Assembly: GCA_031258785.1 (NCBI GenBank)
Contig: JAIRMJ010000005.1
Location: 1 to 54,215, forward strand
Length of the DNA: 54,215 nt
Direction of reading: 5' to 3'
Origin: Holosporales bacterium
GTDB lineage: Bacteria > Pseudomonadota > Alphaproteobacteria > RUG11792
Shown here: one piece after another, positions 1-54,215 of the stretch
How positions within the stretch are numbered: the first letter of the stretch is position 1
How the letters are laid out: every line of letters starts with the position of its first letter
Position numbers and translations under genes: made by a program
Notes under the pieces: generated by a model
What the model saw: only the letters and a program-made list of their open reading frames with translations
The model's database searches: none
What the model was told of the DNA's origin: nothing

Positions 1-1116
1 AAGAACGACTACGTAAGAGAGGCATATCAAAAATATGAAAAAAATACAAGAGAAAAGGCCTCGAAAACCTCTGGTGTAGAACAAAATTCGACGTTGCGAT
101 TCATACAGGCTTTGGTTGAACCCACCTGTAAGTGGGAGCCGGAATGTGATAGAGCCTTAGTTTTAATGTACATATATGGGTATGGGGCGCACTTCGATAT
201 AAAGTACACGAGCACAGTGCCGCAAGAGTGGCAGGTAGTGAATAAAAAAGTACCAGAAGCAATCAATAGCAGATTGCCCCAAAACCCGATACCATATCTT
301 GCACTGGCGGGCACGGCGCAGAGCGTCAAGGAAGATCTAGCGTCTCAGCAGGCAAGGTGGCTTGTTGGTCAGTTACGAGAGCAGACAGTAGCGCCTAACA
401 GACGGAAGGAACTTAGGAAGACGTTCGAAAACTTCATAAAACAGGTATGGGGACGGCTGCAACACCTGAATGGTTGGGGGCTCGATCAAGGAAGGCTAGA
501 TGCACAGAAGACGGATATGTCGCTCTGGCTTCTGCACTTGGGCCTGGCGGGGCCGGAAGAGAACCATCAGCATATCAAGCAAGTCTGGGAAGAGGAAATA
601 ACTGAGCGGCCAGCCGGCTACATTTGGGATTGGACATCTGATGAAATATCACAAAACTACAACCATTGCCTTGAGGCTTTTCTGGTAGATCTGAAAAGCG
701 AGCTTGACTTCTCCTTAGGCTGGCCCTATCTGGTGGAAGCTGGTCCTGAAATACTGAAAGCGGCGCTGGCTCAAGCAGAAACACAGGAGCGCGTGCAGCT
801 GATCAACCAGGCACATTGTATGCTTCTGCACAACTTAGGAGTGTATCTTTGGTGGCTTGGGATTGGATTCGCGGAGGCAAGCTGCAGGATAATGGATGAC
901 GAAATCTATCAAAGCAGGGTAGAATTTGCGACTCCAGGATCTGACCGAATGATGCGGATCTTGCGTGGCCTGTGTATCATGGGATACGCTGATCTGGCTA
1001 GAACAATTCTTCGCACGATCGAGGACCAGGCGAAGAAAACAAAACGAACGCCGCTGGATATGACAGAATACAAGGCAGCATGCGCGGCCGTGCCAAAATG
1101 TCTGCTGCCTCTATAA
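1..1116 (+). CDS. Hypothetical protein, 5' end outside the window
   Basis: The reading frame is open from base 1, so the gene probably begins before the window; a TTG at 94 is the first possible start inside it. At least 371 codons end at TAA 1114-1116. The product looks soluble and mostly helical, rich in Trp, Glu and Leu (for example the stretch LSLWLL-like around base 520 and YLWWLGIGFAEA around base 845), with no signal peptide visible and no transmembrane segment that I would trust. I recognise no family or catalytic motif. It converges on dnaN across about 120 bases. A real gene is likely from its length and codon texture; the function is unknown. Confidence 0.6.
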   Translation, partial: KNDYVREAYQKYEKNTREKASKTSGVEQNSTLRFIQALVEPTCKWEPECDRALVLMYIYGYGAHFDIKYTSTVPQEWQVVNKKVPEAINSRLPQNPIPYLALAGTAQSVKEDLASQQARWLVGQLREQTVAPNRRKELRKTFENFIKQVWGRLQHLNGWGLDQGRLDAQKTDMSLWLLHLGLAGPEENHQHIKQVWEEEITERPAGYIWDWTSDEISQNYNHCLEAFLVDLKSELDFSLGWPYLVEAGPEILKAALAQAETQERVQLINQAHCMLLHNLGVYLWWLGIGFAEASCRIMDDEIYQSRVEFATPGSDRMMRILRGLCIMGYADLARTILRTIEDQAKKTKRTPLDMTEYKAACAAVPKCLLPL

Positions 1117-1237
1117 GACGGGGCTGGGCCGAAGAGCAGGACGAGGCTCCTGGCTTTGGACCTTGAGCAGCTTAGAGCGGCCCGACACTCTTCTCTGCTC
1201 GATTGTCTGGAGTTTGATCCCGTATCAGCCGCGATAG

Positions 1238-2404
1238 TCAGCTATTCACAACTTCAATCGGCATGACTGCGAAGCACATATCGACCACGGGAACTGCACC
1301 AGTAACGGTTGGTTTGATGATTGTTGAGGATTTACTCTCGGCGAGCAAAATAGTTACCTGAGGCGTCTCGATTTCTCTGAGGATCTCAAGTAGGAATCGA
1401 CTATTAAAGCAGATCTCGAGCGGCTCGAAGGCATTGAACGAAGCATCGATTTCCTCCGTAGCGCTGCCAAGCTCACGGCTTATGCCCGTTAAAGTCAATT
1501 TATCTCTGGAAATTTCTAACTTCACTGAGCTTGTCGAATCCATCACCACTGTGCTGACTCTATCAAGTGCCGCCACAAAGTCCTTTGTGTTGACTTCGAG
1601 GACCTTATCATTGGACACATTCAGAGCCGCTTTGTATTCCGGAAACGTCCCATTTATCAGTCTGGAGCTAAATTCAGATAAAATGCCATCAGACGTGACA
1701 AGGCTAAACAAGATTCTATTCTCAGAGATTGATATCTTGAGCTCCTCGTCACTACTCCCATCGATTAGCTTCAGCATCTCCCAGACAGCGCGCTTCGATA
1801 CTATGATCGGCTCCATCTTCTGAGCAATCGCGGGAGCACTCGTGCTAACACACGATATCCTGAACAGATCTGTTGCTACAAAACATATCTTATTTTGCCC
1901 TAGATCGTTCTCATAGTGCCAGTGGATACCATTTAGATGGAATCGCGTGTTATCCAGCAGCATAGCGACCTTTGCCACATCAATTGCTTTTTTAAAGGTC
2001 TTCGTATTCATTTGAAACGAAACGGGATAGTCCATCGCGGCTATTGGAGGAAAGCTGTCTGCCTCTATGTAATGTATGGAGAAAGAGGCTCTGTCGCTCG
2101 TCATCTTGATAGAATTTGCCGATTTATCAAATTCGAACGTCACATTTGAGCCAGGAGACATTTTACGTGTGATATCGTGTAGTAGCCCAGCTGGAAGGCA
2201 ATACTGCCCATCCTCGACAACCTGACAGTCTAGGACATCATTTATCGTCATATCCATATTCGTTGCAGTGATGGACAACCTCTTGTCCGGTGTCGTTGCA
2301 AACAGGATATACCCGAGTACCGGTACTGCCTGTTTCTTTTCGATGATCCATGTCGCATGCGCAAGAGCTTTCTCTAGCACCTTTTGGTTCACTGTCAACT
2401 TCAT
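1238..2404 (-). CDS. dnaN: DNA polymerase III subunit beta (sliding clamp)
   Basis: The 388-residue product is the ring-shaped processivity clamp that holds the replicative polymerase on DNA. The N-terminus MKLTVNQKVLEKAL, the central TRFHLNGIHW and VATDLFRIS segments (family: TR.YLNGI and VATDGHRLA) and the C-terminal VMPIEVV segment (family: MPMR) identify it; the length is slightly above the usual 366-375. ATG 2402-2404 has an AAGGAG ribosome site ten bases upstream, inside the end of pepA, so pepA and dnaN are probably cotranscribed (3-base gap). In most bacteria dnaN follows dnaA; here it follows pepA, a sign of rearrangement. The usual His-Arg of the VATDGHR loop is Phe-Arg. Confidence 0.95.
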   Translation of the reverse strand: MKLTVNQKVLEKALAHATWIIEKKQAVPVLGYILFATTPDKRLSITATNMDMTINDVLDCQVVEDGQYCLPAGLLHDITRKMSPGSNVTFEFDKSANSIKMTSDRASFSIHYIEADSFPPIAAMDYPVSFQMNTKTFKKAIDVAKVAMLLDNTRFHLNGIHWHYENDLGQNKICFVATDLFRISCVSTSAPAIAQKMEPIIVSKRAVWEMLKLIDGSSDEELKISISENRILFSLVTSDGILSEFSSRLINGTFPEYKAALNVSNDKVLEVNTKDFVAALDRVSTVVMDSTSSVKLEISRDKLTLTGISRELGSATEEIDASFNAFEPLEICFNSRFLLEILREIETPQVTILLAESKSSTIIKPTVTGAVPVVDMCFAVMPIEVVNS

Positions 2405-2407
2405 TTT

Positions 2408-3895
2408 TCAATCTCCTTTTGACCTTGAATAATGCTTCTCTATAAAATCATCCATTAGGCGGACGCCAAACCCGGTTGCTCCCTTTCCGGACAGAGCTCT
2501 GACTTTATCGTCCCACTCTGTGGCAGCTATGTCAAGATGCGCCCATTTTGTACCTTCACCGACAAATTCTTTCAGAAACATGGCTGCTGTAATGCTACCG
2601 GCCCCACGACCACACCCTGTGTTCTTCACATCTGCGATATCAGACTTAATGTCAGATGCATATGACGGATGCAAAGGCAATCTCCATAGCTTCTCCCCAA
2701 CGTACTCAGAAGACGCCATCAGCTGAGAGGAGAGCTCATCCGAATTCGAGAAGAGCCCAGCGTACTCATGGCCCAAGGCGATCTGTATAGCTCCAGTCAG
2801 TGTTGCGAAGTCCACTATCGCTTGCGGGCTAAATCTCTCCTTTGTGTACCAAAGTACGTCGGCTAAGATTAGCCGTCCTTCAGCGTCTGTGTTGTCAACC
2901 TCAATTGTCTTTTTGGACATTGAAACCACCACATCGCCTGGTCTTTGAGCCCTTCCTGAGATAACGTTCTCTGCGATTCCTATGACACCTACTACATTGG
3001 TTCTCGATTTCTTAAGAGCAAGTGTCTTCAAGGTCCCTATAACAACTGCGGCCCCCGTCATGTCCATCTTCATACGCCACATGTCCTTTGATGGCTTCAG
3101 ACTCAATCCGCCTGCATCAAATGTAATCCCCTTGCCAACCAATGCGACAGGCGGCATATCCTTTTCTGCCTTGTATTCCATAGCTACGACGTATGAGTTG
3201 CGGTCACTCCCTTGAGCAACTGCGAGAAGTGCGTTCATTTCCAGTTTGGCCAGATCCTTCGCGTCCAAGACAGTTACCTTCACTCCTAGCTTCTTGAGTT
3301 TGACAGCCTCCTCAACTATCTGTTCTGGAGTCATGACGTTGGCCGGCTCCGTGACCATACTGCGTACAGCAAACACCCCTTCCGCTACCTTAGACAGATC
3401 CTCGAACGCATTCCTATTTATTTCCGTATATGATGTTTGACATTCCATGCTTTTAATCTTGGGAGGTTTCTTAGCTGTCTTGTATTTATCAAAGATCCAC
3501 GATTTTAGGAGGATTCCAGAGGCTAAATACGCAGAGGCAGCTTCTATTCCAACCATTTCAACACTGTTCATGAGGCAGACATGAGCATCCTTGGACCTTA
3601 TGTGGTTGAAGATGTACCCTCCCAGCTTCTCCATACTCGCTCTGGATGCCATGTCTTTCCTGCCAGCACCAGCCACGACTATTTCCACCACGCGGCCACT
3701 CAGAGATATATCAAAACTCTCTATCTTCGCATATCCAAGGTCTTTCGTCGCTTCTTGCATCCTCTTTGGAAGGACCTTATCAAATACCTCCCGCAGCTTA
3801 TCTTCGGCAAAGCCACGTCCATCCTCATATGCAACAACAATTATTGAATCAACTAGATCGAGTTTTAAAGTCTCGGAAAAAGTAACATTTTTCAC
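2408..3895 (-). CDS. pepA: Leucyl aminopeptidase (M17 family, cytosolic)
   Basis: A 495-residue M17 aminopeptidase that removes N-terminal residues from peptides in the cytosol; some family members also bind DNA in plasmid dimer resolution and transcription control. The two-metal site is complete: Lys255 and Asp260 in GKGITFDAGGLSLKP, Lys267, Asp278, and Asp337/Glu339 with catalytic Arg341 in NTDAEGRL. The N-terminal third is the usual less conserved macro-like domain. The start is GTG 3893-3895, giving MKNVTFSETLKLD. It is first of a likely pepA-dnaN unit, and a 360-base gap separates it from rplI upstream. Confidence 0.95.
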   Translation of the reverse strand: MKNVTFSETLKLDLVDSIIVVAYEDGRGFAEDKLREVFDKVLPKRMQEATKDLGYAKIESFDISLSGRVVEIVVAGAGRKDMASRASMEKLGGYIFNHIRSKDAHVCLMNSVEMVGIEAASAYLASGILLKSWIFDKYKTAKKPPKIKSMECQTSYTEINRNAFEDLSKVAEGVFAVRSMVTEPANVMTPEQIVEEAVKLKKLGVKVTVLDAKDLAKLEMNALLAVAQGSDRNSYVVAMEYKAEKDMPPVALVGKGITFDAGGLSLKPSKDMWRMKMDMTGAAVVIGTLKTLALKKSRTNVVGVIGIAENVISGRAQRPGDVVVSMSKKTIEVDNTDAEGRLILADVLWYTKERFSPQAIVDFATLTGAIQIALGHEYAGLFSNSDELSSQLMASSEYVGEKLWRLPLHPSYASDIKSDIADVKNTGCGRGAGSITAAMFLKEFVGEGTKWAHLDIAATEWDDKVRALSGKGATGFGVRLMDDFIEKHYSRSKGD

Positions 3896-4255
3896 GCTAA
3901 TGCCCCGCTTCGGCCACTAAAATTCTGCACAGCCATTGTACTCAATCCACATGTGGAAATAAACTCATAATATGTTTTTGTATGAGTGTCCAGTTGTTCT
4001 ATCAAAGCACACGGAATGACGGTGGATCCTGCTCTGGCCATGCTTCGACTGTAGCTCCTTGCATTCCGACGCCGCCGCAAGATTGGCCCATCAAACTCAT
4101 ACAGACAAGGCGAGGATTAGTTCACGGCTTTGTCACTGCTTCCTGGAAAGCGCATTTAGGATTTGTCGTACTACCTGTATTGTCATAAAGTCGCGCATCT
4201 CTTGCTCACTTTAGTTCGCAATCAGAATGAGGAGTTCGAATATCCTGGCTCCGGC
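3896..4255. other. Intergenic stretch between rplI and pepA
   Basis: There are 360 bases without a convincing gene. The short frames here have no ribosome site and no recognisable product. It must hold the pepA promoter unless rplI reads through. I see no tRNA, terminator hairpin or repeat. Confidence 0.4.
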
Positions 4256-4762
4256 CTACTGAATTGCTCCCTCGGCATCTTGTTCTGACGTAGTGGAGGT
4301 TTCCTCTCCGCTACGTTCTGCTGCCGTGCAGACACGTGCTACAATATTCGCGATTACACCTGGAAACAGCACAACACCAACATTGTGGTTGCCAATGGAG
4401 CGAATTGGGGCTTGCAGTCTTATTTGAGACTTCTCCACTATATGCCCCTGCTGTGCCAGTTCTGCTATTATATCTGCTGGTCTCACAGAGCCGTACAAAT
4501 ACCCGGAATCGCTCGCGTTTCGTACGATAACGACAGAAGCTCCATCCATCTTAGCTGCTGCAATTTCAGCAGCTGCCTTGCTTTTATGGTTCCTCGCTTC
4601 TATCTCTGCCTGCTTAGATCTAAAGTATTCCAAATTAGCCTGTGTCGCTCTCAGCGCCTTTCCTTTAAGAAGCAGAAAATTTCTCGCGTACCCAGGCTTC
4701 ACATCCACAACATCTCCTACAGCACCGAGCTTCTCAACAACTTCGAGTAAAATTACCTGCAT
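4256..4762 (-). CDS. rplI: 50S ribosomal protein L9
   Basis: L9 binds 23S rRNA near the L1 stalk and helps maintain reading frame. The N-terminal domain MQVILLEVVEKLGAVGDVV, then KPGYARNFLLLKGKA, is diagnostic; a long helix follows (residues about 40-75), then the C-terminal rRNA-binding domain (about 90-150). The start is ATG 4760-4762, because that methionine opens the conserved sequence and has AGAAGGTG just upstream; a frame extending to 4780 would add six unconserved residues. The 168 residues exceed the usual 148-150, with an acidic Ser/Thr/Glu tail. rplI normally follows rpsF-rpsR, which here lie more than 22 kb away. Confidence 0.94.
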   Translation of the reverse strand: MQVILLEVVEKLGAVGDVVDVKPGYARNFLLLKGKALRATQANLEYFRSKQAEIEARNHKSKAAAEIAAAKMDGASVVIVRNASDSGYLYGSVRPADIIAELAQQGHIVEKSQIRLQAPIRSIGNHNVGVVLFPGVIANIVARVCTAAERSGEETSTTSEQDAEGAIQ

Positions 4763-5094
4763 AAAGCACCTTCTAAGCAAAACCTATGTCAAGACGAACA
4801 CCACGATTCTATCACTTAACACACCCAAAAGCCACTCCAAATGCACAACAGTAGCAGATGCCATCCATAAGAGGGAATATGGCGAGAACAGCCACCGCAT
4901 ACTATTTTTAAAGAAGGACTACGTGGAACATTTTTATCTGGTATCTTGGAGTACACAATTGCATAAGGTAATTATTTGTGCTTATCACGCAACCAACAAA
5001 AACACTTGGTAACGCTTTGTACATATGTTAAAAACATGGACAATCGAAGCGTATATGCCTAACGGCGTGGCGAGCCAGGGGCAAGAGACAGCAG
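4763..5094. other. Divergent intergenic region rplI / mraY
   Basis: There are 332 bases between two divergent genes, so promoters for both should be here. A plus-strand open frame crosses it (4578-5012) but overlaps rplI antisense and matches no family. The only clear sequence signal is the parS-like half-palindrome at 4911-4934, listed separately. Confidence 0.4.
4911..4934. promoter_or_regulatory. Degenerate parS-like half-site
   Basis: Aligned on the 24-base parS palindrome found near parAB, the right 14 bases (ACGTGGAACATTTT) are perfect and the left half has five mismatches. The identity with the rsmG-side parS continues for five more bases (TATCT), 19 in a row. It is either a weak ParB site or the relic of a full one. 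Confidence 0.45.
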
Positions 5095-6186
5095 ATGTTA
5101 TACAACATAATATATAAGGGTTTCGGTTCCACGCATCATGTCTTGAATGTACTGAGGTACGTTACATTCAGGTCTATATGTGCTTTTCTAGCTTCGTTTT
5201 GCCTTGTATTGTTTATCGGGCCAAAGTTCATAAATCTCCTTAAGAAGCGGCAGGCAAATGGGCAGCCAATAAGGGACGACGGACCGCAATCTCATCTTAT
5301 GTCCAAGAAGGGAACGCCGACGATGGGAGGGCTAATGATCATATGCTCAGTCCTTTGCAGCACGCTCCTGTTCGCAGATTTGGAAAACACGAACGCTTGG
5401 CTTTGTATGGTCGTGTTGCTGGGATTTGGCGGGATTGGAGCAATTGACGATTTCTGCAAGATAAAGAAGTTCGACTATCATGGCATATCTGGTAAAACAA
5501 AATTGCTTATGCAGGTTGCTGTTGCAGGAATCTGTTGCTATCTGGCGTTCTATGTAAACCCACATCCAGGGGCTACCAAGCTCTTCTTTCCCATCTTTAA
5601 GAATTATCAAGTCGAGCTGGGGGCCTTCTTCGCGTTATGGGCCATACTCGTTATGGTTGGGAGCTCAAACGCAGTGAACCTCACAGACGGCCTCGACGGA
5701 CTAGCTATGGGTCCAGTTATCATGACATCCATATGTTTTGCTGTTCTCAGTTACCTCGTTGGCAACAGTATCTTCTCTGAGTATCTCAAAATCATGCATG
5801 TTCCGGGTGTAGCAGAGGTGTGCGTATTTCTAGGTGGTCTAGTTGGTGCTGGACTAGGATTCATGTGGTATAACGCCCCTCCGGCGAAGGTTTTCATGGG
5901 AGATACTGGATCAGTCGCAATTGGAGGTGTCCTCGGGTTTGTAGCCCTCCTCTCGAAGCAAGAATTGATCTACCCGCTTGTGGGCGGGGTATTCGTGATC
6001 GAGGCAATCTCTGTGATCCTCCAGGTCTTGTATTTCAAGATCACTGGGAAACGAGCGTTCCTAATGGCTCCTATCCATCACCACTTCGAAAAAAAGGGCT
6101 GGTCAGAGGCAACCATCGTATTCAGATTTTGGATCATCTCGATAATGTTGGGAATCCTCTCACTCGCAACTTTGAAGTTAAGATGA
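5095..6186 (+). CDS. mraY: Phospho-N-acetylmuramoyl-pentapeptide-transferase
   Basis: MraY moves phospho-MurNAc-pentapeptide from UDP to undecaprenyl phosphate, making lipid I at the inner membrane. The 363 residues match the family's usual 360. Diagnostic signatures are IRDDGPQSH and KKGTPTMGG near residue 60-80, the catalytic DDF (GAIDDFCKIKK), NAVNLTDGLDGLA and the C-terminal APIHHHFEKKGW. About ten hydrophobic membrane helices separate them. The start is ATG 5095, with only a loose AGGGG about 16 bases upstream. It stands alone here instead of in a dcw cluster. With murJ, ddl, dapB and ftsA in the window, it shows that the organism still makes peptidoglycan. Confidence 0.96.
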   Translation: MLYNIIYKGFGSTHHVLNVLRYVTFRSICAFLASFCLVLFIGPKFINLLKKRQANGQPIRDDGPQSHLMSKKGTPTMGGLMIICSVLCSTLLFADLENTNAWLCMVVLLGFGGIGAIDDFCKIKKFDYHGISGKTKLLMQVAVAGICCYLAFYVNPHPGATKLFFPIFKNYQVELGAFFALWAILVMVGSSNAVNLTDGLDGLAMGPVIMTSICFAVLSYLVGNSIFSEYLKIMHVPGVAEVCVFLGGLVGAGLGFMWYNAPPAKVFMGDTGSVAIGGVLGFVALLSKQELIYPLVGGVFVIEAISVILQVLYFKITGKRAFLMAPIHHHFEKKGWSEATIVFRFWIISIMLGILSLATLKLR

Positions 6187-6502
6187 AACGACGAACTGTC
6201 TTTGTCTACATTTGATGGTGCACGCTGCTTACTCGGGACGAAGGCTGTTTGTGACTTTTATGTCAACGTGAATGCTATTGGTTCACTCATTTAAGACTCT
6301 TCTTGAAAGCACATATTTATGTGATTTATTTGAAAACGCTGGGAGTATCAGTCAATCCTATGCCTGCCATATTCCTGGAATTGGTGTGTATAGGAGCCGT
6401 CCCAGATAAGAAAAATAGTCTATGATAAGGAGATGCGAAAGAGCAAGCTAAGTAATCAAAAACACAGCGGTACTGTTGATATCTCGATTCAATTGAGGTA
6501 GC
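6187..6502. other. Convergent intergenic stretch mraY / murJ
   Basis: There are 316 bases between convergent genes. I see no gene, no strong GC hairpin followed by a T run, and no repeat. Confidence 0.35.
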
Positions 6503-8044
6503 TCATATCTTTCGCAGCTTTGTCAGTCCATGAGCAATGATCTTTTTCATTTCTGCATCGCCAAGAAGGTAGAGGGACGCGATGTAGACCACTAGACCAC
6601 CTGAGAAGATGGTACTCATCGCGCTTATCTCCGATAACATGCCAGTTCTTTCGTAGCATGCATCGATGCTCTGTGTTGCGATCCACATAACTAAGGAGGC
6701 GACCAATATCTTGACGAGCGTGATGACTGTTGCTTTGTTCGCTTTCCACGACATTTTCATCTTACGACACATTACAAACACATTGATGACCCCAGCAATC
6801 GAATTCGCTAGGGCCAGGCCCAGTTCAGCGAGGGGAACAATGAAGATTCCGCCAAGCACTACATTAGCTATTATTGACATGACTGCTGCCCTGATGGGGG
6901 TGCTCGCGTCTTTTTGGGCAAAAAGTATCGAGGATGCGATCTTTGATGCGACGTATGCTGGCAGTCCAAGAGCGGCTACCTGCAGCACTTTCGCAGTACT
7001 TATCACCGCAGTTTCTGGAAATCTACCATGCCCATAGATAAGAGAGATCAAGTGAACAGAGAGGGCCACGAGACCTACCACTGATGGCAGTGTCAAGCGC
7101 ATCGTAAACAGCAAAGACTTCTCCTGGATACATCTTGTATCAGACTCCTGTTTTCTGGCGATCCTCTCAGAGATTTCTGGCAAAAGCACGATCCCCATCG
7201 AAATACCAAATAGAGCCAGCGGGAGTTGCACAAATCTGTCTGCACAGTGTAGATATGTAACACAGCCAGTTGGGAGGAATGATGCGTAGACTAGACCAGT
7301 CAATACATTTACCTGTGCTACGCCTGCTCCTGCCAAGACGGGAGTTAGCTTCTTCAAGAAACTTTTGACCTCTTGAGTCATCCTTATCCTCGTTATGGTG
7401 GGCCCAGGAAGCTGGAGCCGCTTGACGTATGCATACATATAGAAAAACTGGAAAATTCCAGATGCTAGAACTCCGTATGATGCTCGGTTCCCAGCCGAGA
7501 ACGTATCCTGAAATAGCAACAGGGATGTGACGAGAATACAGTTCACTAAAATTGGGCACATCGCAAACTGGAAGAACAGCTTACACGTCACAAGTATGCC
7601 GCTGTAGATAGTGGATAGAGAAATAAAGGCAACGCTGAGGATTATTATCCTGACGAAGTCCGTAGCCAGCTCAAGCTTGTCGGCGTGAGCCGTGAACCCC
7701 GGGGCCATTAAGATTGTAAACTCCCTTGCAAAGATCATAATAGTCGCAGTAAGCAGTCCAACCACCCAAAATACCAGTGAGAATATGCTAGACGAAAATT
7801 CCCTGGCTTCATCGCTTTTTCCGACTGAGTGGAAATCAGCATAATATGGAACAAAGATTGACTGAAAGCCACCCTCTGCGAAAAATTTCCTGAAAAAGCA
7901 CGGAAATTTAAAGGCCGTAGTAAATGCATCCATCTCGATTGAGGCCCCCAGAAAGTGAGTCATCACGGCTTCTCTCAGGATGCCAAATACCCTGCTTACG
8001 ATGGTAAGTCCACTTACGGTAAAAAAACCTTTTGCCAGTGACAT
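6503..8044 (-). CDS. murJ: Lipid II flippase MurJ
   Basis: MurJ (MviN) flips lipid II across the inner membrane for peptidoglycan assembly. The N-terminus carries the family hallmark SRVFGILREAVMTHFLGAS and MDAFTTAFKFP, followed by FFAEGGFQSIFVPYY (family: LFAEGAFSQAFVP). The 513 residues and about 14 hydrophobic segments match the family. The start is ATG 8042-8044; no good ribosome site precedes it. It is monocistronic, convergent with mraY, whose product makes lipid I in the same pathway. Confidence 0.95.
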   Translation of the reverse strand: MSLAKGFFTVSGLTIVSRVFGILREAVMTHFLGASIEMDAFTTAFKFPCFFRKFFAEGGFQSIFVPYYADFHSVGKSDEAREFSSSIFSLVFWVVGLLTATIMIFAREFTILMAPGFTAHADKLELATDFVRIIILSVAFISLSTIYSGILVTCKLFFQFAMCPILVNCILVTSLLLFQDTFSAGNRASYGVLASGIFQFFYMYAYVKRLQLPGPTITRIRMTQEVKSFLKKLTPVLAGAGVAQVNVLTGLVYASFLPTGCVTYLHCADRFVQLPLALFGISMGIVLLPEISERIARKQESDTRCIQEKSLLFTMRLTLPSVVGLVALSVHLISLIYGHGRFPETAVISTAKVLQVAALGLPAYVASKIASSILFAQKDASTPIRAAVMSIIANVVLGGIFIVPLAELGLALANSIAGVINVFVMCRKMKMSWKANKATVITLVKILVASLVMWIATQSIDACYERTGMLSEISAMSTIFSGGLVVYIASLYLLGDAEMKKIIAHGLTKLRKI

Positions 8045-8600
8045 CCGGAATCTGCTTGCACTTTTTGCACCATGCTGAAGTATATCTTTCTCCGGCTATC
8101 ATAACAACAAGCTTTACAGACAATCCTGAACTGGGCACTGTACGTCATACAGACACTTAGCGGAAAGTAGAACAGATATGCCCAAACAAATAGCAGTCGG
8201 TTGCAGTTGCGTCGGCAATGCGGGCTGATGCGCATGCAGAGAACTTTCTAACTATGCAGAAAAAGTGGCATGACAATTAACTGCTACAGGGATTGAATCT
8301 AATATTGCGGGGAAGGCAATAGGCCTTCTCAAAACCGTGTGCAGTTTTGGTTGGTGGCATTTACCACTCGGGCACTACAAAATCTTTCTGTACGATTTTT
8401 TGCATGTGGAATTTTTTTGAAGAAACGATTAAATGGTACTTACGGTTTTAGCCGGAGTGAGATTCATGCAACTTGCGGAACATCGACATTTTTTGAATGT
8501 TTAGTCAAATTGTTGATCAATTATTCGCGTTACTATCACCGCCTCCGTAAGATGTGCTACAATATCGAGAAGTGTTGGACGAAGTTGGATAACTGAAGAG
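8045..8600. other. Divergent intergenic region murJ / alaS
   Basis: There are 556 bases without a recognisable gene, although short frames exist. A TACAAT at 8558-8563, about 40 bases before the alaS start, could be its -10 box, but no good -35 is visible. No tRNA or large inverted repeat was seen. Confidence 0.35.
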
Positions 8601-11189
8601 ATGTCGTGGACTGCTGGCGATATAAGGTCTGAGTTTATAAGACACTTCGTAGACAATGGACACAGTTATGAGAAGTCCTCACTTCTTGTGCCGGAGAACG
8701 ACCCCACGTTGATGTTTACGAACTCAGGGATGGTGCAGTTCAAGGATGTCTTCACTGGAAGGAAATCGCGTTCAACGAGACGTGCTACAACGGCGCAGAA
8801 ATGCCTAAGGGCGGGTGGTAAGCACAACGATCTCGATAATGTTGGATACACGGCGAGGCATCACACATTCTTTGAGATGTTGGGCAACTTCTCGTTTGGT
8901 GATTATTTCAAGGCTGAGGCCATAGAGTTTGCATGGGGACTAATAAGCAAAGTATTTGGCTTGCCGATCGAGAGGCTGCTTGTAACGGTACACTCGAGTG
9001 ACGAGGAGGCGGCTACGCTCTGGAGAAAAATAGCTGGATTTGAGGACTCCAGAATCATAAGAATCCCCACAAACGATAACTTCTGGAGTATGGGAGATAC
9101 AGGCCCGTGCGGGCCTTGTACGGAGATTTTTTATGATCACGGAAGTGAGATACCTGGTGGCCCACCTGGCTCTGATGAAGCGGATGGTGACAGGTTTGTT
9201 GAAATCTGGAATCTCGTGTTCATGCAATACGAGACTATGCCTGACGGGACGAGGCATAGCCTGCCAAAGCCATCTATTGATACTGGGATGGGACTTGAGC
9301 GCATAGCAGCAGTTCTACAGGGCGTATGCAGCAACTATGACATAGATATGTTCAAATCGATAATAGCCAGAATTTCAGAGGTCACTGGCAAGTTTGATGA
9401 GGATGGTGGAGTCCATCACAACGTAATTGCCGACCATCTAAGGGCCATTTCGTTCATGATAACAGACGGGATTACACCAGCCAACGAGGGCAGAGGGTAT
9501 GTACTACGCCGCATAATCAGGCGCGCTATCCGGCATGGATACACAATCGGAATGCGCGAACCGTTCCTCTATAGGATAACCTCAAGTGTCAAGGACATTA
9601 TGAGTTCACATTACAAAGAGCTGATCGATAGTGAGGCTACGATAGTGCAGGTCGTGAGAAACGAAGAGGAAAACTTCATGAAGACGATAGATAATGGGAT
9701 GCACATCCTCCAGACCGAGCTAGAGAGGATGGGAGCTGCCAATACCTTTCCAGCCGAGATTGTGTATAAGCTATATGATACATATGGCTTTCCGTTCGAT
9801 CTAACGCAGGATGTCCTGAAGGCGAGCGGCAGGACCATAGATGAGACAAAACTCACGGAGATGGTAGCAGAACAAAAGCAAACATCCAAGAAAGCATGGG
9901 TTGGCACTGGCGACTCGTTTACCGACCGTATTTGGTATGATATAGCAGGAAAGGTCGGACAGACAAAATTCATCCGGGACAAGGATTCACTGGAGTCTAA
10001 CGTCTTAGCCATAGTTAAGGACGGTCAAGTAGCGGATGTAGCGCAAGCAAACGACGTAGTATTTGTAATTACGCGAGAAACTCCATTTTACGCCGAATCT
10101 GGCGGGCAAATAGGAGACATAGGCCAGGTAACGATACCATCCTGCACGACTTGCCTAGTGGCAGTGACGGACACAAAAAACATAGGGGGTATTATCGCGC
10201 ATGAATGTATAGTGCGGTCCGGAGCTATCAGAATTGGCGATATCGTCCGACTTGCAATAGACTCAAAGAGACGCTTAGCGTGCTCTAGGAATCACACAGC
10301 GACTCATATATTGCAAGCTGCCCTGAAACAGATCTTGGGTTCTCACGTTGCTCAAAAAGGTTCTCTGGTCACAAATGAAAGACTGAGGTTTGACTTCATA
10401 CATAATGGCACAATCGACAGGGAACAGATCAGTGAGATCGAGAAGATAGTCATTGACAAGATTGATATGGCGATGAACGTGGTCACACAAGTGCTACCTG
10501 TAGAAGAAGCCAAGAAGTCCGGAGCAGTAGCTCTGTTTGGAGAAAAATACCCAGATCTAGTCAGGGTAGTGACCATTGGAGAAGGCTTCTCCAAAGAGCT
10601 CTGCGGGGGGGCTCATGTCGATAACACAAGCAAGATAGGCACGTTTAAGATCATTTCGGTCGCATCTATAGGCTCTGGAATTAAGAGGATTGAGGCGGCT
10701 ACCGGCCATATCGTGAAGACATACCTTGAGGATGAGATAATCAGACATCTAGAACAGATTGATGTCCAAAGAACACAAATAAAGGGGCTAGAAAAGCAAC
10801 TCTCAGGACTAAGGTTAAAAAGCGATGCACAAGCGATTGAGCTACATTCTGAGCAGATTGGCTCAACAATGCTGAGATCTGCCATTGTGTGCGATGTGGA
10901 ACACAAGTCGATCCTCGGTCTCATAGACAGATACAAGCAATCTACGTATGAGGAATGCCTGATGATAGGGAACGAAAGCCCTAAAAATCAAAACATCTCG
11001 GTTTGCCTATTCGTCACAAAGCCACTGGCCTCCAGGTTTAAGATAAATGAGGTACTGGAGCACTTGAGCAATTCATCCGGTTTAAAAATTAAGTCAAGCG
11101 GAAGAGAAGATTTAGCACAGTTTGGGGGGCTTAGTGTTGCCGATTTTGAAGAGTGTCTGGTGCTGCTTAAAGCGTACATCGGAGGTTAA
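8601..11189 (+). CDS. alaS: Alanyl-tRNA synthetase
   Basis: AlaRS charges tRNA-Ala in the cytosol and edits Ser/Gly mischarging. The 862 residues are close to the usual 870-880. The class II catalytic core opens with SEFIRHFVDNGH, PENDPTLMFTNSGMVQFK and CLRAGGKHNDLDNVG. The editing domain has the zinc/active-site histidines in HTATHIL and the CGGAHV motif, and a C-Ala region ends with GGLSVADFEE. The start is ATG 8601 after a weak GAAGAG. The stop lies five bases before lipA, whose ribosome site GGAGG is inside the alaS end, so the two are probably cotranscribed. Confidence 0.97.
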   Translation: MSWTAGDIRSEFIRHFVDNGHSYEKSSLLVPENDPTLMFTNSGMVQFKDVFTGRKSRSTRRATTAQKCLRAGGKHNDLDNVGYTARHHTFFEMLGNFSFGDYFKAEAIEFAWGLISKVFGLPIERLLVTVHSSDEEAATLWRKIAGFEDSRIIRIPTNDNFWSMGDTGPCGPCTEIFYDHGSEIPGGPPGSDEADGDRFVEIWNLVFMQYETMPDGTRHSLPKPSIDTGMGLERIAAVLQGVCSNYDIDMFKSIIARISEVTGKFDEDGGVHHNVIADHLRAISFMITDGITPANEGRGYVLRRIIRRAIRHGYTIGMREPFLYRITSSVKDIMSSHYKELIDSEATIVQVVRNEEENFMKTIDNGMHILQTELERMGAANTFPAEIVYKLYDTYGFPFDLTQDVLKASGRTIDETKLTEMVAEQKQTSKKAWVGTGDSFTDRIWYDIAGKVGQTKFIRDKDSLESNVLAIVKDGQVADVAQANDVVFVITRETPFYAESGGQIGDIGQVTIPSCTTCLVAVTDTKNIGGIIAHECIVRSGAIRIGDIVRLAIDSKRRLACSRNHTATHILQAALKQILGSHVAQKGSLVTNERLRFDFIHNGTIDREQISEIEKIVIDKIDMAMNVVTQVLPVEEAKKSGAVALFGEKYPDLVRVVTIGEGFSKELCGGAHVDNTSKIGTFKIISVASIGSGIKRIEAATGHIVKTYLEDEIIRHLEQIDVQRTQIKGLEKQLSGLRLKSDAQAIELHSEQIGSTMLRSAIVCDVEHKSILGLIDRYKQSTYEECLMIGNESPKNQNISVCLFVTKPLASRFKINEVLEHLSNSSGLKIKSSGREDLAQFGGLSVADFEECLVLLKAYIGG

Positions 11190-11194
11190 CAAAG

Positions 11195-12079
11195 ATGTCG
11201 GGCTCTCCGCAATTGAAAAAGCGACCAGATTGGTTAAAGGTGAAGCTGGCGCGAACTGATGCCTTTGAGGACACCTTGAACGTTATCAAAGGTAGAGAGA
11301 TATACACGGTGTGTGAGGAGGCTCTATGCCCCAACATCGGCGAATGTTGGCGCAACAAAACAGCTACATTCCTCATAATGGGCAATGTCTGTACAAGAAG
11401 GTGCGGGTTCTGCAATATCAAGGTAGGGACTCCGCAGGCGCTGGATAAATCAGAGCCTGAAAAGGTAGCACACGTCATCAGCGAGCTTGAAATAAAGTAT
11501 GCTGTGATCACATCAGTGACAAGAGACGATCTCCCGGATGGCGGGGCCACGCACTTCGCTCGCGTAATAAAACACATAAGGATGTTCGATAAAACAATCG
11601 AGGTAGAGATCCTAACGCCAGACTTCAAATGTGATGAGAATGCAATGAAAATCGTTGCGGATGCAAAACCGGATGTTTTTGGTCACAATCTGGAGATCGT
11701 AAAGAGACTGCATCACGAAATTAAAAGGCCACCAGCAAGCTATGATGCATCCCTCAGCCTCTTGAAGAGGATCAAGGCAATCGATGCTACAATTGTCACA
11801 AAGACGGGTGTGATGGTTGGAATCGGAGAAACGCGCGAGGACATCCTTGGACTGATAGAGGACGTGGCAGCCGCAAAGATTGACATCCTCACGATAGGGC
11901 AATACCTGACGCCAACAACATCTCATTACCCCATCGTCAAGTACGTCACCCCAGATGAATTTGAAGAATACAGAGAGTACGGAGAGCAAATTGGCATAAA
12001 AAAGGTCATTTCAGGGCCTCTGGTACGGTCTTCATATAGGGCCAGAGAGGTATACAGCTCGCTGTGCCACTTGGATTGA
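11195..12079 (+). CDS. lipA: Lipoyl synthase (radical SAM)
   Basis: LipA inserts two sulfurs into octanoyl chains on 2-oxoacid dehydrogenase subunits. It carries both iron-sulfur clusters: the auxiliary cluster cysteines Cys40, Cys45 and Cys51 (CEEALCPNIGEC) and the radical SAM triad Cys66, Cys70, Cys73 (CTRRCGFC). The C-terminal RSSYRA supplies the serine ligand of the auxiliary cluster. The length of 294 is slightly short of the usual 300-320. GGAGG in the end of alaS serves ATG 11195. The last 16 bases overlap the next gene. Its presence implies lipoylated pyruvate or 2-oxoglutarate dehydrogenase. Confidence 0.96.
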   Translation: MSGSPQLKKRPDWLKVKLARTDAFEDTLNVIKGREIYTVCEEALCPNIGECWRNKTATFLIMGNVCTRRCGFCNIKVGTPQALDKSEPEKVAHVISELEIKYAVITSVTRDDLPDGGATHFARVIKHIRMFDKTIEVEILTPDFKCDENAMKIVADAKPDVFGHNLEIVKRLHHEIKRPPASYDASLSLLKRIKAIDATIVTKTGVMVGIGETREDILGLIEDVAAAKIDILTIGQYLTPTTSHYPIVKYVTPDEFEEYREYGEQIGIKKVISGPLVRSSYRAREVYSSLCHLD

Positions 12080-12501
12080 TTGCTGCCTATACGCTAACTG
12101 TCATATGTGGCGTAACCCTTGCAATCCAAGACATAAGGCGTGGAAAGGTAGCGCTCAGAGTTCTTGCTTCATTCCTGGCAAGCTGCACCCTTGTCTTCTG
12201 CAATACTCACGAGTGCAGCCTGGCTCCATTCGCTGTTTTTGTAACTGTAGGGGGCCTGTATCTTCTCATTACAAAAAAAAGCGCATTCGGAAGCGCTGAC
12301 TACGTCGTCGCGTTCTCTGTCTCGTTTCTAATGCCGCACGAAACGTGGCATCTATTTGTGCTCTCATGCGGCGTTCTCGGTAGCGTAAGTGCTATAATCT
12401 TTAAGTCCAGGAAATTCCCATTCATTCCATCTATTCTTGGAGCGACACTACTTGCCAGTGGTGGTTTGTGGGGACTGTTTGGAAAAGCTTTAGAACCGTG
12501 A
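12064..12501 (+). CDS. Short prepilin-peptidase-like membrane protein (A24 family, CpaA-like)
   Basis: A 145-residue membrane protein with about five hydrophobic segments. It resembles the compact A24 aspartic peptidases that cut type IV prepilin leaders (CpaA size, without the methylase domain). The two aspartates are at the expected places: Asp23 in AIQDIRRGKVALRV and Asp79 in FGSADYVVA, where the family has GxGD (the second Gly is Ala here). The C-terminal FPFIPSILGA resembles the family's PFGPFLALG. The start is taken as GTG 12064, overlapping lipA by 16 bases; a later TTG is possible. A likely substrate is the pseudopilin at 44341-44973. The family assignment is probable, the activity inferred. 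Confidence 0.65.
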   Translation: MPLGLIAAYTLTVICGVTLAIQDIRRGKVALRVLASFLASCTLVFCNTHECSLAPFAVFVTVGGLYLLITKKSAFGSADYVVAFSVSFLMPHETWHLFVLSCGVLGSVSAIIFKSRKFPFIPSILGATLLASGGLWGLFGKALEP

Positions 12502-12537
12502 ATTTTTTAGAGTTGTGGTATATTCGTGAAACCAATA

Positions 12538-13305
12538 TCAGTAAACTCCGGCCGCCAGCAAATCTTGCCCGTAATCGTCCATCGTATAGAATCCATTAGG
12601 CTGCCTCACTAGCCAAAGTGTGACCTGCAGAGCGCCAGCAGCGAATATGTCTTTCGAATATGCCTCGTGCCGCAATTTCAAACTCTCGTTCTGACCGGCG
12701 AAGGTGACCTCGTGGGTTCCAATTGCTGTGCCGCACCTCTGCGAAGCGAATCCTATTGATCCATGCTTTCTGCGTTCTCTGCATGTATATCCGAGAAAGT
12801 TGGCAACTTCACCAAATTCCTGGTTACGCGCAGCGGCGATCGTCTTTCCAAACATAATGGCTGTTCCAGATGGAGCATCCTTTTTCAATTTATGATGTAT
12901 ATCCAGGATTTCTGCGTCAAAATCTTCGGCGAGAGCCTTCACAATGGATGCCAGCGCCTTGTTTAGGACAGCCACCAAGAAACTCATATTTGGGGAACAA
13001 AACACCGCCGCTTTCTTGGAACACTCCAGCATCAGTTCGTGATGTCGCTCACTTAACCCTGTGGTGCCTACCACAAGTGGCGTCCGCAACTCACCCATGG
13101 ACGCACCATATTCCAGCATTAACTCTGTCGCTTCAGGCGTAGAAAAATCCACAACTGCATCCGTATTTGAGAACAGATCGCATATAGCATCTCTGCTGGA
13201 GATTCTGTTTCCTACCTCGAATCTTCTGTCCTTTCCAGCACACTTCGCAACTAGCTGCCCCATCTTGCCAGTGGCTCCAAGAATTGATAAACGTATGGCT
13301 TTCAC
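12538..13305 (-). CDS. dapB: 4-hydroxy-tetrahydrodipicolinate reductase
   Basis: DapB reduces 4-hydroxy-tetrahydrodipicolinate with NAD(P)H on the way to meso-diaminopimelate, the peptidoglycan cross-linking residue. The Rossmann motif ILGATGKMGQ is at the N-terminus, VVDFSTPEA and VVGTTGLS follow, and the catalytic/substrate loop DIHHKLKKDAPSGTA is present. The start is GTG 13303-13305 with AAGGTGG upstream. The same frame runs to 13440 but would then overlap ssb, and the additional residues are unlike the family. The product is 255 residues, close to the usual 240-270. It lies 28 bases after ssb and is probably cotranscribed with it. Confidence 0.94.
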   Translation of the reverse strand: MKAIRLSILGATGKMGQLVAKCAGKDRRFEVGNRISSRDAICDLFSNTDAVVDFSTPEATELMLEYGASMGELRTPLVVGTTGLSERHHELMLECSKKAAVFCSPNMSFLVAVLNKALASIVKALAEDFDAEILDIHHKLKKDAPSGTAIMFGKTIAAARNQEFGEVANFLGYTCRERRKHGSIGFASQRCGTAIGTHEVTFAGQNESLKLRHEAYSKDIFAAGALQVTLWLVRQPNGFYTMDDYGQDLLAAGVY

Positions 13306-13333
13306 AGCTTGTCCACCTTGGAACCAGAAAGCT

Positions 13334-13765
13334 TCAGCCAAATGGTATCTCGTCATCCATTGGGATATCCGACGGAGGCTCATCGGTTCGCGTTTCGTTG
13401 TCCATTCCAGGCTTCTTAGCGTCCAAGATAACGAAATCACCCCTAAACTTGCCTATGATCACTTCGGTAGTATACCTCTCGACCCCTGTCTGGTCAGTCC
13501 ATTTCCTCGTCTGTAATTGGCCCTCGACATACAACTTGGTCCCTTTTTTTACATATCTTTCGACCACCTCAGCAAGCCTATCGTTGAATATCACAATCCG
13601 GTGCCATTCAGTTCTGTCTTTTCTCTCGCCAGTTCCTTTGTCTTTCCACGACTCGCTCGTCGCTATGCTGAACGAAGCTACCCTGGACCCATCAGGCATG
13701 AAACGTATATCTGGATCTTTGCCTAAATTGCCGATAATCGTTACTTTGTTTAATGACCCAACCAT
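13334..13765 (-). CDS. ssb: Single-stranded DNA-binding protein
   Basis: SSB coats single-stranded DNA in replication and repair. The OB fold begins [16 protein letters not shown] and continues with [21 protein letters not shown]-like residues. The acidic tail DDEIPFG keeps the partner-binding Asp-Ile-Pro-Phe pattern, with one extra Gly at the end. I chose ATG 13763-13765 (143 residues), because MVGSLNKV is the conserved beginning; an upstream GTG at 13804 would lie at or before the likely transcription start of the promoter at 13813-13841. A weak AAAGAGG is adjacent to the ATG. dapB follows. Confidence 0.94.
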
Positions 13766-14079
13766 TGCCTCTTTCTCTTCTCTGTCTGCTGCTATAGGTG
13801 CCACACCATGAGATTATAGTATATACCGATGGATTTGTGGAGGATTTTAATTGTATTGCTCATGTCTGAACCAAGGCTGCTGTGCGAATTGTATTTTGAA
13901 TTAGGTATGCTACCTTAGCATACGCATAAACTTACGATTCTTCTGTTAAAAAAAATCGTGAGTTACATTTCATTACGGGCCCAGGTGCTGTGGCATGCAC
14001 ACACTAATGTTGTGCCTGGCCCACACACGGGTGTATACTTCGGTCAGCTACGTGTGCTTTGCATATATGCGTGTGAAAA
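13766..14079. other. Divergent intergenic region with hairpins
   Basis: This lies between ssb and the NuoK-like gene. It holds the ssb promoter, a perfect hairpin at 13905-13923 (GTATGCTA, loop CCT, TAGCATAC), a weaker ACGATT/AATCGT pair at 13934-13959, and a long GC-rich pairing of 13977-13985 with 14015-14022 (GGGCC(C)AGG/CCTGGCCC). None has the T run of a standard terminator. Confidence 0.5.
13813..13841 (-). promoter_or_regulatory. Probable ssb promoter
   Basis: Read on the minus strand, TCCACA (13836-13841) and TATAAT (13813-13818) are 17 bases apart. The start point would be near 13806, giving a leader of about 40 bases before the ssb ATG at 13765. Confidence 0.45.
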
Positions 14080-14376
14080 GTGATCAGCGGAGAAAGTATC
14101 TTAGTTCTTAGTGGCATACTTTTCGGTATCGGGTATGTTGGCCTTTTGAGGCAACCCAACATCGTGAAGAGTGTAATATCACTTGAGATCATGATATTTG
14201 CAAGTGTCGTCAATTTTGCGTATTTTTGTGGAGACAAGTCGATAAGATCTGGGCACATGGCAATCTTGATAGCGGTAACCATTGGCAGCTTGGTGTGGTC
14301 CGTCATATTTTCCATCGTGTGTCTTTGCATATTAGAAAAAAGGAATTCTGATATTTGTCTTGGGGAGAAGCGGTGA
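14080..14376 (+). CDS. NuoK/MrpC-like membrane subunit
   Basis: A 98-residue protein with three hydrophobic helices, the size and layout of NuoK (complex I) or MnhC/MrpC (Na+/H+ antiporter complex). The signatures are GILFGIGYVGLL at the start, then PNIVKSVISLEIMIFASVVNF, where the Glu in SLEIM matches the conserved membrane glutamate of the family. The start is GTG 14080. The stop overlaps the GTG start of the next gene by four bases (GTGA), so translation is coupled. No other nuo or mrp gene lies nearby. It could be a remnant of a full complex encoded elsewhere or a stand-alone proton or cation transporter pair. Confidence 0.75.
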   Translation: MISGESILVLSGILFGIGYVGLLRQPNIVKSVISLEIMIFASVVNFAYFCGDKSIRSGHMAILIAVTIGSLVWSVIFSIVCLCILEKRNSDICLGEKR

Positions 14377-16175
14377 TAGGTGCGCTTTGTCCAATATCTG
14401 CAGCAATGCTGCTCATTTCTGGACTTGCTGGTTGCCTTTTTAGACTTTTTAGGGTTGCCAGGTTCGGAGCCATTGTTTCATGCATTGCATTCGTTATATG
14501 TCCTGTCTCCCCAAAACCACTTAAATTTTCTTGGTTTTCGGTGGATGGAATAGACTTTGTGGTATCATTCAGGTTTACGATTGTTGAGAAGCTGATATGC
14601 ACGACTGTGCTGCTCATTCTTACGTGCATGTATTTTGCGAGAAAGGTGGAGTTAATAAGCGGCACTGTCAACCGGATATTTGGCGTGCTCAGCGTGTTCT
14701 CGTTCTTTATGTGCGTGACCGTAATATCTCAAAACCTGTTCCAGCTATACGTTGCAGTCGAAGCAATGGGATTAATTTCAGTGATCCTCGTCGGTATGGA
14801 AAAGGAGTCACTCAGACAATCTTCCAAGGTGTACATATTCAATGGATTTGCTGGTCTACTCCTGCTTATAGCGGTAATAAGCATTGGCCTTCAGGCGAAG
14901 AGTTTTGATCTTTCGGAGATCGCTGCGTTTGCCGCGCAGCATCCAGCCACGTTATACCCATCGGTCATCTTGCTCACGATTTCCTCCATGTGCAAGGGGG
15001 CAATCATGCCATTTTCATATTGGCTAATAGACGCAGTTAAGGCGCACATTTTTGCTTCGATTTTGATTCATGCTGGCACGATAGTGGGCGCCAGCATAGT
15101 CCTGATGGCCAAATGCCATTTTTTGTTTATGCATTTCCCAGGACTTTTGGATGTAACGCTCGTATTTGGTATTACCACGGCATTGTGGATGGCGTGCTGT
15201 GCCCTCTCTCAAGACAACATCAAAAGGGCAATGGCGTGTCTGACATCGTCATCTGCAGGGCTGATGTTCGTAGCTTGTGGTCTGCAACGCTACCAACTCG
15301 CGATCCTGTATTTCATATGCCATGCATTTTTCAAAGCTCTCATATTTCTCAGCTTTGCTTACCTGGTCAGCGCCACTTCAGGAGAGCAAAATATACTGAA
15401 AATGGGTGGTCTAAGTAAATTTGCACCTAAGGTAAATCATCTGATCTGGATCACGTTTGCTGCAGCCGTCGGTATCCCGTTTCTTCCCGGATTTTTTGCA
15501 AAGATTACTCTGATGGAGACAATCCAACTTGCGAATCTGCCTGTTCTTGAATTCATGATAGTGACGGTCAACGTTATCACGATCACAGCAATGTTTAGGA
15601 TAATTTTCGTTTCGATGTACGGAACATCAAGGATGGACGACATAACGCTAGCTAGGGTAATAAACTCGAGTACATACGATACACGACCGGTTTGGAGCCT
15701 CTGGCTAGTCTCAGCGTTTTGCGCGTACTGCGCGTGGGATATTTTCGGATATGGAGAATTATCATTCAGCAGCGTTAGTGGAACTGTCTTTTCTCGCAAT
15801 ATTTTTGATTATTTTCTAGAGGAACTGGCGGAAGTCCTACAGGTGGGGATCGCCTTACTTTTGGGCTTGATCTTCGCGCGATACTCCCGGACAAAGATCA
15901 GTTCGAAGAACGCTGGGCCGTGTATCTCAGCAATTATGGAGAATTGGAAATATGAGCGTGTGTGCGATTCCATACAGGCAATGGTCACGAAGAGTGCGGG
16001 ATGGCTCGATATTGCCAATGCACGGATGGCTAGCACAATCAGTAGGCAATTTTTAAGGATGCTATACATGGCGGCATTTTCACTCAGCAGCAAACATAAA
16101 AAACTGTTCTGTTCGTACGTAACATGGAGTTTTTGCGGAATCACGGCTATCTTGCTGGTACTTCTGTTCGGATAA
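14373..16175 (+). CDS. NuoL/MrpD-type proton-translocating membrane subunit
   Basis: This 600-residue polytopic protein belongs to the antiporter-like family shared by NuoL/M/N and MrpA/D. It keeps the key charged residues: the TM5 glutamate in YVAVEAMGLIS (NuoL Glu144), the TM7 lysine in MCKGAIMPFSYWL (NuoL Lys229), and the ILIHAGTIVGA helix matching LIHAATMVTA. The long C-terminal part (about residues 470-600) includes an amphipathic stretch and a last membrane helix, as in NuoL. I took GTG 14373, which has GGGGAG upstream and overlaps the NuoK-like stop; a TTG at 14355 is the alternative. Whether it works in respiration, ion exchange or another complex cannot be told from the window. Confidence 0.8.
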   Translation: MIGALCPISAAMLLISGLAGCLFRLFRVARFGAIVSCIAFVICPVSPKPLKFSWFSVDGIDFVVSFRFTIVEKLICTTVLLILTCMYFARKVELISGTVNRIFGVLSVFSFFMCVTVISQNLFQLYVAVEAMGLISVILVGMEKESLRQSSKVYIFNGFAGLLLLIAVISIGLQAKSFDLSEIAAFAAQHPATLYPSVILLTISSMCKGAIMPFSYWLIDAVKAHIFASILIHAGTIVGASIVLMAKCHFLFMHFPGLLDVTLVFGITTALWMACCALSQDNIKRAMACLTSSSAGLMFVACGLQRYQLAILYFICHAFFKALIFLSFAYLVSATSGEQNILKMGGLSKFAPKVNHLIWITFAAAVGIPFLPGFFAKITLMETIQLANLPVLEFMIVTVNVITITAMFRIIFVSMYGTSRMDDITLARVINSSTYDTRPVWSLWLVSAFCAYCAWDIFGYGELSFSSVSGTVFSRNIFDYFLEELAEVLQVGIALLLGLIFARYSRTKISSKNAGPCISAIMENWKYERVCDSIQAMVTKSAGWLDIANARMASTISRQFLRMLYMAAFSLSSKHKKLFCSYVTWSFCGITAILLVLLFG

Positions 16176-16347
16176 TGCCGCTAGATGACATGAGAACAGG
16201 CACCGGACAAAAATAGACTCTTAACACGTTCTCAGTTTTCATGGCATTGCCACCTATGAGGCCGCCACGTACCACTTGCAATTCTAGATGTTGCTATTGT
16301 ACAGTTTGTGACAGTGCTGGATATCAACAACCATAGCAACCGAAACA

Positions 16348-17829
16348 ATGAAAGAATATATGACGATAGCCCAGGCGAGGGCTGGCCTCAAGAAGAAGGA
16401 GTTCTCATCATTTGAACTCACAAAGTACTATCTTAACAAAATAGAGGAACTTGCTGATCTCAATGCCTTCATAACTGTTGATCAAGAACGTGCGCTTACT
16501 TGTGCCAAGCAGGCAGATTCTAAGATAGCGAGTGGAGAGGACGGTATTTTGCTTGGTATTCCAATAGCGGTAAAAGACCTGTTTTGCACGAGAGGAGTGC
16601 GTACCACTGCAGGCTCGAAGATTCTATCGGAGTTTGTTCCAGAGTATGAATCTACCGTCACTCAAAATATGTTGAACGACGGGGCAGTGTTCATTGGCAA
16701 GACAAATATGGATGAATTTGCCATGGGGTCTGCAAATATCACGAGTTTTTTTGGCCCTTGCTTTTTGAGGTATCGGAGGAAAACTGATCCGTCCATAAGA
16801 CTTGTTCCTGGCGGCTCATCCGGTGGATCTGCAACAGCTGTAGCGTCCGATCTTTGCATCGCTGCAGTCGGATCTGATACAGGTGGCTCAGTTAGGCAGC
16901 CGGCCGCTTTTTCTGGCCTTGTTGGGATCAAGCCGACATATGGAGTGTGCTCCAGGTGGGGTATGATTGCCTTCGCCTCTTCGCTTGATCAGGCCGGTCC
17001 ACTCACAAAAACAGTCGAAGATGCGGCCATAATGCTGCAGTCCATCGCGGGTTATGATGAGAAAGACTCAACATCTGCGAACATTAAAATACCAAATTAT
17101 TCTAAGAGCGTCGGTGAATCTGTCAGAGGCATGAAGATTGGTCTCGTCAAGGAGTACGCTGACGGGCTGAGCCAAGAAACCATCGATTTGCTCGGAAGAG
17201 CGCGCCAATGGCTTGTAGAGGCTGGTTGTGAGACAGTGGAGCTTTCTTTGAAGACGACGCCATATACTCTGCCTGCATATTACATCATAGCTCCAGCCGA
17301 AGCATCCTCCAATTTGGCACGATATGACGGAGTAAGGTATACACGCAGATCGGAGCAATATACAGATCTTGACTCACTTTACATCGAAACTAGGACTGAA
17401 GGATTTGGCGAAGAGGTCAAACGTAGGATACTGACTGGGACGTACGTCCTATCAGCAGGCTACTATGACGCGTACTACAGGCGCGCCCTGAAGATTCAGA
17501 AGATGATAAAAGATGATTTCAAGAACAATGCATTCAGTAAGGTGGATCTGTTGCTAGTCCCAACGACCCCCGGGACATCATTCGGGATAGAGGAATCGAG
17601 CAAAATGACTCCAGTGGAGATGTACCTCAATGACGTATTTACAGTAACGGCGAACATAGCTGGACTGCCTGGAATCTCAGTTCCAGCCGGTCTTTCGCAA
17701 GATGGACTTCCCATGGGTGTGCAACTTATTGGGCCAAAGTTCAGAGAGGCAAAAATCTTTAGAGTGGCATCAGTCATAGAGCAGTCTGCCGGCTTTGAAA
17801 AGCTGAGAGAAGGAATCATAATTGCCTGA
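16348..17829 (+). CDS. gatA: Asp-tRNA(Asn)/Glu-tRNA(Gln) amidotransferase subunit A
   Basis: GatA is the amidase of the GatCAB complex, releasing ammonia from glutamine to turn misacylated Glu-tRNA(Gln) or Asp-tRNA(Asn) into the correct aminoacyl-tRNA. The Ser-cisSer-Lys triad is visible: Lys76 in IPIAVKDLFC, the cis-Ser in PGGSSGGSA (residues 154-162) and the nucleophile Ser181 in SDTGGSVRQPA. An insert of about ten residues (LRYRRKTDPSIR) precedes the serine loop. The length of 493 is normal. The start is ATG 16348. It stands apart from gatC (37173), and gatB is not in the window. A tRNA gene follows 61 bases downstream. Confidence 0.96.
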   Translation: MKEYMTIAQARAGLKKKEFSSFELTKYYLNKIEELADLNAFITVDQERALTCAKQADSKIASGEDGILLGIPIAVKDLFCTRGVRTTAGSKILSEFVPEYESTVTQNMLNDGAVFIGKTNMDEFAMGSANITSFFGPCFLRYRRKTDPSIRLVPGGSSGGSATAVASDLCIAAVGSDTGGSVRQPAAFSGLVGIKPTYGVCSRWGMIAFASSLDQAGPLTKTVEDAAIMLQSIAGYDEKDSTSANIKIPNYSKSVGESVRGMKIGLVKEYADGLSQETIDLLGRARQWLVEAGCETVELSLKTTPYTLPAYYIIAPAEASSNLARYDGVRYTRRSEQYTDLDSLYIETRTEGFGEEVKRRILTGTYVLSAGYYDAYYRRALKIQKMIKDDFKNNAFSKVDLLLVPTTPGTSFGIEESSKMTPVEMYLNDVFTVTANIAGLPGISVPAGLSQDGLPMGVQLIGPKFREAKIFRVASVIEQSAGFEKLREGIIIA

Positions 17830-17890
17830 GGGCTGCACGAAAACCATTGAAACGGCCAGGAAGATATAGCAGAATGGTGGGATCAATGTC

Positions 17891-17967
17891 GGCGGAGTAG
17901 CTCAGTTGGTTAGAGCAGCGGAATCATAATCCGCGTGTCGGGGGTTCGAGTCCCTCCTCCGCTACCA
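17891..17967 (+). tRNA. tRNA-Met (CAT), elongator type
   Basis: A 77-base cloverleaf. Acceptor GGCGGAG pairs with CTCCGCT (one G-U at the end), followed by A and an encoded CCA. The D arm is GCTC/GAGC, the anticodon arm GCGGA/TCCGC with loop ATCATAA and anticodon CAT, and the T arm GGGGG-TTCGAGT-CCCTC. The G1-U72 end and the ATCATAA loop fit alphaproteobacterial elongator tRNA-Met. A lysidine-modified tRNA-Ile2 also has CAT, but its body is usually different. Confidence 0.93.
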
Positions 17968-17990
17968 GTGCCTTTATAACGGGATACGAG

Positions 17991-18554
17991 ATGAAGATCA
18001 ATGTGAATGACATAAGAGTAGGGAATGTTTTGGAGCATAATTCGAAACTTTGGATAGTTACCAAAACTCAGCACGTCCAGCCTGGCAAGGGTGGTGCGTT
18101 TATGCAGGTCGAAATGAAGGAAATGCGCGGCGGAACGAAACTCAATGAAAGGTTCAGGGCTGCTGACGTCGTTGAGAAAGTTTTCCTTGAGGAGATGACG
18201 TTCCAGTTCCTATATAGGGACGGAGACGAGCTGCATTTCATGAACCGGGAAACGTATGAACAAATTCAACTTCCTGCTGATTTGGTTGGTAACAGTATCG
18301 CGTTTTTGACTGACAACATGCAGGTTACCATCTGCATGTATGATAATGAACCTATCAGCGTCTCCCTACCGCAGACTGTTACTCTCGAAATAGCTGAGGC
18401 GGAGCCAGTGGTAAAGGGACAAACAGCTGCGTCTTCATATAAACCTGCGACTCTGTCTAATGGTGTAAAGATTACCGTCCCGCAACATATAGAGGCAGGG
18501 ACATTTGTGGTGGTGGATACATCAAGCTCGTCGTATGTTGAAAAAGCGAAATAA
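17991..18554 (+). CDS. efp: Translation elongation factor P
   Basis: EF-P enters the ribosome E site and relieves stalling at proline runs. It has the three beta domains of the family in 187 residues. Domain I carries the tip loop [10 protein letters not shown] with Lys33, equivalent to the modified lysine of E. coli EF-P (Lys34). The second residue pattern ([16 protein letters not shown]) and the C-terminal [16 protein letters not shown] (family: GDFIKVDTRTGEYVER) confirm it. The start is ATG 17991. suhB-like follows after five bases, and tRNA-Met is just upstream. No EpmA/EpmB gene is in the window, so the modification type is open. Confidence 0.96.
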
Positions 18555-18559
18555 CAGTA

Positions 18560-19333
18560 ATGAGCGGATCTGCGTACCTACATATAATGAAAAAGGCGGC
18601 AGAGAAGGCTACCCCTAACCTCATACGCGACTTCGGTGAACTTGAGAGGTTGCAGAATTCGAGGAAGAGTTTGGATAACTTCGTGGAGCTTTCTCGTAAG
18701 AAGGCGCAAGAGCGAATTGTCAAAGAGTTAACAGGAGCGAGGCCGGATTTTCTGGTCGTTTGTGACGCGGCAGATCACTTGGTAAATCCGAACGAACCAG
18801 AACAATTTACGTGGCTTGTTAAATCGATTAGCGGTGTAACTAATTTTGCCAGGGGCATTCCATACTTTGCGACGGCCATAGCCCTGATGCAGGGTCCTGA
18901 TTTGATAGCGGGCATCACGTTTGACCATTTAAAAAGCGACTGCTTCAAGGCAGAACATGGCAGTGGGGCATTCATCAGTAACAGAAATAGGCTGCGAGTC
19001 TCGGGGAATGAAGCAATTACCGGAGCCATTGTGGCTCTGCATACGTCCCCCAGCATCAGCACTATGCTGATTGAAATGGGGGCACAACCAAGGACAACCG
19101 GGTCTTTGGCCTTGGATCTCGCGTACCTCGCTTCCGGGAAGTATGACTGTATCATCGCTCATGCAGCCTCGTTCTTAGACATAGCAAGCGGAATCGTCTT
19201 GATAAGGGAGTCCGGTGGTCTGTTGAATTATTCACGGAACAATGCCGGAGAAGCTGTTTGTGATATTGTAGCAGCTGCCGCCCCTGTCCTGATGAGGTCT
19301 GTCAGTGAGGCGCTGTCTGCTGCTCATGCGTGA
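18560..19333 (+). CDS. suhB: SuhB-like protein of the inositol monophosphatase fold, active site lost
   Basis: The 257 residues follow the fold of inositol monophosphatase: the segment SGVTNFARGIPYFATAIAL matches the family's DGTTNFVHGIPFFAVSIAL, and SFLDIASGIVLIRESGG matches WDIAAGALIVREAGG. The metal-binding DPIDG, however, reads KSISG here (both aspartates replaced), and the usual Glu-Glu before it is replaced by FLVVCDAADH. Only the late Asp in FLDIASG remains. Phosphatase activity is therefore unlikely. E. coli SuhB has a non-enzymatic job in the NusA antitermination complex and rRNA folding, and such a role would explain why the fold survives. It is cotranscribed with efp. Confidence 0.82.
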   Translation: MSGSAYLHIMKKAAEKATPNLIRDFGELERLQNSRKSLDNFVELSRKKAQERIVKELTGARPDFLVVCDAADHLVNPNEPEQFTWLVKSISGVTNFARGIPYFATAIALMQGPDLIAGITFDHLKSDCFKAEHGSGAFISNRNRLRVSGNEAITGAIVALHTSPSISTMLIEMGAQPRTTGSLALDLAYLASGKYDCIIAHAASFLDIASGIVLIRESGGLLNYSRNNAGEAVCDIVAAAAPVLMRSVSEALSAAHA

Positions 19334-19349
19334 AGGCTAGATTTTAATC

Positions 19350-21092
19350 TTATCGGCGCCCACGCGCCTTCGCTAGGCCTCTGTTCGCGTAATACTGTTG
19401 CAGCGCGCTGATCACGTTACTGATAGTCCAATAAATCACCACCCCAACCGGGAACGAGGCGCATATATACGTGAACATCACGGGCATGATCAGCATGAGG
19501 TTCTCCTGCATCTTCTGTTCGCTGGTTTTCTTTTCCGTTGCTACTGTTTTTTTGCTGGTAAGCTTCTGTTGTATTAGCATTGTTACGCCCATTATAAGCG
19601 GCCACAACCCGATCCTGAGGAACCCAGGTGGCGCCCAGTCAATAAGGCCAAATAGGTTAACTATATACATCTGGTCTGGAACAGAGAGGTCGTTTACCCA
19701 ACCAAACAAAGGGGCTTGCCTCATCTGGATGCTGATGAAGAAGACCTTGTAGAGACAGAAGAAGATTGGAGCTTGAAGGAGCATCGGCAAACAGCCTGAT
19801 AAAGGCGAGATCTTCTCTTTCTTATAGAATGCCATGAGCTCCTGATTCATCCTTACCTTGTCATGAGCATATCGTTGCTGCAGAGCCGCGATCTGCGGCT
19901 GCAGCTCCTTCATCTTAGCCGCAGATCTGAATGATTTGTTTGTAAGAGGATACGTTAAAAATTTGAATAGTAGTGTTAGCAGTAATATCACGAGACCCAT
20001 ATTTGAGATGTACCGCGCCAGGAGATCCATTAGCTGGATGAGCGGCTTTGTTATGATAAAGAACCAGCCGAAGTCGATCGCCATCTCGAATCTGTCAATC
20101 TGGAGATTTTTGGCGTAATCCCTAAGGAGGCGGATATCCTTCGGGCCAGTATATAGCCTATAACGTACGGTGACTGTCTTGCCACTCCCCACCTTGATGT
20201 CTCTTTTAGACGAACTTATTATCTTGTAGAGATCCTCTGATTTCCTGGAGTAGGCTAATTTTGTTCCCTTCTCTGTATTGATTAACGCGCAAAGCCAGTA
20301 GATATCGGTGTAGCCAAACCAGGTCGATTGGTTCAGTTTCTGAGTCCCTTCGACGTCGCTGTATTTGATTTCTTCAATGGCATCGTCTTTCTGTCCGACA
20401 AAGCCCTCATGAACCACAGCGTAGTTGCCGTGGCGCGGGTTCTTTGCCACCAATTCTGATGCACTGGCAACCTTCAGACCGCCCATCGATGTGTTTTTAA
20501 TTTTATCTTCAATCGTTACAAGATATCGATCATCCAGTGATATCGTCCGCTCGATAAGGAGCCCACCCTTTGTGTGTGTCCTCAATGTTACAGTCGATTT
20601 CGATCCATTAGCCTTGCTGTCTGCCCATACAGTCGATTCGGCAACTGCCTCATGGTTGATTTTTTCATTGTACGTTATGGAGTAGTAAAATTCGTGGCTT
20701 GTTCCTTTTGGAGTAAGTAGCATCACATTTTTACTACTTGGCTCGATAGTCTCTTTGTAATCCTTCATGGTTATGCAGTCAATGATTCCACCATTCAGGT
20801 TGATCGAACCGACCAGACGAGCATTCTCTATCGTTACTCGGGGGTCTCCACGCGTCAGCGCCTCGTCAACTGACATTCCATCCATGTCATCAGTCTTGTT
20901 GCTGTCTTCATCTTTATTAGCTTCACTATTCTCATCTTCCGTATCCCCCACTGCATCTTTTGGCTGTTGGACTTGTTGTTCTGCCTGCGGACTTGAAAAA
21001 AAATAGTTGTACCCGAACATGATGGCCCCAAACACGCAGGCCGCTACTATTAGGCTTTTTGTTTCAGGTTGATTGTTGTTATCAAGGGACAT
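19350..21092 (-). CDS. yidC: Membrane protein insertase YidC
   Basis: YidC inserts and folds inner-membrane proteins, alone or with SecYEG. The 580 residues have the Gram-negative layout: an N-terminal anchor (about residues 13-32), an acidic Asp/Glu/Asn-rich linker, a periplasmic beta domain (about 70-340) and the conserved insertase core beginning YPLTNKSFRSAAKMKELQPQ and continuing through GCLPMLLQAPIFFCLYKVFF. The tail is basic (RGLAKARGRR), suited to ribosome contact. The start is ATG 21092. It is last in rpmH-rnpA-yidD-yidC, 24 bases after yidD, and convergent with suhB. Confidence 0.97.
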   Translation of the reverse strand: MSLDNNNQPETKSLIVAACVFGAIMFGYNYFFSSPQAEQQVQQPKDAVGDTEDENSEANKDEDSNKTDDMDGMSVDEALTRGDPRVTIENARLVGSINLNGGIIDCITMKDYKETIEPSSKNVMLLTPKGTSHEFYYSITYNEKINHEAVAESTVWADSKANGSKSTVTLRTHTKGGLLIERTISLDDRYLVTIEDKIKNTSMGGLKVASASELVAKNPRHGNYAVVHEGFVGQKDDAIEEIKYSDVEGTQKLNQSTWFGYTDIYWLCALINTEKGTKLAYSRKSEDLYKIISSSKRDIKVGSGKTVTVRYRLYTGPKDIRLLRDYAKNLQIDRFEMAIDFGWFFIITKPLIQLMDLLARYISNMGLVILLLTLLFKFLTYPLTNKSFRSAAKMKELQPQIAALQQRYAHDKVRMNQELMAFYKKEKISPLSGCLPMLLQAPIFFCLYKVFFISIQMRQAPLFGWVNDLSVPDQMYIVNLFGLIDWAPPGFLRIGLWPLIMGVTMLIQQKLTSKKTVATEKKTSEQKMQENLMLIMPVMFTYICASFPVGVVIYWTISNVISALQQYYANRGLAKARGRR

Positions 21093-21116
21093 ATGAGTTA
21101 CTTAATTTCTTGTTTT

Positions 21117-21344
21117 TTATTTAATTGGATCATATCCATACTTCTTATCTTTGCCAAAGCCCGGGCGACATCTCGATAGCCGTACACACGCGAGCGTTCC
21201 ACCCTTTATCGCTCCGTATTTTTTAATCGCGTCCAGCGCATACTCAGAGCAGGTCGGTATATAGCGGCAGCATGGCCGCCTCCCTGCAAAAATCACCCTG
21301 TAAAGCCCTATCAGCCCCATCAGCACCCTACTCGCTAAGTTCAT
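21117..21344 (-). CDS. yidD: Membrane protein insertion efficiency factor YidD
   Basis: A 75-residue Yid[28 protein letters not shown] carries the three-cysteine CRYxPTCSxYA signature, and the end [17 protein letters not shown] matches the family's RCHPF..GGYDPV. An amphipathic N-terminal helix is expected to lie on the inner membrane. It overlaps the end of rnpA by 17 bases and is followed by yidC, the partner whose insertion work it assists. Confidence 0.94.
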
Positions 21345-21687
21345 TGCTTGCTTTCCATTTTGATCTTCTCATACATTGCAGAAAATCCGACTTCAGAGCC
21401 AGGTATAGTCGCTGATACGCCATCGGTTTCGCTATGAACACAAACGAGTACCCGCCCGTGAACTCTTTTTCGTTCTCTCTCACCAGGCTTCTCAAACGTC
21501 GCTTGACCTTATTGCGTTGAACTGCCTTGCCGACCTTCTTGCTGACGACGTAGCCCACTTCTGGCACGGCTGCTGCCTGTTCCTTGCACACAGCTATTAG
21601 CGAGACAGAGCCAGCCCTGGCACCGCTCTTTCCTATCTTCATGAATCTCGCTCGTTTCTTGATTGTTCTTGGTTGCACCCAGTCCAC
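21328..21687 (-). CDS. rnpA: Ribonuclease P protein component
   Basis: RnpA is the basic protein partner of the RNase P RNA, which matures tRNA 5' ends. The RNR-type motif [17 protein letters not shown] and the preceding [12 protein letters not shown] are diagnostic. The start is GTG 21685-21687, six bases after the rpmH stop; a later ATG at 21642 would remove 15 residues. The 119 residues fit the family. It belongs to the conserved rpmH-rnpA-yidD-yidC operon. Confidence 0.95.
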
Positions 21688-21693
21688 CTAGCG

Positions 21694-21828
21694 CTAAACA
21701 CATAGCCGTTTTCGGCCCTTCGCTCTCCGCGCAGCAAGAACCCTTCTGCCGCACGCTGTTGCCATCCTAGCGAGGAATCCATGTCTTCTTTTCCTGACTA
21801 AATTGCTCGGCTGATATGTTCTCTTCAT
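21694..21828 (-). CDS. rpmH: 50S ribosomal protein L34
   Basis: A 44-codon gene, found by translating the minus strand upstream of rnpA. The product begins [18 protein letters not shown], continues with [19 protein letters not shown] and ends RKRLCV, the complete L34 pattern. ATG is 21826-21828 and TAG 21694-21696. It is the first gene of the rpmH-rnpA-yidD-yidC operon. In many bacteria rpmH adjoins dnaA and the origin; here an MFS gene lies upstream. Confidence 0.96.
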
Positions 21829-21899
21829 CGTTCTTCTATCCCTCTCATCAATCTATCTGCATTTTATCTTATATCTTGATGAACGTACATAACATTTAT

Positions 21900-23240
21900 T
21901 CATTGAACAGGGGCGGAGCCCTGACGTTCATTTTGTTCTGATTTTAGGAAGAACCTTGTTATCAGGAGGGCAACGGTAGAAACACACAGACTGTAGACAA
22001 ATGCGCTCCTCCCTCCTCCTGACTTGTCCCAAATTCTACCGGCTATCGTCGATGAGAGGAAGTATGCAGTACCGATCACGATGTAATATACGCCTATCGC
22101 TGTTGCCGTGATATGCTTATCGATTCGTTGAGTTATTATGGACAGAAAGAGTCCCTGTATAGCGGTCATTTGCCCACCCCACAGGAAGGCCCCCACGAAA
22201 ACCCCGTTAATACTTTTCCAGAATATGAATGAGAGGTTAGCTAAGATCATACAGATCATACAAACCCTTATCAAATTGACACGCCCATATCGGTCCGCTA
22301 GGAGTCCGATCGGGTAGGAGAGGAGAATTTGACCGATGCTGACACACATGCTCTCCGCACCAGCGCATGTTTTAGATATGTATTGGTTTGCGTAGAGTGG
22401 CAATAAAATCTCTGAAAAATGGCCCATCTCATAGATAAAAGCCATCATGATTATCTTCCAAAACACGATATCTAATGAGTTCAAATATTTCCTTTGAAAT
22501 GGGCTGTCCAGTTTTCTTCCGCTTTCGTCATTTTTTTTCATTAATGTTCGCCAAAGCTTCTTCGTCGAGGCCAACATCGAATCCGACTCACCTGGGATTT
22601 TGATGCTCACAAGACAGACGATAGCCACAACCACAGGGATTGCAGCACACATAAATACTGTTCTGTAGTTGTCGGCGGTTAGATACATTATTAGTATCGC
22701 AAGCGGACTACCAACGAGACAGCCTATAGTCTTGAGCGTTCTGCTAAACCCATAAGCTTTTCCACGATCTTTTGGCTTACTTATGTCTGCGATCAACGCA
22801 TCTCTAGGGGTAGCTTGCATGCCATTCCCAACGCGTTCCGTTCCCTGAACCATAACGATCGTGTACGCAGAGCTGACAGCGGAGAGCATCGTCCTGGCAA
22901 ATAGCGTTATAACGCATCCAAACATCAGAATTAGTTTCCTCTCGCAGAGGTAATCGCTCACGACCCCAGACAATATGCGACATGCAAACGAGATGAACTC
23001 GACGATACCTTCCGTGACTGCGACTGTGGTTTTGGTGGCATGCAGTTCAGTTACCATGAACATGCCAATCTGGCTATAGATCATGGTTGTCGACATCCCA
23101 AGGAACAATCCAAAGAACGAGATCGCAAACACACTCTTCGGAATCCCGCCGTATATGCTAGCAAACCACAGCTTACACGCCACTAACGCGGATCCATCAA
23201 CATTAGAGCTCTGCTTCCTTTTGTTGGTCCGACCAGGCAT
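21900..23240 (-). CDS. Major facilitator superfamily transporter
   Basis: A 12-helix MFS permease of about 446 residues. The loop between helices 2 and 3 reads SGVVSDYLCERKLILMFG (family GxxxDRxGRR), and the second-half copy reads GLLADRYGRVNLI between helices 8 and 9. GTERVGNGMQATPRDALIADIS resembles the helix 4-5 region of drug and metabolite MFS proteins. A basic hydrophilic segment precedes helix 1. I took ATG 23238-23240; the frame is open to a GTG at 23279. The substrate cannot be inferred. In an intracellular bacterium, uptake of a host metabolite or drug export are both possible. Confidence 0.8.
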   Translation of the reverse strand: MPGRTNKRKQSSNVDGSALVACKLWFASIYGGIPKSVFAISFFGLFLGMSTTMIYSQIGMFMVTELHATKTTVAVTEGIVEFISFACRILSGVVSDYLCERKLILMFGCVITLFARTMLSAVSSAYTIVMVQGTERVGNGMQATPRDALIADISKPKDRGKAYGFSRTLKTIGCLVGSPLAILIMYLTADNYRTVFMCAAIPVVVAIVCLVSIKIPGESDSMLASTKKLWRTLMKKNDESGRKLDSPFQRKYLNSLDIVFWKIIMMAFIYEMGHFSEILLPLYANQYISKTCAGAESMCVSIGQILLSYPIGLLADRYGRVNLIRVCMICMILANLSFIFWKSINGVFVGAFLWGGQMTAIQGLFLSIITQRIDKHITATAIGVYYIVIGTAYFLSSTIAGRIWDKSGGGRSAFVYSLCVSTVALLITRFFLKSEQNERQGSAPVQ

Positions 23241-23391
23241 CTCACCCACTCTGCAAGCTAATTTTGCAACATATAGCACATTTTACCGAGCGCATCAACA
23301 AGTTTATATTTCTATGTAATCTCGTGAGGTTAATCTAGTGGCCTGCCCTGCATAAGTCACGCTGCTGAAGTAACAGTTTCTTCAAAGGAAA

Positions 23392-23406
23392 TAGGTAAAG
23401 TACCTA
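23392..23406. repeat. Inverted repeat TAGGTA-AAG-TACCTA
   Basis: A perfect 6-base inverted repeat with a 3-base spacer, in the divergent region. It is the size of a small operator or half of a hairpin; no binding protein is implied by the sequence itself. Confidence 0.4.
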
Positions 23407-23510
23407 CATGGTAGCGGAATAAGGCAAGAAAGGAGAGAACCATTGATGAGTTGTAGTGGGAGAGGACCAATAGGAAGAGGGTGATTTGGCGCTTATGGGC
23501 TAAAGACAGC

Positions 23511-23539
23511 TTGCAGAACGATTGCGGTTGTGTTATACT
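23511..23539 (+). promoter_or_regulatory. Sigma70-type promoter of the gene at 23638
   Basis: TTGCAG (23511-23516) and TATACT (23534-23539) are separated by exactly 17 bases. Transcription from about 23547 would give a leader of about 90 bases before the ATG. Confidence 0.6.
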
Positions 23540-23637
23540 GACAGCAGATGCGTGTGTTTATATGCATTTTTCCCAAAAGAAACGAGAGAAATTTCCCTTC
23601 CCATTTCTGCAAATTTTTCAAAAAAAGGAGAACGACC

Positions 23638-24051
23638 ATGACAACGACTATTGCAATATTGAAAATTGAATCTAATTCCGGGACACTGCTTGTCTCTGCC
23701 GATGCAAGACAGGAGATTTCCCCGGTCACAAGACACGAAATCCGCAGGAACATCAACTTTGAGCCTATTAGTACAAATATACCAACCAAGCTGAGATGCA
23801 CGATAGAGACCAAGGATCCTCCCGATCTTTCCGAATTGCAGCTAGGGGCTTTGTTCAAGATTTATTCGATTATGAGGTGCCGTCAAAATGACATCTCAAA
23901 GCAGCTAGATTCTTACGTGGAGGACTCGCTGGAAACACACGAGGATCACGTGGCGTACCGTCCCATCTTCAATATGTTTCTCACAAACTTCAGTTGTCGC
24001 GACCACAGCGTCAATGATCCATTATGGAGATTCGAATTCGAGGAGGTGTAA
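23638..24051 (+). CDS. Small hypothetical cytosolic protein
   Basis: A 137-residue product of unknown family beginning MTTTIAILKIESNSGTLLVS. The start ATG 23638 has an AAGGAG site seven bases upstream, and the frame is preceded by a good promoter at 23511-23539, so expression is likely. The protein is hydrophilic, has no signal peptide or membrane helix, and is rich in Asp/Glu towards the end (VEDSLETHEDH). A 30-residue upstream extension in frame is basic and Phe-rich and probably untranslated leader. It is convergent with the AmpG-like gene. I recognise no motif. Confidence 0.6.
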   Translation: MTTTIAILKIESNSGTLLVSADARQEISPVTRHEIRRNINFEPISTNIPTKLRCTIETKDPPDLSELQLGALFKIYSIMRCRQNDISKQLDSYVEDSLETHEDHVAYRPIFNMFLTNFSCRDHSVNDPLWRFEFEEV

Positions 24052-24061
24052 TGCGAGCTTT

Positions 24062-25309
24062 TCATGAATTCGCGCAGCTTCTATCTTTACCTTTATACTT
24101 CCACCTCATATAGAGTACGAGGCCGGGAAGATTAGAGAACATGCACACCAGATACACCGTAGTCCACGAGAACAAATCAGCCAGCATCCCGCCGATACCA
24201 TACGATATTATTCTTAGGGCGGAGCCCGTAGAGAGAGCCATTGTGTATATGTTTACATTACCACATGAGAGGTCTGCCATAAGCGATCTAAATACAACAT
24301 TTGAAAAACCAAAGATGAAGGTCTCAATGTTCACTATAAGCGTTAGGCACGGTATGCTAACCGGGAACATCGCCAAATATATGAATCCAAGCGCTGCTGC
24401 TCCTTGCAGTACAAACGCCAGTGGTACGCTCTTTTTGCTCCCGTATTTGTCGATCGTGTAGCCAGCTGCAATGCCGCTTATCATCATTGACACGACACCT
24501 ACTAGGTGCGCTATATTCGCGAATGCCAGCTTTTCCACCCCAAGAGAATACAAGAACATGCTCTTCAGGCAGTTGATGCAACTGTCAGCGAACTTGAATG
24601 CTATTAGCAGACAGGTCATCGCCAAGATTCCATGCTTTTTGAAAAACCCGAAGCACATTCTTACATAACTCCCGATGGAGCGGATTTGCTGAGTGCTCGC
24701 CTCTTCAGTGTCTTGCATATTCGGCATACAGAACGTTGTGAGCATCACGGCAAGAGATATGCCACCTATGACGATATATGCCAATGTCCAATTCAGAAAA
24801 TTAGCCAAGTATAGGATGCAGGCTCCAGAAAGAAACATCCCTATTCTAAAGCCGGCATTCTCGATCGCAGTGATGAGCCCGAAATTGCCTTGCTCGAACA
24901 AACAGAGTTTGATGTGTGCGGTTATCACATCGTGTATTGATATAGCAGTGACTATCACAAAAATCACAGTGCCTAGTACTGGAAGTGTACAGAAACCTGC
25001 CAACCATCCAAGAGCAGAAAGGAGTATAAGGACGAGGACCTGCGACGCATATGCTATGACTTTCACTATATCCATATGGTGCCTGTATCTTGAGATCATG
25101 CTCCTTATGAAGGGAGACATTGCGAACTTCCATGCATACGGTATGGTTGCAAGCCAGACATATGATACAGCCCTGACGTTAATCCCTCTTTCCATTAGCA
25201 CGAATGAAATTGCCTGGCTTGTTCCGAGCATTACAATCCCGCTGAGGAGTGCTCCCATAAAAAGGAACAGATTCACGGAAGAGCTTTGTTTAGAGTTCTT
25301 TGCGAACAT
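24062..25309 (-). CDS. AmpG-like MFS permease
   Basis: A 415-residue MFS protein of the AmpG type, whose members import cell-wall muropeptides (GlcNAc-anhydroMurNAc peptides) or related solutes. The N-terminal GTSQAISFVLMERGINVRAVSYVWLATIPYAWKF follows AmpG's pattern of helix 1-2 (SWLRxxGV...GL..LPYxxKFLWAP), ending in SPFI where AmpG has APL. The ATG directly follows the ftsA stop (TGAATG), so the genes are translationally coupled. Muropeptide recycling would suit the neighbourhood, but obligate intracellular bacteria also carry AmpG-like proteins of unknown substrate. The Tlc and ProP transporter families are less likely. Confidence 0.7.
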   Translation of the reverse strand: MFAKNSKQSSSVNLFLFMGALLSGIVMLGTSQAISFVLMERGINVRAVSYVWLATIPYAWKFAMSPFIRSMISRYRHHMDIVKVIAYASQVLVLILLSALGWLAGFCTLPVLGTVIFVIVTAISIHDVITAHIKLCLFEQGNFGLITAIENAGFRIGMFLSGACILYLANFLNWTLAYIVIGGISLAVMLTTFCMPNMQDTEEASTQQIRSIGSYVRMCFGFFKKHGILAMTCLLIAFKFADSCINCLKSMFLYSLGVEKLAFANIAHLVGVVSMMISGIAAGYTIDKYGSKKSVPLAFVLQGAAALGFIYLAMFPVSIPCLTLIVNIETFIFGFSNVVFRSLMADLSCGNVNIYTMALSTGSALRIISYGIGGMLADLFSWTTVYLVCMFSNLPGLVLYMRWKYKGKDRSCANS

Positions 25310-26584
25310 TCAGATACCGCGTTTGAACCAAGTAATGATTCGCTGCCAAATTGATTTGCCGCTGTGTTGACTGATCTTTGCCACAAAATCTCCAAGACAG
25401 AAAATAACGCTGCCAGCTACGGCCGCAAACGACGCGGTTTTTACAAAATCGTGGGACCCAATCGTTCCTATTGGCTTGCCAAGTCTGACAGAGGTGTCAC
25501 TGAAGTATTTGTTGGCTTTTATAAATTCGCTTAATCCAGAAAGTCTGCTGCCGCCCCCAGTTACGACTACCTGCTGAATCAGTACCTTATCCGCCCCGCA
25601 GTTATATACGTGCTCTTGGACGAGATCCAGTAGCTCTGAAAGGCGCGCTGTAATGATAGAGTTCAGAGTGCTCTTTGACACGTTCTGTATGTGCTCCTCA
25701 CCATACTCGTCTATCCGCGATACTAGCAGCGATTCGTCGTTCAGTGCAGCTCCAGTGGACACTCCGTAGAGTATTTTCAATCTCTCTGCATTGGATTTTG
25801 TGGTTCTAAGAACAACGGCTATGTCGTTCGTTATGTGCTGACTACCAAGCTGTATCGCTCCGAGATACAGCGGAACTCCGTCATGCATGCACATAATCGA
25901 AGTTGTAGAGCCGCCAATATCTATAAACGTGATTCCAGAGGCAATTTCGTCATCTAGTGCAGTAGCCAACGCGGCAGCGTATGTGGACGATGTAAAGCCC
26001 GTCACTTCTATATTATTCCTGCTTAGGCAGCTAGTTATGTTGCCTAGCAATGATGATGGCGCTGTCATGACGTGCAGGACTGCTCTCAGCTTGTTGCCTA
26101 CCATGCCCATCGGATCCTGAAGATTGTGCGTATCGTCAATCGAGTACGAGACGGGAAACGTGTGTATGACGTCACTTGACTGTCCAACAAATGCTGCAGT
26201 ATCAAAATTTAATAGCGAGCTTATGTGCACGTCATCCACAGGGAGATGTCCTATGTCTATTTCCGTCTCAATCGCATGCGATGCAATGGCCCACGTCGGC
26301 AGGGCGACAAACGCAGATTTTATGGATCTCTGAGCCTCTTTTTCTGCAGATGAGATTGCCTCCATCATGGACTCTTCCAGTTCCTCAAGGTTTGTTATTG
26401 TGTTCCTCTTGATGCCCTTCGCTAATTGGTAGCCAACCCCGATAACCCTTATCTCCCATCCAAATCCGAGGGCAGATTCGGTTGGATCCTTTTTCTCTCC
26501 CCTAGCAATTGCGGCACATACAGTATTGGTCCCAAGACCCAGAACCACGACCTCTTTCTTGAAATCTATAATCTTTCTCAACAA
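25310..26584 (-). CDS. ftsA: Cell division protein FtsA
   Basis: FtsA is the actin-like protein that attaches FtsZ to the inner membrane. Its 424 residues have the ATPase pieces: phosphate-1 VVVLGLGTNTVCAA, phosphate-2 GITFIDIGGSTTSIM and adenosine motif VVVTGGGSRLSGL. The C-terminus SIWQRIITWFKRGI is the amphipathic membrane anchor. The acidic residue usual in phosphate-1 (Glu or Asp in GL[ED]IGT) is Gly16 here. The start is TTG 26582-26584; no better start or ribosome site is seen. It is outside any dcw cluster and no ftsZ or ftsQ adjoins; the AmpG-like transporter follows with no gap. Confidence 0.92.
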   Translation of the reverse strand: MLRKIIDFKKEVVVLGLGTNTVCAAIARGEKKDPTESALGFGWEIRVIGVGYQLAKGIKRNTITNLEELEESMMEAISSAEKEAQRSIKSAFVALPTWAIASHAIETEIDIGHLPVDDVHISSLLNFDTAAFVGQSSDVIHTFPVSYSIDDTHNLQDPMGMVGNKLRAVLHVMTAPSSLLGNITSCLSRNNIEVTGFTSSTYAAALATALDDEIASGITFIDIGGSTTSIMCMHDGVPLYLGAIQLGSQHITNDIAVVLRTTKSNAERLKILYGVSTGAALNDESLLVSRIDEYGEEHIQNVSKSTLNSIITARLSELLDLVQEHVYNCGADKVLIQQVVVTGGGSRLSGLSEFIKANKYFSDTSVRLGKPIGTIGSHDFVKTASFAAVAGSVIFCLGDFVAKISQHSGKSIWQRIITWFKRGI

Positions 26585-26628
26585 TGACCAAGAGGCAAAA
26601 ACACGAACAATTCACAGGGGTCATAGTA

Positions 26629-27057
26629 CTATAGAGCGATATTCTCAGGCCATATGTTTTTGCTGATAGATTTGTTTTGTCCCCAGTCTATCACTTCGAT
26701 AATTGCGTATGCCACTACATACTCCTTTTCATCGCTTACTGAAACAAAGACTCGATGGTTTCCCGCCCCAAGGTTTTTCAAAAGTGTCCCGGACAAACTC
26801 GCTGTTGGTCTACCGGTGACATCGTGGCTAGTTTCTATGTCATGCCACGAAGCCCCCTCCGTCTTTGATACAGCCTTCGCCACAGCCTCTTTTATCGAGA
26901 ATACTTTTGCAAACGACGAGCTACGCCTGCCGCGTTTCTCCCATTCGTCTATTTCATCATGTGTCAGGATCCTTTGCGCAAACCTGTCAGGGTATCTCTG
27001 TAGTAGCCGCTCTATTCTCCGTATGGCTAGGATATCGATCCCAACCCCGAGGATCAT
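26629..27057 (-). CDS. acpS: Holo-[acyl-carrier-protein] synthase
   Basis: AcpS moves 4'-phosphopantetheine from CoA to the serine of acyl carrier protein. The magnesium ligands are in place: Asp8 in ILGVGIDILAIRRIE and Glu57 in FSIKEAVAKA (family RFAAKEAFAKA). The 142 residues exceed the usual 125 by a short hydrophilic tail. ATG 27055-27057 follows the rpsR stop by two bases, so it is part of rpsF-rpsR-acpS, a less usual partner for these ribosomal genes. Confidence 0.93.
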   Translation of the reverse strand: MILGVGIDILAIRRIERLLQRYPDRFAQRILTHDEIDEWEKRGRRSSSFAKVFSIKEAVAKAVSKTEGASWHDIETSHDVTGRPTASLSGTLLKNLGAGNHRVFVSVSDEKEYVVAYAIIEVIDWGQNKSISKNIWPENIAL

Positions 27058-27059
27058 AT

Positions 27060-27281
27060 TTATCTCGCTACAAACGGTATGAGTGCTAAAATCCTGGCCC
27101 TTTTGATTGCTTTCGATAGTTCTCTTTGTTTTTTTAGCGCTTGCGCACTGATGCGACTCGGTATTATCTTCCCTCGCTCAGAGATGAACTTTGTTAGATA
27201 ACGTACGTCCTTGTAGTCTATGCCTTCACATTTTTGCTGGTCCTGCCGCTTCTCTGTTTCTTCGCGTATCTCTTCTGTCAT
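27060..27281 (-). CDS. rpsR: 30S ribosomal protein S18
   Basis: The 73-residue product has the S18 core: [19 protein letters not shown], then [33 protein letters not shown] 27281 is preceded by GAGGAGAAAAAGGT. It lies between rpsF and acpS in one transcription unit. S18 contacts S6 on the small-subunit platform, which matches the conserved pairing with rpsF. Confidence 0.96.
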
Positions 27282-27304
27282 ACCTTTTTCTCCTCAATCC
27301 AATC

Positions 27305-27661
27305 CTATTCTTGCTCAGACGGCGCGTGGCCATCCCTGAAATTCCTTTTCATCAAGGCAGATGGGTTGTTATCTAGTTTTTCTACCCTAACTATCAAGAA
27401 CCTTATCACATCTTCGTTTATTCGGAATTTCCGCTCTAGTTCTTTTATGCACTCCGGCGGGCACACAACGTTCATCAAAACGAAGTGTCCCCTCTTATTC
27501 TTTTTGATCGGGTAAGCCAAAACTCTGAGCCCACAAAACTCTGTCTTGGTGACATCGCCCTCAACGTCCTTGATCGTTCCCAGCGCGTCACTAGCTATGG
27601 ATTCCACGTGACTAGAGGAAGCGTCCTGCTTCACTATAAACACGACCTCATAAAAATTCAT
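27305..27661 (-). CDS. rpsF: 30S ribosomal protein S6
   Basis: S6 binds the 16S rRNA platform as a heterodimer with S18. It starts MNFYEVVFIVKQDAS (family MRxYExxFIV), has GLRVLAYPIKKNKRGHFVLMNV in the middle and ends with an acidic/polar tail. ATG 27661 has AAGGAG eight bases upstream. It is the first gene of rpsF-rpsR-acpS. L9, usually third, is at 4256-4762 instead. Confidence 0.96.
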   Translation of the reverse strand: MNFYEVVFIVKQDASSSHVESIASDALGTIKDVEGDVTKTEFCGLRVLAYPIKKNKRGHFVLMNVVCPPECIKELERKFRINEDVIRFLIVRVEKLDNNPSALMKRNFRDGHAPSEQE

Positions 27662-27993
27662 CTTTATTTCTCCTTATGGTTGACCGAACAGGCCAGTCAG
27701 CCTATCACTCAGATCCAGCAATAGGCAAGGTTTCTCACAAAATCTGAGGCGAGTGTAGCACAAAACGCAGCTGAGTTGTAGTGATTTTCTGAAATTCGTA
27801 AGAGAGTCTGCTTTATAACCATTGTAAGATGGTCTGTTTAGAAACAGCAGTGAAAACTGTGCAAATGGTGACGTTGCTTGCTTTTTTGGGGTGTATAGTA
27901 TAATGTTAGCGCGGTTGCTGGGGCCACTGTTGGTGAAACCTCGAGTGTGGGCTCCAGCGAGTGCATATACGCAGAAGAGGAGCTGGAAAATAC
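27662..27993. other. Divergent intergenic region rpsF / ddl
   Basis: This holds the S6 leader with its strong ribosome site and the ddl promoter at 27874-27904. AGTGTA at 27752-27757 (TACACT on the minus strand) may be the rpsF -10 box, without a good -35. No attenuator hairpin resembling the S6:S18 mRNA site was identified by eye. Confidence 0.4.
27874..27904 (+). promoter_or_regulatory. Probable ddl promoter
   Basis: A consensus TATAAT at 27899-27904 is preceded by overlapping TTGCTT boxes at 27874 and 27878, giving spacers of 19 or 15 bases. Transcription would begin near 27911, about 80 bases before the ddl ATG. Confidence 0.5.
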
Positions 27994-28902
27994 ATGACAA
28001 AGAGAATAGCTGTCTTGATGGGGGGGTGGTCACAAGAGCGAGAGATATCATTAAGTTCTGGACAAAATATCGCAAGGGCGCTGAAAGGTGCCGGCTATGA
28101 TGTGCATGAGATAGATATTGAAAGAGACCTTCTCCGTCTAACTAATGAGCTGTACGCATGCAATCCAGATTTTATTTTTAACGCACTACATGGGGAAGGT
28201 GGAGAAGATGGCACAATACAAGGTGTTCTTGAATTCTTCGGTGTCCCATACAGTAACAGTAATGTACTTGGTTCTTCTATAGCCTTCGACAAGGCGGTCT
28301 GCAAGTCGCTCGTTAGGGCAAATGGCGTAAGAGTAATAGATGGGTGCGAGGTTCGTGTAAACGATATACAAGCGATTAACTCAGGCGGTATCTCAATGGA
28401 ATATCCATTTGTAGTTAAACCAGCGACTAATGGTTCCAGCATTGGTGTATTCTTGATCTTCAATGAGCAGGATCTGGCTAGGCTGAAAGGCACAAATTGG
28501 ATATTTGGAAACAAGATACTTTTGGAGAAATACGTAAGTGGCCGCGAGTTTACGGTTATGATTCTAACTGGAAAAGCGATGGGGGCTCTGGAAATAACAT
28601 ACCAGCGTAAGTTCTACGACTATAAGAGTAAATATGAAATCGGTGGCTCCACGCATATTTCAAGTTTCGAACTTAATGAGGCAGTGATGGACGAGATGTT
28701 CAAGGCATCAGAGATCGCTTTTGACGTATGTAGATGCAACGGTTTGGCAAGGACAGATTTCATATATGATAAGGAACATGTATATTTCTTGGAGATAAAC
28801 ACTCAACCTGGAATGACCGAGCTATCCCTGGTTCCAGATATAGCCAGGTTAAACGGTACCTCGTTTATCCAGTTACTAGAGGTACTGATGCAACAGTCCT
28901 AA
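27994..28902 (+). CDS. ddl: D-alanine--D-alanine ligase
   Basis: Ddl makes D-Ala-D-Ala for the muropeptide stem, using ATP in the cytosol. The ATP-grasp enzyme has the N-terminal IAVLMGGWSQEREISLSSG, FNALHGEGGEDGTIQG, PFVVKPATNGSSIGV, the ligand triad region FLEINTQPGMT and the DFIYD strand. The protein is 302 residues. The start is ATG 27994 (MTKRIAVLMGG); a GTG 33 bases upstream would add unconserved residues. It is monocistronic, away from the murC-ftsQ genes that usually accompany it. Single substitutions from the family consensus (for example GGWSQEREIS for GGxSxEREVS) look neutral. Confidence 0.95.
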   Translation: MTKRIAVLMGGWSQEREISLSSGQNIARALKGAGYDVHEIDIERDLLRLTNELYACNPDFIFNALHGEGGEDGTIQGVLEFFGVPYSNSNVLGSSIAFDKAVCKSLVRANGVRVIDGCEVRVNDIQAINSGGISMEYPFVVKPATNGSSIGVFLIFNEQDLARLKGTNWIFGNKILLEKYVSGREFTVMILTGKAMGALEITYQRKFYDYKSKYEIGGSTHISSFELNEAVMDEMFKASEIAFDVCRCNGLARTDFIYDKEHVYFLEINTQPGMTELSLVPDIARLNGTSFIQLLEVLMQQS

Positions 28903-29068
28903 TATTAGATCTTAACTCCATTACCGTCCCAAACTCCATTCCTATCCAGATTATAGGTAGCAAATACTATGTAGTTTATGGTGATGGTAGCAGTACTCAG
29001 AACTTGGTGCGTACGATTTCCCACTACTACCTCGCCTTACCTACCCTATCAGACTATGATTCCTCCAA

Positions 29069-29767
29069 GTGGCAGAAGTGTCCACACTTCAGGAGACACG
29101 TTTAAGAGCGTGGGTACATGACCGTATATGTAGATATGATGAACAAATAAATGGTACTGATTTTAACAAAAATGTGCTACGCTGCTACGCGCACGTTATA
29201 GGAGAACTTGGCAAAGAGCTTATGAATTTTTCTTTGAAGTTCGCAGCTTTGTTGGCTGAGGGCGTATGTTGTGCGAATGCAAGTTTCAAGGCAGACGCTC
29301 CAAAAGACTACAAAGATGAAGCAAGATATGGATTTGGATCTCTGTTGAGAGGAGAAAACTCTGTCATACGCAAATACCTCAATCGCAAGCCTAGCTCTGC
29401 AGATGAGGACAGTAAGGACACACAGATAGAGGGCACAAAACTGGATACCGAACCGTCTCCAAGAGATGATATTTGGACGGCAGCCCAAAATGAACTCAAA
29501 GGATTCCCGTTTGAGCTCTTGGATAAGAAATCTTGGAAGATCGAGACCGAGACCGTAAAAATAAGTAAGTTCGATGAAACTGGGAGATGTTCCTACAAAA
29601 TAACCATCGTTATTTTAAGTGACACAGAGTTTTCTGTTTCGGTTCAATCAGCTCAGGATTCTAAACAACGCCTTAGGTGCCACGGAGAGGTTCTCAAAGA
29701 AAACATCTTAAAGAGAATTGCAGACGCGAAGAAGAAAAAAACTGCAGAACGGGAAGCAATCGGCTAG
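29069..29767 (+). CDS. Hypothetical protein
   Basis: A 232-residue frame with GTG 29069 as the first usable start after an in-frame stop at 29057; no ribosome site is evident. The product is hydrophilic with mixed charge. The N-terminal half is helical (about residues 1-80), the middle Ser/Asp-rich and probably disordered (about 100-135), and a beta-looking segment KITIVILSDTEFSVSVQS is followed by a basic C-terminal helix ending KKKKTAEREAIG. There is no signal peptide or membrane helix. I recognise no family. It stands alone between ddl and the MscS-like gene. Confidence 0.5.
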   Translation: MAEVSTLQETRLRAWVHDRICRYDEQINGTDFNKNVLRCYAHVIGELGKELMNFSLKFAALLAEGVCCANASFKADAPKDYKDEARYGFGSLLRGENSVIRKYLNRKPSSADEDSKDTQIEGTKLDTEPSPRDDIWTAAQNELKGFPFELLDKKSWKIETETVKISKFDETGRCSYKITIVILSDTEFSVSVQSAQDSKQRLRCHGEVLKENILKRIADAKKKKTAEREAIG

Positions 29768-30165
29768 CACCGATCTAGTTAAGACTATCTTTGGACGCTG
29801 CTTATACAACAATAGAGACAAAGGTTGCATACTGTCGGATTTGTAAGGAGATGCATAAGGTAATTGGAACTGTGGTATCTTGGACATGGATTAACGAATG
29901 GCCGTGCCAACCCCACTGGCTTGCTGTCTATCTGCTCTTTTCGAGTCAATATCTAAAGCAAATGGTACCAAAAGACATCTAAAGGCGCTAGAGCTGAAGA
30001 ATGATTACTTTAGAAGAGTGCGTGCAAAAGGAGAAAGCTGCCAAGATAGAGGATTAAGCGAGAGAACTGACTGTTCTTTACCTAATCAAGCCCAAGTTAA
30101 CCAAAAATTAACGATTCTGCCATATAATCACTAAGAGGGGCCGGAAAACAGAATACGAAAATGAT
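29768..30165. other. Intergenic stretch before the MscS-like gene
   Basis: There are 398 bases with only short frames lacking ribosome sites. I see no tRNA, hairpin with T run or repeat. It may be decayed coding sequence. Confidence 0.3.
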
Positions 30166-31614
30166 ATGGGGAAGCAACAACTGAAGATTTTTGCAGTCGG
30201 AATACTCCTAGTGGCCGCCCTTGGGTTTCTCTACTGTTGGAGCGATGCTATCAGCCCACGCAACACCGGGACATATTTCGACTACGAGAAGCTGGCGCGA
30301 TCTGCGATAGTCATAGCGATAGCAATAGCGATCATCAGAATGGTTTTTCTCTCCTTTATAAGCCCACTTGAGAAAAGGCATCAAAAGCAGGTACCAAGTG
30401 TCATAAAGTACCTAATTGGCGCGGTCATACTAGCCATTGCAGCGATTTTCATAGTAACCAACGTATATGATCAGTCTGCACTTATCCTATTTATCGGCCT
30501 CGGGACATCAGGTGTAGGTATCCTGTACGTCGCTCAGGATTCTCTGAAAGATCTGTTTCGAGGCATTGCGATCGCATTTCAGGGTATCTACAAGGTCGGC
30601 GACTGGATAAAATTTCCAGATGGTACCGTTGGGCAGATAACAAAGACCAATCTCACAAGAATGGAATTGACCCAGGTAGATTCAACAGTATTGTACGTCA
30701 CGAATAGTATGGTAACAAACCAGGCTATGGTAAATCTCAGCCGCCCGGACACGCCGTTCTACGGCGAAGTTAAGGTGATGCTCGAGCACGACGTTTCAGT
30801 TGAAAGAGCAAGAAGGATGCTACTCACGGCAACGATCAATGCTCACGGAATCGCTGATAAAGATGTATCGGTCGTTGCGGAATCGGTCCAGTTAAATGGG
30901 ATCATCTTTGCAGCGTATTTCAAGGTTCCAGATTATGCCGAGCTAATCAGCGTCAAACACAACGTGATATCGTCAATCGTTGAGCATCTGCACAGGCACG
31001 ATCTAAAGGTATGTGAGCTATCCGGTCAGTACAATATTATGAATGTTGATGCAGATGCAGTGAAAAAATTCAACGATGCATACGTTACGGACGAGTTGAG
31101 CGCCCTGAAGTTCTCCGGCCTTCTAAAGAATTGCACACAGGAAGTACAAAAGCAGTTTGCCAAGGATATGCAAAAACTGGTATTCAGTGCAGGTAAGACT
31201 ATTTGTGCACAGGGCGAAGCGGGAGATACGATGTATATCATCGCAGAAGGAGTGGTAAACGTCATTGTTAAGGTTTCAGCGGATGATAAGGATGAAAGCA
31301 AGAAAGGAGCCGCAGAAGTCGTGACAACTCTCTCAGATGGTGACTATTTTGGAGAAATGGCCTTGCTCTGCGGCGATAAACGAAATGCTACCATCGTCGC
31401 CAAGACCAACGTTGTTCTCTACGAAATAAGCCGCAATACCGTGAAAGCATACATCGAAAAATCGCAGGATTTCGCGAAGAAGTTGAGTACGGCAATAGTT
31501 GAAAGAAATCGAAGCAACCAAATGAAACGATCAGAAGCCCTGAAAAACTCAAGCAAACGGGATAGTTCAATCTCGGAACTTATGTCCGCTTTCAGAATCT
31601 TTCTTGGAGGATAG
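30166..31614 (+). CDS. MscS-type mechanosensitive channel with C-terminal cyclic-nucleotide-binding domain
   Basis: A 482-residue inner-membrane channel. An N-terminal hydrophobic helix and two more lead to the MscS pore and beta domain (YLIGAVILAIAAIFI, then GLGTSGVGILYVAQDSLKDLFRGI and GDWIKFPDGTVGQITKTNLTRM). From about residue 325 a cyclic-nucleotide-binding domain follows, with the phosphate cassette YFGEMALLCGDKRNATIV (family FGExALL..xxRxATV). This architecture matches the bacterial cyclic-nucleotide-gated MscS subgroup, expected to respond weakly to tension and open on cAMP/cGMP binding. The start is ATG 30166. It is monocistronic. Retention of a ligand-gated channel is notable in a reduced genome. 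Confidence 0.88.
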   Translation: MGKQQLKIFAVGILLVAALGFLYCWSDAISPRNTGTYFDYEKLARSAIVIAIAIAIIRMVFLSFISPLEKRHQKQVPSVIKYLIGAVILAIAAIFIVTNVYDQSALILFIGLGTSGVGILYVAQDSLKDLFRGIAIAFQGIYKVGDWIKFPDGTVGQITKTNLTRMELTQVDSTVLYVTNSMVTNQAMVNLSRPDTPFYGEVKVMLEHDVSVERARRMLLTATINAHGIADKDVSVVAESVQLNGIIFAAYFKVPDYAELISVKHNVISSIVEHLHRHDLKVCELSGQYNIMNVDADAVKKFNDAYVTDELSALKFSGLLKNCTQEVQKQFAKDMQKLVFSAGKTICAQGEAGDTMYIIAEGVVNVIVKVSADDKDESKKGAAEVVTTLSDGDYFGEMALLCGDKRNATIVAKTNVVLYEISRNTVKAYIEKSQDFAKKLSTAIVERNRSNQMKRSEALKNSSKRDSSISELMSAFRIFLGG

Positions 31615-31907
31615 TCAAAGTCGGTGTGTCTTACCATAAAGCTTGCTTGTCGGCTTTGAACTTCTACAGTTGCATCTCATGCAACTCCCGGAGACTAGTT
31701 ACATACAAAGAGAGAGAGTTTTCAACTAAGGATATCTGTGTGGTCATCACTTATATCCAACTTCCATATTTGGCAGCACGGCACGCCGCAGCTTTTATAG
31801 GGAACACACAGTACGTACCTTTCAAAGCTAATCCTAATCTAACCAGCTTGCATTAATGGTGTTAGCATGGCATGATATAGCTACAACTTGGAGGCGGGAG
31901 TGAGAAA
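31615..31907. other. Intergenic stretch before rpe
   Basis: There are 293 bases without a recognisable gene, terminator or repeat. The rpe ribosome site GGCGGGAG is at its right end. Confidence 0.3.
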
Positions 31908-32561
31908 ATGCCAATAAAGGCGTCTCTGTTGTCGTGTGATCTGCTGAATTTAGGGGCTGAAATCAGATTACTCGAAGAAGCAGGAGTCGGCGGGCTTCAC
32001 ATAGATGTAATGGATGGGAACTTTGTTCCGAATATAGCATTTGGGATTGACGCAATTAGACAGGTCTGCGCATTTACCAAGCTGCCGATCAGTGTGCATC
32101 TTATGGTAAGCAATCCACTGCAGTTTATTGATGTTGTCACCTATACGAATGTGCAATACGTGATCATCCACAGTGAGGGCAACAGGCATACAGAAGAAAC
32201 GATGGAGCGGATACGAAATAGGAGTTCCAAGGTTGGGTTGGCAATCAATCCTGCGACACGAGTGAGTGATGTTAAGGATTTTCTGCGGTTGGCAGATTTA
32301 GCTCTGATCATGGGAGTACACCCTGGATATGGCGGACAAACGCTGATTCAATCAACAATATCGAAGATAGGACAGGCGCGTTGCTCTAATCCGGAGATGC
32401 TCGTTGCGATAGATGGAGGAATAAATGAAAAGACCGCATACCTTGCAAATAGGGAAAAAGCTGATATATTAGTGGTTGGAAGTTATCTATTCGATAACTG
32501 TTCTTGCAATAGATTGGATTGCATAAAAGAGAAGTTAAAAATTCTATGCAAAGAGGACTGA
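31908..32561 (+). CDS. rpe: Ribulose-phosphate 3-epimerase
   Basis: Rpe interconverts ribulose-5-phosphate and xylulose-5-phosphate in the pentose phosphate pathway. The 217-residue TIM barrel begins IKASLLSCDLLNLGAEI (family PSILSADFxxLGEEV) and carries the metal and catalytic segments GLHIDVMDGNFVPNIAFG and PISVHLMVSNP. The phosphate loop VHPGYGGQTL and the second aspartate AIDGGINEKTA follow. The start is ATG 31908 with GGGAG upstream. The gene stands alone. Asp/His positions are intact, so it should be active. Confidence 0.95.
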   Translation: MPIKASLLSCDLLNLGAEIRLLEEAGVGGLHIDVMDGNFVPNIAFGIDAIRQVCAFTKLPISVHLMVSNPLQFIDVVTYTNVQYVIIHSEGNRHTEETMERIRNRSSKVGLAINPATRVSDVKDFLRLADLALIMGVHPGYGGQTLIQSTISKIGQARCSNPEMLVAIDGGINEKTAYLANREKADILVVGSYLFDNCSCNRLDCIKEKLKILCKED

Positions 32562-32918
32562 AACACCTACGAAGAGCCTGGGATTTCTATAGGATTTCGT
32601 TCATAAAGAGAAGTACTGTCATATGGGAAGGCTCGCATTATAGCCAATTATATGCTCAGTGGCACGATGACTTAACCGTACAGCAACACCACTAGATTAG
32701 GTGTGGACTCATTTCGGAAGCGGTGTATTAAGGTGGGAATACATTAGATACGCACTCAGAATTTGGCGCACACACTGCGTGATGTTTTTCCGCAGCTAGA
32801 GCAATGCTACATCCGACGCAGAAGCCTCTAGCGCAAACGAAATTCTACTCATGGTTGAAAAAGCGATGCAAATTCGCATTTAAACACACAATAGCTTTAT
32901 GTCATAATTCTCCGGCGG
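32562..32918. other. Intergenic stretch rpe / LysR-like
   Basis: There are 357 bases with no gene, RNA or repeat that I can support. It contains the upstream region of the tandem LysR-like pair. Confidence 0.3.
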
Positions 32919-33863
32919 TTGGTTTCGTTTGGTCTGATTTTGCTCATTGATTTGGCGTTTTTTATAAGTGTATGTAGTATCGGGTTTCAGGCGGCCTGCA
33001 GTGAGTTTGCGTTCCCAGCTGAGATTGGACGGAGTGCGATCGAGCGTGTACAGAACCTGGTAGGGCTTCAGTTGTTTACCTACGATAAAGCCAGGCTGAT
33101 TGGCGATTTGACCGCAGCAGGTATGTCGTTTCTTCCAAGAGCCAAGAGGATTATAAACGAGCTGATAGAGAGCTCAATCACGGATGACAAACATTCAGAC
33201 ATCGACAGTGGAGTCGTGATCAGGTCGAATCCTCTTGAAGGGAAGTTCCTTTTGCTGCCAAACATAGTGAAACTGAAAATGGCTCAGAAGTACTCTCACA
33301 TACATATAGAGCTCTTTACACACGAAGAAGAAGGTGAGGACGTAGATATTATGAGCAGTCATATTCTGTTCAAAAACATGGGAATTCGAGATAGACTGTT
33401 TTTCGAGAAGAGATGGGCAATAAAGGTTGACCAAGGGCTGTATGCCAGCGAGGGCTATCTCTACGACGTCGGGATATTTCCACAGACTCCAGCTGATCTG
33501 CAGAAGCATTCAATCCTCGGATATGGCGATTCGTTCAATCCGGAAATCTACGAATCTCTGAATTGGCATTTATCACAGGAGTATGGGCTACTCAACTTGG
33601 AGCCATCCATCATGGTCAGCTCGAGAGCAGTTCTAATGAATGCAGTAGAGTTTGACCTAGGAGTTGGGCCAATCGCAGATTACCGCAGCGAGATGAGCAG
33701 CAAAAAACTCCACAGAGTATTGCCGCAGATAAAGGGTCCACCGATGATCATTGAATTCGCAGTTAGGAAATTTCTCACCGACAGGTTGCGGCCCTGCATA
33801 GAGGACATCACGAATATGCTCTTAAATTCCATCAGAGAGCTGAATTTAGAACTTATTTATTAG
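32919..33863 (+). CDS. LysR-like transcriptional regulator, diverged (first of tandem pair)
   Basis: A 314-residue protein with the LysR layout. The N-terminal winged helix-turn-helix is diverged but alignable: GFQAACSEFAFPAEIGRSAIERVQNLVGLQLF stands where the family has [33 protein letters not shown], then LTAAGMSFLPRAKRII. The effector domain includes DLGVGPIADYRSE (family GxGIAxLP). The start is taken as TTG 32919; a TTG at 32940 would fit the family beginning better. The next gene, a paralogue, follows after six bases. The target genes and inducer are unknown. Confidence 0.7.
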   Translation: MVSFGLILLIDLAFFISVCSIGFQAACSEFAFPAEIGRSAIERVQNLVGLQLFTYDKARLIGDLTAAGMSFLPRAKRIINELIESSITDDKHSDIDSGVVIRSNPLEGKFLLLPNIVKLKMAQKYSHIHIELFTHEEEGEDVDIMSSHILFKNMGIRDRLFFEKRWAIKVDQGLYASEGYLYDVGIFPQTPADLQKHSILGYGDSFNPEIYESLNWHLSQEYGLLNLEPSIMVSSRAVLMNAVEFDLGVGPIADYRSEMSSKKLHRVLPQIKGPPMIIEFAVRKFLTDRLRPCIEDITNMLLNSIRELNLELIY

Positions 33864-33869
33864 ATTTGC

Positions 33870-34769
33870 ATGATAGAAGAGTTGAAAAATTTCGTGAATT
33901 TTGCAGAGAACGGACTTGAGGCAGTCAGCGTTGCTCCGAATGACTTTCTGTCTCAGATGCAGATCTTGGAGCACAATATAAATCGTAAACTCATAAGAAA
34001 AATAAGCGCTACTGATATCATCCTCACACAATTTGGTCATAAGTTTGCTCCGTACGCCAAAAGGTGCCTTATAACTATCAACGAAGGTTTAATCGCCGCT
34101 AGCGCACAACAAAGTGTCTACGATTTTGACAATCAACTTACAATTGGATTACCGCAAGACAGTGCATCTACGTGGGCCATAAACTGCGTAAAGAACTTCA
34201 ACAAAATGCATCCAGGACTCAGGCTTATCTTATTCGCTGATAATACCCTCACAGAGAGAATCAGAGAAAACGCAGACATAGTGTTCTGGAGCCTCAACGA
34301 GAGCCTGTCTAATTACGAACCACTGTGGTACATAAGGTACGAGTACGCGCTATACGCCAGTAGCGAATACATCAAATTGCGAGGGCTTCCTAAGATCGAT
34401 AATATCAAACAGCATGACATAATCGCGTATTCCGGCACTGATAACAATGCCAAGGTATCCAACTGGCACCTAGGCGGTGAATACGGACTACCAATGTTGA
34501 GGCCGACCGTACTATCGCAATCAAGGGACTTAATAGTGAAGATGGTATCTGATGGTCTTGGTATTGGGGCCGTATGTAAGCAGCAGGAGGTATTCTATGG
34601 ATATCCAAATCTAATGCATATCCTCAAGCAAATAAACGGACCAGTTTTGAAACACTACTTCCTTGTTAGGAAGAATCTGAACGAACCAATGCGCTGCAAT
34701 ACAAAACTGCTCGATGATTTGTTTAGAGATTTCTTTGATAAGAACTCAGTCCGTGTGTATGAAGCGTAG
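33870..34769 (+). CDS. LysR-like transcriptional regulator, diverged (second of tandem pair)
   Basis: This 299-residue paralogue of the preceding gene shares NWHLGGEYGLPMLRPTVLSQSRD and DGLGIGAV with its NWHLSQEYGLLNLEPSIMVSSRA and FDLGVGPI. The N-terminus MIEELKNFVNFAENGLEAVS begins as LysR proteins do, but the recognition helix region (APNDFLSQMQILEHNINRKL) is far from consensus, so DNA binding is uncertain. LTQFGHKFAPYAKR matches the helix after the wing. The start is ATG 33870, six bases after the upstream stop, suggesting translational coupling and perhaps heterodimers. It is convergent with the exported protein at 34777. Confidence 0.68.
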   Translation: MIEELKNFVNFAENGLEAVSVAPNDFLSQMQILEHNINRKLIRKISATDIILTQFGHKFAPYAKRCLITINEGLIAASAQQSVYDFDNQLTIGLPQDSASTWAINCVKNFNKMHPGLRLILFADNTLTERIRENADIVFWSLNESLSNYEPLWYIRYEYALYASSEYIKLRGLPKIDNIKQHDIIAYSGTDNNAKVSNWHLGGEYGLPMLRPTVLSQSRDLIVKMVSDGLGIGAVCKQQEVFYGYPNLMHILKQINGPVLKHYFLVRKNLNEPMRCNTKLLDDLFRDFFDKNSVRVYEA

Positions 34770-34776
34770 GGTTGTT

Positions 34777-35997
34777 CTACGGGACTTGTGGCGCTGCACT
34801 CTCGAAAACTTCAGAATGTTTCTTGCTTGTTGTGAGGTTACTAGTGACTTTCGCAATTTCTTTGCCACACTTTACTAGATCTCCAGTTTTGTCGCTGCAC
34901 CCTTTCTTGAGACCACTGAGGTACGTCTGTAAATATTGGACTAATTGTCTGCGAGCAGTGATATACGGCGTCAAGATAGGTGGGGTTTTATCTGATTTTT
35001 CGTTTGCGGCAAGATCCTCTTCCTGCCTCACGAGGTTCTCCGCTAATGACGTCATGCCTCTGGAAAGAGTTTTACTTAGCTCTTCTGCCGAATCAATCTT
35101 TTTGTTTATGAGCTGTAAAATCGTGTTAAGCAGATTAAATAAAAAATAGCTTGGGACATTTGGTTTCCCGTCAAAGTTCTGCCTCATAACTCCGGATTCA
35201 ATGTCATTGATAAGGTTGATCTCCTCATTAGTTGCAAACTTCAGGAGAATATGCCAGAGCCTTGACAGCATCTGACCTATCTGGGCTTGATTAATTATAG
35301 CGATGTGATCCATATCCATTACTGAATCTACGAGACCGTTCTGCTCAACGATGAGCGAACATATTCTCAATAATAAACACAAGGTCCGTTCTTGCACAAG
35401 CAGCTTTGCGCGTGTATCCATTATCTCATCTACCAATCGCGGTACTTCTCTCATCTGATTGTTGTGACCCACGTAATTGCGCATGGATTCCAACAGCAAT
35501 TTGAATGACTGAGTAACATCGTCCACAGTAGGAGTAATCATAACTTCTCGGTTTTTATCGAGGATTTCAGCCAATTTATCTTTAGCTTCTACGATAGTTT
35601 CAAAATTCTTATCTCGAATTTTTTGTTGTTTGGCCAGTTTGTTTTGTCGATCTCCTGATGCTTTTAATGAATTTTTTTGCTCCACTAATTTGTCTACCTG
35701 TGTTTTCAATTCACCGAGGTCTTTTTTGATATCTGCTAAGCCTCCCTTCTGCGGATTCTCCTGACTCTTGTTCTGCTGTTTTTTTGATGCATTATTTGAA
35801 ATGGGTCTTTCATCTGCATCTAGCTTGGTTCTCTCATCGTGCGTCATTTCATCGTCAGATGTTTGTCCGGGGATGACTGCAAAATTCTCCTCTTGCCGTG
35901 GAGATTTTGTGGCGTTCTCCGACTCGGAGGAGGAATATTTGGAGCTACATTGCGATATCGCTACGGCAAATACGATTACACAAGGCCAAAATTTCAT
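34777..35997 (-). CDS. Exported coiled-coil hypothetical protein
   Basis: A 406-residue protein with a signal peptide: MKFWPCVIVFAVAISQCSSKYSS. The cysteine after ISQ suggests a lipoprotein, although Gln before Cys is not canonical. A Ser/Glu/Asn-rich linker follows (about residues 25-95), then a coiled coil (LADIKKDLGELKTQVDKLVEQ, about 100-150), and a helical C-terminal domain with several Leu-rich helices. ATG 35995-35997 was chosen because it opens the signal peptide; the frame extends upstream to 36162. It is divergent from another exported coiled-coil gene (36268). I recognise no family; a periplasmic or surface-anchored role is likely. Confidence 0.65.
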   Translation of the reverse strand: MKFWPCVIVFAVAISQCSSKYSSSESENATKSPRQEENFAVIPGQTSDDEMTHDERTKLDADERPISNNASKKQQNKSQENPQKGGLADIKKDLGELKTQVDKLVEQKNSLKASGDRQNKLAKQQKIRDKNFETIVEAKDKLAEILDKNREVMITPTVDDVTQSFKLLLESMRNYVGHNNQMREVPRLVDEIMDTRAKLLVQERTLCLLLRICSLIVEQNGLVDSVMDMDHIAIINQAQIGQMLSRLWHILLKFATNEEINLINDIESGVMRQNFDGKPNVPSYFLFNLLNTILQLINKKIDSAEELSKTLSRGMTSLAENLVRQEEDLAANEKSDKTPPILTPYITARRQLVQYLQTYLSGLKKGCSDKTGDLVKCGKEIAKVTSNLTTSKKHSEVFESAAPQVP

Positions 35998-36267
35998 GAT
36001 AGGCTCTCTATTCCTGGCGTCGACAGGCGCACCATACATTCTGTTGTGAGTGTATAAGAAGATCGTTAAAAAACCGTTAATGCGCAACATTATTAATGCA
36101 TCTTCCATCTTAAATGAGACTCCCTTCTTTGCAACTAATCTACTACTGTAAGTGCGCAACAAATGACCTCAGAACAAGAATTATCAAAACGTTTTCTAAT
36201 TTAATCATTTGTTAACTTTTATTTGTTAGAGTTATGTTATGTACAGTTGGTATTATGGTTTCTTGGT

Positions 36268-36978
36268 ATGAGCAGAATTATTTTAAAGACTTCGGCAGCG
36301 GTGTTTGTTTTCATGGGGCTGCATCAGGCTCACTGCTTCTATTCACCACCACCAGTAGCTCAGACAGCGAAGAGCGTCACGACTAAACTGGCAAATGGAT
36401 CATCTGTGGCATCTAATCTGAACGCTTTTAACAGTAGCGTCAATACGTTCGCCAAGAGTGGAAGTCCTGGCGGCGTTACAAGCAGAGTTGGTGCCATCGC
36501 AGACAGCGTCAATGGGCAAATGGGGGATTTTAAAAGCTCGACCGTCAAAATCCGAGAAATGGCAGGCAATGCACAGCAAACTGTCGCCTCTGTGAAAGAA
36601 CAAGTTGGCGCGATCAGGGACAATATCCAGCAAGTGAAGGTAGCAGTGGGTGGAGTAAAAAATAATGCGGCAAGCGCGCAGCAATCAATATCTATTGGTA
36701 GCGTTGGAGACAAAACAGAAGAAGAGGTGGCACTAAAAAATGCAGAAGTTTCAGCTCTCACATCGCAAAAAAAAGAATTGACAGACAGATTGAGGGAAAT
36801 TACGATTTCACTGGAGACGAAGCATAAAGAGCTTAACGAGGCAAAAAACAGGCTGGCTTTAATGCTTAATGCCCAAGCCAATCTCCGCAAAAAAAAGCAA
36901 GAGCAAGATCGTGAGCAAAAGGTTGCTATAGCCCGTGCCGCTGCGCAAACTGCGGCGAAAAAGTCCAAAGCTTACTAA
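36268..36978 (+). CDS. Exported coiled-coil hypothetical protein, Ala/Lys-rich
   Basis: A 236-residue protein with an N-terminal signal (MSRIILKTSAAVFVFMGLHQAHC). A Ser/Ala/Gly/Asn-rich region of repeated short helices follows (motifs such as VNTFAKSG, VNGQMGDFKSS, VASVKEQVGAIRDNIQQVK), then a long coiled coil (about residues 145-235: LTSQKKELTDRLREITISLE onward) with a basic Ala-rich end. The ATG at 36268 opens the signal; a frame from 36223 would add 15 residues. The Ala/Ser-rich heptads recall methyl-accepting or tail-fibre-like exported helical proteins, but no family is recognised. It shares a divergent promoter region with 34777-35997. Confidence 0.62.
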   Translation: MSRIILKTSAAVFVFMGLHQAHCFYSPPPVAQTAKSVTTKLANGSSVASNLNAFNSSVNTFAKSGSPGGVTSRVGAIADSVNGQMGDFKSSTVKIREMAGNAQQTVASVKEQVGAIRDNIQQVKVAVGGVKNNAASAQQSISIGSVGDKTEEEVALKNAEVSALTSQKKELTDRLREITISLETKHKELNEAKNRLALMLNAQANLRKKKQEQDREQKVAIARAAAQTAAKKSKAY

Positions 36979-37172
36979 CTTCAGCGCTCGTTGTAAATCT
37001 GTCGTATTGCTCGTGTAGCACTCGTGTCCAATGTGAGGTGCTGTGCTGATGCCACTTTTGCAACCGCCATGGCAGCATGCCACTCTTAGCTGGACGTAAA
37101 AACTTATACCAGTCACTACTGTAAAGTGCTATTATCTTACAGTGTTTTTGAAACTATGCAATTGTCAAAGCA

Positions 37173-37475
37173 GTGCTAGATAACGACGATTTAAAAAAGG
37201 TTTCTAAGCTTGCCAGACTAAGAATCGAGGATAGCGAGCAGACTGAGTTTCTCCGCAAGCTGAATGGTGTTTTTGAATGGATAGAACAGCTTTCTGCAAT
37301 AGATGTCTCTGAGGTGAATCTAGATGACGACTTGGAAGAAACTGACAGTTCTCACGAGAGGGCAGACGAGTCGCAGATGACTAACACACGCGAGGAGTTG
37401 TTGTCAAACACTCAACACAAGAAATTTGACATGTTCTGCGTTCCCAAGATCCTAGAGGTGAGTGAGGGGTCGTGA
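37173..37475 (+). CDS. gatC: Asp-tRNA(Asn)/Glu-tRNA(Gln) amidotransferase subunit C
   Basis: GatC wraps around GatA and GatB and stabilises the amidotransferase. The 100 residues keep the pattern DDLKKVSKLARLRIEDSEQ, FLRKLNGVFEWIEQLSAIDVSEV and ERADE near the position of the family's RxD. The start is GTG 37173. thrS begins four bases after its stop, so the two are cotranscribed. gatA is 20 kb away in the window, an unusual split; gatB is not seen. Confidence 0.88.
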   Translation: MLDNDDLKKVSKLARLRIEDSEQTEFLRKLNGVFEWIEQLSAIDVSEVNLDDDLEETDSSHERADESQMTNTREELLSNTQHKKFDMFCVPKILEVSEGS

Positions 37476-37478
37476 CGG

Positions 37479-39374
37479 ATGAGGGTACATCTACGAGGAA
37501 CAGAGGAGCTTGATGTTGCTGACGAAGGTACTGCGTATGACCTCGCTTGTCAACTTGGGCTGCTCGAGAAGGCAATGGCCGTCAAAGTCAACGGTGAGTT
37601 GAGAGATCTGTCGACCGTACTTAGCAACAATGATCATGTTACATTGATAACTGCATCGGAGCCAGACGGGCTTGCGATCATGCGGCACAGTACTGCCCAC
37701 ATCATGGCGAAGGCGATCCTGACGATAGACCCAAATGCAAAGCTCGCGATTGGACCATCGATCGAAGCCGGATTTTATTATGATTTCATGTCGGAACGTA
37801 CATTTTCAGTTGATGATTTCGCCGAGATCGAGCGAGTAATGCGAGATATCATGAAGCAAGATCTCAAATTCGAGAGAACAGAGCTACACAGAAATGATGC
37901 TATCAGACACTTCGAACAGACAGATCAGCCATACAAGGTCGAGTTGATAAGGTCGATAGATAGCGAGGTCGTCTCAATATACGGCCTTGGGGATTTTAAG
38001 GATCTCTGTAGGGGGCCCCACATTCCAAGTACTGCCTACATCGCTCATGATGCATTTAGGCTCACGGCGGTTGCCGGAGCGTACTGGAGGGGCGACAGCA
38101 AAAACGATACGTTACAGAGAATATATGGGACCGTATTTCAAAGCAAAGATGAACTCATGGACTATCTCACAATGGTGGAGGAAGCGAAGGCGCGCGATCA
38201 CAGAAGACTCGGGCAGGACCTGCAAATTTTCCATATGGATGATTTTGCGATTGGCGGCGTGTATTGGCTCAAGAATGGGACCATCATCTTTAACCTCATC
38301 AAAGAATATGTGTCGAGCGTCATTAGGCGACATGGTTACTATCTTGTTCAGACTCCGCAGCTTATGAGTCGCTCCCTCTGGGAGATCTCAGGACATTGGG
38401 AAAAATTCAGAGAAAACATGTTCGTCATAAATCAAAATGACGAGACGCCAACGGCAATTAAACCGATGAACTGCCCGGGTCATATCGTATGTTACAAGAC
38501 AGGAGCGGTGAAGGGTCACAAAGACTTGCCCGTGAGAATCGCAGAATTTGGATTGTGTCATCGCAACGAGTCATCTGGCTCGATGCATGGCATTATGCGC
38601 CTACGCGCCTTCGTGCAAGATGATGGACACATATTCTGCACGTCCGACCAAATAGTGGCGGAAACTATCGACGTATGCGCTATGATCAAGGAAATATACG
38701 GCAGATTTGGATTTCATGAGATCTCTGTTAAGTTTTCTAATAGGCCAGAGAGGAGAGTCGGTTCGGACGAGAGCTGGGATATTGCGGAAGCGTCGCTGAT
38801 GAAGGCAGCGGATGCGGCCAGCCTCAGATATACGATCAATAAAGGTGAAGGGGCATTTTATGGACCAAAGCTAGAATTTGTCTTGAAAGACTGCCTTGGA
38901 AGGGAGTGGCAATGCGGAACATTGCAGGTCGATTTTAACCTTCCAGAGAGGTTCGCAATCTCGTATGTCGATAGTGATGGAAATAGGAAGACCCCGGTAA
39001 TGCTACATAGGGCACTTGTCGGATCTATCGAAAGATTCATCGGTATTTTGATCGAGCACTACGCCGGCAAGTTCCCATTTTGGCTCGCTCCAGTCCAGAT
39101 AGCAGTCGCCAGTATAACTGATGAGAGTGCGCCGTATGCACGGGAAGTATACGAAATTCTTTCAGACTTCAGGACTGAGCTCGATACGGAGAACGAAAAA
39201 ATCACCTATAAAATCAGGAAATATTTCGTGCAGAAAGTGCCAGCTGTGGTAATTGTGGGCAAAAAGGAGGCGGAGGATCGTACAATTGGGGTGCGTCTGT
39301 TGGGCTCTAAGGAAACTCATCAGATTCAGCTGGATCGCGCTGTCTCGTATTTTGCCGCAATACGCGCGGAATAG
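37479..39374 (+). CDS. thrS: Threonyl-tRNA synthetase
   Basis: ThrRS charges tRNA-Thr. The 631 residues contain an N-terminal TGS domain (1-60), the editing domain with HSTAHIMAKAI (about 70) and the SAD motif region DLCRGPHIPST. The class II core follows with zinc cysteine in MNCPGHI, the motif 2 loop RNESSGSMHGIMRLRAFVQDDGHIFC and motif 3 VMLHRALVGSIERFIGILIEHY. A C-terminal anticodon domain completes it. The start is ATG 37479, just after gatC. The radical SAM gene follows closely. All key residues appear intact. Confidence 0.97.
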   Translation: MRVHLRGTEELDVADEGTAYDLACQLGLLEKAMAVKVNGELRDLSTVLSNNDHVTLITASEPDGLAIMRHSTAHIMAKAILTIDPNAKLAIGPSIEAGFYYDFMSERTFSVDDFAEIERVMRDIMKQDLKFERTELHRNDAIRHFEQTDQPYKVELIRSIDSEVVSIYGLGDFKDLCRGPHIPSTAYIAHDAFRLTAVAGAYWRGDSKNDTLQRIYGTVFQSKDELMDYLTMVEEAKARDHRRLGQDLQIFHMDDFAIGGVYWLKNGTIIFNLIKEYVSSVIRRHGYYLVQTPQLMSRSLWEISGHWEKFRENMFVINQNDETPTAIKPMNCPGHIVCYKTGAVKGHKDLPVRIAEFGLCHRNESSGSMHGIMRLRAFVQDDGHIFCTSDQIVAETIDVCAMIKEIYGRFGFHEISVKFSNRPERRVGSDESWDIAEASLMKAADAASLRYTINKGEGAFYGPKLEFVLKDCLGREWQCGTLQVDFNLPERFAISYVDSDGNRKTPVMLHRALVGSIERFIGILIEHYAGKFPFWLAPVQIAVASITDESAPYAREVYEILSDFRTELDTENEKITYKIRKYFVQKVPAVVIVGKKEAEDRTIGVRLLGSKETHQIQLDRAVSYFAAIRAE

Positions 39375-39395
39375 CCGGTTGTGCTTAGGAGAAAC

Positions 39396-40076
39396 ATGCT
39401 AAAAATAGCAGCGATTTTAAGATTTTCTGCTTTGGATTATCCTAGCAAATTGTCTGCTGTGGTTTTTTGTCAAGGTTGTCCGCTGCGCTGCAAATACTGC
39501 CATAATTACGATTTCATAGATCCAGTTGCCCCTGGTGCTCTCACATTTGAGTCGCTCATCTCTTTTCTTAAGACGCGACGCGATCAATTGGAGGCGGTAG
39601 TCTTTTCGGGAGGTGAACCTCTCATGCAGCCAGGCTTAATCGAAGCCGCAGAGCGCGTAAGAGAGATGGGCTTCCTAATAGGCCTCCACACCGCTGGTAC
39701 ATACCCGGATCGTCTCGCAAACATGTTAAAAATCACGAATTGGACTGGTTTTGATATCAAAACAAGCTTTGCCAGATACAGCGAAATAACGCAGATAGAG
39801 AAATCAGGACTCCAGGCGCTAGCAAGTTTGGAGTACCTCCTCGCTTCTGGGGTAGATCACGAACTCAGGACCACGTACGACCCACGAAATATCTCCGATG
39901 AGGCACTGTTGGATACCGCGAGAACATTGAAAGAACTCGGCGCAACGAAGTGGGTCATCCAGGAGTGCATCCTCAGGGATAAGGACAGTACGAAAGGCCA
40001 AAGTCTTGGTATGCCGTCAAAATCCATAATTTTACAAATATCTGAGCACATCGGTGTCGAGCTGCGTCGTGGATAA
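39396..40076 (+). CDS. Radical SAM activating enzyme (NrdG2/PFL-activase-like)
   Basis: A 226-residue radical SAM protein similar to the anaerobic ribonucleotide reductase activating family (NrdG2). It has the cluster motif Cys28-x3-Cys32-x2-Cys35 in QGCPLRCKYCHN, the SAM-binding FSGGEPLMQPG and GFDIKTSFARY. The start is ATG 39396, because AGGAG lies four bases before it; a GTG at 39381 is in frame. It follows thrS after 21 bases. No glycyl radical enzyme is in the window. It could activate one encoded elsewhere or serve an unrelated maturation. Confidence 0.8.
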   Translation: MLKIAAILRFSALDYPSKLSAVVFCQGCPLRCKYCHNYDFIDPVAPGALTFESLISFLKTRRDQLEAVVFSGGEPLMQPGLIEAAERVREMGFLIGLHTAGTYPDRLANMLKITNWTGFDIKTSFARYSEITQIEKSGLQALASLEYLLASGVDHELRTTYDPRNISDEALLDTARTLKELGATKWVIQECILRDKDSTKGQSLGMPSKSIILQISEHIGVELRRG

Positions 40077-40210
40077 TCACGTGCAAGAGACATGCCTACA
40101 CCACAAGCACCGGCATAGCCGCCCTAAGAATGCTACCTACTCGCATCGTGTAGGCTGCAACGGGATAGATCCGGGATTTACCACCGGCCATACTTCAGTC
40201 GAGTCGTGCA

Positions 40211-40978
40211 ATGAGTGACCACGTACGAGTATCATATTTTACCAGGGGACTCTGCATACATATCTATACACGTGCAGAAACTGAACTTCTCGAGGCAACG
40301 TCCGTATTTGATAAAGACTCCTCTGAAATTGCCCAGACAGACGCTAAGTTACAGTCAAGGGCTTGGAAATGCCCGGCGTGGCAGTCTTGCTTTGAAGAAA
40401 AAAGGATCAGAAAAAAGACACATTTGAACCAAAGAGCACAGATCTATAATATGGTCGCAACACACGAGATGGCCGATAAGATTGTCCTATCTATGGGAGA
40501 CATGCTCAGCGGCAATCGTCACGAATTCGTGGCAAGTGTAGTATATCCAGCCGGCCCGAACACCTTTACAGCGACTAGAATTCTCATGGCTGTCGGAAAG
40601 GGTATATCGATTACCAACCCGGCCACCCGATTCGTCGGGGTCTCGAATTTTTTGACGTACCTATCCATAATCCCAGAGAAATCGGATCGTGGTCTAATTA
40701 CAATGCCAGCCAAAAGAGGGGATTTTTTCACCTGTGAATATTTGGGCAGGACTTTGCAAGACCAGAGAATACTGTCCACAAGGGATATCGACAAATATAG
40801 ATATGACATATTTCACGAAGAGGACTCTATTTTCGATGATGTCAATCTAGCGGATCAGCAAGATTTTGTTCTAAGTTCTGTTCTCGCCACGCAAAATGCC
40901 TCTCACATTCAAATTGGCCTTCAGGTAAACTACGCTTTTTTGCCAGAATACACACAAAAAGCACCTGCAGGAATTTGA
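40211..40978 (+). CDS. tsaB: TsaB-like protein (t6A biosynthesis), diverged
   Basis: The middle of this 255-residue frame matches TsaB, the partner of TsaD in making N6-threonylcarbamoyladenosine on tRNAs. YPAGPNTFTATRILMAVGKGISI stands for the family's GPGSFTGLRIGLAxAKGLAL, RFVGVSNFLTYL for VGVSSLEALA, and MPAKRGDFFTCEY for DARRGEVYxxxY. The N-terminal ASKHA segment (LAIDTS...) is not recognisable and about 70 residues there look unlike the family, so the true start may be later (for example ATG 40451) or the N-terminus has decayed. TsaB proteins have no catalysis of their own, so divergence is tolerable. A parS site overlaps the stop codon. Confidence 0.55.
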   Translation: MSDHVRVSYFTRGLCIHIYTRAETELLEATSVFDKDSSEIAQTDAKLQSRAWKCPAWQSCFEEKRIRKKTHLNQRAQIYNMVATHEMADKIVLSMGDMLSGNRHEFVASVVYPAGPNTFTATRILMAVGKGISITNPATRFVGVSNFLTYLSIIPEKSDRGLITMPAKRGDFFTCEYLGRTLQDQRILSTRDIDKYRYDIFHEEDSIFDDVNLADQQDFVLSSVLATQNASHIQIGLQVNYAFLPEYTQKAPAGI

Positions 40979-41001
40979 AAATGCTCCACGTGGAACATTT
41001 T
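40978..41001. promoter_or_regulatory. parS site 1
   Basis: Core TGCTCCACGTGGAACA (40982-40997) within a 24-base palindrome flanked by AAAA and TTTT, with one mismatched pair. The last base of the tsaB-like stop codon is its first base. It lies 34 bases after the end of parA. The ParB family binds such CACGTG-centred sites as chromosomal centromeres. Confidence 0.88.
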
Positions 41002-41034
41002 GATAATTTAGCTAAGATCACTGATACAGTATGG

Positions 41035-41802
41035 TCATGCCGAACCATACTTAGCCAAAAATTCTCTAGCCAGCTCCATATATGCCCACGAGCCAGCGCA
41101 CTTGACGTCATAAATAAGCACTGGCCGTCCGTGCGATGGCGCCTCAGAAATTTTTACATTTCTTGGAATTACACAGTTAAAAACGGATTTTGTGAGATGT
41201 CTCCTAACGTCATGTGCGACAGACAAACAAAGAGCGTTCCTCTTGTCAAACATCGTTAAGACAACGCCAAAAAGCTTTAATCCATTGTTGTATGCGAGCC
41301 TTATCCTGTTGATTGATCCAAGTAGATAGCTTAATCCCTCAAGCGCATAATACTCGCACTGTAAAGGAATCAGGACCCCATGCGCTGCGACTAGAGCATT
41401 CAGCGTTAAAATGCCCATAGACGGCGGCGAATCAATAATTACGTAATCGAACATGTCGATATAGGGTAAAATAGCATTTTTGAGGATACTCTCACGATTT
41501 GGATCCTGCACAAGTTCGATCTCTGCTCCTATCAGATCGATGCCGGAAGGCACCAACGTTAATCCAGGAATGCTGGTTTTGACTAGGATTTCTGCCAACG
41601 TCTTGCTTCTGGTTAACAGATCATAGCTCGTATTGAGCTTTTTGTCATATTGCCCGAGACCAGTTGTGGCATTCCCCTGAGGATCGAAGTCTATTAGGAG
41701 GACCCTTTTTCTGATCGCCGCGAATGCAGTCGCGAGATTGACGGCAGTTGTCGTTTTCCCTACACCACCTTTTTGGTTGGAAATAGCTATACTAACTGTC
41801 AT
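41035..41802 (-). CDS. parA: Chromosome partitioning ATPase ParA (Soj)
   Basis: ParA is the Walker-type ATPase that moves ParB-parS complexes along the nucleoid. The deviant Walker A motif KGGVGKTTTAVNLA is at residues 11-24, VLLIDFDPQGNATTGLG and YVIIDSPPSMG (Walker B) follow, and the C-terminus contains NVKISEAPSHGRPVL. The 255 residues lack the helix-turn-helix of plasmid type Ia proteins, so it is of the chromosomal type. ATG 41802 overlaps the end of rsmG by 11 bases. Unlike the usual rsmG-parA-parB order on one strand, parB is divergent on the other side of a 1-kb gap. Confidence 0.96.
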   Translation of the reverse strand: MTVSIAISNQKGGVGKTTTAVNLATAFAAIRKRVLLIDFDPQGNATTGLGQYDKKLNTSYDLLTRSKTLAEILVKTSIPGLTLVPSGIDLIGAEIELVQDPNRESILKNAILPYIDMFDYVIIDSPPSMGILTLNALVAAHGVLIPLQCEYYALEGLSYLLGSINRIRLAYNNGLKLFGVVLTMFDKRNALCLSVAHDVRRHLTKSVFNCVIPRNVKISEAPSHGRPVLIYDVKCAGSWAYMELAREFLAKYGSA

Positions 41803-42391
41803 TTACATCTCTTCCTTGCTTTGCTTTTTGCCGTACTTCATAGATTTTCAAGATTACACCATCTTTGTTCGTAACACTGGACTGTTTATCATATTTGAAC
41901 GAAAACCGTCGCTGGGCATTTTCTATTTCTCGTAGATGCTGGGCTCCTTTATGAAAAATGCCGCAATTTGCGCCAACAGCCTGCATTACATCCAGCAATT
42001 TTATTAACTCACCAAATGCTCTGGACACCAGCACGATTTTTGAAAATGCTTCACGTGGGACATTCATCTTATAAATATCCTCATTACTTACCTCTAATTC
42101 TAGTCCTAAGCTACTCTTAATAGCTAGCAAAAACGTATATTTCTTATGATTTTTTTCGCAGAGTGTAACATCTTTGTAGCCGTGTATCGCCAGGATTACA
42201 CCGGGGAAGCCAGCCCCACTACCAACATCGATAATATGATCGTCCTTAGCTAAAAATTGCGAGATCTGAAGACTATCTTGCACATGTCTTTTCAGAGCAT
42301 TATGAAGCGTAGCGCAATGAACGAGGTTTATTTTTCGATTCCACCCCGTCAGAAGGACAATATATCGCCGAGTTAATTCATCAGTATCCAT
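41792..42391 (-). CDS. rsmG: 16S rRNA (guanine527-N7)-methyltransferase RsmG (GidB)
   Basis: RsmG methylates G527 of 16S rRNA. The SAM-binding loop IIDVGSGAGFPGVILAI and the following LCEKNHKKYTFL and SRAFGELIKLLD (family SRAFAPL) identify it. The N-terminal WNRKINLVHCATLHNALKRHVQDSL matches the family's WNxxxNLTxxxxxxxxxxRHxxDSL. It has 199 residues. A full parS site ends 13 bases upstream of ATG 42391, so ParB could influence its expression; another parS-like sequence lies within the gene. It overlaps parA. mnmG (gidA), its usual neighbour, is absent. Confidence 0.95.
   Translation of the reverse strand: MDTDELTRRYIVLLTGWNRKINLVHCATLHNALKRHVQDSLQISQFLAKDDHIIDVGSGAGFPGVILAIHGYKDVTLCEKNHKKYTFLLAIKSSLGLELEVSNEDIYKMNVPREAFSKIVLVSRAFGELIKLLDVMQAVGANCGIFHKGAQHLREIENAQRRFSFKYDKQSSVTNKDGVILKIYEVRQKAKQGRDVNDS
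42045..42066. promoter_or_regulatory. parS-like sequence inside rsmG
   Basis: AAAATGCTTCACGTGGGACATT keeps the CACGTG centre and both outer arms but has three differences from the 16-base consensus core. Its position 340 bases from a perfect site suggests a weak ParB site, although coding constraint makes this less certain. Confidence 0.4.
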
Positions 42392-42403
42392 GTCTCAATT
42401 TTG

Positions 42404-42427
42404 AAAATGCTCCACGTGGAACATTTT
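42404..42427. promoter_or_regulatory. parS site 2, in the rsmG-parA leader
   Basis: Core TGCTCCACGTGGAACA (42408-42423) with AAAA/TTTT arms; one mismatched pair in 24 bases. It ends the left side of the rsmG/parB gap, 13 bases before the rsmG start codon. Confidence 0.9.
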
Positions 42428-43365
42428 TATCTACTGCTGCTCACTTTATCTATGTCATAGTAACATACGAGAGAATAGACACGCAATGCCGCCTTATACA
42501 AATGATACTCATAAAACTAGTAGCGCCGAGGTGCTGAATACCTAATGTCAGTTTGCAGACATGTATATCCATATTCTGCATGACGAGGTACAAACCACGA
42601 TATTTTAGGATAAGTAAATGAGTCCAAATCGCAGAGGTAAATTTTTCACATGAGTATCCTTAATGTAATACAAAAAGAATGTGCCCAAGTATCTGAGGCG
42701 CTTTCGAGGATTTGCCACACTGCGACTTTGTGTCTGTACGACGATCAGATGGCACGAGTTACACTCTACACATCGTTTACTAACATACCGTTGATTTAGT
42801 CTTGTCTCCATGCACTGTAACTCTCAGAGAGATTTTGATTAGCATTGAATAGAATATTACTCTCCAAATCAGCCCGATTTCTCGTATGTGTAGTAAGATC
42901 TGGCGGGTTCGTTATCTGCTTTTACCGACATCTTGCTCTCTATATCCTTTTTAGTATGAGCGCCGCATAACAACCCCGGCTAATAGGCTCATAGTGAGCG
43001 TCGATTTGGCTTCGTATCGCGACGAAGTTAAGATAAATCTCAAAACAAATCGTGAAATCATCAGGCATGTTGCGTAAGTCCAATAGAAATCGTGCGCACA
43101 GTTTGTGGAGAGGTATTTTATGTGTACTTCATAGAGCCTTCTTATATAGCCTCTTGCGTTGCGAGATTCTTTTGGATGAAACGACTAGATCAGATGGCAA
43201 AATCCGAAGAAGGAGCCTCTCACGGCCTATGCAAAAGTTGTACCGGGCCAACCGGTATGGAGCTTATATCTCTCGTAAAAATTCCTTATATCATGGATAA
43301 TTTGTTGCGCTGTCCAATTTTTGTGTTATCCTATATTTATTGGACTGGGGTCGCTGCAAAGGTTA
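42428..43365. other. Inter-parS region between rsmG and parB
   Basis: About 940 bases bounded by two parS sites. The open frames in it (up to 113 codons, one running through parS 3) have no ribosome sites or recognisable products. Small perfect hairpins occur at 42987-42999 (GCTCA-TAG-TGAGC), 43010-43027 (CTTCGT/ACGAAG) and 43241-43257 (TACCGG/CCGGTA). No TTATCCACA-type DnaA box cluster is visible, so I do not call it an origin. Confidence 0.5.
43305..43332 (+). promoter_or_regulatory. Possible parB promoter
   Basis: TTGCGC (43305-43310) and TATCCT (43327-43332) are 16 bases apart. The start point would be near 43340, placing parS 3 in the transcribed leader, where bound ParB could limit transcription. 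Confidence 0.4.
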
Positions 43366-43389
43366 AAAATGTTCCACGTGGAACATTTT
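43366..43389. promoter_or_regulatory. parS site 3 (perfect), parB leader
   Basis: A 24-base perfect palindrome with core TGTTCCACGTGGAACA (43370-43385) and AAAA/TTTT arms, 62 bases before the parB start codon. It is the best copy in the window and defines the consensus used here. Confidence 0.93.
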
Positions 43390-43451
43390 CAAAATTTGGA
43401 GTCGGTACTCTGAGGACTATGTGTATATTATGAAAGGAGCTAGATGGGATA

Positions 43452-44336
43452 ATGGAAAAAAGGCTTGGAAGAGGGCTTGCAGCCCTGCTTGGGGATGCCG
43501 AAAAGTTGGCCAATTCGAGGGAAGGAAGAGTCGATATAGAGCAGGTTGTTCCGAATAATGAACAACCACGCAAGAGTTTTGATGACACAAAGATCGACGA
43601 GTTGGCCGGTTCGATCTCGTTGTACGGCCTTCTGCAACCGATTGTTGTACGGAGAAAAGACAATATATATGAGATAGTCGCTGGTGAAAGGCGATGGCGC
43701 GCCGCAAAGAGAGCTGGGCTCAAGGAGATTCCAGTACATGTAGTAGATTGTGAGCCGTCAGAAATTAATGCCCTAGCATTGATCGAGAATTTGCAGAGAA
43801 CGGACTTGAATCCTATAGAGGAGGCAGAGGCAATGAAAAATCTCATGATTAATTGCGAGTGTCGCCAGGAGGATATCGCTGTCATACTGAGTAAGAGTCG
43901 CAGCTATGTTGGCAATGTTATGAGGCTATTACACCTTCCTGAGCGAGTTAGGGAACTGATTCGTACTGGCAAACTGAGTGTGGGGCACGCAAAATGCCTT
44001 GCTGGTCTGAGTAATGCAGAAGAAGTTGCGGGACTTGCCGTAGAAGAAGGCTGGAACGTTCGGCAACTCGAAAAAGCGATGAAGGATATACGTGGCGGTG
44101 GCGCTCCCGAGGTTGAGAGTGTCGAAGCCAAACCGGTGTACACAAGTACCGGTACTCTGATCGATCCGAATCAGGATCATGAGGCTATGGACATAGCCAT
44201 CAGGATCACTGAGGCCCTACAAATTGAGACAAAACTCAAGATTACACGAAAAGGTGGCGTTCTCACGCTGATTTGCAAATCAGGAGAGGAGTTGGAAACC
44301 TTGATCAGGAAGTTGACGACACCAGCAGCAGAGTAG
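43452..44336 (+). CDS. parB: Chromosome partitioning protein ParB (Spo0J)
   Basis: ParB is the CTP-dependent clamp that loads at parS. The 294 residues start with the basic EKRLGRGLAALLG tail (ParA contact), then GLLQPIVVR and the CTP-binding GERRWR (residues 78-83), ENLQRTDLNPIEEA, and a helix-turn-helix (RQEDIAVILSKSRSYVGNVMRLLHLP) that reads the palindrome. A C-terminal dimerisation domain ends at 44336. ATG 43452 has AGGAG about 13 bases upstream. It is divergent from rsmG-parA with parS 3 in its leader, and convergent with the pseudopilin gene. Confidence 0.96.
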   Translation: MEKRLGRGLAALLGDAEKLANSREGRVDIEQVVPNNEQPRKSFDDTKIDELAGSISLYGLLQPIVVRRKDNIYEIVAGERRWRAAKRAGLKEIPVHVVDCEPSEINALALIENLQRTDLNPIEEAEAMKNLMINCECRQEDIAVILSKSRSYVGNVMRLLHLPERVRELIRTGKLSVGHAKCLAGLSNAEEVAGLAVEEGWNVRQLEKAMKDIRGGGAPEVESVEAKPVYTSTGTLIDPNQDHEAMDIAIRITEALQIETKLKITRKGGVLTLICKSGEELETLIRKLTTPAAE

Positions 44337-44340
44337 AATC

Positions 44341-44973
44341 TTACGCGAGTCCTAGACGCATCTTGACTTTGTATTTTGCGGATCTGTCCGAGGATATTGT
44401 TGCTGGATCGGTTTCTACTTGGTTGAATTCATCCCCAAGCAATTCTTTCATTTTTGCAAGCAATACTGCAAGTTGTTTGCCATTCAATAATGCTTTCCCG
44501 TGGTTGTCCAATAACATTTTTGGTTGATTATTTTCAGATATGACGCTGTATGAGCCGCCGATTTTGGGAACTTTAAAATCTTTTGCCTCTATAAGGCCAG
44601 CTGCGTAAAGGTGGGCGAATATGCTTTTGGCGTCGCTACTCGAGGTTTCGCCGTTTCCATCCCCATTTGATACTTCGCTGCCGAATTTGGCTGAAGCGCC
44701 TGAATCGTCGCCTGGTAGGGCTCCGTGTGAGTTAATATAATTCAGATATGCCACTTGAATACTGTGAAAATCAGAGGCCACCGATCTCAACTGTGCGGCC
44801 TCAATCAAATCGCGCCCCTTGAGGACTCCGCCAGCAATGATCCCGATCACGAGAAGCACCATCGAGATTTCGATTAACGAGAACCCGCTCAAACTCATCT
44901 GGCAACGGCCGTGACCGCCGCCGCTATGGCCATTGTTGTTGGTATGACAAGGTTTTGCTATCTGTCGTGCCAC
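44341..44973 (-). CDS. Type IV pilin-like / pseudopilin protein
   Basis: A 210-residue protein with the prepilin N-terminus GFSLIEISMVLLVIGIIAGGVLKGRDLIEAAQ: a Gly-Phe cleavage site, Glu at +5 and the hydrophobic helix of class III signal peptides. The leader before it is about 30 residues and includes HTNNNGHSGGGHGRCQM, longer than usual; GTG 44973 with AAGGACGGGAA upstream was chosen, with ATG 44898 as the alternative. The globular part has FHSIQVAYLNYINSHGALPGD, typical of pseudopilins (xAYxxxYGxLPGD). It may be processed by the A24-like protein at 12064. It is second in a unit with the exported protein at 45009. Confidence 0.8.
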   Translation of the reverse strand: MARQIAKPCHTNNNGHSGGGHGRCQMSLSGFSLIEISMVLLVIGIIAGGVLKGRDLIEAAQLRSVASDFHSIQVAYLNYINSHGALPGDDSGASAKFGSEVSNGDGNGETSSSDAKSIFAHLYAAGLIEAKDFKVPKIGGSYSVISENNQPKMLLDNHGKALLNGKQLAVLLAKMKELLGDEFNQVETDPATISSDRSAKYKVKMRLGLA

Positions 44974-45008
44974 ATTTCCCGTCCTTAATTGTGCACACGC
45001 CCCGTGAC

Positions 45009-45659
45009 TTAGTCAGTTGCCTCCTCCGTTTGTGATTCCACAGCGACTGGGGTATCTTCTGGAGCTGGTTCAGCCGCACCCTCTGAAGTTTCGGCCGTGG
45101 TCTCTGCGGGTGGATCAGCTGGAGCCGTTGTTGCTTCCGTTGTCGACCCTTCTTCTGTAGGCGTTGACTCAGATGCTGTATCCGTTTGTGATTCCGCAGC
45201 GACTGGGGTATCTTCTGGAGCTGGTTCAGCTGCACCCTCTGAAGCTCCGGTCGTGGTCTCTGCGGATGGTTCCATCGTGACTGAAACATCTTCAGAAGAT
45301 GCTCCTTCAGAAACCTGATCCACAGATTCGTTCACACTTTCAATGAGTTGATCGGCCTTTGCGATTTCATCCTTAGCGTGTTTTTCGAATCCTTGCGTAT
45401 CGGACAGGACTTCTATGGCCTGAATATCCTTTTCCTGAGGTGAAGACGTGATATTTGCGGCATCCTTCGCCATGGTTTCTGTAGTTTGGTCTATCTTAGC
45501 CAGTTTTTGTTTGATTTCGACCTCTAGTTTGACAAGGTCAGCGCGCTCTTTGGCGAGCTTGTCGACACTTTCTAATGTGTCGGGTTTCTTTTGTTCGGCG
45601 TAGGCCCCGTACGTCGCTACCCAAGTAGCCAGCGCCACTAAAACACATAAATTTTTCAT
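45009..45659 (-). CDS. Exported Pro/Glu/Ala/Thr-rich repeat protein
   Basis: A 216-residue protein with a Sec signal peptide, MKNLCVLVALATWVATYGAYA cut before EQKK. A helical region (about 25-110: VDKLAKERADLVKLEVEIKQKL) is followed by a low-complexity tail with two near-identical repeats, SEGAAEPAPEDTPVAAESQT and SEGAAEPAPEDTPVAVESQT. ATG 45657-45659 has GGAGGAGG upstream and a promoter at 45692-45721; a frame from 45677 adds six residues. The PAE-rich tail may span the periplasm or cell wall, as in TonB or LppX-like linkers. The family is unknown. The pseudopilin gene follows after 35 bases. Confidence 0.65.
   Translation of the reverse strand: MKNLCVLVALATWVATYGAYAEQKKPDTLESVDKLAKERADLVKLEVEIKQKLAKIDQTTETMAKDAANITSSPQEKDIQAIEVLSDTQGFEKHAKDEIAKADQLIESVNESVDQVSEGASSEDVSVTMEPSAETTTGASEGAAEPAPEDTPVAAESQTDTASESTPTEEGSTTEATTAPADPPAETTAETSEGAAEPAPEDTPVAVESQTEEATD
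45025..45109. repeat. Direct repeat copy A (85 bases)
   Basis: An imperfect tandem coding repeat in the exported protein gene; it begins TCCGTTTGTGATTCCACAGC and matches 45181-45265 with only a few substitutions, offset 156 bases. Such repeats allow slippage or recombination to change the tail length. Confidence 0.85.
45181..45265. repeat. Direct repeat copy B (85 bases)
   Basis: The partner of 45025-45109; it begins TCCGTTTGTGATTCCGCAGC and encodes the first SEGAAEPAPEDTPVA unit of the exported protein. Confidence 0.85.
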
Positions 45660-45691
45660 AAAACTCCTCCTCCACAATCCCCAATGTATTT

Positions 45692-45721
45692 ATTGTACCA
45701 TATTTTATTATAGTTAGGCAA
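45692..45721 (-). promoter_or_regulatory. Promoter of the exported-protein / pseudopilin unit
   Basis: On the minus strand TTGCCT (45716-45721) and TACAAT (45692-45697) are 18 bases apart. A GGAGGAGG ribosome site follows, just before ATG 45659. Confidence 0.55.
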
Positions 45722-45866
45722 CAACTCTCTGCAAATATTTTTTGCATACTCTTCGTACATTCACCACTCTGTGACAGTGGGATAGCACGTTGAGTTTTGC
45801 TGAAATCGCCTCTTGGTGCTAAGATATGTGTCAATGGTGCAAATGCGGCTGTTATGGACATAAGGG

Positions 45867-46742
45867 ATGGAGTTTGAGACTTCAAGGTTGGACAAATACA
45901 TCAGGAGGAGATACGGCAAGCGCATTCCCCAGTCAATGATTGAGATCGCAATAAAAAACGGGGACATATTGGTGAATGGAGGGAGGACGCGTGCTTCAGA
46001 TAAGGTTTCTGAAACTGATAACGTCTTCGTTTACCATTCTGTCTGCAGGATGTTCGAGGCAGTGATGCATTCTTCAAAGCCGAAGGCTCCTGTCGACTAT
46101 TCGCGGTTTATAACGGAGCTCAAGGACATGATAATCTATGAGGACGACGACCTGATAATAGTGAATAAACCTCCAGGCCTACCGGTGCAGCTTGGCTCGA
46201 AGATGCGTATTTCGGTCGATGTTATGGCGAAGGCTTACAACCCAGAAGCAAGGCTGGTTCACAGAATCGACAAAGAGACAAGCGGAGTAGTTGTCCTTGC
46301 TAAAAACCTTTTTACGGCAAGATATATGCTGTATCTGTTCCAAAACAAAGAAATTTATAAAAAGTACATGGCTGTGGTTGCAGGTAAATTATCCGCTGCA
46401 GAGGGTGTGATATCTAAGCCATTGACGCGTGCTGGCAGTACAAGTATCGTAGATTTTGAGTATGGCAAGGAAGCGGTGACAAAGTTTCGTGTATTGGAGA
46501 CGATTGCGCAAGGCAGGACGCTGATAGAGGCCATACCTCTTACAGGCAGAACGCACCAAATAAGGGTGCATTTCTCTGCTATTTCGTGTCCAATCGTTGG
46601 TGATCGCAGGTTTAATGGGCCAAAATTCAAATATCTGTGCCTGCATGCTAATGAAATATCGTTCACACTTAGCAATTGCAGAAAAATTAGCGTAATAGCG
46701 CCTGTTCCGCCGTATTTTCAAACAGTGCCCGGTGATGAGTAG
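45867..46742 (+). CDS. rluC: RluA-family 23S rRNA pseudouridine synthase (RluC/RluD type)
   Basis: A 291-residue pseudouridine synthase with an N-terminal S4 RNA-binding domain (RLDKYIRRRYGKRIPQSMIE..., residues 6-60). The catalytic domain contains ILVNGGR, IIVNKPPGLPVQLG and the active-site Asp135 in LVHRIDKETSGVVVLAK. The later signatures KKYMAVVAGKL, PLTGRTHQIRVHFSAISCPIVGD and CLHANEISF follow. The order S4 plus these motifs fits RluC or RluD, which modify 23S rRNA helices; I cannot separate the two by eye. The start is ATG 45867. It is monocistronic. Confidence 0.9.
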   Translation: MEFETSRLDKYIRRRYGKRIPQSMIEIAIKNGDILVNGGRTRASDKVSETDNVFVYHSVCRMFEAVMHSSKPKAPVDYSRFITELKDMIIYEDDDLIIVNKPPGLPVQLGSKMRISVDVMAKAYNPEARLVHRIDKETSGVVVLAKNLFTARYMLYLFQNKEIYKKYMAVVAGKLSAAEGVISKPLTRAGSTSIVDFEYGKEAVTKFRVLETIAQGRTLIEAIPLTGRTHQIRVHFSAISCPIVGDRRFNGPKFKYLCLHANEISFTLSNCRKISVIAPVPPYFQTVPGDE

Positions 46743-46909
46743 GGTTTCAAAGCTGCGGAGGTATAGCAGAATGCATCGTGCCTAAGGTTACGGTGCTGCC
46801 ATTCACGCGTAGTTTGAAGTAAGCCCAGAATAACCGAATAAATTTGTACAAACTATACCGAATTGATGCTATCCTCAACGAGATGGGTTAGGGAGTTTTT
46901 TGTACTGGT

Positions 46910-48370
46910 ATGTTTATAAAGAATTTTGCGGTTTTGTGCGTGATGGGATCTGTTGTATCCGCAATTCAGTTTTCGGCCTTTGCCGCACCGAATCAGAGCG
47001 CTGCAGCTACGTCGTCGAATGATGCTGCTGCTAAGAAAGCGGAAGTAGAGCACCAGAAGATGCGCAGTTCTCTATTTGGGGCAATGGAGGACCTCCTGCA
47101 AAACAATAAGGAGCTACTGGCGATGCAGAGGGAGCTCAAAGCTGTCCATGAGAGCCGTGTTGGAGTCATTGCGGCCTTCAGGCCAACAGTTGCATTGGTT
47201 GCACGCTACAGGGGGGCCGAGAATAAGGAATGGAAGTACGATGTGGCGCCACGAGTTGACAGAACGAGCGAAAAGTCGTATGGCCTCGAGGTGAAGCAGA
47301 ACCTGTACAGGGGCAGATCTGACCTAGCTGCAAAGAAGGAGATCGACCTGGCGATCCGTGCCAGATGGCACCAGTATGAGCGGAAAAAGCAAGAATTATT
47401 GCGAGATCTAGCGATTCTGTATGCTGCTCTGATCGCCAAGAAGGAAGAAATAACGCACCTCAAAGCTCTATTGGCAAATAGGAAGGAAAGCGTTGAAGTC
47501 GCAAAGGAAATGTATGAAACAGGCGCAGTGAAGCCTTTGGACTTGGAGCAAGCAAACGCAGCATGCTTGGAAACGGAGGCTAAGCTCGCAAAGGCAGAAG
47601 CGGAATTTGTTGCGCATTGTACGAAGTTTGAAGAGATGACTGGGAAGCCAATCCCAGTGAACCTCGTCGTTCCAGACAAGATGTTTGACGAGTTGATCAC
47701 CGACGATCAGGCGGTTTTGATCGCCCTGGAAGAAAACCCGGAAGTAATATCTGCGAATTATGCGGTGTTATCTGCCAAGGAAGCTATCAAAAAGCCGAAT
47801 CCAGAATTTACTCCAACTGTTGATCTAATACTCGGAATGGAAAAGAGCCGTGACTCCGGCCATAAACATGAGATCCAAAATCAGACTCAGCGTACTGGAT
47901 ACAGCAGAAGAGGCGTGACGATGACGTTGAATGCGACTGTTCCAATATACGATGGCGGGACCGGACGTGCTGAAAAGCGCAGAGCAGTTGAGAATTCAGA
48001 GAAGGCAGCTGTTGATAAGGCCCATGCTATCGAGAAGATAAGGACCGAAGTGAGCGCTGTGTTGGCAGCTCTGAAGGCAGCCAAGCAAAATCTCGTCTTT
48101 GCAGTGAAGGCTGTGGAGATGCGGGTACTCGCCCTGCACGATACGCAAGAGGAGTACAAAGCCGGCATAAAGATAATGAACGACGTCTTGGAAGCGCAGT
48201 GGCACCTGTTTGAGGCCAAGCACATAGCCGTACAGGCCGCGGAGCAGTACTTCGTTAGCCAATGTAGGGCATTGGCATTAATTGGTAGGATGACTCCGAA
48301 ATATCTGAAGATTACGGATTATGATTTCGATTATATACGGCACTACGAGAAGACAAAAAACAGGTTCTAG
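46910..48370 (+). CDS. tolC: TolC-family outer-membrane efflux protein
   Basis: A 486-residue outer-membrane channel for type I secretion or multidrug efflux. It has a signal peptide (MFIKNFAVLCVMGSVVSAIQ, cut near AFA-AP), a low-complexity Ala/Ser stretch, then the paired helical repeats typical of TolC: LALIGRM-like end, ETGAVKPLDLEQANAACLETEAKLAKAEAEF in the first half and YKAGIKIMNDVLEAQWHLFEAKH in the second. VPIYDGGTGRAEKRRA matches the family's PLFxGGxxxAxxxxA. The start is ATG 46910. popZ and trxA follow in the same direction. Confidence 0.92.
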   Translation: MFIKNFAVLCVMGSVVSAIQFSAFAAPNQSAAATSSNDAAAKKAEVEHQKMRSSLFGAMEDLLQNNKELLAMQRELKAVHESRVGVIAAFRPTVALVARYRGAENKEWKYDVAPRVDRTSEKSYGLEVKQNLYRGRSDLAAKKEIDLAIRARWHQYERKKQELLRDLAILYAALIAKKEEITHLKALLANRKESVEVAKEMYETGAVKPLDLEQANAACLETEAKLAKAEAEFVAHCTKFEEMTGKPIPVNLVVPDKMFDELITDDQAVLIALEENPEVISANYAVLSAKEAIKKPNPEFTPTVDLILGMEKSRDSGHKHEIQNQTQRTGYSRRGVTMTLNATVPIYDGGTGRAEKRRAVENSEKAAVDKAHAIEKIRTEVSAVLAALKAAKQNLVFAVKAVEMRVLALHDTQEEYKAGIKIMNDVLEAQWHLFEAKHIAVQAAEQYFVSQCRALALIGRMTPKYLKITDYDFDYIRHYEKTKNRF

Positions 48371-48393
48371 TCGCACCAAAGAAAGGATGTAAT

Positions 48394-48927
48394 ATGAACT
48401 TTCCAAATAAAACCCAAGATGAGGAGATGTCGATGGAGGATATCCTGTCGTCTATTAGAAAGTACGTTGCAGAAGAGGATACAAAGTACGCTGAGAAATC
48501 CTCAGCGAGGACCCAGGAGAAGCTGCGTGATTGTCAATATAGTCCAGACACTGGCAACACGATTACATTGGACGAAGGAGATGTTATATCGGCAGAAGAG
48601 CCTGCCGGCCTCCCGGAGATAGCAGATAATCCAAATATATACAGGGAAGTCAGCACTCTTTCGCAAAATGTGGCTCCTGCACCCACTGAAGAATTGAAGC
48701 GAGGCAGCCCGTTCGAGCAGCTTGCTAACGCCCTGAATTCGTACGGAAAGCGCGAGAAAAAACAACCCTCGTCCAGTGAAGAAAAAAAGTCTTTTGAAAC
48801 GATGACTGCACACCAGTTGCTGGCCTCACTTGCAGAGGTATTCATAAAGCAGTGGATTGACACGAATCTCGGGCAAATTGTCGAAACCATGGTGTTACAA
48901 GAGATCGAAAAAATAAAATCCGAATGA
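48394..48927 (+). CDS. popZ: PopZ-like pole-organising protein (DUF2497)
   Basis: This 177-residue protein has the two conserved ends of PopZ: the N-terminal helix SMEDILSSIRKYVAEED (residues 13-29; family EPSMEEILASIRRIIADD) and the C-terminal oligomerisation region QLLASLAEVFIKQWIDTNLGQIVETMVLQEIEKI (family LRPMLKEWLDxNLPxIVERLVxxEIERI). The middle is disordered and Glu/Pro-rich, as in Caulobacter PopZ, where it forms a polar condensate that holds ParB-parS. ATG 48394 has AAAGGA upstream. It lies between tolC and trxA and only 4 kb from parB, which fits a role in segregation. Confidence 0.85.
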   Translation: MNFPNKTQDEEMSMEDILSSIRKYVAEEDTKYAEKSSARTQEKLRDCQYSPDTGNTITLDEGDVISAEEPAGLPEIADNPNIYREVSTLSQNVAPAPTEELKRGSPFEQLANALNSYGKREKKQPSSSEEKKSFETMTAHQLLASLAEVFIKQWIDTNLGQIVETMVLQEIEKIKSE

Positions 48928-48946
48928 ACGTAGAGAAAGTTGGAAA

Positions 48947-49258
48947 ATGGTCGACGTTCTGAAAAGCGAAGAGCTGCGCGATTTGATCGCTTCTAATGGG
49001 CTGGTGGTAGTCGACTTTTGGGCACAATGGTGTGGCCCATGCAGGATGCTAACAGGCGTCTTGGAGGACGTTGAAAAGGCGATGGAGGGCGTCCAATTTG
49101 TTAAGGTTAATGTTGATTCCGCGCCGGATATAGCGACGGAATATGGCATTCAAACACTTCCTACCATCATAGTCTTTAAAGGAGGAACTGAGGCAGAAGT
49201 GAAAGCGGGCTTTATGTCCGCAAACTCCTTAAAAACCCTGATAAACGGATGTAAATGA
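48947..49258 (+). CDS. trxA: Thioredoxin
   Basis: A 103-residue cytosolic thioredoxin with the redox-active WCGPC (residues about 28-32) in VVVDFWAQWCGPCRML. The downstream cis-proline loop TLPTIIVFKGG is present. It reduces disulfides in ribonucleotide reductase and other enzymes. The start is ATG 48947, 20 bases after popZ. All family residues are intact. Confidence 0.95.
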   Translation: MVDVLKSEELRDLIASNGLVVVDFWAQWCGPCRMLTGVLEDVEKAMEGVQFVKVNVDSAPDIATEYGIQTLPTIIVFKGGTEAEVKAGFMSANSLKTLINGCK

Positions 49259-49612
49259 GAGGCACACTCGCTCGAGGCAGCCAAGAGATTCTCCAGAATT
49301 GTACAGCATAAAGATTAACGAAGTATTAATATCCTGAAATATTTTTGATACCTAAGCTAGAGGGGGCAATTTGAGCCACAAACTCCCTGAGAACTCAAGA
49401 AAAATTGAGGATTCAGTATATGGCGCTTTGTAATGATTTCTACGTAAAATTTATCCAAAGTCGAGCCAATTGTGCTTCATATAAATTTCATGAAAAGGCC
49501 ATGGTTTTATGGGAATTTTTCAAGGTTTTTTAAAAAATTTTGAACGAAATTAACAAATTATTAATACTTTGTATACAAAAATATTCTTGTTATGGGAATT
49601 TTGTGAGCTCTC
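49259..49612. other. Intergenic region before the autotransporter
   Basis: 354 AT-rich bases. They contain the candidate promoter at 49550-49577 and a 13-base direct repeat TTATGGGAATTTT at 49507-49519 and 49590-49602, the second just before the autotransporter start. No gene is seen. Confidence 0.45.
49550..49577 (+). promoter_or_regulatory. Possible autotransporter promoter
   Basis: TTAACA (49550-49555) and TATACA (49572-49577) are 16 bases apart, with a predicted start near 49584, about 30 bases before the GTG start. Confidence 0.4.
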
Positions 49613-52600
49613 GTGCCGAGTATTGTATCAAACATATGGAAACTGCTGCTAGCGTTTCTGTTCTGCATTATGCACGCGGAAGCAGAGCATTCCAAAAAAA
49701 TTGGCGATGAGCTTAAAATTGTAAAAGGCGCAAAATTCCTGTGTCACGACGGCACTCATGTCACCAGTACAGGCAAGATTATAAATTACGGCTACCTGGA
49801 GATAGGCGACGAAATAAACCTGCCATATGGTGACGATAACAGCAATATGGAAGAGGATTCGGCCAATGGTACAATACATAATCATGGGTGGATTAATTTT
49901 GTATTAAGTGAAGGGAAAAACGTCGGAATTACCGGCAATGCGAAGGTGCGCCTCTATGGTACCGATGTGAACGCAGAGTTGAACGATCGAATTGAGAACG
50001 ATTTCAGAATAACAAATAGCTTCGAAGATTACAACGACTTAGTCGACAAAAAAGGCGTCGACGCAATAGGAAATGCAGCATATTACGATCTTGTCAACGA
50101 GGACAACGAAGATATATGTACAGAAAAATTCTATAAGGTAAACGATGCCACAATTACCGTACAAAGCGCAAGTAACGGTCCTACACCCATTACAAAAGCT
50201 GAAAAAGTAAAACTACTCGGTGCTAACTTTAAAGAAGATCCTGAGTTACCACACACGAACGGCATGGCCGATACCCAAGAAGCCTTCGACACTCACAAGC
50301 ACAATTCGTATTTCGTAGAACGCAGCGGGACGGAGAAAATTGTCGAATTGCAAGTCGACAACCCAACATATTTCGGTGGATCAATATTTAGTGTAAAAGG
50401 TTATGAGGAAGATGAGACAGGAATTTTCAAAATAAAAGAGAAGAAATATAAGGTCCCGGAGGTTGATCGATCGTTGGTAGTAAGAAAGACAAAGCCAGAT
50501 ACTTATACGGAAGACTACGATACAGGCACTGAGGAGGATTCAGACAAAGGTGTTAGCTTGAAATTTACCCCATGGGTAGCCGACAAGAGCAATATCAGGA
50601 CATTTTATCAGGGCATCGGGAGTAATTACTGGGAATCAAGGCAGCAAGATAAAGGGGATCCAATCGCCATATTTGGAGGAGATAACTCCTGGTACAATGG
50701 CGTATTTAGACTTGAGCACGGCGGCGCAGTGATAGATAACAAGGGGGCAATATTCGGAGGCGACATCGAGCTTGGCAAATTAGGAAAAAGAAAAGGAGTA
50801 GATGATGTCCAATACGATACTGCACAGGCTCTACACGATGATTTAGACTCTGATGATGCAACTAAAGTGGATAAGGCAAAAAGATACTGCGCGGCTGCTG
50901 AGCCAGTGGAGTTTGAATGGCAGGGAGGAGCAAAGGACGAATACAACAGACCGACGATCTATATGAATGGCAATTCCACCTTGTATTTTCTCATTCCTAA
51001 AACGGTAGGAGAAGACGGTGTGGAAAAGAACGGGATATTCTCGTTTTATGGGAATATAGTCGGTACGCCTACAGACAGGATCATCATACAAGATGGCGAA
51101 GTGCTCATGAAGGGCGATTGCTCCCGGTTTAAGGGGCATGTTGGCATTGTATCAGGTGCGCATTTTAAAATTACTGCAAGCGATGACGGTAGTTCCAGCC
51201 AATATACCGGCAAGATGCTTGGTGGCACGCAAAGCGTTGTTAACGAAAATGGGGAAAGGGACCCCAATGCAGTAGTAGAGGTTTCATCTGATGCCGGACT
51301 TAATCCTCTGACATTTGATGGCGGCACCATGGTTATCAACCAAGGATCTGGAGGAAACGATAAACTCAAAGTCGATCACATAACGATTAATTCAACGGAA
51401 TCAGACTGTCAAGCCACAGTGATGGTGAACGCCGAGACAGATCTATCGGGCACCAAGATTATTGGCGAGAAGTCAACGATGGTACTCAACAAGGGCGCCA
51501 GCTTCAATTTTAAAGATGGCTTCACTCTCAACAAAGGCACACTGGTTATCGGTGATGACGATATGACAGAGGTAAATTTTAGCGGCGATATCGTGTTGGG
51601 ATCAAGAGTCAATGTGCTGAATAATGCCAGAGACGTACTCCATATTAACGGCAACAATATAGTAAAGAGTGATGAAGAAGGGCTAGTCCAGTGGGCTATG
51701 GACGGCTCCATGCAGATGGATCTTGATTTTTGGCCAAATACACAAGAAATGAACTCAACGTATTCCAAATATCAAGCAGCCGACTGCATTGATTCTAAGG
51801 ACGGTGTTACTATTGGATTGACACATCCGTTCGTACTTACTACTATCAGGCTCTTCCAAACGGTGGATATAACTAAGAATTCCCTGGCCGACAAGTCCGT
51901 AATTAATCTCACAGAAGACGAGTATCGTTTTAAAATTTTTCAGTTTACCGGTGACGCCGCCAAGTTCCCGCCAATTGCTATTCCCAAAGATGTAGTCGTT
52001 GTAGATAAAAACAAACCTCTCACAGATACTCCCGTAAAGTATTTGCTGAATCCAAAAGACGCCTATGCTGTGACTACAGAAACTATCGATGGTGTAGAAA
52101 TACCGGTTGTCACCATTGGAGGTGCACAATACTATATTTATGGATCAGACGGCTATGATGGCAGTATGAAAACAATAATCACTGGAGGCACTGTGGCCAA
52201 AAGCCGGACTTTTGAGCCTGGCACAGTCACCTTCGTGAGAAAGATTGATGATAGAAACCTTAATCAAGTTTTTGCGCAACCAGATTCGTTGCCAAGTGAC
52301 GTTATTAATGACGAGATATTCGATGATGTGCGGTCTGACCATAACAGTGACTCGTACATAAATGGCGGGGCGTCCTTTAGTACGTCTACTGACAGTTATG
52401 GTAGCAAGAGCGCAGGATACAAAATTAGAACCCGTGACAAGGTCATACGTTATGACGCAAAGGCCCAGGGCATTTTGGGATACAACACACTTTTTAGAGG
52501 AACAATGTTCGCAAGTTCATCCGAGGGAGATACGGTTGGACCAGGATATAGATCGACGCAAACTGGTCAGACAATGGGTTATAAGGGAGCGATTACTGAC

Positions 52601-53122
52601 CGCAAGATCGCAATCGAGGCAGTCGCTTCTTATGGATTTATCAACACGAGCTCACGCACACAAGCTATCGGGCACAAGACACTTATAAAGAGCCACGCAG
52701 TGACGATCGCATCAAAGATTGCATATACAGTAACTCTGTCTGGATATGCCAGGTTGGTATCGGCGCTTGCCATGGACTATTCATTCATTTATACTCCAAC
52801 CGCCAAGACAACCGCTGGCGCCATGAAGTTATCTAACTTGCATAAAGGGGATATGATCCCGGCCGTGAACCTTGTTGTAGACATCCATGGATGGAACGCC
52901 ATCGTCTTCGCCAAATATCATCACAGATTTGGAGGAGCGGCCCAGTCAACGATCAACGGCAAGAAAATCCTCAACGCCGATATTCTTAAGAAGGACTACG
53001 TGGAGTATGGGGTTGATGTCGCCAGAAAAGTGAATAATTTTGAGGTAGGCTTCAAGCTATCACGGTTAACTGGCACAGCGCGTAACGTCAAATGCTCTCT
53101 ATCGGTCGGCAACCGCTTCTGA
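49613..53122 (+). CDS. Autotransporter (type V secretion) with acidic beta-helix passenger
   Basis: A 1169-residue surface protein. It has a signal peptide (IWKLLLAFLFCIMHAEA, cut before EHS), a passenger of about 860 residues with Gly/Asp/Asn-rich beta-helix repeats (for example NGVFRLEHGGAVIDNKGAIFGG and NKGTLVIGDDD), and a C-terminal beta-barrel of roughly 270 residues ending NRF, with the terminal Phe expected by the BAM machinery. Strands such as GYKGAITDRKIAIEAVASYGF and EYGVDVARKVNNFEVGFKLS alternate as in Autotransporter family barrels. The passenger is unusually acidic (DDNSNMEEDS, DLDSDDATK). GTG 49613 is the only start that keeps the full signal peptide. It could mediate adhesion to host membranes; the passenger family is unrecognised. 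Confidence 0.85.
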   Translation: MPSIVSNIWKLLLAFLFCIMHAEAEHSKKIGDELKIVKGAKFLCHDGTHVTSTGKIINYGYLEIGDEINLPYGDDNSNMEEDSANGTIHNHGWINFVLSEGKNVGITGNAKVRLYGTDVNAELNDRIENDFRITNSFEDYNDLVDKKGVDAIGNAAYYDLVNEDNEDICTEKFYKVNDATITVQSASNGPTPITKAEKVKLLGANFKEDPELPHTNGMADTQEAFDTHKHNSYFVERSGTEKIVELQVDNPTYFGGSIFSVKGYEEDETGIFKIKEKKYKVPEVDRSLVVRKTKPDTYTEDYDTGTEEDSDKGVSLKFTPWVADKSNIRTFYQGIGSNYWESRQQDKGDPIAIFGGDNSWYNGVFRLEHGGAVIDNKGAIFGGDIELGKLGKRKGVDDVQYDTAQALHDDLDSDDATKVDKAKRYCAAAEPVEFEWQGGAKDEYNRPTIYMNGNSTLYFLIPKTVGEDGVEKNGIFSFYGNIVGTPTDRIIIQDGEVLMKGDCSRFKGHVGIVSGAHFKITASDDGSSSQYTGKMLGGTQSVVNENGERDPNAVVEVSSDAGLNPLTFDGGTMVINQGSGGNDKLKVDHITINSTESDCQATVMVNAETDLSGTKIIGEKSTMVLNKGASFNFKDGFTLNKGTLVIGDDDMTEVNFSGDIVLGSRVNVLNNARDVLHINGNNIVKSDEEGLVQWAMDGSMQMDLDFWPNTQEMNSTYSKYQAADCIDSKDGVTIGLTHPFVLTTIRLFQTVDITKNSLADKSVINLTEDEYRFKIFQFTGDAAKFPPIAIPKDVVVVDKNKPLTDTPVKYLLNPKDAYAVTTETIDGVEIPVVTIGGAQYYIYGSDGYDGSMKTIITGGTVAKSRTFEPGTVTFVRKIDDRNLNQVFAQPDSLPSDVINDEIFDDVRSDHNSDSYINGGASFSTSTDSYGSKSAGYKIRTRDKVIRYDAKAQGILGYNTLFRGTMFASSSEGDTVGPGYRSTQTGQTMGYKGAITDRKIAIEAVASYGFINTSSRTQAIGHKTLIKSHAVTIASKIAYTVTLSGYARLVSALAMDYSFIYTPTAKTTAGAMKLSNLHKGDMIPAVNLVVDIHGWNAIVFAKYHHRFGGAAQSTINGKKILNADILKKDYVEYGVDVARKVNNFEVGFKLSRLTGTARNVKCSLSVGNRF

Positions 53123-53144
53123 CACAGCAAAAATCCAGATTTTA

Positions 53145-53168
53145 AAAATGCTCCACGTGGAACATTTC
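53145..53168. promoter_or_regulatory. parS site 4, at the left edge of the IS110 element
   Basis: Core TGCTCCACGTGGAACA (53149-53164) with AAAA on the left. On the right the arm is TTTC instead of TTTT, the only departure in the outer arm. The site lies 23 bases after the autotransporter stop. The change in the arm coincides with the proposed insertion point of the IS110 element. Confidence 0.85.
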
Positions 53169-53189
53169 ATATATTTTTATCCAATATGA

Positions 53190-53366
53190 TGGGAGAGTAA
53201 CTCATGATAGAGTTACATCGAGCTCTGGGAGATCATGTACAGTTTTCCCCGGGGGTTCATAGGCTGAATCGGTGGAACATTTGAATTGTAGATTCGTCCT
53301 AAAGTCAGAAGCCTATGAATCATCGATAGTCGTACGGTTGGCAGAGCATACTGCTCGAATATGAGA
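53190..53366 (+). ncRNA. Candidate IS110 bridge RNA
   Basis: The leader of the recombinase folds in order into: a 5' stem-loop (53197-53203 with 53210-53216, GTAACTC/GAGTTAC); a 10-base stem (53256-53265 with 53310-53319, TTCATAGGCT/AGCCTATGAA) enclosing an internal loop and an apical hairpin GAAT-TGTAG-ATTC (53283-53295); and a second hairpin GAGCA-TAC-TGCTC (53344-53356). This order of stem-loop, first guide loop and second guide loop is that of IS621-type bridge RNAs. The 5' side of the first loop contains GTGGAACATTT, identical to the flank at 53157-53167. The second loop's 3' side (53359-53366) can pair with 53165-53172. Transcription limits are estimated. Confidence 0.6.
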
Positions 53367-53373
53367 GGGATTT

Positions 53374-54215
53374 ATGATGAATGTTATAGGATGTGATATA
53401 GGCAAGAAGAGTCTTGATGTATTTCTAGATGGGAAACACTGTAGGTTTGAGAACGATATCAATGGAATTGGTATATTTATTTCAAGGTGTAAGGGTATTG
53501 AAAACCCAAGTGTGATCCTTGAACCAACAGGAGGATATGAAAGAAAACTGGTAAAACACTTGTGTATTAATAACATTGCTGTCTCCATTGTGAATCCTTA
53601 TTATGTAAGGAACTTTGCAAAATCTAAGAAGGATCTCGCAAAAACAGATAAGATAGACTGCAAGGTTTTAGCAGAATATGGAGAGAAGATGGAACCACAA
53701 ACCTATATTCCAAAAGCTACCCATTGCTTTGAACTAGAGGATCTTGCTCATAGAAGGGATAGCCTTGTTGATATGATTAAGCAGGAGAAACAGCGCCTTG
53801 AAAAGGAACCATCTGAACCAATTAGGGTAAGTATCCACAATGTTATTGAGTTTCTTGAGAAGGAGAGAACTGAAATTGATACGAAGTTACAAGGATGCGT
53901 AGAGACAAGTGAGCAAGCTAGACAAATCAGTGAAGTATTACAGACTGAAAAAGGGGTTGGTAAGCAGACGGCAGCTATCCTAATGGGGATGCTACCAGAG
54001 TTAGGGAAACTAGATAATAGACAAATAGCAAAACTGTGTGGATTAGCTCCTATGACTCATGATAGCGGAACAATGAAGGGATATAGATCGATTAGGGGAG
54101 GGAGAGCAAGAGTGAGGAAAGCACTATATATGGCATCTATCAGTGCTATTAAGAGTAACAAGGTACTGAAGGAGTTCTATATGAGGTTGAGAGGAGAAGG
54201 AAAACCTGGGAAGGT
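53374..54215 (+). CDS. IS110-family DEDD transposase/recombinase, 3' end outside the window
   Basis: At least 280 codons are open to the window edge. The RuvC-like DEDD domain has Asp8 in VIGCDIGKKSLDVF, Glu50 in LEPTGGYE and Asp92/Asp95 in KTDKIDCKVLA. The C-terminal Transposase_20 domain shows GVGKQTAAILMGMLPELGKL, then LCGLAPMTHDSG and KGYRSIRGGRARVRKALYMAS, with Ser231 as the expected catalytic serine. The start is ATG 53374 or 53377, with GAGAGG upstream. Family proteins have about 320-340 residues, so 40-60 are missing at the right. No frameshift is seen; it could be active. Its base composition is more AT-rich than the neighbours, which suits a mobile gene. Confidence 0.92.
   Translation, partial: MMNVIGCDIGKKSLDVFLDGKHCRFENDINGIGIFISRCKGIENPSVILEPTGGYERKLVKHLCINNIAVSIVNPYYVRNFAKSKKDLAKTDKIDCKVLAEYGEKMEPQTYIPKATHCFELEDLAHRRDSLVDMIKQEKQRLEKEPSEPIRVSIHNVIEFLEKERTEIDTKLQGCVETSEQARQISEVLQTEKGVGKQTAAILMGMLPELGKLDNRQIAKLCGLAPMTHDSGTMKGYRSIRGGRARVRKALYMASISAIKSNKVLKEFYMRLRGEGKPGK

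What the first reader, a model, noticed from the sequence alone, without database searches (positions are those of the whole stretch)
53145..53319. IS110 bridge-RNA target loop carries the right arm of parS: a centromere-addressed mobile element?
Seen: the left internal-loop strand of the candidate bridge RNA (53272-53282) reads GTGGAACATTT, identical over 11 bases to 53157-53167, the right arm of parS site 4, exactly where the element appears to begin. By position in the fold (first loop, 5' side, just before the apical hairpin) this is where IS621-type RNAs hold the left target guide. Known: IS110 elements insert where the RNA's loops match the target. Inference: this element was inserted using a guide that reads the ParB-binding site. 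parS is conserved, present in several copies and outside essential genes, so it would be a safe and lasting target. The parS core is preserved at the junction, so the host centromere would still function. The predicted right guide (53296-53309) implies that the right-hand target flank reads as its reverse complement, containing TTTAGGAC. I know of no described IS110 targeting parS.
Basis: partly seen in the sequence, partly recalled or inferred. Interest (0 to 1): 0.87.

Follow-up and report, generated by a model that had tools for sequence, protein, structure and literature searches.

The report
RNA-guided transposon aimed at bacterial centromeres
A small IS110 jumping gene in a Holosporales bacterium carries a guide RNA that spells half of the host's chromosome-segregation site (parS), and every one of its four readable left ends lies immediately beside such a site, so the mobile element appears to be naturally programmed to land at bacterial centromere sequences without breaking them.

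Summary
The window ends inside an IS110 element (left end at 53168). The host genome (886 kb, 44 contigs) holds four readable left ends, on four contigs with unrelated upstream DNA. All four abut a parS 16-mer at the base predicted by the left target guide GUGGAACAUUU (53272-53282). Of 21 non-guide GTGGAACATT sites in the genome, 19 are parS arms.

Six right ends were also found. Three have flanks that match the DNA just downstream of unoccupied parS sites, with the T-run length the model predicts. So parS is host target DNA, not part of the element.

A sibling element in genome G028 (transposase 77-80% identical) has different left and right guides. Its flanks, and two empty sites, match those guides: the end of a MITE-like repeat. 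This is natural retargeting.

Donor guides, handshake bases, CT/TT cores and a circle-junction promoter (TTGACT-17-TATGAT) follow the IS621 scheme.

Caveats: no left end could be paired with its right end. The predicted right target TTTAGGAC is only partly met. Most of the 17 parS sites lie outside the parAB contig and were not shown to bind ParB. The mechanism is known; the target appears new.

The parts
53149..53164 (.). parS site TGCTCCACGTGGAACA, left fully intact at the left junction
   Evidence: same TGCTCC variant and A/T-run flanks as empty par-locus site 42408 (29 bp at 96.6%)
53157..53165 (+). left target (LT) GTGGAACAT
   Evidence: present at 4 of 4 left junctions (C24 and C6 have one T fewer)
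53166..53167 (+). target core dinucleotide TT, retained at the left junction (right junctions carry donor core CT)
   Evidence: cleavage 3' of the core in IS621 (PMC11208158)
53168..54215 (+). IS110 element, left end to the window/contig end; the remaining C-terminus and right end (~0.2 kb) lie on other contigs (C3, C10, C15, C17, C42)
53185..53190 (+). -10 box TATGAT; pairs with -35 TTGACT of the right end only when the ends are joined in a circle (17-bp spacer)
   Evidence: no promoter found in the integrated state
53197..53367 (+). predicted bridge RNA (start inferred from the -10 box)
53256..53319 (+). target-binding loop: outer stem UUCAUAGGCU/AGCCUAUGAA, apical hairpin 53283-53295
53272..53282 (+). 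left target guide (LTG) GUGGAACAUUU = LT + core TT
53296..53306 (+). right target guide GUCCUAA + core AG + handshake UC (reverse complement GA-CT-TTAGGAC; GACT equals the right-end terminus)
   Evidence: handshake concept PMC11208158
53333..53342 (+). left donor guide UACGGUUGGC matching right-end TACGGTTGAC
53358..53367 (+). right donor guide AAUAUG + AG core + AG, complementary to CT-CATATT of the left end
53374..54213 (+). IS110 DEDD transposase (open at contig end); D8, E50, D92, D95, S231
40982..40997 (.). empty parS of the par locus
42408..42423 (.). empty parS of the par locus
43370..43385 (.). empty perfect parS of the par locus
41035..41802 (-). ParA
43452..44336 (+). ParB

Best explanation
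This is an IS110-group insertion sequence working by the IS621 bridge-RNA mechanism, whose target-binding loop is naturally programmed to parS. The excised circle joins right end to left end and creates a promoter that makes the bridge RNA (promoter sequence shown, activity inferred). The donor loop pairs with the element's joined ends (TACGGTTGA-CT-CATATATT). The target loop pairs with GTGGAACAT-TT (one parS arm plus its T run) and with the following TT... on the other strand. Recombination 3' of the TT core puts the element directly beside parS and leaves the 16-bp ParB site intact (junctions shown; reaction inferred). A sibling lineage uses the same scaffold with different guides to enter the ends of a MITE-like repeat, so the address was changed by guide replacement in one lineage or the other (direction not determined).
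For: 4 of 4 left ends abut parS with unrelated upstream DNA. LTG matches LT+core 11/11 in two copies and 10/10 in two with one T fewer. Right flanks C42, C3 and C17 match DNA after empty parS sites C27 and C15a (local scores 16, 14, 12.5; highest of 300 shuffles 10, 13, 12), and the empty sites have exactly five T, as LT-T + core TT + RT-TT requires for C42 and C3. 19 of 21 non-guide guide-matches in the genome are parS. Sibling G028: LTG AUAGACCU.., RTG UUUUUUGCAG; left flanks TTAGACCTG-TT and ATAAACCCG-TT, right flank CT-GCAGAAG, empty sites ATAGACC(T/C)GTTGCAAAAG. Circle-junction promoter TTGACT-17-TATGAT. Transposase passes IS110 model cut-offs.
Against: No locus with both its left and right flank in one assembly; contigs break at the element and synteny with relatives did not pair them. 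RT positions 3-5 match the guide only partly. Right flanks C10 and C15b show no strong match to an empty parS flank, and C40's best match (10.0) is within the shuffles. The G027 copy's left flank does not match its guide (4/11), although that copy is a remnant without transposase. The fold energy of the whole leader is only z = -1.49 and covariation is thin (3 pairs).
Confidence: 0.9

Rival explanations
1. The parS is part of the element: the IS carries a parS at its left end and spreads it.
For: All four left ends have TCCACGTGGAACATT in common.
Against: The window copy has the TGCTCC variant and flanks of the local par-locus sites (29 bp at 96.6%). The first base of the C24 palindrome is the last base of the prfB stop codon. 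Sibling elements have the same left end CATATATT with no parS before it. DNA to the right of the element also matches post-parS DNA of empty sites.
Confidence: 0.05
2. The true target is a dispersed palindromic repeat that merely contains the parS 16-mer, as IS621 targets REP; the centromere function is incidental.
For: 17 sites in 886 kb on many contigs. In relatives the same 16-mer reaches 10, 29 and 170 copies, in G010 within a larger repeat. IS110/IS1111 elements are known to enter palindromic repeats (PMC11187229).
Against: In the own genome the flanks of the empty sites are mostly unrelated beyond the 16-mer and A/T runs, so what is shared is parS itself. Three empty sites and the window's occupied one lie in the parAB region.
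Confidence: 0.3
3. Chance match between loop and flank.
For: None beyond the small size of the match.
Against: Four independent junctions, 10-11 bases each, about 2e-20 under random insertion; a second guide/target pair in the sibling.
Confidence: 0.005
4. The element is brought to parS by ParB protein, not by the RNA.
For: All readable left-end sites are parS.
Against: The junction base, the T run and the sibling's guide-dependent sites are explained by RNA pairing alone.
Confidence: 0.04

Closest known systems
IS621 (IS110 group, E. coli; PMC11208160, PMC11208158)
   Same: DEDD + Ser transposase, bridge RNA in the left end, two guide loops, CT donor core, handshake bases, promoter formed at the circle junction
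   Different: Target is parS (LT 9 + core TT) instead of REP; target core TT differs from donor core CT; host is a Holosporales bacterium
ISPpu10, ISPa11 and other REP-seeking elements (cited in PMC11187229)
   Same: Enter palindromic, multi-copy, mostly intergenic sequences
   Different: REP, not a ParB-binding site; ISPa11 is of the IS1111 group with the RNA downstream of tnp
IS4321/IS5075 (IS1111 group; target Tn21 terminal repeats, cited in PMC11187229)
   Same: The G028 sibling likewise appears to target the terminal repeat of another mobile element
   Different: IS1111 group, subterminal inverted repeats, RNA downstream of tnp
ISEc11/ISXne4 natural re-direction (PMC11187229)
   Same: Related transposases with a conserved RNA scaffold and exchanged guide bases
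   Different: Here the pair is IS110 group and one address is parS

Membership tests
IS110 family (IS110 group) | DEDD RuvC-like N-terminus and Transposase_20 domain with catalytic Ser | tested here: met
   PF01548 and PF02371 above cut-off; NF033542 165 bits, cut-off 140; D8, E50, D92, D95, S231 at the expected motifs
IS110 family (IS110 group) | long non-coding left end upstream of tnp that encodes a two-loop bridge RNA | tested here: met
   206-nt leader; target loop in the consensus fold, donor loop recognised by its guides; expression not testable
IS110 family (IS110 group) | target loop guides match LT/core and core/RT of the insertion site | tested here: met
   LTG full, RTG partial (TT in 6/6)
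IS110 family (IS110 group) | donor loop guides match the element's own ends | tested here: met
   UACGGUUG vs right end; AAUAUGAG vs left end
IS110 family (IS110 group) | circle junction forms a sigma-70-like promoter | tested here: met
   TTGACT-17-TATGAT, 10 of 12
IS110 family (IS110 group) | circular intermediate and RNA-guided recombination in fact | not testable with these tools
   needs an assay
IS1111 group | long non-coding region downstream of tnp, subterminal inverted repeats | tested here: not met
   right end after the stop is about 0.1 kb and the guide RNA lies upstream; subterminal repeats were not searched for separately
parS centromere site | 16-bp consensus TGTTNCACGTGNAACA clustered near parAB | tested here: met
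   sites 40982, 42408, 43370 beside ParA and ParB; the occupied 53149 site is about 9 kb from parB
parS centromere site | bound by ParB | not testable with these tools
   needs ChIP or gel shift

The most novel reading that the evidence does not exclude
A bridge-RNA transposon lineage has made the chromosomal centromere site its standing address, inserting beside parS without damaging it, in hosts where parS itself has multiplied through the genome; ParB spreading over the element may in turn silence it.
Probability: 0.5. Interest if true: 0.8.

Novelty: new variant of a known kind. Interest (0 to 1): 0.66.

Why it matters
I found no described IS110 element that targets parS (library searches). 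It would be a natural example of an RNA-guided recombinase addressed to a conserved, multi-copy, non-coding site that most bacteria keep. It comes with a sibling whose guides and sites are both different, which makes guide-target evolution in IS110 directly testable. It also offers a natural donor/target pair with unequal cores (CT and TT), which reports which strand's core survives at each junction. And it raises the question of how ParB-bound DNA interacts with transposition.

Tried and rejected
Pairing left and right contigs through gene order in relatives failed: proteins of the six right flanks found no match near prfB or rpsA in about 30 relatives. A parS downstream of prfB in relatives is found only in G029 (61 bp after the stop), G010 (294 bp, but that genome has 170 copies) and a weak one in G024, so it does not give an orthologous empty site (one search was a first try with a motif that missed most loci). 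A repeat next to four empty parS sites first looked like a second mobile element; it is the promoter region of paralogous surface-protein genes. A search of viral contigs found no relative, and genome contigs gave only the G028 sibling. I considered an element-borne parS, chance and ParB-led targeting and rejected them for the reasons given under rivals. A reading of the right junction with core TT throughout was dropped because donor core CT + target core TT explains own and sibling junctions without an extra deletion. Alignment A1 was a mis-call with a one-letter row and was not used.

Full report
What the window shows. The last kilobase of the window is the left part of an IS110-family insertion sequence. 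The ORF 53374-54213 runs off the contig and matches DEDD_Tnp_IS110, Transposase_20 and NCBI's IS110 equivalog above their cut-offs. D8, E50, D92, D95 and S231 sit where IS621 has D11, E60, D102, D105 and S241 (residues of IS621 from PMC11208158). The 11-mer GTGGAACATTT is at 53157-53167 and 53272-53282 exactly as reported. The first copy is the right arm of a parS 16-mer at 53149-53164. The window also has three parS sites at 40982, 42408 and 43370 beside ParA, RsmG and ParB, so this is the chromosomal par region.

Further copies. The window is contig C29 of an 886-kb, 44-contig genome; the closest named relative is a Holosporales MAG. Searches of that genome found left ends on C29, C21, C24 and C6, and right ends on C42, C17, C15, C10, C3 and C40 (C40 is a truncated remnant). 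C6 is a deletion derivative joined at an 11-bp repeat (ACTCATGATAG). Contigs break at the element, whose copies are about 99% identical, which also suggests recent movement. All four left junctions read parS-TT(T)|CATATATTTTTATCC, with unrelated DNA before parS: a surface-protein gene (C29), a tRNA gene (C21), the prfB stop codon (C24) and the region upstream of rpsA (C6) (gene names read from the translations).

The target is host DNA. The genome has 17 parS-like sites (up to two mismatches), none for the reversed control. The occupied window site carries the same TGCTCC variant and flanks as the empty neighbours. Sibling elements begin with the same CATATATT and are not preceded by parS. Three of the six right flanks match DNA that follows empty parS sites: C42 TTAGATATGTGGTAGA equals C27 after parS; C3 TTATGGATAGTGTG equals C15a after parS; C17 shares a weaker match with C15a. 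Each exceeds all 300 shuffles. The empty C27 and C15a sites have five T after GGAACA, which is what T (end of LT) + TT (core) + TT (start of RT) requires.

How the junctions fit IS621. In IS621 the top strands are cut 3' of the core, so by inference the left junction keeps the target core and the right junction the donor core; the first core base may vary and the second is nearly always T (PMC11208158). Here the left junctions have TT and all right ends have CT. The right target guide reads GUCCUAA-AG-UC, whose reverse complement is GA-CT-TTAGGAC. GA-CT equals the last four bases of the right end, as expected if these positions pair with the incoming donor strand (handshake bases). RT positions 1-2 are TT in 6 of 6. 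The donor loop carries UACGGUUGG (right end TACGGTTGA) and AAUAUG-AG (left end CT-CATATT). Joining the ends gives TTGACT-17 bp-TATGAT, while no promoter is found in the integrated copy.

Natural retargeting. In genome G028 a sibling (transposase 77-80% identical) has a nearly unchanged scaffold but other guides: LTG AUAGACCU.., RTG ..UUUUUUGCAG. Its left flanks are TTAGACCTG-TT and ATAAACCCG-TT, its right flank CT-GCAGAAGTTGTAA, and two empty sites read ATAGACC(T/C)GTTGCAAAAGTTGTAA. This motif occurs as inverted pairs 182-183 bp apart in G028, so it is probably the terminal repeat of a MITE. Both guides and both target halves therefore differ together between the two elements. The G027 remnant has a guide of the G028 type but a flank that does not match (4 of 11), and the G028 C12 copy has a rearranged left end; these are exceptions.

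Fold. The target loop outer stem and apical hairpin are kept in the aligned leaders, except that the degenerate G028 C44 copy lacks the hairpin. Covariation is thin (3 pairs with double changes) and the whole-leader energy is unremarkable (z = -1.49). The RNA claim therefore rests on guide, end and promoter matches rather than on covariation.

What remains open. No copy has both flanks in hand, ParB binding is untested, and the dispersed parS sites may be a repeat family rather than working centromeres: relatives hold 10, 29 and 170 copies. The insertion leaves parS intact, so a benign, lasting landing site is plausible but inferred. Library searches found no report of IS110 at parS (the TIGR-Tas paper mentions ParB-like genes but not parS). 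The library lacks most subscription journals, so novelty is provisional.

Noticed in passing
genomes G010, G024, G009 (loci L112-L131): The parS 16-mer (up to one mismatch) occurs 170, 29 and 10 times in these relatives, in G010 inside a dispersed palindromic repeat; most other family members have 0-2.
   Followed up: partly
L101, L103, L098, L106 (contigs C27, C34, C15, C44): Four repeat copies with a shared promoter-like region carry a parS just upstream of surface-protein-like genes (in C34 a 322-aa ORF starts about 70 bp away).
   Followed up: partly
G028 contigs C8, C40, C64: A 182-183 bp MITE-like element with terminal repeats ATAGACCTGTTGCA(A/T)AAG, the apparent target of the sibling IS110.
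   Followed up: partly
L018 (C6) 1-213: Deletion derivative of the element between ACTCATGATAG repeats that removes the bridge RNA and the transposase N-terminus.
   Followed up: partly
L104 (C39) around 1494-1523: A parS inside a perfect 30-bp palindrome.
   Followed up: no
window 49613-53122: 1169-aa surface-type protein with no Pfam match just upstream of the occupied parS.
   Followed up: no
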